From Clavelina lepadiformis (taxonomy: Eukaryota; Chordata; Ascidiacea; Aplousobranchia; Clavelinidae), in the NCBI RefSeq assembly GCF_947623445.1, contig NC_135244.1:18228860-18292859 (forward strand): a DNA stretch of 64,000 nucleotides, given 5' to 3'. The notes below the pieces were generated by a model. It saw nothing but the letters and a program-made list of their open reading frames with translations. It did not search any database and had not been told where the DNA came from. A program made the translations under genes and the position numbers. Positions 1 to 64,000 of this stretch are shown in pieces (the first letter of the stretch is position 1; each line of letters starts with the position of its first letter).

Positions 1-243
1 AATAAACTCCTTGTATACAATGTGAAAACTGGATGGAAGCCTCTCTGTGAATTTCTTGGAAACAATATTCCAAATAAACCATTTCCTCATGAGAATAAAA
101 AAGGTGAAATCATGGACAACCCAGATTTAACTCATCCGTTTACCATTCGCCTACAGCGAGAATTTTTTATCATGTCTTGTATTTTATTGGGGTTATCCGC
201 TTTTGGATTTTACAAGATAGCTGCAGTTAAAAATGGTTTATGA
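1..243 (+). CDS. Sulfotransferase-like protein, last exon only (gene 1 of the array)
   Basis: This is the C-terminal exon of a gene that starts left of the window. The reading frame is open from base 1 (N-K-L-L-V-Y-N) to a TGA at 241-243. It matches the last exon of the three complete genes to the right: the same K-T-G-W-K-P-L-C core, a P-F-P-H-E-N turn, and a final hydrophobic helix (about 18 residues around 175-225) that would anchor the protein by its tail. The tail ends in a short basic/polar segment and is longer than that of the gene at 1437. The first few codons of the exon and its acceptor lie outside the window. The family role, PAPS-dependent sulfotransfer, is inferred from the full-length relatives. 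Confidence 0.85.
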   Translation, partial: NKLLVYNVKTGWKPLCEFLGNNIPNKPFPHENKKGEIMDNPDLTHPFTIRLQREFFIMSCILLGLSAFGFYKIAAVKNGL

Positions 244-1436
244 ATTAATTAAATATTTTACCAATTTATTGAGCGTTGTAATTGTTTCCCGTGCTTATTT
301 CAAATTGCTGCAAGTGCTGTATTTATTTTTATGAAGCATAAACGTTGGATTGATTATTATTTTTGCATTTCAAGTCCTTGTGTATTTTATGTAACTAGTA
401 TTGTAACAAACAGTATAAAGTGGGTCTTTTACTGTATATAAATGTGTTAAATATGTATTGTATAGTATTATAAATGTATTAACAGTTTTTACTCAAAACT
501 AATTTCCAAACGGTTAATTACAATATACATAGTATATTATAGTATATCGACCCCTTGCATTTTCCGCCTTTTGAAAACGACCAGAATGGATGCGTTAGCG
601 ACGAGGTTAAGCAACCCTGGTCTAGTTAAATTGTTCGTTTTGTAATTTGATCACTCTTTACCTGAACACCCTCACGTAGACACCGATGCTTAACATTTAA
701 GAACGGGAATCAATTAAGTTGCCATTAGATAAGCGTTAAAAGATTGTAGAGATCTACGCAACTTCTTCTATTCTGGCATTTTCCCAATAAGAGCCTCCAA
801 TTTTTGCTATGATGCTAAAGATAGCATCCTTATATTCAGTCTAAACGCGTTGCCGGTCGTATATAACCTACAGTTCACAAACTTTCATAGATTAATTATG
901 ACGTACTTCGTTCAAATGCCAGTCGTTACGTGTTTCGATTTTACAATGTGATGTCATAATTACCTCCACATCCGTCATAATTAATTTGTGATACATTTTT
1001 AGCAATGTAGTAAAGGTTCAACTATACTAATCATTGTTGAAAAATTCTTTTTGCACTAAACTTCCTAACAGCTTTTTTGGTTTAAGGTTCACTATTTTAT
1101 CATTTGCCCATTACTTTAAGAAGCATTCAAAGCCTAGTTAATTATTAAAAACAAAATAACGCCTCGGGTTGTAATTAGCAACAAACAATGTTTTCCATTC
1201 ACATTGTCAACCTTTAAACAACAGTGTTTCCAACTTCGCATACTTTGAACCTAACAAAATTCGTCACAACGACAACCACTTTTTGCAGCATTATAGGTTC
1301 TATTGTAGTATAAGAAGTTTCAAGTAATTTGCCTGGAAACACTTTTGATCAATTTATCAGAACTGCAGACATTTTGCTAGTTGCATAGTAAGCGAACAGT
1401 GTTCCCGGGCAAGTTAACGTTGAACACCATACCAGC
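244..1436 (+). other. Intergenic DNA and 5' flank of the second array gene
   Basis: No gene is seen. From about 640 to 1436 the sequence is repeated with few changes upstream of the genes at 6315 and 15349, so it is the 5' part of the duplicated unit and should hold their shared promoter. This copy lacks an insert of about 225 bases that both other copies carry just after the shared CCCAATAAG (5475-5698 in the second unit). Confidence 0.7.
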
Positions 1437-3423
1437 ATGAAAGTAATAGTTGCCGGCTTTTCTAAAACCGGAACGAAAACATTAGCTGCTGCACTGAGAG
1501 AATTGGATTATGAAGTGTACGATTTTATGGATCATTTCTGGTATCATGAGAAGGAATGGAAGAAAATACTTTCTAAAGGAGGTTCCATTGACGATTTCAA
1601 GCAAATGTATCAAGATATAGATGTTGTTACTGATGGTCCAAGTTACCTCTTTTGGGAAGAAATACATAAAGCCTTTCCAGAGGCAAAGGTATACAGATTA
1701 TATATATAATAATATTTGATTATGTCACCAAACTTCACGTTTGGTGATTCTTTGTGAATTAACCATGCTCACAGGCGTGTTAATGTAGCACTGCACTTTG
1801 ATATGTTTGTAGACGTATATGTTTTTAGGTGTATATTAAGATGTATTCTACTCATATTGTTGAGCAATACTTTGATACATTTTGACTGCGTGTTTGGTAT
1901 TAATAATTAATTCATCGATATGCCACTAGTGATTTTTCATCGTTTTTATAAATTTTCCTACACACGTACACGGTTTACTCTATTCCCTGCAACTCCCCGA
2001 GGCATGTTACGCTGCCCGCAATTTCTAATCTCTCACCTTAATTGTTATAACTACTTACGCTGGGGATTTTGTTGGACAAGAGTTTCACTTTTTTATACGT
2101 TTCGTTCTCTGTGAGATGGACTGGTGTTTTTCTTAGAAAATGATAAGGAACGTTGTTTTTGTTACGAACCAGTGAATATATTAAATATTATTAAAAGTTC
2201 AAGGAGCAAACGCTGGCAATGTGACTATAGCCGTACAAACGGGGGAAAATTGGCGATTTTCAGCAAAGAAGTAAACACTGCACTGTACCTTACTGTAGTC
2301 ACGCCATATTGCTCCGCATCAGTCCCGTCTGCGTGCGTATTACGTGTACATACATACCAATATTTTTCACGATCTTGTTTGTCTTGTTCTTTACCGTAGT
2401 GTACGCGAAAACATCAAATTACGCGGCAGTATGCAGTTACTGCGATAAAACACCATACATTTTTTTAAAATAGCCGCTTCTTGAGTTTGTTTATACGATC
2501 TTCTAGTACGTTGCTACGAATTATAAAGCAAGGAAGGTCTCATAAATGCTTTTTACCAACCAAGCAACTTGCTTAACTTTTACCAATGCATTTTTCTGCA
2601 AAATGTGAAACGAAATTTCTGCTTTTCATTCAGATCATACTTATGGTGAGAGACGAAAAAGCGTGGTGCCAAAGTGCACTTCGGCAATACAGAAGAATCC
2701 GGACTCATCCTGGTTTCATAATTTCGTGCTTTACTCCAATCGGTTGGAAAATGTCTCGTTTCCTTCAAATGACGAGTAGGTGCTTCGTATTTTTCCGCTC
2801 TACTTGTTAACCTTTTGATGGCTCCGTGTAAGATTGTATGGTTATTTTGCTATTAAATAATTACGTTTTTTTCTGTAGTTGTTGTGTTCTAGTAATGGCC
2901 ATGCATGGAGTGCTGGAGTCCTACCCATTTACCTTCAACTCGCATCTCAACGAAATGGTTCTACGGAAGTCATACCGCCAGCATACGCAGTACTGCTTGC
3001 AGGTTGTCACATTTACGAACTTTTCTCTAGCTACGGTTAATGATTGAATAAACCTCATTATTTTTGGTTGATGTTAGGCGAAACATACAATCATTTTCCA
3101 AAATAAGATTCTTGTTAAATATTCAGTTATTTTAACATTTTAACGGTTTCGGCCACAGCAGATATATCAATGAAATAAGTAACTTGTAGAATGCTCCGAA
3201 GGACAAACTACTCGTGTACAACGTTGAAACTGGATGGGAACCACTCTGCAATTTTCTCGGGAAAGATATTCCCGAAAAATCATTTCCACATAAGAATAAA
3301 CAAAGTGATTTCATGGACGACCCGGATTTATCGCATTCATTTATCAATCGCGTTCAGCGGGAACTATTGATCGTGCTGTGTTTGCTGGTGGTGATAATTG
3401 CTTTTGGAGTTTATGAATTGTAG
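1437..3423 (+). CDS. Tail-anchored sulfotransferase-like protein, array gene 2
   Basis: Four exons: 1437-1688, 2634-2775, 2893-3002 and 3190-3423, with intron phases 0, 1 and 0, giving 245 residues. The N-terminus carries the PAPS-binding P-loop G-F-S-K-T-G-T-K-T (residues 7-15). Exon 2 opens with I-I-L-M-V-R-D-E and an R/S pair typical of the 3'-phosphate-binding strand of sulfotransferases. The C-terminus is a hydrophobic helix (about 223-242) followed by only a few residues. One extra base, relative to the gene at 15349, moves the stop forward and shortens the tail (Y-E-L). Exon boundaries were set by comparison with the two diverged relatives at 22982 and 38520, which keep identical phases. 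An alternative exon 2/3 pair (donor after 2779, acceptor after 2878) would also stay open but does not match the relatives. The family fits Sulfotransfer_4-like proteins; the substrate is unknown. Confidence 0.85.
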
Positions 3424-4204
3424 CTGCAATTGCCTTTGATTTAAAAATTGATTAGACTTATTTCTTAAACATCAAACTGTTGTTTCATGTTTATCTTTGG
3501 AAATGTTTGATGACGTACAAGTTTATAACATAGTTAAAGCCCGCGCTGCATTCGCAGCATCAAAAACGGGAAGGTGTATAAACATGCATACTTGACATCG
3601 AGCGCTGTTCAGTGATTGCATTAAAAGGGTATTTGATGAAGCGATTTTAGTTTAAGCAATTTGATGGTTAGAGCTTATAAGCTTGATATATAAGAACAAG
3701 AAAACAAGAAAACGACAAACAAGTAACAAACGGGGAGAAAGCGGCTAAGCCAAGAGGACTCTATTTTATTCATCAACCGTATCACAGAAAACAAACATTT
3801 ATAGTGTTACAAGCATTAAATTACGTAATTTTGTCAGGAACCTATATTTTTTAAAGACCATACAAAAAATGGAATATAGCATAATTACATATCAAGTGGT
3901 TGCAATAAAAGCCACTAAAGCAGGTACAAACATTTCATTAAAAAGCGCAAACATATTTCGAACAACATTGGTTCTTTATCAAATCTGGAATGAATTACAG
4001 TAGTAGATTGTCGATTTAAGTTCTCAACAATGTTATATTAAAGGAAGAAGGAAATAAAATGAATAAGAAATATAAGCCATCAGCTTGCAGAAGACAAAGA
4101 TAATGGCAGGAAAACAATGAGTCTCTCACGATTCGTGGGACATGGTAGTTAAACAAAAAAACATGCAAAGCGGTAAACCCCATTTTGCAGACATGACCGG
4201 ATAT
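3424..4204 (+). other. 3' flank of array gene 2, duplicated
   Basis: No gene is seen. Most of this stretch (about 3424-4190) recurs at 19524-19990 downstream of the gene at 15349, including a purine-rich A-A-C-G-G-G-G-A-G-A-A-A-G-C segment. It is absent downstream of the gene at 6315, where a deletion joins the last exon directly to transposon DNA. Confidence 0.65.
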
Positions 4205-5310
4205 TGTGTTTGGGATCTAGTAGATTTTATTAAATTTTTAAAAGAAAGGAAGTGCAATTCTCAAATGCCCGTTTGTTTAATGTGAGATTCAACTGCTTGT
4301 TTTATAATGCTTCTTGAATATTGCATTCGTAATTGTTTCGGCATTTTCGGATAATTTTGAAGTGAGATATGTCAGTATTGTCTTCTTTGCATCCTTTGCA
4401 TGTTTATATGTGTCTTTTGATTGCTGATTTGTTGTATGCTTTCTTTATTTGTGTTTGTTCCGCAACTCTGGTACCAAAATGTTAAGAAGTCTTACCTATA
4501 AAAGGTAAGGTATTATTCAAATCATATAGACATGTAAATTTGTTTACGACATTAGATAGCAAAGCCGTTGGAACATGGGACTTGCTGTTAAAATAATTTT
4601 GTACTTTGGTTGAAGTAAACACGCTTTTAAGTTCTACGTAAAATTTTGTTTTAACGCTGCTTGTATTGTACATCTAAAGCTGGAAGAAGTTTTATCGACA
4701 TACGGGATTTTTAGAATAATTGGTCGTGATGGCAATTCTTTGGTTTGCGTTTTTCGTTGAACGTCGTAATGTTTATGCGTTTTAGAGTATAATCAGAAGT
4801 CTCAAAAGTTTTATCAAATAGTTTGCGAGGATGGCTAATACTCAAAAACATTTTACGCAGCTTTTCGACCTCCAAGTTAAATAAATTTTCCAAGCTCGGT
4901 CAAGGAAGTAAACAAATAAACCTTTCTTCCATGTTGTGGGTTGTGTTTGGCTGAAAGTTTAATAACACCGGTGTTTGGTTTCTTCTAAATACCCAAAAAA
5001 TCGAAAGAAGTATATCTGTGATTTTAATTTTAAAGTTGAGGAATGAGCTGTTATTTGTCAGTTCTATGGTGAACGGTAGGTTAGGATGTAGTTGGTTCAG
5101 TCAGCCGAAAAATTGATTAACATATTCTGGTTGTGAAAAGATAGCAAATGTGTCATCAACGTAGCGGAAATATGTATTTGGTTTACATTTTAGGTTTGAT
5201 TCAAGCAGGCGATTTTCAATATGACCTTACTGTAAATAGAAATTTGCAAATGTGGGGCCTAATTGTTTATCCATGGCCACGTCATCTATTTGCTTGTTTA
5301 CTTTTTCTTT
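4205..5310 (-). mobile_element. Penelope-like retroelement fragment, copy A
   Basis: Read on the - strand, the fragment starts inside a reverse transcriptase near 5290 with Q-I-D-D-V-A-M-D-K-Q-L-G-P. It reaches the catalytic box F-R-Y-V-D-D-T-F-A-I-F near 5150, then runs through a thumb-like region to a GIY-YIG-type endonuclease stretch (K-F-T-C-L-Y-D-L-N-N then P-F-I-G-K-T-S) around 4480-4560. This order, RT then GIY-YIG, is characteristic of Penelope-like elements. The N-terminal part is missing and the frame is broken in several places, so it is dead. The same 5'-truncated fragment is present at about 8100-9195, which shows that it was copied with the surrounding unit rather than inserted twice. 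Confidence 0.75.
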
Positions 5311-6314
5311 TTCTTTCGTTTTGTAATTTGATCACTCTTTACCTGAACACCCTGACGTAATAGACACCGATGCTTAACATTTAAGAACGGGAATCATTTA
5401 AATTGCCATTACCATAGAGTTAAAAAATTATATCGATCTACGCAACTTCTTCTATTCTGCCTTTTTCCCAATAAGTGGAGCAACCTGTGCGGGTTGCATC
5501 CTACACTGCACTCTGTCTGCGGCATACTCATCCACCTGCCCATTATCGTCATTGCTTCCTTTATACAATCCATCCATCTTCTCTTCGACCTCCATTTGTT
5601 CGGTTTCTAACTTCAAAGTGTCTCATCTTGTAATAACCCTCTTCTCACCACATGTCCCAACTACTATCTCAACTGTATCTCTCGTAACTTTAATACATGC
5701 AGATGCTAAAGATAACATTGTTATATTCATTCTAAACGCGTTGCCGGTCGTGTAACGTATAGTTCTCACACCTTCATCCGAACTTTATTCAAATGCCAGT
5801 GGTTACGTGTTTCGATTTTGCAGTGTGATGTCATAATTACCTCCACATCCTTCATAATTAATTTGTGATACATTTTAGCAACGCAGTAAAGGTTCAACTA
5901 TACTAAATGTGGTTGAAAAATTCTTTTTGCGCTAAACTTCCTGACAGTTTTTTTGGTTTAAGGTTCGCTTTTTTTAGCAGTTGCCCATTACTTTAAGAAG
6001 CATTCAAAACCTAGTTAATTACTAAAAACGAAATAACGCCTCGGGTTGTAATTAACTACAAACAGTGTTTTCCATTCACATTGCCAACCTCTAAACAACA
6101 GTGTTTCCAACTTCGCATACTTTGAACCTAATGAAATTTGTCACAACGACAACCACTTTTTTGCAGCATTATAGGCTCTGTTGTAGGATAAGAAGTTTCA
6201 AGTAATTTGCCTGGAAACACTTTTGATCAATTTATCAGAACTGCAGACATTTTGCTAGTTGCATAGTAAGCTAACATTGTTCCCGGGCAAGTTAACGTTG
6301 AATACCATACCAGC
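5311..6314 (+). other. 5' flank of array gene 3, with an extra insert
   Basis: This stretch is homologous to 640-1436 and to the flank of the gene at 15349. Positions about 5475-5698 are an insert shared only with the third unit (from about 9363). On the - strand the insert gives a short peptide ending A-A-D-R-V-Q-C-R, which vaguely recalls the tail of a LINE reverse-transcriptase protein, but it is too short to assign. No gene is seen. Confidence 0.6.
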
Positions 6315-8196
6315 ATGAAAGTAATAGTTGCCGGCTTTTCTAAAACCGGAACGAAAACTTTAGCTGCTGCACTGAGAGAATTGGATTATGAAGTGTATGA
6401 TTTTGTGGATCATTTCTGGTATCATGAGAAGGAATGGAAGAAAATATTTTCTAAAGGAGGTTCCATTGACGATTTCAAGCAAATGTATCAAGATATAGAT
6501 GTTGTTACTGATGGTCCAAGTTACCTCTTTTGGGAAGAAATACATAAAGCCTTTCCGGAGGCAAAGGTATATGGCTGAGTACAGATTATATATATAAACA
6601 TATATGATTATGTCACCAAACTTCACGATTGGTGATTCTTTGTGTATTAACCGTGCTAACAGGCGTGTTAGCGTAGCACTGCATTTTGATATGTTTCCAG
6701 ACTTACGTATTTTTAGATGTATATTAAGATGTATTCTACCCATATTGTTAAGCAATACGTTGATATATTTATACTGCATTTTTGGTATTAATAATAATTT
6801 ATCCATGTGTCCCTTGTGACTCTTTTTACTGTTTTAAGTAAGTTTTCTACACACGTACACGGTTTACTCCATTCCCTACAACTCATTACGTTGTGGTTTG
6901 TGTTGGACAAGAGTTTCACTTTTTTTCTACGTTTCGTTTTCTGTAAGATGGACTGGTGTTTTTATTGGCAAATGATAATTAACGTGGTTTTTATTGCGCA
7001 CGAAAGAATTTAGCGTGACAATTACATATATCTACCTATGATTAGTATTTTACTCATCAGTCTACAATGCTTTACTTCATCTCAATACAATTTACTAAAA
7101 ATTGCTAAATATTTGCTGTTTTCCATAAAGTTGTAAATTATTAGCTTTCTATTGAATTTAAATTCGAGTTACACGTGCATTATATCTGTCCTACAAAGTA
7201 TGCAGTTGTTGCGATAAAATACCATGTTTTTTTTTAAAACAGTCGCTTCTTGAGTTTGTTTATACGATCTTCTACATGGTACGGTTTATGAAGCAATGCA
7301 GTCTCAGAAATGCTTTTTACCAACCAAGCAACTTGCTTAACTTTTACCAATGCATTTTCTGCAAAATGTGAAACGAAATTGCTGCTTTTCATTCAGATCA
7401 TACTTACGGTGAGAGACGAAGACTCATGGTGCGAAAGTGCACTTGAGCTATACAGAAGAATCCGAACTCATCCTGGTTTCATAATTTCGTGCTTTAGTCC
7501 AATCGGCTGGAAAATGTCTCGTTTCCTTCAAATGACGAGTAGGTGCTTTGTATTTTTCCACTCTACTTCTTAACCTTTTGATTGCTCCGTGTAAGATTGT
7601 ATGGATATCTTGCAATTAACTGATTACGTTTTTTCTGTAGTTATTGTGTTCTAGTAATGGCCATGCATGGAGTGCTGGAGTCCTACCCATTTACCTTCAA
7701 CTCGCATCTCAACGAAATGGTTCTACGGAAATCATACCGCCAACATACGCAGTACTGCTTGCAGGTTGTCACATTTACGAACTTTTCTCTAGCTACGGTT
7801 TAATGCTTGGATAGACCTTATATTTTTGGTTGATGTTAGGTGAAACGTACAATCATTTTCCAAAATAAGATTCTTGTTAAATTTTAGTTATCTTAACATT
7901 TTGACGCTTTCCGCCACAGCAGATATATCAATGAAATAAGTAACTTGTAGAATGCTCCGAAGGACAAACTACTCGTGTACAACGTTGAAACTGGATGGGA
8001 ACCACTCTGCAATTTTCTAGGGAAAGATATTCCTGATAAATCATTTCCACAAAGTGATTTCATGCACGACCCAAATTTATCGCATCCATCTCTCGAAATC
8101 TCTCTTTGGGCTCTAGTAGATTTTATTACATTTTTAAAACAAAGGAAGTGCAATTCTCGAATGCCCGTTTGTTTAATGGGAGATTCAACTGCTTAA
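6315..8196 (+). CDS. Sulfotransferase-like protein with replaced C-terminus, array gene 3
   Basis: Four exons: 6315-6566, 7397-7538, 7655-7764 and 7951-8196, phases 0, 1, 0, giving 249 residues. Exons 1-3 are nearly identical to those of the gene at 1437, with the P-loop G-F-S-K-T-G-T-K-T and the R-D-E-D-S-W block intact. In the last exon, 12 bases are missing in frame after F-P, and after S-H-P-S (about 8092) the sequence switches to DNA of the adjacent Penelope-like fragment, read antisense. This adds about 33 new residues ending S-T-A. The hydrophobic tail helix of the family is lost, so the predicted product would be soluble rather than anchored. Either the gene still makes a relocated enzyme, or it is a recent pseudogene; no other damage is visible. 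Confidence 0.7.
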
Positions 8197-9195
8197 TTTA
8201 TAATGCTTCTTGAACACTGCATTCGTAATTATTTCGGCATTTTCGGATAATTTTGAAGTGAGATATGTCAGTATTGTCTTCTTTGCATGTTTCTATGTGT
8301 CTTTTGATCGCTGATTTGTTGTATGCTTTCTTTATTTGCTTTTGTTCCGCAACTCTGGTACCAAAATATTAAGAAGTCTTTCCTATAAAAGTATTATCCA
8401 AATCATATAAACATGTAAATTTGTTTACGACATTAGATAGCAAAGCCGTTGAAACATGGGACTTGCTGTTAAAATAATTTTGTACTTTGGTTGAAGTAAA
8501 CACGCTTTTAAGTTGTACGTCAAATATTTTTTAACGCTGCTTGTATTGTACATCTAAAGCTGGAAGAAGTTTTACCGACATACAGGATTTTTAGAATAAT
8601 TGGTCGTGATGGCAATTCTTTGGTTTGCGTTTTTCGTTGAACGTCGTAATGTTTATGCGTTTTAGAGTATAATTAGAAGACTCAAAAGTTTTATCAAATA
8701 GTTTGCGAGGATGACTAATACTCAAAAACATTTTATGCAGTTTTTCGACCTCCAAGTTAAATAAATTTTCATTAGAGCAAATTTTCCAAGCTCGGTCAAG
8801 GAAGTAAACAAATAAACCTTTCTTCCATGTTGTGGGTTGTGTTTGGCTGAAAGTTTAATAACACCGGTGTTTGGTTTATTCTAAATACCCAACAATCGAA
8901 AGAAGTATCTGTGATATTAATTTGAACGTCGAGGAATGAGCTGTTATTTTTCAGTTCCATGGTGAGCGTAAGGTTAGGATGTAGTTTGTTCAGTCAACCG
9001 AAAAATTGATTAACATATTCTGGTTGTGAAAAGATAGCAAATGTGTCATCAACGTAGCGGAAATATGTATTTGGTTTACATTTTAGGTTTGATTCAAGCA
9101 GGCGATTTTCAATATGACCTACTGTAAATAGAAATTTGCAAGTGTGGGGCCTAATTGGTTATCCATGGCCACGTCATCTATTTGCTTGTTTACTT
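8092..9195 (-). mobile_element. Penelope-like retroelement fragment, copy B
   Basis: This is the second copy of the fragment at 4205-5310, in the same orientation and with the same 5' end. It includes the - strand F-R-Y-V-D-D-T-F box (near 9060) and the GIY-YIG-like stretch near 8400. Its 3' part overlaps the coding end of the gene at 6315. A few small indels separate it from copy A, so the two have drifted since the segmental duplication. It is broken in several places. Confidence 0.7.
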
Positions 9196-9578
9196 TTTCT
9201 TTTTCTTTCGTGTCGTAATTTGATCACTCTTTACCTGAACACCCTCACGTTGACACCGATGCTTAACATTTAAGAACGAGAATCAATTAAGTTGCCATTA
9301 CCTTAGAGTTAAAAGATTACAGAGATCTACGCAACTTCTTCTATCCGGGCTTTTTCCCAATAAGTGGAGCAACCGGTGCGGGTTGCATCCTACACTGCAC
9401 TCTGTCTGCGGCATACTCCCCCACCTGCCCATTATCGTCATATCTTCCTTTATACAATCCACCCATCTTCTCTTCGACCTCCATTTGTTCGGTTTCTAAC
9501 CTCAAAGTGTCTCATCTTGTAATAACCCTCTTTTCACCACATGTCCCAACTACTATCTCAACTGTAACTCTCGTAACT
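9196..9578 (+). other. 5' flank of array gene 4, left part
   Basis: This is the left portion of the duplicated upstream region, including the insert also seen at 5475-5698. The flank is interrupted by the piggyBac-type element at 9579-14728 and resumes at 14729-15348 directly before the gene at 15349. No gene is seen. Confidence 0.65.
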
Positions 9579-10091
9579 TTAACCCTAGAATACATAACAG
9601 GGGTCAAAATGACCCAAACGGTGCTATTCATCATAACTGCTTAACACATATTGCGAATTAACTCCTGGATTTTCTTGACTTTGTTAGCCTTTTATACTTA
9701 TACATGATGAGAAAACAGTTGTTCTGTAAAATTTTACCTTTGACAAGAAAAATGCATTTTTCATTAAATACCCCGATAATGCATAACAGGGGTCATTTTG
9801 ACCCGCAGCAAATTGACATAGAAAATACGTTGCTTCTGGCTTGTTAACACTTTCGCTGCCAATCGACGACATATGTCGTCTTTTGTTTTCAGACGTGAAC
9901 TGCCAATCGACGACATGTGTCGTCTTTTTACAAAAAAAAACTCCCTTGACTGCCAACTTCTGTTTGTTGCTTTATATAAGACGAGATGACAAGTTGACAA
10001 TTGTTGGAACAATGAAGAAATGCAAACGAGAGATTCCAGAGTGCATGAAAGCTGCTAAGTCTCGAGAAGCAAAGACATCACTCTTTGGGTT

Positions 10092-11185
10092 TGTGGCGAA
10101 ATAATATTTCGCACTATTGTTTGTTTGTTTTTCGTGCATCTTCCCACGCTTTTGTTATCTTTAGTTATCAGTTAACTTTTATTCTGTTTGTTATTTCTCT
10201 TGATGATCTGATTTTATTGATTTCGCTTGTCCACTGTTTTTTCACGTTGTTTATACCGCCTCAAGTGTTTCGATGTGGTCCAGTGCAGATTCATACGTGT
10301 CCTGTTTTCGGTTGGTTTCCCGCATGGGCTTCGGGCGGGAGAGATGAGCTGGCGAGAAAAAGGTGGCTTTCATGGCAGTCGTGGTATGGGCGGTTAGGAA
10401 GAGGACCTGTCGTGGATGTTGGTCACTCAGAACTGCCCTGGTTGCTTTATTATATTTTACCATTTTGATTGTAAAACGTGTGCACCGTAAGTCAAGCCCC
10501 AAAAGCGGAGTGGAGTGCTTTTAATCTGATATCGAAATACAATCTCACTACGTTAACCCTATCCTAACCAGGCTCGCGAGTTTACTAAAAAACTAGGTGT
10601 GGCCGACCCCGCACACACATTTTCAATCGTTAATTACTAGAAAACTATACGTCGTAAACTGATCGGATTTTGACAGGTTAGTAGAAAATTCATCTGGCTT
10701 CCTGTATACATCATAATTGTAAAACTAAAGAAAGTGAATTTAGTGTAAATTAAGTATTTCTAAAAGTGACACATTTCTAGAAATTCTTCTTGTTACGCCG
10801 CGTCCCCGCTGTGCGGAAAACCAGCTGACCGCGAGAAGAGAACGAAAGAGAATAGTTAGTCGAGTTATTGGTGCGTAAATGAGTAATACGCTTCAATGCG
10901 GAGAGCAGAGCAAAGCAGAGGAAAATTATGAAAATATCACAATATCTTAAAAATTACAAAATCCAACTTTATCAAACAAACATGGACAGATAGCTGAACA
11001 TTTTTTAGGAAAAGTCACCAAATTTCAAGTTTCTACAGCAAACAATGCAACTGTACGCCACGTTTTGCTATGACAGTGTGCGGGAGAAGCCAAGCCTAGT
11101 TAGAATAGGGTTAAAAGAGGCTTGTTGGCTTTGAGTGGGCCGTGAAAGCGGTGGAGAAGGACCTGGCAATAGAAAATCTGTAACA
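10092..11185 (+). repeat. 5' LTR of the Ty3/gypsy-like fossil, with a nested element
   Basis: The repeat begins TGTGGCGAAATAATATTTCG and ends TCTGTAACA. It is 1094 bases long because a TTAA-flanked miniature element lies inside it; without that it equals the 536-base 3' LTR at 13315-13850. Confidence 0.9.
10553..11114. mobile_element. piggyBac-like miniature element (TTAA-flanked) inside the 5' LTR
   Basis: The ends are TTAA-CCCTATCCTAAC and GTTAGAATAGGG-TTAA, imperfect inverted repeats flanked by TTAA. The 3' LTR has the uninterrupted site (ACG-TTAA-AAGAGG at about 13775), proving a clean insertion of 558 bases after LTR formation. There is no coding capacity. Its end sequence differs from that of the larger host piggyBac-type element, so it belongs to another family. 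Confidence 0.9.
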
Positions 11186-13314
11186 AATTGGCGAGCGCGC
11201 CAGGATCTACCGTCACTCGAGAGATTTCGAGCCTCACTACCCGGATATGGCTTTCAACCTGATGATGACACCACCTCGTTTCAATTCAGGTGATGATCTA
11301 TCCGAGTTTTTGAAAGTTTTTAATTCATATTGTGGCAGCGTTGACGCATCCGACGACGTAAAAAGACACCTTTTTTTGGACACAATCGACCGAGACCTTA
11401 AATGGAAGATCCAGGGGAAGGACAAAAATATCTACGACATATCTTACAAGACGTTGGTTGAGCGAGCTTTTGAAGCAATCAACGGCGCAGAATTCTCGCA
11501 CACATTGCGCTTGGAACTGATCCAACGCGTACAACTGCCTCAGGAAGACGCACGGAATTTCGTCTTCGCGCTGAAAGCCCTCGGCGACCGATGCTACCCC
11601 GAGGATGAAGACAGCCAACTGAAGAACGAACTACTTTATTTATGCCTGATCAAAGGCTTGAGAGACAAGCAATTGGCTAGCAGCATTCCGGCAACTCTCA
11701 GGTACGAACGTAACTTCATGGAAGCGGCCGACGTCATTTTTAAGACTATCCCCCAGGTATGCCTATCTGTTGGAGTGGAATCGATTCAAACCTATTCGGC
11801 GATACCTTCTACTACGGATGTGTCTGCCATCCTAAACAAACTGAAAGATATAGAGCGGGAAACAAAATGGTATCGCGAACGCAATTCTGACGCAATCTCG
11901 GAATTAAGAGGCACCCTGAGGACGGTCAACGATCGAATGAATGCAGCTTTGTGCAATTCTGTATACCGAGATGACAATCAATGCTTGTCAACCAACAACG
12001 CCCGACGCCGCCGCAAGTGTTTTGGATGCGGTTCATTAAGACACCTTGTAAGGGAGTGTCCAAAACGTATTCGAAACCTCGATATTTCTACTCACAGCAA
12101 TTGCAAAGGCCGACGGGCGTCTACGCCAATGAATAATTTAACAGAGGAGACTGCGATTAAATTGGAAAATGTTGTTGTCACTGGACACGAAGAAAGCGCA
12201 GATTTACATCGTTTTGTAACTATAGTTTTCCGAGATACGCCAGTGTGTGCTTTGGTGGATACCGGTGCCAGCGTCTCCCTCATTAAGAAATCATTCTGGG
12301 ATGGGTTGAGCTCTGCCGAAAAAGGTCCCTTGTCAGCCTCCCCGAAGGGTACACGTTTCGTCGGAGCCGGAGGTAGTGATTTATCCATATTGGGTAAAGG
12401 AGAAATAGAAGTTCCTCTGCTAACACAGCCAATCATCCCAAAATGCAATGAAGTTTTCATAACGGATTCTGAGGTTGTTCCAGCTTCCTCCGAAATTCGC
12501 GTGTTGGCCAAGCTCACTAATCACGTTGGCGGAGATGACTTCTCGCCCTCTCCAGTGTTTGTGGAGCGGGATGTTGAACTCAACGCAATTCAGGACAGCA
12601 CTGGAGTTTCTCCGCATCTGCATGAAATAGACGCTCTTCGCGACCGATTGCTGTTAGCAGATCAAGTTACCGATGAGGTTCTCGGTGAACAACGTGCAAA
12701 GATGAAGAGACATCACGACAAGCAATGCCGCGGCAAAGAGATCTCAGTCGGAGACCGTGTCCTCCTGAACAACCCGGCCGTTCCTGTCGATAGATGCCGG
12801 AAATTCCATTTACCCTATAAAGGGCCTTATAAAGTAGTGAGAAAAGTCGGCCAAGTCAACTACCAAGTTGAAGATGACCACGGAAAAAAGCAAACGGTCC
12901 ACTACAATCGTAAGAAGAGGGTGTCCAAGGACGTGAATAGGTTGGAGGAATCTGTCGAATCTCAGGAAGGTAACAACGCTCCCATCCGAGACGAGTCAAG
13001 CCCAATGAAGTGCCATGTGCGGGTTCCAAGGTCAAAGTCGCAGGGGCCACGATCGGCCCCTATTAGTGAAAATAGGACAATAATGGACGCTGTTCCCGAC
13101 TTGGGTACCGAATCGATCAATGATCGACCCAAGCGAACGAGGCAACCGACACGATTTTACCCTGACCACGATCAATCGGTTTGAACACTTTTTAATCATT
13201 TCGCACAGTTTTCGTTTGAATTTTATCTTAGCTTTTATTCCGGTAGCAGTCTCAATTTTTTATATATTATTTTGTCTCGCTGACCCAGACGTAAGAATTT
13301 TAACGTGGGGGGTG

Positions 13315-13850
13315 TGTGGCGAAATAATATTTCGCACTATTGTTTGTTTGTTTTTCGTGCATCTTCCCACGCTTTTGTTATCTTTAGTTATCAGTTAACT
13401 TTTATTCTGTTTGTTATTTCTCTTGATGATCTGATTTTATTGATTTCGCTTGTCCACTGTTTTTTCACGTTGTTTATACCGCCTCAAGTGTTTCGATGTG
13501 GTCCAGTGCAGATTCATGCGTGTCCTGTTTTCGGTTGGTTTCCCGCATGGGCTTCGGGCGGGAGAGATGAGCTGGCGAGAAAAAGGTGGCTTTCATGGCA
13601 GTCGTGGCATGGGCGGTTAGGAAGAGGACCTGTCGTGGATGTTGGTCACTCAGAACTGCCCTGGTTGCTTTATTATATTTTACCATTTTGATTGTAAAAC
13701 GTGTGCACCGTAAGTCAAGCCCCAAAAGCGGAGTGGAGTGCTTTTAATCTGATATCGAAATACAATCTCACTACGTTAAAAGAGGCTTGTTGGCTTTGAG
13801 TGGGCCGTGAAAGCGGTGGAGAAGGACCTGGCAATAGAAAATCTGTAACA
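13315..13850 (+). repeat. 3' LTR of the Ty3/gypsy-like fossil
   Basis: This is a 536-base direct repeat of the 5' LTR, starting TGTGGCG and ending GTAACA, followed by the target duplication GGTT. It serves as the empty-site control for the element nested in the 5' LTR. Confidence 0.9.
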
Positions 13851-15348
13851 GGTTCAACAATCAAATGACGATGGTCAGTTATGTTCCCAAAAAGAATAAA
13901 GCTGTGGTACTATTGAGCACAATGCATCACGATATAAGCATTGACGAAGAAGACCCAAAAAAGAGGCCTGAGATCATCAGGTTTTATAACAAGACAAAGA
14001 TTGGTGTTAACTTGGTTGACCAAATGGTTCAAACATACACTTGCAAACGACAAACCCGCCGATGGCCTCTAGTTCTCTTTTACAATCTGCTCGACATCGC
14101 AGCTCTAAATGCATATACCATATTCAGACAAGTATATCCTGATTATCAGAGTGGACAAGGTTCAAAGCGACGAGGTTTCATAACAGATCTTGCTAACTGC
14201 CTCATTTTGCCCCACATGATGACAAGACAGAAAATTCCTCAACTCCACAGAGCCACAAGAGAGGCTATGGTGAGATGTGGCTTAGCTTTTCGAAGTACAT
14301 CCCTGCAAACAGCAAACACGTTGCAGAAGAGGAAGCGGTGTTCCTTATGTCCACACGCAAAGGATAAGAAAGTTGCAAAATGTTGCTCAAGATGTTGCAG
14401 ACCCGTGTGCCCAGAACACAGCGTGACCATGATCACATGCAACAAATGCAGTGAATGAATCAGGCTATGCGTTGTAATGTGAACTGTTCTGGACTTTTCT
14501 TTCATTTTCTCATCGACTTCTTTATACTGTTTTTCGTCGGTTGTTTCATTAAAATGCAGCAAAAACTCTAGATATGTCATCATAACGCCAATGGAAGAGA
14601 CAAGGAAAGAACAAAAAGAAAAATATTTAAAGTCTTTAAAATAGAATTGCATGTAATAGCAATACGGGTCAAAATGACCCCTGTTATGCATTAGCGTAAG
14701 TTTTTTTGTGTGTGCATTCTAGGGTTAATACATGCAGATGCTAAAGATAACATTGTTATATTCAATCTAAACGCATTGCCTGTCGTGTAACGTATAGTTC
14801 TCACACCTTCATCCGAACTTTATTCAAATGCCAGTCGTTACGTGTTTCGATTTTGCAGTGTGATGTCATAATTACCTCCACATCCTTCATAATTAATTTG
14901 TGATACATTTTAGCAACGCAGTAAAGGTTCAACTATACTAAATGTGGTTGAAAAATTCTTTTTGCGCTAAACTTCCTGACAGTTTTTTTGGTTTAAGGTT
15001 CGCTTTTTTTAGCAGTTGCCCATTACTTTAAGGATCATTCAAAACCTAGTTAATTACTAAAAACGAAATAACGCCTCGGGTTGTAATTAACTACAAACAG
15101 TGTTTTCCATTCACATTGCCAACCTTTAAACAACAGTGTTTCCAACTTCGCATACTTTGAACCTAATGAAATTTGTCACAACGACAACCCCTTTTTGCAG
15201 CATTATAGGCTCTATTGTAGTATAAGAAGTTTCAAGTAATTTGCCTGGAAACACTTTTGATCAATTTATCAGAGCTGCAGACATTTTGCTAGTTGCATAG
15301 TAAGCTAACAGTGTTCCAGGGCAAGTTAACGTTGAATACAATACCAGC

Positions 15349-18300
15349 ATGAAGATAATAGTTGCCGGCTCTCCTAAAACCGGAACGAAAACAGTAGCTG
15401 CTGCACTGAGAGAATTGGATTATGAAGTGTATGAGTTTATGGATCATTTCTGGTATCATGAGAAGGAATGGAAGAAAATATTTTCTAAAGGAGGTTCCAT
15501 TAACGATTTCAAGCAAATGTATCAAGATATAGATGTTGTTACTGATGGTCCAAGTTACCTCTTTTGGGAAGAAATACATAAAGCCTTTCCAGAAGCAAAG
15601 GTATAAGACTGTGTACAGATTATATATATAATCATATTTGATTATGTCACCAAGTTTCACATTTGGTGATTCTTTGTGTATTAACCATGCTAACAGGTGT
15701 GATGTGTTTTTAGGTGTATATTAAGATGTATTCTACCCATATTGTTGAGCAATACTTTGATACATTTTGACTACGTGTTTGGTATTAATAACACAGGCCA
15801 ACAAAAAAATTTTTTTTTCAAAAGGCATGATATGTTAGATCGATTTAGGGCAGGGGTCGGCAACCTTTTTGAGCCGCGGGCCAATTTGATAAAATAAAAT
15901 ATACTGGCGGGCCGTAACTGCCGGGACAGCTTTTCTGAAACGCGAATATCTTACCCTTAAATCAGGGGTTGGCAACCTTTTGCTAGTCACGGGCCAAATG
16001 TCGAGCGTACAACTCTTTGGCGGGCCGGAATTTTCATTAATACTATAATTGCTAAATGCTAACACTACAGTTTGAAACTCAATAAGACACGGCGGGCCGT
16101 ATTCTTGTGATAACTAATTAATATGTCTCGGGCCGGACGATTTCGCATGGCGGGCCGGATCCGGCCCGCGGGCCGTAGGTTGCCGACCCCTGATTTAGGG
16201 GTATATCAGGGGCGCTGAGTCCGAAAATGCCATTACTTTTGCTGAACTGGCTCTAGTTTTTGAGATATTGCTTTTTCCTAAATACGCCATGAAAAGTTAC
16301 AAATGTATGCTAGTGAGTAACGTAGGTTAACAAAAACTGAAGCCATGTGAAGCAGCTATTTAGTTTTGCCCAAATGTTGAGTTGTCTGGCACAAATTTCT
16401 CGCTTGAGAGGTAAATAAGACCTTAGATTAGTTTATATCATCTCCCATCAAGCACTAACATAAGCCTTAACATCAACACATAGCATAACATTCTTGATTC
16501 GGCAACAAAAATAACGTTTTACCGGGACAGAGAAGAAATGTTAATGCAATTTTTCTCTCAAGAAGATAATTTTGTGTACTGTAAAAACATCGAAGGACTT
16601 CTTTCATCTATGGGTCTACTTGGGTATAAACCAGAAGAATGGAGGTCATTCATTGACAGCTCCAAAAAAGGCTTGAAATGTGTGCTACTTCACAACGAAA
16701 ATAAGTTTGCCTGTGTTCCAATTGGCCACTCAGTCGTTTTAAAGGAACACTACCAAAGTGTAAAGATGATCTTGAAGAAACTTTCTTATACTGAGCATAA
16801 CTGGGAGATATGCGTTGATTTGAAAATGTTCAACTTTCTCTTAGGACAACAAGGCGGCTACACCAAGTATCCCTGCTTTATTTGTTACTGGGATAGTCGG
16901 GCCACTGATCAACGCTGGATTAAAAAGGAATGGCCCATACGTGAACAGCTTGTGCACGAAGATAAAAACATTGTAAATGAACCTTTGGTCATTTGTGATC
17001 GCATCATTTTACCCACATTGCACATCAAACTGGGTTTGATGAAACAATTTGTCAAGGCCTTAGATTAGATAAAGATGGTGCTTGTTTTGATCACCTGTGC
17101 AAAGTATTTCCTGGTCTTAGTATTGAAACGCTGAAAGCAGGAATTTTTGATGGGCCACAAATACGAAAATTAATTTAATATTAAGTTTTTCCATCACATA
17201 TGACTGAAGTTGAGAAGGCAGCCTGGCACTCTTTCGTTGCAGTTGTAAAAGGATTTCTTGGAAACACAAAAGCAAGCAACTATGTGGATCTCATAGAAGT
17301 AAAGGTTACAAACTTTCAAGCTCTTGGATCAAGGATGAGCATAAAAGTTCACTATCTATTCAGTTACTTGGATCGCTTCCCTGAAAACCTTGGAAATATG
17401 AGTGAGGAACAAGGTGAAAGGTTTCACCAAGATATCAAGGTAGATGTGATACTCGCATGATGGCAGATTACTGCTGGGGCCTAATGCGAAGCTATTCACA
17501 ACCAGACTACAGGCGAAAGTCGTACAAGAGAACTTTCCTGCAGATGACTCTAGCTAATTTGAGCAATTAACTAGAGTGCATCTAAGAACTTCACTAATGC
17601 ACATCCTGAGATGGGTATATTTTTTCGTATAGTGTATTGTTTTGAATACTCCGTGGCAAATAAAAAAATTGATTGCTTGTTTATTTCGTCTGTTTTTACA
17701 AATTGTCGTCTTTCTTGTGTTGGCTTAGGCATACTTGGTTTGTTATTACCAAATTACTGCTATTTATTGTTCACTTCAAGCAAGTTTTAATGTGGTATTG
17801 GAAGCTTAGTCTCACACATTGCAATATGTTAAGAGAATCTGTTGAAAAGACGAATAAATAGGGCATTTTTTGTGTTGAATATACGGAAAAGAATAGACTT
17901 ATGCAGCACTTCTTCATTTAGCTAATCTCATTGTGTCTTTAGCTTTTGCTCATTCTTGTGGTTTTAGTGCAGATAGACTTACAACAACATTTAATATAGG
18001 CTGTTCCTTAAGATTAAATGCAACCTACGTTCAAAATTAAAAGGTACCAAAAATATCAAAATTCGCTAATATCTTAAAAACTAGAGCCAATTTGCAAAAA
18101 CTAATGGCATTTTCGAGCTCAGCGCCCCTGATATACCCTAAAATCGTTCTTACCTTCCATGCCAAAATTGTTTTTGTTGGCCAGTGTAATTAATTCATCG
18201 ATATGCCACTTGTGATTTTTCATCGTTTTTAGAAATTTTTCTACACACGTACACGATTTGACTTTGACTTGACTTTACACGATTTTGACATTGTGACTAG

Positions 18301-19523
18301 CCGTACAAGTGGGGAAAAATTGGCGATTTTTTGCAAAGAAGTAAATACTGCACTGTACCTTACTGTAGTCACGCCATATTGCTCCGCATCAGTCCCGTCT
18401 GCGTGCGTATTACGTGTACATACATACCAATATTTTTCACGATCTTGTTTGTCTTGTTCTTTGCCGTAGTGTACGCGAAAACATCAAATTACGCGGCAGT
18501 ATGCAGTTACTGCGATAAAATACCATACATTTTAAAAAAATAGCCGCTTCTTGAGTTTGTGTATACGATCTTCTAGTAAGTTGGTACGAATTATAAAGCA
18601 AGGAAGTCTCATAAATGCTTTTTTACCAACCAAGCAACCTGCTTAACTTTTACCAATGCATTTTTCTGTAAAATGTGAAACGAAATTGCTGCTTTTCATT
18701 CAGATCATACTTATGGTGAGAGACGAAGACTCATGGTGCGAAAGTGCACTTGAGCAATACAGAAGAATCCGGAATCATCCTGGTTTTATAATTTCGTGCT
18801 TTACTCCAATCGGCTGGAAAATGTCTCGTTTCCTTCAAATGACGAGTAGGTTCTTCGTATTTTTCCGCTCTAATTCTTAACCTTTTGATTGCTCCGTGTA
18901 AGATTGTATGGATATTTTGCCATTAAATGATTACGTTTTTTCTGTAGTTGTTGTGTTCTAGTAATGGCCATGCATGGAGTGCTGGAGTCGTACCCAGTAA
19001 CCTTCAACTCGCATCTCAACGAAATGGTTCTCCGGAAATCATACCGCCAGCATACGCAGTACTGCTTACAGGTTGTCACATTTACGAACTTTTCTATAGC
19101 TACGGTTTATTGCTTGAATAGACCTTATATTTTTGGTTGATGATAGGCGAAACATTCGATGAATCAACCAAACAATCATTTTCAAAAATAAGATTCTTCT
19201 TAAATTTTCAGTTATCTTAACATTTTGACCCTTTCCGTCACAGCAGATATATCAATGAAATAAGTAACTTTTAGAATGCTCCGAAAGACAAACTTCTTGT
19301 GTACAACATTGAAACTGGATGGGAACCACTCTGCATTTTTCTCGGGAAAGATATTCCCGAAAAATCATTTCCACATAAGAGTAAACAACTTGATTTTGTG
19401 GACGATCGACATTTATCGCATCCATATACCAATCGCGTTCAGCGGGAACTATTGATCGTGCTGTGTTTGCTGGTGGTGATAATTGCTTTTGGAGTTTATG
19501 ACGTAGCTGCAATTGCCTTTTGA
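15349..19523 (+). CDS. Tail-anchored sulfotransferase-like protein, array gene 4
   Basis: Four exons: 15349-15600, 18704-18845, 18962-19071 and 19275-19523, phases 0, 1, 0, giving 250 residues. Layout and sequence follow the gene at 1437. The P-loop differs: G-S-P-K-T-G-T-K-T instead of G-F-S-K-T-G-T-K-T, the only visible change in that motif in the array. Exon 2 keeps V-R-D-E-D-S-W. The last exon ends in a hydrophobic helix (L-L-I-V-L-C-L-L-V-V-I-I-A-F) and a short tail V-A-A-I-A-F. Intron 1 is about 3.1 kb instead of about 0.9 kb because a DNA transposon sits in it at 15792-18186. The 5' flank is split by the piggyBac-type insertion, so its distal promoter lies more than 5 kb away. Function in PAPS-dependent sulfation is inferred from the family. 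Confidence 0.85.
15851..16192. mobile_element. hAT-type miniature element nested in the CACTG transposon
   Basis: The ends are CAGGGGTCGGCAACC and GGTTGCCGACCCCTG, with a perfect 8-bp target duplication ATTTAGGG at 15843-15850 and 16193-16200. The interior is rich in GGCCCGCGG-type blocks and holds a second, internal copy of the CAGGGGTTGGCAACC motif near 15963. It is non-coding. Confidence 0.9.
16496..17570 (+). pseudogene. Transposase-like gene of the CACTG-ended element, degraded
   Basis: The first block (open at 16538-17068) contains I-D-S-S-K-K-G-L-K-C-V-L-L-H, I-C-V-D-L-K-M-F-N-F-L-L-G-Q-Q, a C-F-I-C-Y-W-D motif, and L-H-I-K-L-G-L-M-K-Q-F-V-K-A-L. The second (17200-17460) has S-I-K-V-H-Y-L-F and E-E-Q-G-E-R-F-H-Q-D-I-K, and a third fragment reads M-A-D-Y-C-W. 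From memory, these match a transposase-like protein common in invertebrate genomes and often left unnamed in annotations; the acidic residues in V-D-L-K and the E-R-F-H-Q-D block could be catalytic. Frameshifts at about 17066 and 17455 break the frame, and the N-terminal zinc-finger part is absent here (it is seen at 44152-44440). Inactive. Confidence 0.65.
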
Positions 19524-19990
19524 TTTAAAAATTGATTGACTTGTTTTCCTAAATAACAAACTGTTTTTTCACGTTTTTCTTTGGAATTTGGTGCGATTTT
19601 AGTTTAAGCAATTTGGAGTTTAGAGCTTATAAGCTTGATATATAAGATCAATAAAACAAGGAAACGACACGCAAGTAACGAACGGGGAGAAAGCGGCTAA
19701 GCCAAGAGGACTCTATTTTATTCATCAATCATATCACAGAAAACAAACATTAATAGTGTTATAAGCATTAAATGATTTTTTTCTTTGTGGTACCATCCTA
19801 TATTTTTTTACAGACCACACATAAAATGGAACACAGTATAATTACATACCAAGTGGTTGCAATAAAAGCCACGAATGCAGGTATAAACGTTTTATTAAAA
19901 AAGCGCTAACATGTTTCGAACAAGAGTTGTTCTTTATGAAAGCTGGAATGAATTACAATTAAATCAAAACTGGTCATTAGATAGTTTGAA
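19524..19990 (+). other. 3' flank of array gene 4, duplicated
   Basis: This stretch is homologous to 3424-4000 downstream of the gene at 1437, with small indels. No gene is seen. Similarity fades near 19990, where Penelope-like sequence of a different part begins. Confidence 0.6.
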
Positions 19991-20640
19991 ACTTGTCACG
20001 CACTGCAAATCTGCCGGAATTTGTTCCAACTGAAAACCCCAAACCTACGTTCGGAAACAAAAGAACGTATAAACAACTCGGTTATTGTCAACCAACTTCA
20101 GCTAATTAAATCAAAAATCTGGATAACGAATCATCAATATGAAGTCAAACGTCTAGACATCAATTCCCGTCTCAGCTTCGTGGAAAAGCAGACCTTCAGC
20201 CACCTATACTCAGCAAGGTGATTCATCACAACTGTGGTTAAGTACTAGCGTAACTAGACGCTCACTACAAGGAATTCTTGGACTTATTACTCAACCAACG
20301 ATTCGCATCACCAGACTGCATATACAATTTTAGCAAACGACGACTGGACATTCGTAAACTTAATGTACTACGCTGTGGTCTCAAGCTTCATGTCCTTTCA
20401 GAAAGAATAGACAACAATGACGTAAGAACTGAAGTTGAGAAAAGGATATACACGGCTGCAAATATATTCAAGGTACCATTAGATTGTATTTTTCGTAATA
20501 AAATTAAATTTATGCATTTTAAAACTTTTCAAGAAAATAGTAACGCCGCTTGCAATATAATACGTAACGCTGCTCCAGAATCCAAATTATTAGCTGTAAT
20601 ATATGATTAGCCACCTTTGTTTGTCTATTTGATATTTAAA
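19991..20640 (+). mobile_element. Possible Penelope-like element, N-terminal coding fragment
   Basis: Two open stretches (about 20021-20221 and 20278-20610) give an alpha-helical, basic peptide with N-F-S-K-R-R-L-D then L-R-C-G-L-K-L-H-V-L. This resembles the N-terminal region that precedes the reverse transcriptase in Penelope-like proteins. The fragment runs on the + strand, opposite to the fragments at 4205 and 8092, so it is a separate insertion or an inverted relic. No RT motif is present. The assignment rests on pattern recognition only. Confidence 0.4.
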
Positions 20641-22981
20641 TTTCTGAGAGAACATTAACAGCATTCACAAACAACCAGAGACTCAGCAAACAGCCCAGCC
20701 GGCAGAGTGGCAGATGTTTGACCAACGATCTGTACTGTACAAGACAAAACCGATTCGACCTATTTGGCACCAAGTTCACCTATCATTGTCTCTTCCAAAC
20801 CAAATGCATTTTTTTAGGAAGTAGCAGCTGCATAAGTCACTTAAAATATTAGCAGTTTTCCACACGTCTAAAGTTTTTCAACATAATTACGCATTTATTT
20901 CGATATATCCTCTGAAGAGCTGCCTTCACAATGTTTATTCAAGGCACTGACAGAAGCACGTATTTTTAAGCACATTTTAGCACGTATTTTTCGACCAGGT
21001 AAAAAATATCAAAGGTAAAAATATCATTATCTCGATATACTTTATAATAGTCTATCTCTATACCATGCAATGGTTCCTTTCCAGGGTGCTGCGACACCCT
21101 GGAGTGCCATTTCCAATACTAAGGGTGCCGCGAGTTTTCTTACTCTATATTTATATCAGCTGTGACTCCGGCACTCGGGCGTAAATTTCATAAAATGAAC
21201 GGATACTTGCTTGCATTGGCGACAAGCAACCAGCTCACCATGTTCTTCACTATATGGTCTTTTTTTATAACAATACAACCGATAAAGGATAAAAAGTCGC
21301 AAACACGAAAAATTGGTTGGACGCAAAGAAAGAAAGCCTAGAGCCCAAAATCGGATTTGTGAGAAAGCATGGCCCAATGGCCCAATGCCCCCACTAAACA
21401 TACTAGGGGGTGGACCTGGTAATAGGTTGTGGCTGGGCTTAAAGGGTACATCATAATAGCGCTCACCCTGTTTTCACACATTTATTTTCAAAACTGAAGG
21501 GGTCTGCAGGTCCATCCGGCCCACTCTGTTCTGCTATCTAGGTCGGGTATTATATTTGGGATCATTATGGCATGTTCGCTCGTGCTGCGATAGGTGTTTG
21601 AGAAGTGCATGGCTTTTCTTTGTGGTGAATGTATTGGCTACATTCCCTCAAACAAAAGTGTATTTGATTACGCGTGTCAAGTTTAGTTGCTCTTCAACTG
21701 AATTCTATTGAAATAAATACACTTGCGAAAGCTTATATCAGAAATTTAGAAAGTTAAATGCTTAAGCAACAAGCAATTCAAATCCGGTAGGAATCGTCCT
21801 CATCTCGCCATTCCACAGTTCAAGTTGGAATTACCTGTACGTTATTAATTGAAGTTAACCAGCTGGTAATGTATGGCAGGGACGTCGTTTCAAGGGCGGG
21901 CATCGTGGCAACAGTGTTATGTGTTAACTAACTGTTACCAAAATTATTACCAGAAGTTTGCTACTTATGATTAAGCAAGATTTAAAGAATGATTTGCGTG
22001 CTATCATCTGAGCCTTCATGAATAATTGCTAATAACGCTTCACAAAAATAGTGTCTGAGTTAGATTTTATATTCAACATATTATATTTTGTTACTGGCAC
22101 ACGACATGTCTGAACGTCATTGAATGACACACACCAAATAGCACATGAGAACATGAATGAAGCAAGCACCAAAAGGACTATCAAAAATACGGTAATTGCA
22201 TGACCCCAACTAAGGCTTAGTTACTAAGCTAATGATTGGCTAAAATCACAGCACACTGAAATCCGGTAATAATGACGCTGCCGGGAACACAGATGTAACA
22301 ATACGCAACAAAACATAGTTAAACACTTGGTGTTGACAGAGCGCAATTAATATAGCATTCCACACACGCGGTGAATCAGCACTCGTCACCACAAGAGGAC
22401 ATGACCCCCTCCAACTTTTGAACGATTATATTATCATAGTTTATCACAGTTGAAATTGTATTCTGTAACTGCCAACGCATATCATACTAAGCTTGTCCCG
22501 TTGGAAGTTTTCCAACAAACTAGGTCCGTGATGTATGGGGTTGTTGGGAAAGTTAACTTTTTACGAAACAAGTCCATAAACATGTTCGTACGTTCTGTAG
22601 AATGCTAGCACTGCACCATTAACACACTCTTGCAATATCAACAACTAGTTGGCTGGATATTTTAGGAATAAATAGTAATCGCTCTACTTTTTGGGTAAAA
22701 CTCAAGAATTCTTAGTAACCGGTAAACAATTTCACGTTTTGAATAAGGATCCGATAATAATCAAGTACAGTAACATCAATTGCAAATAAGTAACCAAAGA
22801 ACCCGTAACCAACTTCACGCCGTTTGTTTTTCCACCCGCCTCAATCTCATCTAAAATTACTCACCTTAAGTCAACTATATACTGTATAGTTGCAGTTCAT
22901 TGCTTAACAATTGCATCATGCATTTCATAAAAGTTGGTCGATATAATTATTATTTGTAGGGTTTCTCAAAAGCATTTAAAC
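20641..22981. other. Intergenic region, no recognised gene
   Basis: Nothing coding is convincing here. Near 21080-21150 there is a short GC-rich patch (GGTGCTGCGACACCCTGGAG) that looks like the end of a hAT-type repeat without a clear partner. The rest is AT-rich single-copy-looking DNA and the 3' flank of the - strand gene that ends at 22982. Confidence 0.5.
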
Positions 22982-25753
22982 TTACGAAAACCAAAAACAC
23001 TTATTGATGCAGTATACTGCCAGGACAACTATTACAGACAAAACCACGAGCATTTCACGTTGCATTTGGAACATGGCTGGGTGAGTTTTCATCAGATTTG
23101 CATAAAGGCTAGCTCCTTTGTTAACGTGAGGAAACTTCTTGTTGGGAATGTCTTTTCCAAGAAATTTGCACAAAGGCTCCCATCCGTCTTTGACGTTAAA
23201 TACCAAAAACTTATCTTTTGGGGCATTCTAAACGTTCATAAACGAACACAGGAATAAATTTTACTTAAATGCATTCCTTGTTATAAGAACAAGAATAAAA
23301 GCTTCTTTCCTATAAACTAAGAAAGTGCCGTATTGAGCCAACTCGAAGTTATGCAAATTTCTTGTTTGTCGTTTACACAATCGTTTATTTGTTAAGCTGG
23401 TTTCAATTGTAGATGTATAAAACTGCACCACAGTGTTCAAAACATTGCAGTAACCTTCAATTCCATTACATTTTTTTCAGCTGAAAACGGTTTATTCGGC
23501 TTTTGCTCACTGAACTTTCGTTTAAAACATACTGTCATGATGAAAGCTATAGGTCAAGCAACTAGAACCTCCAACCGGAAGTTTTTTTAGAAGAATACTG
23601 TAAAAGAGGACCGACTACTGCAAACTGCGTATCTAAATTCGCACCTGCAAGCAGTATGTCTGGTGATGGCGAAACGCGCGGCGATCCACCATCTCCGTCC
23701 TTACGGTGATATCGCATGGATTACTCATGATAACTCCAGTCCTCATTGCGTCTGCGTAACATTATGGGATAATCTAACGAGATATGCTTAAAGTGAAAGC
23801 CTAGTCCAAAAACAAGTTGCTCATAAATCAAAGAGTAGTTGTCAGTAAACATATTGGAAAAAAGATTTTTAATGATACGTATTGTTAAGCAGTTATTGTC
23901 TAAAATTGTATCGCAAGTTAGTATGCCCTCCTATTATGACAAATAAGGCGATTATAATGACGTCACAATCTAAAAACAATATGTCTGATAAGTGTGGTTT
24001 GTTTTAGGTATGGTATAGGCATAGGGCAGGGGTGGGCAAATTTGTTCAATGAAAGAGTCACTTGCGGAAAAATATAAACACCAGCGAGGCGCAAAATCAG
24101 TAATGATTGTCAATTTGGTTATTATACTATTAGTAGTCATTTTGGGATATTACTTTTTAACTAAAAGACCCATAAAAACATGTTGGTGAGGTGCATTTTG
24201 ACAACCTTTGCCATAGAGTATAGAATCTATACCTGAAAACAATGTCGGAATCGATGTCTAGTGTTACGTCACAAACGAAATCCTGGCCTAAATAAAGAAA
24301 AACTACACAGAAACTTTCATAAACGGTACTCTTGGTAGCCTTTACATTTTTTGGAATTTTGCGATTCGACTAGAAGAGCCACAAAAAACATGCCGAAGAG
24401 CCGCATGCGGCTCGCGAGCCGCAGTTTGCCCACGTCTGGCATAAGGCATAGGCTAGCTAACGCGTTTTGAATGGAATACGTCTCCATAGGGAGGTGATTA
24501 ACAGCAGGCAATATTTATTTACAGCATAAGAATGTCACAGATGACAGCACATAGCCTGGTAAAGTATTCTTATTTTTACCGCAGTTACCGGTACTGGACT
24601 AGGGTAGAATCAATACCCATAACTGAACTGTACTGTAGGCTAGCATCTACATTTACCAGTGAAGATACACCAACGTTTAGCTAGTTGAGGCTTATTTAAA
24701 ATAACAAAATGTTCGTACACTCAAGTACGCTATAATTAAACTTATTACTCTTTACTTGTCTTTCATACCGTGTTTCTCCGGATATAAGACGGGGCTTATC
24801 TTATTTTTCGCTTAAAAATATGACACTAGGTTTATTTTAGGGGATGTCTTTTATTTTCATTTATTAAAAACTAAGTTGAGAATGATGTTTATTCAAACTT
24901 CAAACACGTAACTTCAGGTCATTGCACTTTCGCGCTATCGACTAGGTCTTATTTTAAAGGTAGGGCTTCTTTTTGGAGAAACACGGTACGGTTAACGTTC
25001 TATTCATACTTGACCCAAAAACCAGAGTCATCCCTATTGTTTCTTATATTGTGACGAAATACGAACCGCCAGTTTTGTCTTATTTAAGCGATGAATTTGC
25101 GTTTTTGCCACTTATTACAATAACTGCTTAAGCACTATACATATTAGTACAAATCCTTTCTCCTGTATATTTACAGACAACTACTCTTTGATATAAGGCC
25201 AACTTGTTTTTGGACTTGCCCCTCACTTTAAGTTATAGTTACAACTTTCAACTTTTTGGGTTTCTCACATGCTCTTCGAAGATGACGAAAAAGCTTCCAA
25301 CCAGTAGGTGAGAGGACCTGCAACATTTTGTACGTCCAACTTTTCCTTTTCACCGCATCCTTTGCAAGCCAGCTTTTGTACCAAGAGTTTTCATCACGAA
25401 TAGTGAGAATGATCTGATAAATTAAGCAACGCTCAAAACTTTGATGTTGATCAATTCATTTAGAGTTGGATAACTCCAACAGACTTAGTCCAACTGGATA
25501 CCTTTGACTCAGGGAAAACCTCACTGATTTCTTCCCAAAAGAGAGAAGAAGGTATATTTGTAACCGCATCTATGTCTTCATACATTATTTTGAAATCTTC
25601 TTTCTTGCCACCAGAAGTAAGGATTTTCTTCCAGTAATCCCCATGATACCAGAAATGGTCCATGTAATCATAAACCTTATAATCCAGCTCCCTAAGTGCC
25701 GCAGACATTGTTTTTGTTCCCGTTTTGGAGAAGCCAGCTACGATTACTTTCAT
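22982..25753 (-). CDS. Tail-anchored sulfotransferase-like protein, diverged member 5
   Basis: On the - strand the exons are 25502-25753, 25269-25413, 23645-23751 and 22982-23227, phases 0, 1, 0, giving 249 residues. The P-loop G-F-S-K-T-G-T-K-T is intact, exon 2 starts I-I-L-T-I-R-D-E-N-S-W, exon 3 ends R-H-H-Q-T-Y-C-L-Q, and exon 4 contains N-A-P-K-D-K-F-L-V-F-N-V-K-D-G-W. A tail helix (M-L-V-V-L-S-V-I-V-V-L-A-V-Y) is followed by N-K-C-F-W-F-S. Exon 3 has drifted most and was found only by phase and spacing; its start (Y-A-M-R-T-G-V) aligns with I-M-A-M-H-G-V of the array genes and fixes their splice sites. Intron 2 is about 1.5 kb and contains two miniature transposons. The gene is oriented opposite to the array. 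Confidence 0.85.
24027..24438. mobile_element. hAT-type miniature element in an intron
   Basis: The ends are CAGGGGTGGGCAAATTTG and CAGTTTGCCCACGTCTG. The flanking 8-mers GCATAGGG and GCATAAGG match at seven of eight positions, fitting an aged target duplication. The left end is repeated at 48905-48995. It is non-coding and lies in intron 2 of the - strand sulfotransferase-like gene. Confidence 0.8.
24766..24988. mobile_element. Miniature inverted-repeat element, TACCGTGTTTCTCC ends
   Basis: The element has perfect 14-base inverted ends TACCGTGTTTCTCC / GGAGAAACACGGTA. The interior is palindrome-like, with repeated AAGAC and TTATTTTA blocks, including GGGGATGTCTTTTATTTTC. Similar sequence is, from memory, widespread in animal genomes, but the superfamily is not assigned here. 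It lies in the same intron as the hAT-type element at 24027. Confidence 0.7.
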
Positions 25754-28689
25754 TTTGTCACTTTTTGCAAAAACCTTGCTTTTCCATCTAAAATCTGAAG
25801 TTAAATTGTTTAGTGCTCTCTTTCATTGATATATGATTCACCGTTATTGCAAGCTGGTATTTTTTTACGTCCTATTGGAAGGGTTCATAATAAGCTAAAC
25901 CACATGCTAACTACAACGAAAAGAAAAAGTTTGTTACTGTAGTTGTACCAAAATGCTCTGTAAACAGATATAATTGGTTAGACGTTGGAAAGACACCGGC
26001 CAACGTCATAGCACGCGGTACGTATCGCCATATGGCAAAAACTCTATAAATAACCCCTTAATGAGTACAAAGTCCACTCCATAAGTCAAATACTGACTTT
26101 GAGTATACTTTAAACGACTGCTGCAATTTGGCTCGGCTTTAATAAAGCCGGCAGAACCAATCAAAAGATGCGAAGTATAGCCTTGGTTGTCCGCTTTGCT
26201 TCCTTATCTATGCTTACTCTGGAAGATTAAAATTAAGCCTCTGTTTTCTTTAGGAAAAAGCTCGATTATTAACTTAAACAAAAACGTATTGAGTTTACCT
26301 CAGTTTTCTTCGGTCGATATTGTTAGTTTAACACTAAACGCGATTCTCAGCAAAATATACATGGATGATCGAGAAAGCACAAGCAACTGTACTGGAAAAA
26401 GGACTTATTCTATCGAAGACTGTAAAAAAGACATTCTAATCGAAAGAATTTTAAGCAAAGCAGACATCATAACACCAACAAAACGTAAAATACAAAGATC
26501 GACAACGTCAGTTTCCTGAATATATTCTTCAGTTCAGCATATAACGCAGGTCAATTAGAAACAAAAAAGTACTTGCCGATTTTATTATGTATTTTACATA
26601 ATAGTTTATTGTGCCAGTGTTTATTAAAAACAAACGTACCAAATAACAATTCCACCCTAACGTTTGCCACTTTTTGGTTGTAGTGCAACATTCAACCTGT
26701 CCACAAAACAGCGGCAGTACACAACGCTATTTGCCGAAAAAGTCATTGTGTTTTTCTCCTTTATTCACCGTTCGATGTTCGAGTCAGTCAACTTTAACGG
26801 AGAACTGAAGAACCCATGTTCTGAAAAAAGATGAAAATACGTTGATCCCGAATTTGTAAACAAGATTCCTCTATCTCTTTTTGTTAACGAGTTATTGGCA
26901 AAACCGTTGCAATATAAATTGTGCAGGGAGCGGATGTGACGTCACCGTGTGCGAGCTTGATTCTAGCGCATACCAGTCAACGGAAAGTTGCTGTTGCAAG
27001 ACTTGTTTCGGCAAATCTAGTAAGCGTGATCAATAGTTTTACTTATATTTTTTCTGTAATAAATGATTAACTGACTAATTAATAATTATATAATAAGCGT
27101 TTTTAATTGAACAAGTGTATGTGCCTTGTGCGACCTCAAGGTAGTTTAAGCCTAGTACTCTCAAACGATATGCAGTATATACTGTACATAACTACAATAC
27201 AACACATGATGCTGCACTTTATCGCAAGTTTAATCGTACCAGCCAACTATTCTAACTAGTGACCAGCTTTTTTTCTCTCACGGTCCTGCTATACTTGACA
27301 ATCAAGTCAACCATATTTTTAGTCACTCAAGCAAGTCACTTAAACGATGTTATGTTGCATTTGGTAGGATCTAAAATTTGCATTTATGATCATTACTGAA
27401 AAGCTGAAAGTCAACTAGGCCTTGTGACGTATGAAGGTATGGCAAATTGCAAATCGACAGTGAATAAAACATTAAGTAAAAGTTAAGTCAATTATAAAGT
27501 TGATTAATTTATCTCAAATGACTGCTAAAACAGAAATTTTAATCAAACAAATAATAGACCAAAAGTCTTTCCGGAAAGTGTCATTTAAAACAACTTATGG
27601 GATTGGTTAAAACTACTATTTACAATAAATTACGTTGTGGTAAATTACTCAGAGTTACATAAAATGTCTCCAAAAGCACTTATAGCTTTGTAGCGTGTGT
27701 CAAAAGAGCGAAAGAAAAACTCTACGTGACATGGTGGATGGCTAAATATAGTGTCTTTTACAGTTACGTCACATAATGTTAAGTAAGAAAAGTTTTAAAA
27801 TGATTTCTTAACATCAAAGCATGACGTTTCGTTTCGTCTTTAGCTCTGTCCGGTTACAGGTTCAAGCTGAAATTGGATTGGACAAAGCACACCACTAAAT
27901 ATTAACTTATTTGACATGATGTTATAGCTATCAAAATCCCAACATAATACTTCTCTACAATATAGACTATGTAAAAGGCTTTTAACAATTATGGCTTGTG
28001 CAGAACCGATACTACAGATAGGACAAAGCAAATCATTAAACATTAACTTGGTACGCAAACAATAATGAACTGGCGTATAAGAATACCACTCAAAAATGTT
28101 CGTGATTTTCTAAGCACGCAAGGTCTCAGTTAGACGTGAGCTTCAGAATAAAAGGAGACCAGAACTTCGTAACTAAACGCATGAGGTGCGAAAAGCCGAA
28201 AACTGAAGCGGTTAGTCCAACCTTGTATGTGTAACGACTGTAACAAGACTGTAAGTACGTCTTTTGAGTATCACCAACAGGTCATTTACATCAGTAAGTA
28301 TATCAGCCTAAAATTGGTTCTTCTTTTACTTGTTCAAAAACTGAAAGTGGTTAACTGTTATTTCTTTACTTATTTATCACCAATTCAAAAATGAGCGAAA
28401 CTTTGCTATTAGATAACTCTTTATGTGCGCTTCCATGTGGAAATTCCCGGGTGAAATTAACTGTGCCAACTAGACGTGAAATGAATGGAAAAGTTGCGGT
28501 TTTCAGCAAAAAGAAATATAAGTTAGAGTAGTATAGCCACATTATGCTCAAAAAATGTTTTTGCTGGCACTGTTTTTGCAGTTTGTGTCAAGGCTATATA
28601 CATCTTATTTTTTTAGACGTAGTTATAATTGTTTTTAGCCAAGCTGAAAAGATTATTTTGTTGTGATAACAACAAGATATAAAATCAAA
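25754..28689. other. Intergenic region, no firm gene
   Basis: The - strand gene starts at 25753 and the + strand GTPase gene at 28690, so this 2.9 kb should hold two divergent promoters. One open stretch (about 26253-26519, +), preceded by a plausible acceptor TTTTCTTTAG, encodes a lysine- and isoleucine-rich peptide with no recognised motif. It may be chance. Nothing else is identified. Confidence 0.45.
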
Positions 28690-31600
28690 ATGGCTTCAAC
28701 AGAATCTGGTAAGTCGAATTAAATTATATTATATGATTAATTAAGTCTTCTTGCAAGCATGTTCAGATTCGCAACATTTCTCATTTATCAACAAGAACAA
28801 TTTAGGGATAAATTCAAGTATTCGCTATAATAGTTTGTTCAACAACGGCTATATTTTAAGTGAAACGGCTTTTTATTCATACTGTTTCAGGGGATGGCCC
28901 TGTTATTAACATCATAAGAAAAACACGTAAAGACGATGGGACTGTCGAGATAAAACTCGATGAAGAAGCTTTAGCCGAGGTCTTTCAGCATAAAGACGTT
29001 GCCAATCTCCCGATAGTTCTTTATTCAGTTGTAGGACCATACCGAAGTGGAAAGTCGTTTCTTCTTAATTTGTTCCTTCGTTTCAGGAAGCGTAGAACAG
29101 TGAGTTTCTTGTTAAGTAAAACACAAAGAAAATGTTTGGGGCAGAGTAATTATGAACGAAGCGTGAAAGCGTTTAGGTTAGACATGGCTGATTTAGACCA
29201 AAGCACATATAGATTAAAAAACACTTGCTTGGAAATCCTTACAGAACTGCAAACTAATTTGCAATTTCCAATCTTTAGTCTTTGTTACGGTTACAGCACC
29301 CAACTGACGATCTACAGCGTAATCCCCAAGAAGAGTTAGAAAGCACGTTTGCCTATCGAGGAGGAAAGATTGACCGATGTACAGAGGGCATTTTTCTCTT
29401 AAAAACACCATACATAGTTACAACATGCGTTGGCCAAAATGGCGATGGCGATGGCGATGGCGATGGCGATGGCGATGGCGATGGCGATGGCGATGGCGAT
29501 GGCGATGGCGATGGCGATGGCGATGGCGATGGCGATGGCGATGGCGATGGCGATGGCCAAAAGGTCATAAACCATTTAGTTGCACTTTTATATCTTAAAA
29601 TTAAATAATTTGATTCTTAACACAGAATTAACTGTGTTTCATATTCATTTATAAAACCAGAGCGTACACATAAACCTGCTAAAACGAACATTAGTTTCTT
29701 TTGAAAGGTTGCTGTTTTCATAATGGATACACAAGGCATGTTCGATTTCGAATCTTCGGCGAAAAGTATGAGCACGGTGGTGGGATTCAGTTTTCTCATA
29801 TCATCTTATCAATTTTACAACTGCAAAGAAGTTAATTACCAAAGCTTTGACACTATCCAAGTAATTTTTGCTTGTTTTTGCGAATACCGACTGCTGCTGG
29901 TTTAAAGAATTCATAAATGTTTTTATACCTACATACAGTATATCCTATGATATTTTGTAATCTGTGGTATGAGTCTCACAAACTTATACCATACATTTAT
30001 TCAACTGCCTTAAATTCATGATAAGTTATTTTTGTACTTAGCAATTTGCGAATTTCGCCTCAGAAGTAAAGCAATCACAAACAACTTCACCTTTTCAGGT
30101 ACGAGTATATAATGCTTTGAATTAATGAAAGTTTTATTGAACATTCTACAAAGAGTTGGGCAAATTTTTGCAGTCTCTAATGCTTCTTGTACGAGATTGG
30201 ACGACCAAAGATTTCACACATGGTTTGAAAGGTGGAAGACGTTATTTTGACCAACTGCTTGAGAAGTGGTCAAGGGCACACAGGAATATTCGCCATAGCC
30301 TCTTGCAGAGTTTTGATCAACTTGAATGCTTTCTTTTTCCATCTCCGGGAGATACAGTGGAAGCAATGGGGGAGGAAGACACAACTTGTCTCATTAAAGG
30401 TGCCGGGCGTTTTTCTATGTTATTTGTGCAATCTTATAACAATAATAACTTTTCGTACCGATATAATTCTGCTTAGGCCTACTGTATTTGAAAAGCTGTA
30501 TGACTACCTATGAAACCATAAACATTTGTTGTAAACACTGTTTACTAGATATAACTCCAGCATTTTTGAACAAGTGTGATGAGTTCTTCAAGCATCTTTG
30601 CGATCCGAAAAACCTCATTCTTAAAAAGATAGACAATGAAGTGGTGACTTGCTCCGATCTCTTTGAATATGCTAAAGAATATGCAAGAATCATAGAGAAT
30701 GAGGAAGTCGCTCCCATTGAAGGAGTTATTGAAGTAAATTAATCAAACAAGTGAAAAACTTCATATATAAAGTTTTAAAATTATTAAAATTAGTGTATGA
30801 TTTGCAGGGTCGTAAAAGAGCAAAAGTCACGATAGCCATTCGAGAATGCGAAAAAGCTTACAAGAAAGAGATGTTATTAGAAGTAATAGTAATGCAATTA
30901 ACCTAATATTGACTGATGTGTGTTAAAGTGTTTCAAGGCATCGTGAGAGCTATTTCATGAAGCCTTTTTGTAGCACCCTGAACCGAGCAACGCACAGAAC
31001 ATTCATGAAAAAATCAAGAAAAATGCGTACACTTTGTTTTGTCAAAAAACTGAAGAATGCGGGGAAGAGATGATAGAAGACGGAAAGCGGGAACTAGATC
31101 GTTTGATTAAACTTTGTTACGAAGAATTTCTGGTACGCTTAATTCATATCTATGACCAACTTTTATGTTGGGTGGTAATTATACAGCTAAAGCCGTCTTC
31201 ATTTTTTTTGGAATACACCAAATCAGAAATGTATTATAGGACACACTAAAGATGAACGAAATAACGAGTTCCTGCTCCAGCTGTTATAGAGATAACATGG
31301 TAAAACTTTAAGATTGAAATTTGTTAATAAAACGTATGTTTTTGCATAGTTGCTCTTCCGCTGATAACAATTAAGTTATAAGCTATACATTCAATTTAGT
31401 TCAAGAATGATATCTTGCGGCTTCGAAAATTTAGCAATTTTCTTGGTCATTCTGAGTTGTTTTTACAGATGAACTGGGAAGGTGGAGAGGACGAACTACA
31501 AAAAGAGCATGAACTACAGAAAGCGGAAGCATCAAAACGATTTCAAGAAGCCAAGAAGCCAGAAAACGAACAGCTGCTGAAACAATATCAACAGAAATTG

Positions 31601-34154
31601 GACACGGAAATTCAAGAGTTTTATGAATCTGTGCAGGTGAAATATGGTCGTCTAAAAAACAAGTGCATCATTTTATCTCTATCAGTTCTCTTTACGCTTG
31701 CTGAGATGGCATGGTAATAAAGTTTAAGTAAATGTTCATACGAGCAAACTAACCTTCTATACTCCCAGTTTACAGCGGTTTAGTAGGGTATTAAGCAAAT
31801 ATGTGCGAGTACGTGTAAATAGGTTCTTTATACGTTTGGAAGTCTGTTTTGCTTGCTTTGAGCACTTGATCAATAAAGGCATGTTTGTTTTTGAATTTTT
31901 CGTATCTGTGTTTGTTTGTTCATGTACATTTTACAATGAAGTTTCCTTCTAAAGGCTGATGAGGATATTGTCAATGCCTTCTGGTGCTAATAAAGGACAG
32001 TATCTTACTTTCGGTACCGCTGGTAACCTACTTGTGATAATTGTAATTTTACAAAAATAAGTCAACTTGTTGGTTGCTTCTCTACCTTAAACTTGATGTA
32101 ATTGTGATATCAGAATCTTTGTCCTCGGACTGAGGAGAATCGACTAAGATGGCTTCTTTTCGCTCGAACCTCAAATACTGAACTATAGTTTTTGTAAGAG
32201 TTCGCTTAGAGTTTAGACGCGCACAAACTGTAATTGGTTTTAAGAGTTTTGTACCGCACTGCCCAAATTTGGAACTGCTCACCAGACCAACAAATAAGAG
32301 CAAGCAGCCCTGCCTACGGGCTGTACAATGGTAGCACCACTGCTGGAAATCAAGCACGGCTATTGGGAACCATATCGTGCTCAAACCACTCCACTATATA
32401 CTATATGTTCACAATGCGTGCAGCTAAAGTGTCTTTGTACAAACTTCCTTCAATTGGGTTTGTATCGTGTGTATCCCTATTAAAAAATAAAATGGCAAAA
32501 TAAAATCACGAAATAAACTAACACTTGCTAATAGGATATCTTCTGATTTTTTTATCATTCTCAGACTCGTGTGTACGTTCAACTTCTGATGACAGAAAGT
32601 ATTGAATCCTACCAAACCTCTCTAAAATCTGTATGTCACTTTTCTTCTGCATTATATAGAACACAGTAACCAGCGCATTTAGTAATCCGTGCACATTTTG
32701 TTGAAAAGGGCAAACTCTTGAGATCGACTCACTTCCTTCAAAACCAAGACAGTTTGAGCAGTTTGCAAATTGAAGCGCGTCTGAGAGAGAATTTACCACC
32801 ACATCTTTTTAAGCTTTGTCAAAGAGACTTTCTTATAAACAGCATGAGAATATTTGAGGAAATTTTACGAGAAACTGCCAAACATCGAACGATTACCCGT
32901 GTATTGTGTATACTGTTCCCTCCTCTGTTTCCAATACTTTCAGCTGTATTCGGAATGAGCGCTATTACAGACAAGAAAACTGGAAACGATTGCAATGACA
33001 TTGCACACGGTGTACTTCAAACCATCATGTTGCCTCTTATATTAGCTCTTCCAAAAGAAAATCATTTGTCAGAAAATTCTGTTGACAGTTTGCCTCAACT
33101 GTTTGTGAATACCGTTGCATCTCTGAAGAAAAGTACAAAATAACATGGTCATACAAAACGTACTTATTGGTCATTATAATTGGTTCAGTTTAATCGTCAT
33201 AATTTATGCGCTTGTTGTTGTAAGTAAGCAAATATATAAGTTTTATATATTCTGCATGATCCCAATTATTGAGTAGTTCAATCCATACAGGTACCCACAA
33301 ACATTTTTTTGTTCTTATAATTTTACTCGCTATATTTGATACTTTACGCATGCCATCTCAGCAAAGCTTACAGCCTATCTTGTCATGCTTTGTATTGAAA
33401 TCGCAAAAGTTGTGCAATAGGCCTATATCAATTGATTTATTATCCATGGTACAACATTGACTCGAAAGTGTTTGTTTTTTAACAGACTCGAGTCAGAGCG
33501 CAGGTGGTGCTTCGTGAAACAGTTGGAGAGTTTTCGGAGGCTCTAAACCAAGTATGTAGCGACGGTGTTTCATTATTTCAACTGAACGTGTCCATGTAGG
33601 CCAACGTGGGTTCATTAAATCTTGTATTTGTACAGGGAATTCAACTGAAACCATATCAAGCCGTAAACAGCAAAGCTAAAATAGCTGCTATTAAGCAACT
33701 GATGAAAATGGAAAAATCCTTGCCAGATCATATTTTCAAAAAGTATTGTAATGATTTCAAAAAGCAGGCCAAAACGGTGTACACAAGTGTGAAACGAGCT
33801 AATTCGAGAAATCGTACTATTTTTGGAGCCACAGCTGGGACTGTTGGTACAGCTGCATTAGTCGCAGGAGCCGTGGTTGCACCCTTGCTTCCAGCAATCA
33901 TCGCTGCTGAAGTTTCGACGGCCGGTATCATTTCCAGCGCAATTACAGGAGCTGCAACAGCGGGAGGGGTAGTAGGTGGTGTGACATCAGTCGCTACAAA
34001 CGGCAACAAAGAAAGCAAATACAATGTTAAAGTGGCTGCGTTGGCAGTTGGCTTGTTAGGCCGTAATATCCTCTTTTCTGAAAGCGATTTTTCCGATGTT
34101 GATCATCCGTCTCTGTTCCTTTACAATGACAACCTAGATGAAACTTTTGATTAA
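28690..34154 (+). CDS. Atlastin/GBP-like dynamin-superfamily GTPase
   Basis: Core exons: 28690-28708, 28891-29099, 29297-29563, 29708-29860, 30042-30098, 30174-30399, 30549-30733, 30808-30882, 30974-31132 and 31469-31636 (506 residues). They are followed by one of two 3' exon pairs: 33486-33551 + 33636-34154 (total 700 residues) or 32565-32630 + 32709-33143 (total 672). All joins keep frame. G1 is G-P-Y-R-S-G-K-S (55-62), the G2 threonine lies in R-C-T-E-G-I (105), G3 is D-T-Q-G (172-175), and the G4-like R-D is in L-V-R-D-W (240-244), as in atlastins. A helical middle domain follows, then a hydrophobic, Gly/Ala-rich C-terminus that likely binds membrane. Family members reshape ER or act in cell-autonomous defence; which applies is unknown. 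Residues 125-163 are an Asp-Gly repeat. An AATAAA lies at 34492. The donor after 29563 (GTCATA) is the weakest. Confidence 0.85.
29441..29557 (+). repeat. In-frame hexanucleotide repeat (GGCGAT)n coding (Gly-Asp)n
   Basis: The tract is 117 bases of uninterrupted GGCGAT units inside exon 3 of the GTPase gene, encoding Gly followed by 19 Asp-Gly pairs. It begins after V-G-Q-N and ends before Q-K-V-A-V, the strand leading into the G3 motif. In human atlastins this position is a short surface loop (a P-D-G-like turn). The perfect repeat implies recent expansion and probable length variation between individuals. The six-base unit keeps the frame whatever the copy number. Confidence 0.9.
32565..33143 (+). 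CDS. Alternative C-terminal cassette A of the GTPase gene
   Basis: The exons are 32565-32630 (22 codons, starting T-R-V-Y-V-Q) and 32709-33143 (144 codons plus stop). They are paralogous to 33486-33551 (22 codons, starting T-R-V-R-A-Q) and 33636-34154. Both first exons are 66 bases, both are phase 0 at each end, and both are followed by a GTATGT donor. In both second exons the first 35 residues align without a gap and end in L-P-x-H-(L/I)-F-K. Cassette A then has a bulky hydrophobic segment (I-T-R-V-L-C-I-L-F-P-P-L-F, about residues 64-85 of the exon), while cassette B has a long Gly/Ala/Val-rich one. The acceptor before 32709 has a poor pyrimidine tract. No AATAAA or ATTAAA is seen between 33144 and 33485, so cassette A may be rarely used or dead. 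Confidence 0.65.
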
Positions 34155-35550
34155 TTTTGATAAGTATTTTTTCTATTGTAAGCCGCTTGTGTCAATATAC
34201 TTTTATTTTTATTCTGTTGACGCCAAGTGTATAAAAGTTTCCAAACTATCTCCCTTGAAAATGTTGGTTGCCCATGATCTTCAAAAACATTTCATTTTGA
34301 AAACAATAAGTCTTAAAAATATGCAGCACGTTTTCCGCATCAATCTAATTTGAAAAAGTTATGGTCTCGCTTTGACGCCACTGGTTTTGTTTGAAAACTT
34401 GCGTAAAACACAAGTGTCGAATAACTATTTGTCACTTTTGTTCACTTGGTGTCATCCTTAAGCTGGATAAAGACCCTGGCAACAGAACATAAATAAATTA
34501 AACGAGTTTTTCTTTATCAAGTAGCTTCAATTTATTGTGAAACAATCTCATTGTCCGATATCAACGTTAAACTAGTTACCGAATTACTTGATCAACTACT
34601 TATTCAAATCATGAGTTTGGTTATCTATCATGTGTTTTTATAATTAGCCACTTGTTTCCAGAAATTGTTTACATGCTTCATAGTTACTCATTTCATTAAT
34701 CTTAAATAAAGATCTTTGCCCATGCATTTAATAAGTAATCAACTTCACGGCAATTTTTCCGACTTGTATCAAACCATGAAATGTTGGCACCCGTCATTAT
34801 TAGAGCATCCAACGGTTCGAGTTCGCCTGTGGCCCACTGCGACGATTGCGAGATAATTGTCCGATGAAAAGGTGACAGCCTTCGTTTAAACATTCATACT
34901 TTTCGATCTTAAATTTAAAATCTGTATGATAGTGACGTCAACCTATTTGTCTAAAAAGGGAACTTGGGCCAAAGTAATTATTCACTGATTTTGTACAGTT
35001 TGGTATTTTTTTCCTTCTAAATCTTTAAGCACTACTTCCCTCATGATTACCAGGTCGCTCAGCGTAATAAACAAGTGTTTTACAATGGCCCAAAGCTATA
35101 GTTGCAACGGTCGGTTGACTCGAATTGCCTTTAAAATGTCATGAATTTTGAAAAATCGCTCGATGCTTATAGGGGTCAAGTGTTTTCGGCCGTTTGTTGT
35201 TTTAAGCTTTTGTACATGCGCATTCCTACTACGCATCTTCCATGAAACCAAGGTCAAAAATTTAGCCCCTCCAAATGACTTCTAAGTTATGTTTTTGATT
35301 TATAAATACCCCTTACAAAAGAGAAGAGTTTGCTATCATTGCAAAAAAAAACCGTAAAACGCTTTGCAAGGTGTTTAAAGTGATGTTTTCTTCCATTTGA
35401 ATGTAATTTGAAACTTCAATTTAACTCATTCCAATCCAAGTTAATCCATTTGAAAGTAATTTCCATACGAAACTTTAGCTTTTACCGAAACATTTTTGTA
35501 TGATCGCTGCTGTTTTTTGATACACATCGGTAAATAGTATACGCATGAAC
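34155..35550. other. Intergenic region after the GTPase gene
   Basis: This stretch holds the likely 3' UTR of the GTPase gene, with AATAAA at 34492. Otherwise no gene, RNA or repeat is recognised. Confidence 0.5.
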
Positions 35551-35558
35551 ACCTATAA

Positions 35559-35885
35559 CAGGGGTCGGGAACCTTTTTGGCTAAGGGAGCCATGAAAGCT
35601 ACATATTTTTAATTGTATTTCCGTGAGAGCCATATAATATTTTTCAACAATTAATGCAACTAACGTGTGCATTTTTAAGCAAAACCAACAACTTTAGACT
35701 ACGGTAAATGCCTGAATTTACTCTTTAATAACATGTTTCTTACTGTTAATGCGACTTAAAATTACAGAAAAAGTTTTATTCGTAACAATCGAGCTAAGAA
35801 ATGCCAGCTTAGATTTATCTGCGAGCCAGATGCCGTCATGAAAAGAGCCACATCTGGCTCGCGAGCCATAGGTTCCCGACCTCTG
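35559..35885. mobile_element. hAT-type miniature element
   Basis: The ends are CAGGGGTCGGGAACC and GGTTCCCGACCTCTG, with a perfect 8-bp target duplication ACCTATAA (35551-35558, 35886-35893). The interior has GAGCCATGAAAG and CGCGAGCCA blocks. It is non-coding and has the same end type as the element at 15851. Confidence 0.9.
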
Positions 35886-36002
35886 ACCTATAACATACTG
35901 AACACCTTGCAGATCACATGAAGGTTGTATCGCTTCACCAAAGTATAAATCGCAGGTATCACTTACTTGTCTGCTACTTACTCTTCGTTTGTCTGCTTAT
36001 TG

Positions 36003-36500
36003 CATACTTGTCAAACTCCCGGCCCGCGGTCCACATCCGGCCCGCTTTACATTAAAACTTGGCCCGCAATGCTATTTTATACATAGAACTATTTCTGGCC
36101 CGCGAGATCATTGTATAGTAAAACTTACTTTTTTCAAGCAAGAAACAAGATTATAAGAAATCGTAAAATACAGCAGCACAGCAGTTGCCCCACAATACGA
36201 CAGAATAAATCGATTTATTCTAACGCTTGTAATCTGGGCTGCTTTTTTCTTTATTGTTTGTTAATTCTTTAATGCTTTTCCAAAGAGAAAAATGAAACAT
36301 ACCGATGTAAGAGAAGAATAATCAAAAATAGCCCAGTCAAAAATCGTCAAAAACATCAAAAATTTGGTGTTGTTTCGCTGCCTGTTCCAACTCATGTTTC
36401 TTGTCACGAAATGTTCAATCAAGTTTTATCCTTGACCGGCCCGCGGCGTTAAATAAGTTTTGAGTTTTGGCCCCTGGTGCGATTGAGTTTGACACCCCTG
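36003..36500. mobile_element. hAT-type miniature element, GGCCCGC-rich
   Basis: The right end reads GAGTTTGACACCCCTG. The left end CATACTTGTCAAACTC is its inverted copy with a changed outer tip. The 8-bp target duplication GCTTATTG at 35995-36002 and 36501-36508 is perfect, which fixes the borders despite the altered tip. The interior carries several CCGGCCCGC blocks. It is non-coding. Confidence 0.85.
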
Positions 36501-36554
36501 GCTTATTGGCAAAAGGTTTTCTAAAAAAACAAAAGTTAACACGACCATATAAGG

Positions 36555-37064
36555 CAGTGGTTCCCAACCGCGGCTCCAAGGTAGCTTTCTTGCGGCTCTC
36601 AATGACCCCTGAAAATCCCCCAAAAAAATAAAAAATCTAATTGTAATAATTAGGGCGATTATTTTTTGACTTGTCAAAAAAAGTCAAAAATTGGTCAAAA
36701 TTTATAGCGTTAGGTCAAAATTATTTACAAATTTTTTATTTTACATTTTACAGTTACACCTTGTAGCCTACTTTATATTGTTGTGAATGGTCCATTGTCT
36801 ACTTATTGTGAATCATAAACCGCCTCCTGAATCCTAAACCACAATTGCGCCTCGCTTTGACAAAGTTGTTAAAGCTCAAAGCCAATGCCAAGTTGGACAT
36901 TAAATTTATTTGTGTTATTTTTCCTGTTAGTGTTGCTATTCGTTGGTACATGATTTCATGCTTTAAAATTTTCGTTATAATTACTTGAGTGTTTTCATGC
37001 GGCTCCATACGTACTATGAAGTTTGAAATTCGGCCCCGACACCAAAAAAGGTTGGGAACCACTG
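36555..37064. mobile_element. hAT-type miniature element, CAGTGGTTCCCAACC ends
   Basis: The inverted ends are perfect (CAGTGGTTCCCAACC and GGTTGGGAACCACTG), with an 8-bp target duplication ATATAAGG (36547-36554, 37065-37072). The borders fit a non-autonomous hAT element. No transposase is seen. Confidence 0.9.
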
Positions 37065-37072
37065 ATATAAGG

Positions 37073-38519
37073 GATCAATCTAAATACTAAAATGTAAGCT
37101 GGTGTAGCTAATGCGTAACTTAGTACAGTTTCTTCATTTTTGTTACTTATTACCATTTCTTAAATTAATTACCGTAGCAACTAGATTAGTTACAGTAGCC
37201 ATATTTTGGTAGAGTAAGTAGCTATACATCAATTATATTATGACCTGCACTTGTTTAGCTATAGAATGGTTCGTTGGGCGAAATTGATAAAGATCTATCC
37301 CTTATTTCAAGCGCTCAGTGCCGATATATAACCACAAGTTGAGATATTCTGTGGTCTTGAAACAGACTTTCTTTGATATCTGATTGTGATAAATGATTCA
37401 ATTCTCCACGAGGCTTCTCATTTTGATAGAGCATGAAAGGTAGCAATAACGCTATGTGCAAGACAAACAATTTAATAACTCGCTTTACACAACCAAGTCT
37501 CTTGATAGTATTGCAATATGCTGTATTAACGAAAGGATATTGTTCATTTGGATAAGCAGTTCATCTCAGTGCGTATAAGACGCACGCATCAGTAACTTCA
37601 TCGGTTTTACAAAACGGTTGCAAAAATGTTCAAAGAAAAGCGCTAATGTGCGAACGAGACACACAACGCACGAAACTCGACCCTCGTAAGCGTTAATGGG
37701 CGTGCATCGTGCAGCTTATCTAAAACGTCAGTAAAACCGGCAAAGGATTAGCAGAAGACTTCGGCAAGAAAAATAATAGAAAAAAGTGCGTCGGTAAAGC
37801 TTTTAACCAAGAGTAGCCAAGCAAAAATAACAAAAACAGCTACGAAATCGTGGTTAACTCTATGCACCAAGTGATCCGTATAGCGACAGGCTCCGAAAAA
37901 AGTTGATTTTCTACGTGATCAGCAAAACGTTTCAGATATGGCATTTTATCAGAAATAGACAGGTGTTACAGATCTCTTAATACTAGGTGTATGGGTCTTG
38001 GGAGAGATTTGTGGCGTTGTTTAAAGGAAAACCTATTTCCTTAACGAGCAGTTTGTATTTGAACTTCTCCCACCAATTATGGTGCTCAAGCTGTGTCGGT
38101 GTAAGTCGGCGTGACGCTATTACAGACGTCGCATAAGTTGATAGGGAAGGTTGCGGTTTTGTCGAAGAACAGGGCCTGTTTTTAACGGACTTCCTTCCTA
38201 TACCAAAGCCCACTTTCAAAGGTTAACAGTTGGTGAGAACACGTAAATATACTGCAGACGTAAAAGTCGAAAACTATAGCAAATTTAATTTAGAGTAGCC
38301 GGTAGTATCAACTGAAACTAAACATTTTTGAGTCGGTTAGCAAATGAAGGAACGCATTTTACTTTTGCAATTTTTGTGCTAATACATGTTCTGTATTAAC
38401 ACATTTTATTAAGCTTTTATAATATGACCTCAAAACGTACTTGATTAATTATATCGAGAATTCGATTTTTAGTTTTTGTCGTCCAGGCTGATATAATAAA
38501 AATAACTAATTGGTTCAAA
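37073..38519. other. Gene-poor stretch with one unexplained - strand reading frame
   Basis: Most of the stretch is featureless. On the - strand, 38219 to 37983 encodes 78 residues with a tryptophan-containing, basic core (E-H-H-N-W-W-E-K-F-K-Y-K-L-L). It looks more like a protein motif than chance AT-rich translation, but no family is recognised and no flanking exons were found. The 5' flank of the gene at 38520 is also here. Confidence 0.35.
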
Positions 38520-40058
38520 ATGAAGATAATTGTAGCCGGGTTTTCAAAAACTGGCACAAAATCGCTGGCAATCGCCCTGATCCGACTTGGATACAAGGTC
38601 TACGACATGTTGGAACATTTCGGTTACCATGGCGAAGAGTGGGAAAAGATCCTTGTGACGGGAGGAAGTGCAGAGGACTTCCGGAAGATGTATAAAGATG
38701 TGGATGCGGTACTGGACGTACCAGCGTTTTGTTTTTGGGAACAAATTCACGAAGCTTTTCCCGATGCAAAGGTAAATGATCGCATGATTTATTAATAGCT
38801 TTAAGCGCGCAAGTTCGTATATAGATGTATTTTTGTGTAGTGAAAGAATGCGCCATTTCCTTTAGATTATTCTAACAATGCGGGACGAGGACGACTGGTA
38901 CCGAAGTTGGCATAAACAAACGAGTAGTGTCAACGTTGACTCATTTTTCAAGTTGATGAAAATCATCTCACCAAGTGGGAGACGACTTTTTCAGCACATG
39001 AAAGCTTTTTGTAAGTGAAAATAGCTATACATGGAAAATCTGTCTATCAAGTATTCAACCTCTACACGAACTTTCAAAAACTAGCCAGTTCTAGAATTGA
39101 ACCAATCGTGCCAACCTTCGAGTGTATGCTAGAAATAATTATATGGTTTTTCTTTCCTTTGTTTTTTGAAATTGTTTGTGTAAGTATAAACTACAGTATA
39201 TAGGGTGCATATACCGATGTTTGCCAACAATCAATATATGGCGTATATATGGCGTGCTTCACGTCATATCAACTTAACATTTGGTTTACATAAATTGTAT
39301 ATCGATTGATTTTTATTGTCTGTGAACACTGTTATTATATGTTTGTGGTATGAGCTCGCACCAGTAGGTAGTAGTTTTAGCACTTCTAACTCTTTAAATG
39401 CTTTCTTTTTTGACACTCGAGTCAAGTGGTATGACCTTAAGACTGTTTTCAAAAGTGTTCTTCACTAAAATTTGAAAGTGTGCGGCTGCTGAGACGGTCA
39501 AAGCAAATGATTACTGCTTTAAACAGAAGAAAATGCGCAAAATACTGGTTTTACTGCTTTAAAAGTTAAATTGTTATTAAAAATTCTTCGTTTAAGGTCC
39601 CCCTGCGTATGGATTTGAACTTAGATCAGCCTGGCGTCACACACCGATCAATGAGATGGTCTTGAAAATGAAATACCGACAACATTACGAATATGTTCTC
39701 AAGGTATGGACTTTGATTTAAGATAAACGGCTTATACAGAGGATTAATATAAGCTATGAAAATTCCACAAATTGCAATTCACAATTTAAATAAAGACACT
39801 TCATGTCTTTTGCAGCACGCTCCAGAAGACAAACTTTTAACATATAGCATTCGTGATGGCTGGGCGCCGTTGTGCCAGTTTTTGGGCAGACCAATTCCCG
39901 ACAGCCCCTTTCCTCATGAAAATGTCGGAGGAGAAGTGATAAAGTTATTTATCCAAAACAATCCCATAATGCAGAGAATTGTAAAGGAGACTTTTGTCTC
40001 GCTCGGTGTTATATTGCTTTTGATTCTGTTTGCCGTCTATTGCTATATTTGCGTTTAA
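38520..40058 (+). CDS. Tail-anchored sulfotransferase-like protein, diverged member 6
   Basis: Four exons: 38520-38771, 38866-39010, 39597-39703 and 39816-40058, phases 0, 1, 0, giving 248 residues. The P-loop G-F-S-K-T-G-T-K-S, the exon 2 start I-I-L-T-M-R-D-E-D-D-W and the exon 4 core D-G-W-A-P-L-C-Q-F-L-G are all intact. The C-terminus is a strong membrane helix (S-L-G-V-I-L-L-L-I-L-F-A-V-Y). Clean GTAAGT and GTATGG donors and an undamaged frame make this the clearest gene of the family in the window, and it anchors the exon model for the others. It likely transfers sulfate from PAPS while tail-anchored in the secretory pathway. That location is inferred only from the helix. Confidence 0.9.
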
Positions 40059-40675
40059 TTTTTTTTCTATAGCATGCATGTATGCGCACACATTTTTTCA
40101 TGCGTAGCCAACCTTTTTCGTCTCAGTTCTACATCAGCAAAACTTCATGTTACAAAGTGTAAATACGTGAATTGACATGAGACGTGCTTCAAAAAGGGTG
40201 TACACACTTCAACTTAAGTGCTAAATACTGGATATGGCTAAAATTGCTGGCTTGTATACTGCACTTTTCCGTCTCATTTCTTAATTTTTCTTCGTGTTTG
40301 TTCGTGTTTTCTGTAATAAATTGCATGTTACATTTGCACTATTAAACGAACGCCCCGCCTGCGTTCTTCCGACCACCGTCAGGCACGAAGCGCGTTTACC
40401 GTCAAGGAAAAGGTATTTAGGGCCAATTAGTGGCGGCTTCAAACAAGAAATCATAACTGGACATTAAACGTCGGTGGTTATGTAATTAAGTTCTGCAGCC
40501 ACAGTTCTGGAGACAAAATAAAACGGAGGCTTTAAAACACCGCCGGAATACCCGTTAGCTTTGCAAACGACTGGAACTGAAACGTTTTCGCCTTCATCTC
40601 ATTATATAGAAAGCGTTTTAATTAGATATTAACTGCAAAAAATAAATTAATAGAAAATATTTGAAACGCTGATAT

Positions 40676-41644
40676 AGGGGAGACCGGGGTTAGTTGGACA
40701 GCGGGGTTAGTTGAAAAATCGCAGTTTTAGTACTCCCCGAACATCTTTGTAAATCTTTACTGCCCCTTAGTGATTGATAACGATGTTATCTATTCGCCAT
40801 GTTAATTTTATTGGTCTCAGAGCAGAAGCATAAAAGTGGCACACGTTTTTCTGTTTTTTACACTTTGAACTAAAATTCGAGCTTGTTGGTAAATATAGTG
40901 TAACATAGTGCTCTAGAGAGACTATTGAAAGTTCATTAGTCTACATTGACCGTAGATGCCATGGTACCAGAAAAGGCGCAGAGGCAATTAAATTACCTGG
41001 TTTAGTGGCTACATAAAAAGTAAGTTTTCTCTCCCATGTGCATACGGGGTTAGTTGGAAAATTTTGAATGGGGTTAGTTGGAATATGTAAAATCATATGA
41101 GTAAAAATTTATTTTATTAATGCTTGATGGAATTCATATTTTTTACTTATACAACCTCGTACAGTTAAGTTGGAACTTGTTATTTGATACAGATCGATAA
41201 ATAGGCCTATCTACACTTTTTAATTGAAAGTATGCGCGAGTATAAACGCAAAACTCAACGTGGATCTACGCGGATCAACGAAACGCTGTCAGCAGAAATT
41301 TGTCTTCCCTGTTGACTTGTCGGGCTACAAACCACAATAGATTGATTGACATTCAAAGAACAGACACTTTTGAATACTGTATATAACAAATTGATATATT
41401 TTCCAACTAACCCCGTGTGGTTTTCCAACAAACCCCGGCTTCGGGGTTAGTTGAAAAATGTGACTGATGTCTGAAAAAATAAAGTTTGTGCGTAAACCTG
41501 TAACAATTTCTGGTCAGTCTTTTGTAATAAGTTGTAGACCAGCGTAGTCATTATGCCAGACTAGATAAATGTTTCGAAGATCATTCTGAATTTTGGTGGT
41601 TTAAATTTTCCTAAAATTTTATCCAACTAACCCCGGTCTCCCCT
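40676..41644. mobile_element. Non-autonomous DNA transposon with GGGGTTAGTTGG ends
   Basis: The ends are inverted over at least 20 bases (AGGGGAGACCGGGGTTAGTT and its reverse complement at 41625-41644). The core GGGGTTAGTTGGA recurs inside at 41046-41058 and 41070-41082, and in inverted form near 41403, 41424 and 41442. Two of these face each other as a short hairpin around 41435. No coding sequence is seen and target duplications are not obvious. The internal copies could be transposase-binding sites. Confidence 0.75.
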
Positions 41645-44139
41645 ACTGTAGGCTTATACTCACTTAACGTAAGTTAGTCTAACTGTCGGTGTTGCTTTTT
41701 TAAAAAATAACCATTACTGGAGCAGATTGTGTCATCAAGAATTGACGCATTTTGCTCAACATTGAAGAGTACTTGGAATAGTGCAATCGACCAATCAAAA
41801 CGGTCTAGGAAATGTGTTGACCAAAATGTTTCTGATAAAAACATTATACGTCTTAGGTTTTCTTTCACGGCAAACTGTTTTCCGAGTGCCAGCACATATA
41901 TAATCAGAGCAGAAATGTCTTAACGTAATTATCTTTTTCACCACAAGAACTTACAGTTCCAAAACACGATGAATCCGTTTAGACATTTGGCATGTGGGTG
42001 ACTGCGACAAAATTTTACCGTATTGTTTTCACAGTGTTGTGGAAATATGTCAAAAACTCATGCAAACCCGAGTTTTTGACCGTAAAGCTTGTACTAGTCC
42101 TAACCTATGTATATGAAGTCAAAATTAAACTAACTAAAAAACTAACTTATAAAGGTAGAAAGGTCTCTAGACGTAGTCTTGGTCACATTCAAAGACTATG
42201 TTCTCGCTATACGTATATATTTCCTAATTAATGTGATTACAGAAACTATTTCACAAAGAGATTTTCAAGACTATACAGAACTCGCCTAAGTTGTCGCCTA
42301 ACGCTTGGTGTGGGCGGAAATCAAGTCCTATCAAGTTCGGCTAAGTCGTCTTCGCCTAACTCGTCTACTCGCTTAACTCGTCATCGTTCTTTTTACTATG
42401 ACCAAAATATTTCGCATAAGTAGTCAGCATTTTAAAACACTTTGTCAGTGTGATTACAAGGCAAACTGAACCTGCTACGACTACACGACAGCTGTATCGC
42501 CCAGCTGTCTGCGATCCTTGTTAATGTAACACAACCTCATTGCACGTCACAATGTATATTAGTGTACGTATGAGTATTTAGATCATATTTCGTGTTTTGT
42601 TCCAGACCATCTTCAATGTAAAGAGTTAACAAACCAGCACCTATGTACAACTAATTTGCTTTAAATTACACCGTTGAATGTTAATTAACGTTTAATTTTA
42701 CTCTTTAGAAACTTCTTCACAAAGAACTCTAACAAAACATGGCCCCCCTGTACAAACCCTATTTCTGGCCATAGGTCGTTTTACATGGTTATTTCGTTCC
42801 ATTTATTTATCGAATTTCTTTCTTAGCGACTACTTATCAGCTATAACCCACAGAAAAAGATATCTAACAGGCAATTTCATGCGACGTTTCCAAATCATTG
42901 TATTTTCGCACTTCGCTCATTTTGGGCTGGTTGAACAAACATGGGAATTTTGGACACAGTTTTTAACAAAATTTGAGCCCCCTAACTCAACGCAATCCTA
43001 AATACGCCAATGATCTCAGGTTTATTATTTATTATTTGATGATAGCACAGCTATAACGATTAAGGTAATATTAAAAATAAACTGGTTGAAAAAAGTCGGT
43101 TTAGCAATGGGATTAACCACTCGCCTGAGCGAAAAATTAAAAAAATCGACTAAACCCGGAGAGAAAAAAGCGTGAAAGGAAATAGGGCTAATAATAGAGC
43201 GTAATTCTGTACCATAAATCCTACGGTGAGTAGAAGAGGTTTTCTATTGCCACGGGCGTTGTGACGTTGAGGTTCGGCATGAGTCAGCGTGAGTCTTTCG
43301 CTTGAAAATATCTGAGATATCCTTATCTATATAGGGTTCATGGTTCAAGGTTCATGGAATACTTACAAAGGTTACAAACTTACCCTAGAAATAAGAAAAC
43401 AATATTTACAAACGTACCGGCAATACAAGGTCTGTTTTACTCCGCTCATGGCCCAGAAAATTTTATGTAAAAATTGTTCAATATAGGAATTTCCTCAAAC
43501 AAAAAAACGTTGAAAACATTAAATTCATAGCGCGGAAGAAAGTTAAAACATATTTTGTATAATATTAATGAAAGTATGACACCAGTAAACATTCTTAATA
43601 GTATTTTCTATCTTATTTAGTTATAAAAACAGGATTGTACTACAAAAAGTTGCCAGTATGCCAGATTTTGGTCATCATAAGTGTAGACAACGGTTCTGAA
43701 GCCAAATTTGCAGTTTTCATGATACTGAAAATTTTTATATACAACACACGATGAACACAAAGTGATAAAAAAATATTACAAAGCTTTCGCTATACAAACT
43801 CAATCCGATAACACAACATATTGTTTTTAGAATTCGAACGGTGACCTCAGTTCTGATTTCGACAACTTTGCAACTTCCGTCTCTGTTCCTCTACTGCTTG
43901 TAGAAGATATTCCTTAATGTAGTAGACATAAGCTGTGGATGTAGCAAACAACTAATCGATAGAAACCTTCCTGTTTTCAAGAATCGTTTTTGTTTGTTTA
44001 CTATGATGCAATAGGCTAGTGCTCGTAAGACCGTTTAGTTAAAAAGCTTGGGTTCGCACGAGCTCGAGCTTTTTTCATTTTTACACAACCCTGCTTGGGT
44101 GCTACTTGAGCAATCAGTCTGCTTCTAACTCTAATAGGT
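41645..44139. other. Intergenic region, no recognised gene
   Basis: No gene is recognised. Near 42275-42400 a short degenerate run of CGCCTAACTCGTC-like units is visible. The rest is AT-rich and featureless to the eye. The missing other end of the - strand transposon remnant at 44152-47490 might lie here but was not found. Confidence 0.45.
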
Positions 44140-44151
44140 AACAGTTCACCG

Positions 44152-44440
44152 TCAGGAACAGGGAGAAATTGTGGATGGTATGTTAGGATAATCTATCGTA
44201 CATTTCTTATTCCTGTTAAATCCTCTTTTCATGGAAGGCGTGAGACAAAAGTAACAATTGTTTACGTGATCTGTAAGTTCCTTCCAAACCATTGGCACTG
44301 CAAATGGCATTGCCTTTCTCTTCTTCTTCAGCCACTCATTAAGGGACGTCACACAGGAATTGCAGCATATGTGAGGAGCCCAAGGCATGTCCTCATCCTT
44401 GACCTTACAACAAAACTAGAGATGATAAGCGTTTCTTGTT
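44152..44440 (-). pseudogene. Transposase N-terminal fragment (same family as 16496-17570)
   Basis: Read on the - strand, this is a cysteine-rich fragment M-P-W-A-P-H-I-C-C-N-S-C, then M-P-F-A-V-P-M-V-W, then N-N-C-Y-F-C, a likely zinc-binding module. In related full-length proteins, as remembered, it precedes the S-S-K-K-G-L-K-C block seen at 16660. A stop follows P-S-T-I-S-P-C-S. The downstream catalytic part is not seen. The upstream DNA (45205-45245 and 47422-47490) matches the terminal repeat of the element at 15792, so this is the 5' part of a second copy on the - strand. Confidence 0.6.
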
Positions 44441-45245
44441 CTAGTGGTCAAGGCGCGCTACTGTGAAGACACGGTGAACTCCCCACAGATGTAAGAAAAG
44501 TTAGGTATCTGCAGAATTTACGCAAACACGAAGCATTTTTAAAATATACTGGAGGCTACTTTAAAAGATTATTGTAGTTAAAAGAGCTCAATTCTTAAAA
44601 AAGCATAAAGTAAGAGTTTTCGGATACTCTGTAACTGAAATAGACAGTTACTTTGCAGTTTATCGGTACCTGGAAGAACGATTTTTTTAGGAGTCTAATT
44701 TAAGCAAGTTTTTGCTTGCTATCGTCACCTACTGTGCGAGACCACCATCTGCGCAAAAACTGAGAGCAACAAGATTCTGGCAAGGACTAACAAGTAGCAA
44801 CACTATGTCACACAAAAACCTGCAACAAGAATAGAATGAGGTAACTTAAAGATATAACACCAGAACAGTGCTGAGGAGTTGCGTTGCACAGTGAAACAAG
44901 TGGCTTGCCGGTTGGCATTGAGCCAAGATTGTGCCTGATACAGTCTCTGTTTTTGTTTTTTTTTGTTCCACGTCGTATTTTACTATCATGCAAATGAACT
45001 TAGGCTTCACTAATATTTAAGCGCTGTAAGTGGTACAAATCAGCAAAGTCTTTTCGCAGCGCTTGTAGGCTACTATCTCGGTATAAGCTCTTCCACACAA
45101 ATTTAATTTATATCGGTTGCAGAAAAGTTTCTCATCAGTAGTCTACAGGTGGTTTTTCTGTCTATTAATATACTTGTATTATCGTAATAATATGTATGAA
45201 CTCACTTCCCTCAAGTATCTTGAAAACTAGAGCTAACAGACAATT

Positions 45246-47421
45246 TTAACCCATATCAGCACATGCGTTGACATTTTGTCAACATCGATTTTTTGTGTGA
45301 CATTGCTCTCGTCCCTTATGCACTAGCTCAGCAACATCCAATGACGAAGGAGAACTTCTGAGTAGCTTACTGCTGTAGCGATTTCAAAACGTTAAATTGT
45401 TTCCACAATGAGTTATTTGCGTTTTAACTTAATCGGCACATCAGTTGACAAAATGTCAATAATCAGAAACAATAGGAGTTTGGAATTTAAAGCCACTACA
45501 CAGTAGCTAGCTATTATCACAAAGTGATAACCGGGGACTTACAGGAAAGTTGCACGTGTATTTAGTGAATCACTGTCTGACTAGAAGGAGTTGGATTGCC
45601 AGTTGATATAACTCAGAAGAAAAATACTGTCTAAGCAGTTGTGTCGGAAACGTTTGCCTTAGCTCTAACTAGCTCTTACAAGATAGCCTACTTTACATGA
45701 AATACTAACTATTTGTAAATGAAAGGTTGTTTCGGTTAATTACAGTAAGGTGTAAATTTATTGAGGAACAGACAGAGAAGATTTTCATTTCAAGAGGCCC
45801 TAAGACAACTGCAAATAACTTCTGATGATGTTGATAGCGACTCTAATGCTGAGGCTACAAGTAGTAGTGAATGTGAGTCCATACCAGATGTTGATGAACT
45901 GCCTTTGGAAGAGGAGGAACTGTCCGATATAGATGTCTTTGAGGAAGAAATTGAAGATGACGAGACTGGTAGTGATGCAGATCAAGAATCTAATGATGGT
46001 TCCTTAGGATGAAGATCTAGTACCAATAACAGCTGGCAATGCAACCTATTATGCAAATACGTTTCCAGGCAGGCTCAGAAGAAGAAATATATTGATGCAA
46101 CAGCTTCGGATTGATGCTGCTTCCTGAACTTGAAGTGGATGCCTTCAAATTATTTTATCGGCCTGAAATTATACTTCAGATAGTACGTGAGACGAACAGA
46201 AAAGCAAGAGACGTGTGACACGAATGTAAGCTGTTGCCTAATTCTGTACACAAAAACTTCACGATTGAAGAAGTTGTGGCAGGTCTTGCAACTATGATAC
46301 GTGCTGGCTTGGACAGAGATAACTTCACCGATTTACGTCGATTGTGGGATCCTCTTGATAGTAGGCCATTTTATAGAGTGGTTATGGCACTAAATCGATT
46401 CAAATTTCTGCTACGATGCATGCGTTTTGATAACTATCGCAATAGACCAGAAAGAGAAAGGAACGACAGGTTAGCTGCTATTCGAGAGGTATGGGTAGCA
46501 TTCAACAGTAATCTGCGCAACGTCTACATTCCTAAGGAAGCATTGACTGTGGATGAACAACTGGTCGGATATCGAGGCAAAATTCCTGGAAGAACATAGC
46601 CTACATGCCATCGAAACCAAGGAAATATGGTGTAAAGTTCTTTTGGCTGTGTGAAGCCACATCAGGTTTTGCTCTAAATGGCATTAGGCCTATTTATTCC
46701 GGAAGAGAAGCCGACTCGGCTCCTCACAGAAATCTTGCAAATGATATAGTGATGAACCTGTGTTCCGTTTACTTTTGTACTGGTCGTGACATATACGTTG
46801 ACAGATATTTTACATCTCATGGTCTGGTTCGCAATCTTTTGCTTCAAAATTTTACATTGGTAGGAACAGTAGCCTAATGGCTAATCGCCGTGAAGTTCCA
46901 TCGCAGCTCAAATCAGCAAGGGGAAGAGAGGTGGAAAGTACTGAAGCGTTGTATGACCATTTGAACAACATTCTGCTATTGTCATATGTACCAAAACGAA
47001 ACAGGAATGTCCTCATGATGTCTACTTCACACTCTTCTGTTTCCATCACTGACTCTCACAGGAAACCTACAGTTATCATGGATTATAACAAGCATAAAGG
47101 TGGAGTTGAGTGGAATGCTGAACAATTTGTTGTAGTGCTCCACGTTTCTTCGTTTTTGTGTTTGAAATATACGTGGCAAAACTTCGCTTGTTAAGATTTC
47201 TTTGCGTTTTATCTGAGAGCTAGTAAGCTAAAACTATGTCCTGGGTAGGAAGCAGACCTCCCAATTAGGTCTCAAGATCAAATCATCTAAAATAACAACT
47301 TCACTTTGAGACCAGCGCATTTGTATCGAAAAACACAAGGAAATGCCATGTTGACAATTTGTCAACATCTGTGCCGTTTAAGCTACCTAAAATCCCTGTG
47401 CTGAATGCTGATAAGGGTTAA
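45246..47421 (+). mobile_element. piggyBac-type DNA transposon, decayed but nearly full length
   Basis: The element is flanked by TTAA at 45246-45249 and 47418-47421, with inverted ends TTAACCCATATCAGCA and TGCTGATAAGGGTTAA. Subterminal TTGACAnnnTGTCAACAT palindromes lie at about 45270 and 47350. The interior holds a broken transposase gene. The family differs from the piggyBac-type element at 9579 in its ends and its protein. Confidence 0.85.
45761..47194 (+). pseudogene. piggyBac transposase, frame-broken
   Basis: The open pieces are 45761-46012 (acidic N-terminal domain rich in E and D, common in this family), 46234-46599, 46605-46877 and 46877-47194. Motifs include N-R-F-K-F-L-L-R-C-M-R-F-D-N, then L-T-V-D-E-Q-L-V-G-Y-R-G (first catalytic D), I-Y-V-D-R-Y-F-T-S (second D), and V-I-M-D-Y-N-K-H-K-G-G-V-E (third D region, with E where D is usual at the end). 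Breaks lie near 46012, 46600 and 46875, and the C-terminal cysteine finger is missing. Inactive. Confidence 0.85.
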
Positions 47422-47490
47422 GAGTCATTTTCGGATTCAGCGCCCCAACATTAGTAATATGCAGCTACTTTCATCCAAGAAACAAATTTT

Positions 47491-52124
<4,634 letters not shown>

Positions 52125-55100
52125 TGTTGACTGGTGTCGTGCTTTATTCTCCATTTAATTGAAGGCCAGCTCACAAAGCTGAAATTGATGCAAGCAAGAG
52201 ATTGGGATTTTCTGCTGTTAAATTTATACATTCTATTTTTTGCATATTCTTTGAATATGGTTTAAGTTTATAATCATGCTAGTTTATTATCATTACTATT
52301 TTTAGAAGCAATAACATCTTATCCTGCTAGTATCTTTCATAGTTGTTTTACGTACTTTTAGTTGCAATTTATTCCAGTTTCTATATTGCTCTACATTATG
52401 CATTTTGTGGAAAGCGCACATCATTGTTTATTACTTCCTTTTGAACACTTATCTAGCTACATGAAACCTAGGGAAACATTTATTTGTCAGTTGTGGTCAA
52501 TAATGTAATTAATTATATTCATTTTTCAGAAACAAGTTATTGGTGCTTTCTGGTTTGTATGATCCTTAATTAGATCTTATGAGTGCCAATAGCATAGCAA
52601 GCATTCCACATTCACAAATTGAAACATACGGTGGTTAATAATTTTTGCTACATGTGGCTGTGCAAGTTTGTTTTCAATTTCAGTTCACACATTTTTACAA
52701 TATGTTCATATCAGAAGCAGTTGTAAGTAATTGTTATATTAATTATTGACACATATTACAAAAAATATCGAAATAACTATAATTGACAAAAGTTAAGTTT
52801 GAATTTGTGACTTTGTTTTATACTTTTTTCTTCAAGGAGTACACAAGAAAAAGTATTTTGTAAAATGCTGTAGTAGTTCAAAAAGTGCTTAACTGCCATT
52901 TGTTTGTTTTTGATTACAACAGCTTGTTACATTTTTTTTATTTAGGGCTTCTCTCAGTGATGGTGTGAGAAATCAATCTTGTTTCCCTTATGCTCGTATA
53001 TTGTTTCTTCATCAAATGTATTAGTGAAATGAATCGAATTTTTTTTTACTGTGCATAGCTCTGCTTATTGTTTTGATATATGCCTACTGAAAAAAATTAT
53101 CTTTTAGTCAAACTGCATTGTTATAAACTGTTAAGCATTGGTGCTAGTTTATCAGTTTTGTGACAGGTGCCTCCAAAATATGCAAGTGTCTTTTAGGTAG
53201 GATTGGTCACCATTAGGATGAATAAGTCCGCTTCAAATCAATCGCTAGGTTTGAGGAGTCTTCTTTCTTCTGATCTGAACTAAGTAATTTAAATGATCAT
53301 AGTGCTCAACTGGACAATCTGTTTATTTTGGTGGCACCTACTTCACAGACTTTTTTTATTTTCTATACTTAACGTTGGCATGAATATTTATATTTCAAAG
53401 TAACCAGCTTTTGTTGCCTCTTAAAAGACTTTAGATCATTATTGTTTTATATTTTTATGATGTGGCATTACTGCAGTAGTATATACTTAATAATCAAGCA
53501 GTTTATTTAACTTTACACTGTAGAAGCGAAGTAGTAATGTCAAATTGTTACAATTGCCTTAATATTTACATTACAGTATCGCAGCCCTTCAAATTTGTTT
53601 GATTTAGTTAACAGGGTAACATGGAAGTACATCCACTCCAGAAAAATCCTGTTTATCACATCTGATTTCAAAAAATCAAAAATTGGCAGTATTTCTGGTA
53701 ACTGATTATAGTTGGGAGCTTGTTTTTTTTTTTTTTAGATAAATATTGCTATGGTTTAGGAAGTTAAATGAGTTTGGATTACTACTAACTAAATTCCCTA
53801 AATCCTTTACGTTTTTTTCAACATTGAAACTTTTACAAACTACAGTATTAATCGACATTTTTAAAGTCATTTACTTGGTAAAGACTGGCTCTTTATCACT
53901 TCAAATACATAAATGTACTTATCATAGTTTTGTCAGATAGTTACAGTTAGGGCTTTGGAGCCGGAGCCGTGCATTTTCAACGGAGCCGGAGCTCTACATG
54001 AAATTCAAATGGAGCTGGAGCCAGTTGTTTGAAAAAGAGCTACGGCTCTGATGTATTTCATAAAATGCTATGCTACTAGCCTACTACTATTGGATGAATT
54101 CACATAATTTAACAGCAACCCTTCACAAAATTAAGAATTGCTGGGGATTTGACAGCAGAGCAGTCACATGTTCATAGCTGCAACCGATGATACTGACTAC
54201 TGACTGACCCATTGAGATAGATATTCCGAATTGGGTGTTCATTATTAAACCTCAGTTTTTCATGTAATGGAGCTGGAGCAGTGGTATCAATGAGCTCCGG
54301 AGCTGGAGTTAATTTATAATAAAAGAGAGCTCCGGAGCTGGAGCAATTTAACATTTACGCCTGCTCCAAAGCTCTGGTTACAGTAGCTACTCTTTGTTAT
54401 CAAGTAATTACATCAGTTGCAAGTGTTGTGTACATTTCAGCAGTTCCATTACAGTATTCATACAAGTTAGGTCTTGGGATTCCTTTGGAACTACCTGTAC
54501 ACCCACGTAATATTCACATAAACACTCAACCAACAAGCCTTTGATTTTGCTAAGAAATCATAATCAGCCTTATAAAGTAATATTTAAACCAGTTAAAAAG
54601 AGTAACCGCACAAGCTATGCCCATGGGTTGTCTTAGTATACATGTTAGATCAGTTAAATTTTGATATTTGGAATGATCCTTTTGAGATAGGAAGCATATA
54701 TTTATCCAACAACCAGTGTGAGGGACCATCACCACAGGCACAATGTAAGAAACAAAAGTTTCTGAATGTATATCAGGGTTAAAAGTGTGGCTTTTGTTAT
54801 TTTTAATTTGTTATGGCTTCGTAAGTGCTTAAATTTTTACAACCACGCAAAATCAAAGCATGCTATTACTGGTCTGCATTCAAGTGGATGAAAAACATTA
54901 CAGATGTAACACCACATTGCATGCTGGAAGTACTGCAACCTAACTGTAATAAAAAGCAAAAGGGGTCGACAACTGTATTATTCATTTAAAGATAAAATAA
55001 TGATTCAGCAAAAACAAACTAGCTGATCAGGCATAAAATGACAAATGTTTTAAACCTTGCATCTGAAAAGAAGTGATACTAAATTAATGTAATGTTAATA

Positions 55101-56268
55101 GTTGTAATACTGTACTTGACAACAGGCATTTTTTTCAACAGTATCATATATTTCTATTAAGTTCATGGTGGCAGAAGTGTTAATCCAGTATATAGCAAAA
55201 TAAAAGGCGGCACTTTTGAGGTTAAGTTTATTTTTGATTCCTTCACAAAAACGTTTGTGTAGAAGAATCATAAACAAAGTTAACCTCAAGAGTGGCACCT
55301 TGTATATTATTTTTTATTTTACCATATTTTTATGATAACCTTATTTGACATATAGTGCAGTACATGACTAAGAGACTAACCAACATTCCTACTTTATGTG
55401 TTAAACATAGAGTTGGTCTCTTGTTGATAAGATACACATAAACATGATTTTTATGTTTCGCTGGCAATGGTGTTACCAGGTAACAAAAGCTTGGTTGTGC
55501 ATCCTTAAGGCCAGCAAAAGGAGAAAATTGATGGTTGTTTGTCATTATTTGGGGTTAAGATTAGCAAACGTGTAAATTCAAAATAATGTGCTCACACTGA
55601 GTTTATCCTATATAAGTTCAAGGTATTGTAAGCCTTTTAGGTAGTTAAGTATCAACTTTAAGTCATCAAAATCAGATACACAAATTTGCATGTGTTTTGT
55701 TAACATTTATTTTATTGAGAGTGGCTGCTGCATAGTTCAACCTAGCACTTAACTTATGTTATACTTCATAATCGATAAAATTGTCAATGCTTTATGATAT
55801 TTGGTTAGTATACCGACCACTGTAGGCTGTTTGACCCAGCATTATCTTTCCTCGATTTCATTTAATGATCTGCACTATATATATATACAGTACAACAATT
55901 TTCAGTCTTGATGGAATTAATCTTTGACTTTGTCAAAACTCAGTTATATCCATAATGTTAGAACTGATCCAGTATGTTAAATTAACAGAAAGAAAATACT
56001 CATAAATGTGCTTATTATGTGATAACTTGGCACTAAATTATAATTTAATAATTAATTGAACATAAGCTATGCAGGACTCTATTTAAATCTTCAAGCTACT
56101 TTGTAGCATAAAGATTAATGACAAGCCCAATGTCTTAATACACATAAATATTTTGGGAATTTATTTTCTTGAACCGAAAACTATTAATTTAGAAAGGTTG
56201 CTTTAAAGCCCAATGTTAGAATACATACATGACAATAATTTCCAAAAGTAATATGGCAATCAAACAGT
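52125..56268. other. Convergent intergenic region between SLC35E3 and COX4
   Basis: This region contains the 3' UTRs of both genes and AT-rich DNA with TA microsatellites (55876-55887). A hAT-type miniature element lies at 53948-54376. No further gene is recognised in the 4 kb. Confidence 0.5.
53948..54376. mobile_element. hAT-type miniature element built of GGAGCYGGAGC units
   Basis: The ends are TAGGGCTTTGGAGC and GCTCCAAAGCTCTG, with an 8-bp target duplication GTTACAGT at 53940-53947 and 54377-54384. Internal arrays of GGAGCCGGAGC and GAGCTCCGGAGCTGGAGC make both ends self-complementary. It is non-coding. Confidence 0.85.
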
Positions 56269-56802
56269 CTACTTCTTCCAGCAGTTGTTTTCGTAATCCC
56301 ACATTGATGCATAACCAGTGATTGGGTTGGCACGGAACTGGATTTGCTTTTTAATAACTTCGTGTGCCCATTCTGGATTTGTGCAGGATTCCGGATAGGG
56401 CTGAAGGAGCTGTGTGTGAAGGAAATAATGCAGCCACAAAGAAAATGCAACCACCAGACTGACCACTCCAAGCACACTTTTCCAGTCATCTTTCTCTCGG
56501 CACATGTCAGCCATGGACATACTAAAATACATATTGTAGAGATCCATTTGTTCTTCAGCGCTTAGACTTTTCCAATCTCCTTTCTCTTTTTCCTTTAAGG
56601 TTTTCAGTTCTCCTTCAAATCCAATGGTGCGAGGAAACACCGGTAGTGGTGTTATCAGACTTTCATGAAAGTCCATGTTAATATTGGGATCTTCTCCAAC
56701 ACGAGGTGGATGGTAGCTGTAAATTCCATTAACTGCAGTGACATGAAGAGGACGTCGAAGTGCAACGCGATAAAAAGCAACTCGCAATAGACTTGATGCC
56801 AT
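56269..56802 (-). CDS. COX4: Cytochrome c oxidase subunit 4, mitochondrial
   Basis: This is an intronless coding exon of 177 residues on the - strand. It has a basic, hydroxylated presequence (M-A-S-S-L-L-R-V-A-F-Y-R-V-A-L-R-R), a soluble matrix region with K-E-K-E-K-G-D-W-K-S-L-S, one membrane span (about 110-128), and the diagnostic C-terminal block P-I-T-G-Y-A-S-M-W-D-Y and W-K-K. It is a nuclear-encoded structural subunit of complex IV in the inner mitochondrial membrane. The ATG at 56802 was chosen because it starts the targeting peptide. A CTTTTTGCAG acceptor lies 46 bases upstream, so the mRNA has a 5' UTR exon or receives a spliced leader. It is intact and of usual length. Confidence 0.93.
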   Translation of the reverse strand: MASSLLRVAFYRVALRRPLHVTAVNGIYSYHPPRVGEDPNINMDFHESLITPLPVFPRTIGFEGELKTLKEKEKGDWKSLSAEEQMDLYNMYFSMSMADMCREKDDWKSVLGVVSLVVAFSLWLHYFLHTQLLQPYPESCTNPEWAHEVIKKQIQFRANPITGYASMWDYENNCWKK

Positions 56803-58671
56803 ACTTGCTGATCTGTGTTCTATGCCTGTATGCCCAGCAAGCTGCAAAAAGTAGGCTAAATGTAAGAATGTCGAAAATTTTCAGCATAAAATAGCTAGGA
56901 TAAAGTTTGCGAGAATTACCAGATCATACTTAAATAAATTGCTTTACTCTTATGCACAAAAAAATCACTGCGTAGAACTTTTAAGATAGGCTTCACGGAG
57001 AAGGAACCATTAAGAAAACGACCTTCACACCTCAAGAATAGCTAATTATAAACTAGATGAGAGAATAGAATACAGCAAGCCAAAAATTTTAAAATTTACA
57101 AAAATACAAGTCAAAACCCAACGATGACGCACAAAAAAGAGCAAAATTGTACATTTTCAATTACAGAACAAATATTTTGTTGACAATGACGTAATTTTAA
57201 AGAAAATCTAAAACGTAATTTAAAGTTTTAAACTTCTTGACACTGCTTACTGTTTCAGATAACAGGAAAGGTTTCTCAATGTTGTGTCAATTTCCATCCA
57301 AATTTTACACACAAAATGTTTTATAATGCAAGGTGTTTTAAGTAGGTTCTTTATCAAAAGTGCGTCTAATATTTTATGAAGTTGGTATATTTAAAGATTG
57401 TGCAAAATAGTTACTTATTTAACGGTATCAATGCACTATGCAGTCTATATGCGCTTCTACAGTAAACAATTTTTATCACTTACTGGCGTAAAAGCGCTTG
57501 AACGCCACTTTAAAATTTAGTGCTTTGTTTTTATAATAAAGCAATAAATTTTAAATTATTTATAGAAAGTAATTACGACAGAGCAAATTTTAAATAATGC
57601 TCGCTACAAGCACTCTAACTTGCCTCAACTTCACCAGCATTATAAGCCTTGCCATAGCACATCTACACAAAACAAAACTTATACTGTGGCACCTGGCACC
57701 CTCGGATTTGTTTGTAGAGATCAGCAGTCATTGCGCCACGTTACAATGAAAATGGGACATGTTATAGTTAAACGCGAGATGGTATTTTTGCATAAGTGTT
57801 TCAAACTTAATCGTACATCTATAATATGCTGATGAAGTTGAAATCCTTACGCAAACAAGTAAAAAATAGGTGAATTTTTTACCCCTTGAAATTGTACTCC
57901 CTGTTGGGAACCTATGCCATGGGCATATCTATAAACTGATAAACACAACTGCAAAGTATGGCAGTATTCAACCAGACATCGGCGGTCAAACAACCAGATT
58001 TTCTCTGTTTGTTTATTATAAATTGGCGAGAAGAAAAAAAGTTCAACATGCATGTTGATGAAACTCTTGCCTGCAGCTGCCACCCTTTCCACTATGGCCA
58101 GCTGAATAGTACGGCAGTGTTCAACATGAAATCACACACGTAAAGATGCAAATTTTGAATGAAATTTGCCGATTCCGCTTATGACGTTAGACAGTAACCT
58201 AAACAGTGCAGTAATTTTGACGTCATAATTTGATAAACAATGCCAATGAAAAGTGTCTATCACCAGTATACAATGTTTGTGTTATGTGTGCAGAAACAGA
58301 TTACATTACAATTTGAGTGGCATGGGTGATGGCTCTTTCAGGAAAATGCATCACGAACAGTTTGCACTGCACAGTCACACCCAGTTGCATGCTGCAAAAT
58401 TTAAAAAACAAATTATTTTTCAGTTTTTCTTCCTCAATATCATCAGCAGCTCACATTATTTTACTTGTCAGTTGATGGCAAGAGATGTGAAATACAAATT
58501 AATGAAAGTGACAATGATGTCAACCTTGGTCTAATGGCCTAACCCAATTATAAATGATACCATTGTGTTTGTTGTAGTTTTAAATAGTATCATGTGTTTG
58601 GTTTGCAGAGCGTTAGACTTATATATAAAAGCAAAACAACTTTGAATTTCATAACCAGACCAGATTTGAAA
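56803..58671. other. Divergent intergenic region between COX4 and SARS1
   Basis: No gene is convincing in these 1.9 kb, which should carry the promoters of both housekeeping genes. The acceptor-like sites CTTTTTGCAG (before COX4, - strand) and TTTGCAG (58608, before SARS1) suggest 5' UTR introns or trans-splice sites. Confidence 0.45.
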
Positions 58672-61600
58672 ATGGTTCTCGATCTTGATTTGTTTCGATC
58701 AGATAAAGGAGGAAGTCCAGATAAAATAAAAGAAAATCAGTCAAAGCGCTTTAAAGATGTAACTTTAGTCGACAACCTTGTTGCGGCAGATACGGAATGG
58801 CGAAAATGTGAGTATAACGCACTTTAAAATGTATTGTTACAGAATATGGTTTACAAAAATTCTGAATTCAATATTGTATGTATATATATTCAACTTTACA
58901 TTTAACATACTATATGTTTGTAGTTTTATCAAAATTGATTTGACTGTACATATTAAGGTCACATTGAAATAATGATTAGTTGTCTGATAATAGTTTATGC
59001 TGGAAGATATTTACGTTTATTCACACTTATCTATTACAGTACCAAATTTACTTTATTGTTACTAATACATAGTAATCAATCTTACTATTTTTTCTCGTTG
59101 TGCTCGTAATAATTTGTGTGTCAAATGCAATGTAATGCTTTTTAGGCCGTTTCGTCCTTGATAATCTCAATAAAATGAAGAATATGTGCAGCAAAGCAAT
59201 AGGCATGAAGATGAAAAAGAAGGAACCGGTAGGAGACTCTGATGCATTACCAGATGGTCTTCCAAGCTTGGAAAATTTTACTGCTGATGTTTTATCGGTA
59301 ATATGTTCTGCTTCCTTCATACATTTTCAAGTTATGAAATTTTTGAGTTCCTGGTAAACATACACAGTCCAGAAATAGCACCAACTGTAAATAACATGAT
59401 CCTTTCTGGTTGTATTCTGTCACCAAATAAGTTGATTTGTTTCAACTTGAACCTTGCACAGGAATTAAACGTTGTTCAAATTAAACGTGTACGTGTAATG
59501 GTGGACGACGAGGTATTAAAGTGCAATCAACGTTTACAAGATCTTGAGAAAACTCGAATGAGTAATCTTCGTGAAATAGGAAATCTTTTGCACAAATCTG
59601 TCCCAGTTAGCAATGACGAGGTATACTTTTAATTAATAGGATGTGTGTAAATAATTATAAAATGAATATTTAATGCATTCTTGTTTTGGATGTCAATTGT
59701 CAATTAACACTGTACTTCAGAACACTGTTTTTAAGCTCTATAGAATTACATAATAACTTTAAGTGTTTTATTGTCTATGTGATGTTTTAGATGGTAAGTT
59801 ACCGTGACTGCTTTAACATATTATATTGCTTAACATAAATGTTTGCTGACAGGACGCTGATAACAGGATTGAAAGAACATGGGGAGATCGTAGCAGCAGG
59901 AAGAAGTACTCCCACGTAGATCTAGTTGTCATGGTGGATGGGTATGATGGAGAAAGAGGAGCGATTGTATCAGGAAACAGAGGATATTTTTTAAAAGGCA
60001 GGTGATAATATTATCATGGTTTAACCTTTATGCAGTTCATGTGCAACACAATAAGCATTTCTGTACTCTTGTAAGTAAGCCACATCTGTCAACTCATTCT
60101 GTGCATTACTTTCAGGTCCGTTAGTTTTCCTGGAACAAGCATTGATTAACTGTGCTTTGCAAAGACTCTCTGCCAATGGTTATGTCCCTCTTTATACTCC
60201 ATTCTTCATGCGTAAGGAAGTGATGCAAGAAGTAGCACAGCTGAGTCAGTTTGACGAAGAACTTTATAAAGTGATTTGTGAAGCATGATGAAAAGTTTTT
60301 TTTTGTCAAAAAGTATTAATGTATTTAATCAAAAGTTTTTTTTATTCAACTTGAAGCTGCAGAAAAAAATGTACGTGCTGTGCTTTCATTTTCCAAGCTT
60401 TTGTGTTTAATGTTCTTTGTTTATGCGAATAGGTTATAGGTAAGTCGAGTGAAAAATCTGAAGAAGGTGGAATCGACGAGAAGTATCTGATTGCGACGAG
60501 CGAGCAACCAATAGCTGCTCTTCATCGTGAGGAATGGATGGAACCCGAAAAACTTCCAATAAAATATGCCGGTTTATCGACATGTTTCCGACAGGAAGTC
60601 GGTTCACATGGTCGAGATACAAGAGGGATATTCCGTGTTCATCAATTTGAGAAGGCAAGTAAAAAAGAAATTGGACTGTAATGATCTGTGATATGGCTCG
60701 TCTACCGTATATCTACGATTAGTTGCGATTCGATTGAATGTGACATTTATGTGTACCGTAGATGTTGGTGTTTATTTACAGATAGAGCAGTTTGTTTATT
60801 CTTCTCCTGAAAATTCATGGGAAATTTTTGATGGAATGATTGCTGTTGCAGAGAAGTTCTATCAGGTTTTCTTCACGTAGTTAGTTTAATAGTTATGTTT
60901 GGACTTCAAAATACCTAAACACACCATATGAACTATATTTGTATGCAACGTATGTTTTGTATGCAGGACCTTGGTATTCCATACCAAATTATCAACATTG
61001 TATCAGGGGCACTAAATCACGCTGCATCGAAAAAACTCGACTTGGAAGCCTGGTTTCCTGGATCTGGAGCACACAGGGAGTTGGTCTCTTGTTCCAATTG
61101 TTTAGATTATCAAGCCAGACGACTGCGAGTTCGTTTTGGCCAAACAAAGAAAATGATGGAAAAAGTGAGAGTTCGTGACTAACTTTCAACCCAGAGGAAA
61201 TAGAATATCTCTTAAAGAAAACTTTTCTTTCTAACCACGACAGGCAGAATACGTCCACATGCTTAACGCAACAATGTGCGCAACTACTCGCGTGATCTGT
61301 GCTATTTTAGAAAATTATCAAACCGAAGAGGGCATCGTCGTACCAGAGCTGTTGCGAGACTTTATGCCAGAACGTGAGTGTAAAATAATTTGCCGGTAAA
61401 CTGGGACGTAGTATATCGGTTGTTTCAACACGAATTGATGCGGGCTGATTGTGTAAAATTTTCCGCTTTTCGAACAGTACCGGGGACGGGAGTGAACGGG
61501 GAAAAGAGAATTTCCGTTCTTCCCACACACTCCGCTACTAAATGTTTTTAGTAAATTTCTTTATTATCACGTCTTACCTTTCGTGCATTCCAGCGTACAA

Positions 61601-61733
61601 GGAAATAATTAAATTCACTCGACCAGCGCCAATCGACGAAGAAGCGAAGAAACCAAAGCAGAAGTCAAAAGGTGGCGGTAAAAAGAGCGGTGGTCCCGAC
61701 ATTGCTTCCAATATGAAGGATCTTAACGTCTAG
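58672..61733 (+). CDS. SARS1: Seryl-tRNA synthetase, cytoplasmic
   Basis: Ten exons: 58672-58807, 59146-59297, 59462-59620, 59853-59997, 60116-60270, 60433-60654, 60782-60865, 60967-61164, 61244-61373 and 61594-61733. They give 506 residues against 514 in human. The enzyme charges tRNA-Ser. Its N-terminal helical arm (about 1-115) grips the tRNA, and the class II core carries T-S-E-Q-P (271-275), motif 2 [12 protein letters not shown] (from 301), and motif 3 with the invariant Arg in C-A-T-T-R (433). A lysine-rich C-terminal tail resembles the vertebrate nuclear-localisation extension. Introns 4 (59998-60115) and 6 (60655-60781) begin GC (G|GCAGGT and G|GCAAGT). Frame and homology leave no GT alternative. 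The gene is intact. Confidence 0.95.
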
Positions 61734-62627
61734 CAAAATGGTGTGAGGGTTTTGCGCATGCATTTCATGTCACTTGCAAAGTTCTGTTTTAAACAATCAT
61801 GTTGGGTTGTATCCGCCCCACCGCATTTTGAAACACGTCTTATCATTCCTCTATTTCAGTTTACCCTTGAACAATTTCATGGCTTAAGTACATAGCTCAT
61901 TATTTTAAAGCAGTTGGTTTGAAGGAATGTCGTTGCAATTTTTGGTATCTAGGCTTGTTTTTAGACGAATATCTATTACTGGTTACCGGTAGCTATTTAA
62001 TGCGTTGGTGAAGTAAAATGACTAATGCGGTTGAGAACTTCATATCCATGCCAGCAACATTTGTGAGCAACTAGCCCAGGCAAGCTCTCACTGATGGAAA
62101 ATAGAAAAGGTTATCGACGCTCATGTTAATGACGTAATTGGTTTCGCTTCCTTCGTACAAGCAGTTCAACAAAAAATTTACGTCTCGAAAGAAATGACAT
62201 ATTCGCGAACCCTTGTGCTACAGTAAATCATTATTATCTTTAAAAAGATACTGTATAATGAATAATATAATGAAACTTGCAACTTAACTCGAGCTTGGCT
62301 CCTTGCGTATAGGCTACAATATGCACGAAGTTTATTGACAACGTAGGTGTTAGAGGTCACCGGCACTACGGCAAGTTTATGAAACAATACGTGCTCTACC
62401 AGACTAGTATTTTGCAATAAGTTCAACAAACTTGGAGCATGTCGCCACGCCTAAACATTTACGTAGGCCTGTACATTCATTATAAACTATAACATAATAT
62501 TGTCAGGAAAGTAACGTTGATAAATGGCATGAATAAATTTAGAAATCATATAAAAGGTTGACATCCTTAGAATATTCAAATGGCAGTCTTCAATCCTAGT
62601 TTGTATTTAGCGGCCAGTGTTCTTTCC
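61734..62627. other. Convergent intergenic region after SARS1
   Basis: This stretch holds the 3' UTR of SARS1 and that of the - strand gene ending at 62628. No further gene, RNA or repeat is recognised. Confidence 0.5.
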
Positions 62628-64000
62628 TCATCCCGAGGTGATTGTTTCCAAGAAGGTCATTCGAGTTTCACCTTGTCCCACCTTATCGTGCCCGTTCATG
62701 GTGATACCGTTCTTTGGTTGAAGTATGTGATTCTCTGCCTGTTTCTTTTCGACTCGATCTTCACAATTTATGGTCTGGTCATCGTCAGTATGTTGTTGGA
62801 AAACCTCATTGTTTGTCTCTTCAGCGGGTGTAGAGCCGTCACTTGCACCGTCTTCTGGTTTCCCCGTCGTCTGTTCATCTTCCATAGACGGCTTCATTGT
62901 GAGCTCATCTTCCACGGCGTCGCTTGTATCCGCATTTTCGGGCGTGTGGCTGGAAATGTGTTCTGGCTCCACTTGTTGCTCTCTCGAAACTCCGTTGGTT
63001 TTTGCACCATGAGTTAACTCATCGCCGCTGGAACAGACGTGGTCTGTTGAATGCAACTCTTCTGCGTCATTTGCTGCGGGGATAACATTGCTAAGTGGCC
63101 CCTCCATTTTGCCTTTTTCGACATCAACATGTCCAGGGTTGAACGGCTTGTCTTTTGGAACTGGAGAAGTTGTTACCACTCCGTGGATCTCTTCGCTTGT
63201 TTCCGTCTTTTGTGTATCACAAAGCGTGGTCAGACCATCTTCGCCGGTAGACGTAGTCTCGTTTTCAATTTGTGGAAATAGGCCTACTGCAGCGGGTTTC
63301 TGGGAGTTTGGTTTCTCAACTTTTGCAATATCCTCCGTATGTGGTTGATCCGCATTTTCATCTTCCATTGCTTCAGAAGATAATTTCGGGGAATCTTTTT
63401 CCACCACTGCTGCAGCTTCCTCGTTTCCAACCTGTTGCGTCTCGACTCTTTCAGGACAAGAGCCTGCATCGTTAGTCGGTGTCGACGTGAGTGTATCTAC
63501 GTCAAATACCGATGACGAAATTTCGTGATTTGGCGCGTCGTTATCGTTGTGAATGGCTTTCTCCTTTTTCTCTGTTATTAACCCCTGACTTTCAGGCTGG
63601 ATTTCTTCAACAACACCTCGTGTTGCGTCGACAGAATCGTCTTTAACGATCGATTCCTTCAGCGTGGCATCAATTACAGCGGTGTTGCTCTCTTTGAATG
63701 TGAGTGCGGATACTGCGGGTTCAGTGTGGTTGTCATCGACGTTTTTCCATGTTCCTTGCGCAACAATTGCTGACCCAGGCGAAGACGTTTTCTCATACAC
63801 CGGCTGAGCGCTCTCCTTGGTTTCGTTGAATTCGATAGGAGATATCACTTCAGATGTAGCTTCAACTGCAGGTATATCCGGTATATCTCCACGTAGGGGA
63901 ACTGAAGGTTCTTTCTGCATAGTCGACAATACTACATCCGCCTTGGAAGGATTAGCAACATCCGGAAGCGGTTGTTCAAACGGAGGAGCAAGCGTTGGTT
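62628..64000 (-). CDS. Acidic, probably disordered protein, C-terminal part
   Basis: The - strand frame is open from the window edge (64000) to a stop at 62628, more than 450 residues, so only the 3' end of the gene is seen. The composition is rich in E, D, T, S, P and N with few hydrophobics. There are no membrane spans, no cysteine motifs and no repeats with a fixed period. Short acidic clusters (E-E-A-A-A-V-V-E, V-E-D-E-L-T, T-D-D-D-Q-T) recur. Codon use is unlike the surrounding AT-rich DNA and clearly coding. Scaffold, cytoskeleton-associated or nuclear proteins often have such tails, but no family is recognised. The ATG at about 63921 is internal, not the start. Confidence 0.75.
   Translation of the reverse strand, partial: PTLAPPFEQPLPDVANPSKADVVLSTMQKEPSVPLRGDIPDIPAVEATSEVISPIEFNETKESAQPVYEKTSSPGSAIVAQGTWKNVDDNHTEPAVSALTFKESNTAVIDATLKESIVKDDSVDATRGVVEEIQPESQGLITEKKEKAIHNDNDAPNHEISSSVFDVDTLTSTPTNDAGSCPERVETQQVGNEEAAAVVEKDSPKLSSEAMEDENADQPHTEDIAKVEKPNSQKPAAVGLFPQIENETTSTGEDGLTTLCDTQKTETSEEIHGVVTTSPVPKDKPFNPGHVDVEKGKMEGPLSNVIPAANDAEELHSTDHVCSSGDELTHGAKTNGVSREQQVEPEHISSHTPENADTSDAVEDELTMKPSMEDEQTTGKPEDGASDGSTPAEETNNEVFQQHTDDDQTINCEDRVEKKQAENHILQPKNGITMNGHDKVGQGETRMTFLETITSG

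Follow-up and report, generated by a model that had tools for sequence, protein, structure and literature searches.

Two diverged terminal exon pairs behind one atlastin-like GTPase core in the ascidian Clavelina lepadiformis: a candidate gene with alternative hydrophobic tails

Introduction

In the genome of the ascidian Clavelina lepadiformis, a GTPase gene is followed by two related pairs of exons, either of which could provide the C-terminus of the protein, and the locus thus raises the question of whether one GTPase core is served by both pairs or whether one of them is a leftover of a duplication. A previous sequence-only reading had seen here mutually exclusive terminal exons that swap the membrane-contact part of a GTPase, and had also suspected that the first pair (cassette A) could be a decaying duplicate of the second (cassette B). 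In this study the window, i.e. the whole stretch of 64,000 nucleotides that was analysed (C5:18228860-18292859 of assembly GCF_947623445.1), was compared with the host genome, which comprises 209 Mb in 95 contigs. Positions without a contig name are those of the window.

Elsewhere in the window, a long ORF at 11184-13184 (666 aa between stops) has a CCHC-like knuckle and a protease-like motif (DTGA) and looks retrotransposon-like by eye, and two ORFs at 13838-14458 and 46802-47194 resemble pieces of piggyBac-type transposases. A cytochrome c oxidase subunit 4-like ORF (56269-56880, minus strand) and a sugar-transporter-like exon (49746-50171, plus strand) are what we take to be parts of ordinary-looking animal genes.

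Gene Model and GTPase Core

The GTPase gene was modelled on the plus strand by inspection and homology, beginning with an ATG at 28690 and running through ten exons to 31636, after which the model enters either of two terminal modules. The shared part consists of:

28690..28708, plus strand: exon 1 with the start ATG, placed by inspection (ATG, phase, GTAAGT donor) without a confirmed homologous exon
28891..29099, plus strand: exon 2, P-loop G1 motif (GPYRSGKS)
29297..29563, plus strand: exon 3, containing an in-frame (GD)19 run from the hexamer array at 29439-29557
29708..29860, plus strand: exon 4, G3 motif DTQG
30042..30098, plus strand: exon 5
30174..30399, plus strand: exon 6, RD guanine-cap motif (LVRDW)
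30549..30733, plus strand: exon 7, end of the GTPase domain
30808..30882, plus strand: exon 8, helical stalk
30974..31132, plus strand: exon 9, helical stalk
31469..31636, plus strand: exon 10, last shared exon and branch point of the two tails

The core contains a PF02263 GTPase domain (Pfam, E=8.8e-34), and its closest solved structures are atlastins (atlastin-3, E=4.1e-48), with GBP5 matching weakly (E=1.1e-4). As a weak second domain, exon 10 matches the end of the three-helix bundle of human atlastins. The translation carries GPYRSGKS, DTQG and LVRDW, as in a GBP-type GTPase domain of the atlastin/GBP superfamily; these correspond to the motifs G1 (GxxxxGKS), G3 (DTQG) and RD, respectively. 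The array within exon 3 is a perfect ATGGCG hexamer repeat of 19.8 copies, and the (Gly-Asp)19 run for which it codes falls within the GTPase domain, where TPYIVTT precedes it and the DTQG strand follows. This run was not seen in the exons of the paralogs P1 and P3 (see below) that align at that place, and the array is possibly length-polymorphic.

Two Terminal Modules in Register With One Core

Downstream of exon 10 the following features were placed:

32565..32630, plus strand: first exon of cassette A (A1), 66 nt, phase 0/0, TRVYVQLLMTESIESYQTSLKS, a homologue of B1 that also resembles the 66-nt exon of P1
32709..33143, plus strand: terminal exon of cassette A (A2), 144 aa plus stop, with a helical part and one hydrophobic span (residues 61-87)
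33231..33236, plus strand: AATATA, a putative poly(A)-signal variant by consensus match only
33486..33551, plus strand: first exon of cassette B (B1), 66 nt, phase 0/0, TRVRAQVVLRETVGEFSEALNQ
33636..34154, plus strand: terminal exon of cassette B (B2), 172 aa plus stop, consisting of a helical part plus a hydrophobic stretch rich in Gly/Ala (62-103), the family-type tail

The two-exon module was confirmed to be present twice behind the atlastin-like core, spanning 32565-33143 in A and 33486-34154 in B, each copy having its own stop and a first exon of 66 nt in phase 0. Both A1 and B1 begin with T-R-V, are preceded by AG and are followed by GTATGT, and the introns inside the modules measure 78 nt (A) and 84 nt (B), while an intron of 1849 nt results when A is skipped. 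It also held that either cassette is in register with the one GTPase core and gives an open protein, with predicted products of 700 aa for core plus B and 672 aa for core plus A; the isoforms end in -KSTK and -ETFD, with no CaaX. Not only A1-A2 and B1-B2, but also A1-B2 and A1-B1-B2 are in frame, the latter two being open as far as the normal stop, so that more than two products are allowed and mutual exclusivity is not implied by the sequence.

A Family of Paralogs With One Exon-Pair Design

A genome search with the core returned at least 92 exon-level matches at E<=0.001, clustered on several contigs, nine of which are the exons of the window gene itself. The best of these matches is an intronless ORF (C7:12756595, L016) of 562 aa, counted from the first listed start, a TTG. 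In its protein the bundle is immediately followed by a paired hydrophobic hairpin, after which comes a further tail, as in a canonical atlastin, and because the C7 gene has this layout the window gene is taken to be a divergent paralog rather than the atlastin ortholog. The name "atlastin" is loose for it, since the gene with the canonical anchor lies on C7 and the window gene belongs to a large divergent family.

Tails of the B type were found at four places on C9 (P1, P2, P3 and P3b), at one on C1 and at one in the window, and two further copies of the tail on C9 are inverted, broken and split between frames. At base level, the tail exon is preceded by a 66-nt exon in phase 0 both in P1 (IRVNTEIVLKEVLEEYTAGLKK) and in C1 (DDIEARKTYVNIINGFAAKLNE), and in P3 and P3b the same 22 positions are seen in the translations. 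The unit that is doubled in the window is therefore a family exon pair, and since the paralogs on C9 and C1 have the 66-nt exon before the tail, B represents the family design and A the addition. The intron before the 66-nt exon is roughly 200 nt long in P1 as well as in C1 and roughly 350 nt in P3, compared with 1849 nt in the window; judged from this longer intron, A looks to have been added in the window gene. B has the features of the local tail family, and A shares with it the 66-nt exon, the related helical part and the span, with the Gly-rich stretch missing.

Behind P3, the module P3b forms a second set of stalk, 22-residue and tail exons; a search for GTPase exons detected none there, and the reading frame changes within one of the stalk exons. 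A single tail each was seen in the genes that were looked at on C4 (two) and C1 (one). In the family gene cluster at C9:12385001-12425000 (L011-L014), the P1 and P2 tails are 99% identical and about 12.2 kb apart. The genes of the C4 cluster (L052, L054) end in shorter Gly-rich hydrophobic tails, and by eye they appear to have repeated helical stalk units.

Homology of the Cassettes and Constraint on Cassette A

By BLASTP the products of A and B match with E=1e-10 over 84 gapless residues, of which 19 are identical and 47 positive. The score of the A1/B1 block was reached by none of 20000 shuffles, which also holds for the first 35 residues of A2/B2 (0/20000), and that of the next 27 residues by one (1/20000). 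The alignment of the second exons had previously been described as gapless over 35 residues; it is gapless, but the match extends to 62 residues. At the level of DNA, identity is 43% over the 84 aligned codons; by codon position it is 46% at the first, 49% at the second and 33% at the third.

The protein similarity was compared with a neutral simulation, in which the DNA of B was mutated without selection to the observed A/B DNA identity (n=5000). The observed BLOSUM62 score of A with B is 101, as against -16 +/- 20 in the simulation (0/5000 reach it), and only 0.9% of the neutral copies had no stop in the 84 codons. Furthermore, all 166 codons of A are open (p=2e-4 from intronic composition). 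With a codon model trained on 1843 codons from the core and paralog exons, A and B being left out, A scores 0.009 in codon usage, as compared with -0.198 +/- 0.058 for intronic segments (0/3000). Of the six frames, frame 0 scores best when A is taken as a whole; the same is true of residues 63-144 of A2 (codon usage p=0.005, open frame p=0.003), but not of A1 alone or of the helical part of A2 alone.

We conclude from these sequence comparisons that A was retained as protein long after the duplication; its present-day use is a separate matter. As a main reading, a decaying duplicate was rejected: A shows protein-level constraint above the neutral expectation, open codons and coding-type codon usage, in contrast to the visibly broken copies elsewhere in the family.

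The same data bear on how much of A would be in use. With both 66-nt exons in phase 0 and every combination in frame, A1 could be the useful part, serving as an extra or alternative exon in B-type mRNAs (A1-B1-B2 or A1-B2) and adding or swapping 22 stalk residues, while A2 would be used rarely or never. However, A2 itself looks constrained, both in residues 1-62, which align to B2 without gaps, and in residues 63-144 with their coding composition and open frame, so that a role restricted to A1 appears quite improbable.

Splice and Polyadenylation Signals

Splice sites were scored with a position-weight model for acceptors and donors, a small model derived from the 11 constitutive sites of the gene, with leave-one-out scoring of those acceptors. 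The A2 acceptor (5.34) scores above five of the 11 constitutive acceptors, among them that of B2 (3.62), lies between the 95% (4.37) and 99% (5.69) quantiles of 119 decoys and is the best of the five AGs scored in its intron; the A1 acceptor scores 6.62. A weak acceptor of cassette A, as proposed by the sequence-only reading, was thus rejected, the A2 acceptor being ordinary, and the weak site is instead the A1 donor (TCT/GTATGT). At -1.89 it falls short of every one of the 11 constitutive donors, which range from 0.35 to 9.81, and also of the median (-1.02) of 157 decoys. Since A1 and B1 share the intronic GTATGT, the difference in score between them lies in the exonic TCT of A1.

The absence of AATAAA and ATTAAA between A and B was correctly noted before: from the stop of A to B1, the AATATA at 33231 is the sole match among the eleven hexamers tested. 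Within 600 nt 3' of B there are several poly(A)-like hexamers, including AATATA at 34194 and AATAAA at 34492. Among the other family tails, P1, P3 and P3b have AATAAA or ATTAAA within 342 nt of the stop, and B, with one at +337, falls just short of this. Five of the eight other tails lack both hexamers over this distance, so that their absence after A is weak evidence.

These signals have to be weighed for the scenario in which A was functional until recently, but is now neither spliced nor polyadenylated and persists as a silent, still-open relic. Such a state would fit the weak A1 donor, the missing canonical hexamer before B and a genome without a close second copy of A2, and very recent disuse may have taken place, as in sequence it looks like use. 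By contrast, the 166 codons of A contain neither stop nor frameshift, whereas family duplicates that look decayed are visibly broken, as seen from the inverted orphan tails on C9 and the frame change in the stalk exon of P3b, and neither the ordinary A2 acceptor nor a hexamer lacking in most other tails as well sets A apart. We therefore regard a silent relic as unlikely.

Properties and Register of the Tails

Hydrophobic regions were defined by a Kyte-Doolittle mean above 1.6 over 19 residues, a definition under which the longer regions merge several stretches. As had been proposed, each of the two tails, A2 and B2, carries a hydrophobic span, and in the terminal exon the first residue of the span lies between 60 and 63 in all six tails whose exon start is defined (A2 61-87, B2 62-103, P1 61-116, P3b 61-89, P3 63-98, C1 60-100). 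In the two C4 tails the span starts at 66 and 64, but these are counted from an ORF end rather than from an exon start, so that the register is arbitrary. The span of P3b is as short as that of A2, and the contrast in length is therefore not unique to A. Glycines and GxxxG motifs number 4 and 0 in A2, 14 and 3 in B2, 21 and 8 in P1, and 16 and 4 in P3b, respectively; a comparison with shuffles gives p=0.065 for B2 and 0/2000 for P1.

Downstream of the span, A2 resembles some of the paralogs (IMLPLILALP vs GLLPLKVALP). For the end of A2, the similarity gave p=0.001 with P3b, 0.011 with P1, 0.18 with B2, 0.21 with P3 and 0.23 with C1, and for a shorter block, compared with three paralogs only, p=0.002 with P3b, 0.0105 with P1 and 0.076 with P3, i.e. 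p<0.05 for two of five tails with the longer block and two of three with the shorter one. Complete divergence of the copies after the shared helix, as stated earlier, was rejected: the gapless match runs over 62 residues, the hydrophobic span is in register, with a shared start, and faint remnants of the family C-terminus are still present in A. It is suggestive from these alignments that A2 is the same tail with the glycine-rich parts lost.

More distant comparisons are weak. By tblastn, A2 matches P3b with E=0.064, P1 with E=0.15 and exon 9 of its own gene with E=0.027; the helical part of A2 thus matches its own exon 9 better than any paralog tail, and generic stalk-helix similarity adds noise. 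No domain above the curated cut-off was found in the tails by Pfam search, and a PDB search with the tail profile gave no significant match (best E=0.15). A single-sequence structure model of B2 was unusable (mean pLDDT 41).

Age and Origin of the Duplication

A resembles each of the five other cassettes compared (z 4.4-9.3), and over 84 residues it is more similar to B (101) than to four paralogs (17-60, z 4.4-6.9). Over the same length B scores almost as high with C1 (90) and P1 (84) as with A. The maximum-likelihood tree places B with C1 (support 61), and a grouping of A with B is not rejected, the log-likelihood difference between A+B and B+C1 being 0.42. Judged from these comparisons the duplication is old and would have occurred either in the window gene or before the paralogs split. 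A genome search with A2, which excludes close copies only, gave no other relative, the next matches having E=1.64 and, for B2 itself, 6.88, so that relatives as distant as B2 would be missed. Around A and B, a 22-nt direct repeat (31440 and 33164, 77% identity) was found together with three weak inverted repeats. The two cassettes are not linked by a direct repeat, which fits an old event.

As the trees do not decide on the grouping of A with B, and the family has moved or partial 3' modules (the inverted orphan tails, and P3b behind P3), A could also be the 3' end of another family gene that arrived by unequal crossing-over and lies outside this transcription unit. However, A lies between exon 10 and B1 in the same orientation and in a fitting phase, the interval from exon 10 to A gave no core match at E<0.01, and A scores higher with B than with the four paralogs compared. 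A foreign origin of this kind is very improbable in our view.

A Model for Alternative Terminal Exons

The reading that we favour, and consider moderately probable from the sequence, is a gene with alternative terminal exons. The last two exons, i.e. a 22-residue exon that is probably helical and a terminal exon with a hydrophobic, probably membrane-inserting segment, would have been duplicated in tandem long ago, and both copies would have stayed coding. In one splice form, exon 10 would join A1-A2 and the transcript would be cleaved and polyadenylated before B, giving an isoform of 672 aa with one short hydrophobic span of about 27 residues; in the other, exon 10 would join B1-B2, skipping A, and an isoform of 700 aa with a longer Gly/Ala-rich hydrophobic stretch would result. 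If both mRNAs exist and the tails are inserted into membranes, a single GTPase motor would be coupled to two different membrane contacts or target membranes, and the swap may change its location or activity.

A bolder extension of this model is that duplication of 3' modules behind one core is the way in which the family varies its membrane anchors, with the P3 locus on C9, where a complete gene is followed by a further stalk and tail module, as a possible parallel, and that the two anchors in the window differ in kind, A being a short glycine-poor single span and B a long Gly-rich hairpin, so that splicing would switch topology or target membrane. We regard this extension as tentative and rather doubtful, and slightly less probable than we did at first, because the span of P3b is by hydropathy as short as that of A.

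If both tails are expressed, the gene would represent a natural swap experiment, in which two hydrophobic tails that have long been separate are attached to the same dynamin-type GTPase core. It would also illustrate how new membrane specificities can be added in an expanded GTPase family without duplication of the motor domain.

Comparison With Known Systems

The window gene shares the PF02263 domain with the vertebrate guanylate-binding proteins, but a search of core and tails for the GBP C-terminal Pfam domain found none up to E=1. Splice variants of GBP5 exist, and its C-terminus decides on membrane contact via a CaaX prenyl signal (PMC12418754), unlike the window isoforms with their -KSTK and -ETFD ends. 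In atlastins proper the bundle is directly followed by two transmembrane segments and an amphipathic helix, a layout that the window gene does not have: after the weak bundle match, the 66-nt exon and about 60 residues precede the hydrophobic region. With the canonical atlastin on C7 the window protein shares a GTPase domain of about 34% identity and a weakly recognisable bundle end in exon 10, but instead of a hairpin directly after the bundle it has additional residues and a hydrophobic tail that is either short or rich in Gly/Ala.

The earlier statement that no swappable atlastin tail has been described is not supported: according to a 2025 review, alternative splicing of the C-terminal extension in human ATL1 and ATL2 has functional consequences, and in ATL2 the choice sets fusion activity, ATL2-1 being autoinhibited and the neuronal ATL2-2 more active (PMC12312388). 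A swappable C-terminus is thus already known in the superfamily. Among the listed titles and abstract openings of open-licence PMC articles, no report was found of doubled terminal exons in the atlastin/GBP family, nor of a doubled exon pair that exchanges the membrane segment. Human ATL1-1/1-2 and ATL2-1/2-2/2-3 resemble the window gene in combining one GTPase core with alternative C-termini, and their variable part lies C-terminal to the transmembrane segments and the amphipathic helix (PMC12312388). In the window gene, a divergent paralog, the hydrophobic segment and the preceding 22-residue exon are by contrast themselves part of the variable module, and if both tails are expressed, the spliced C-termini seen in human atlastins would be carried beyond a regulatory extension to include the membrane segment itself.
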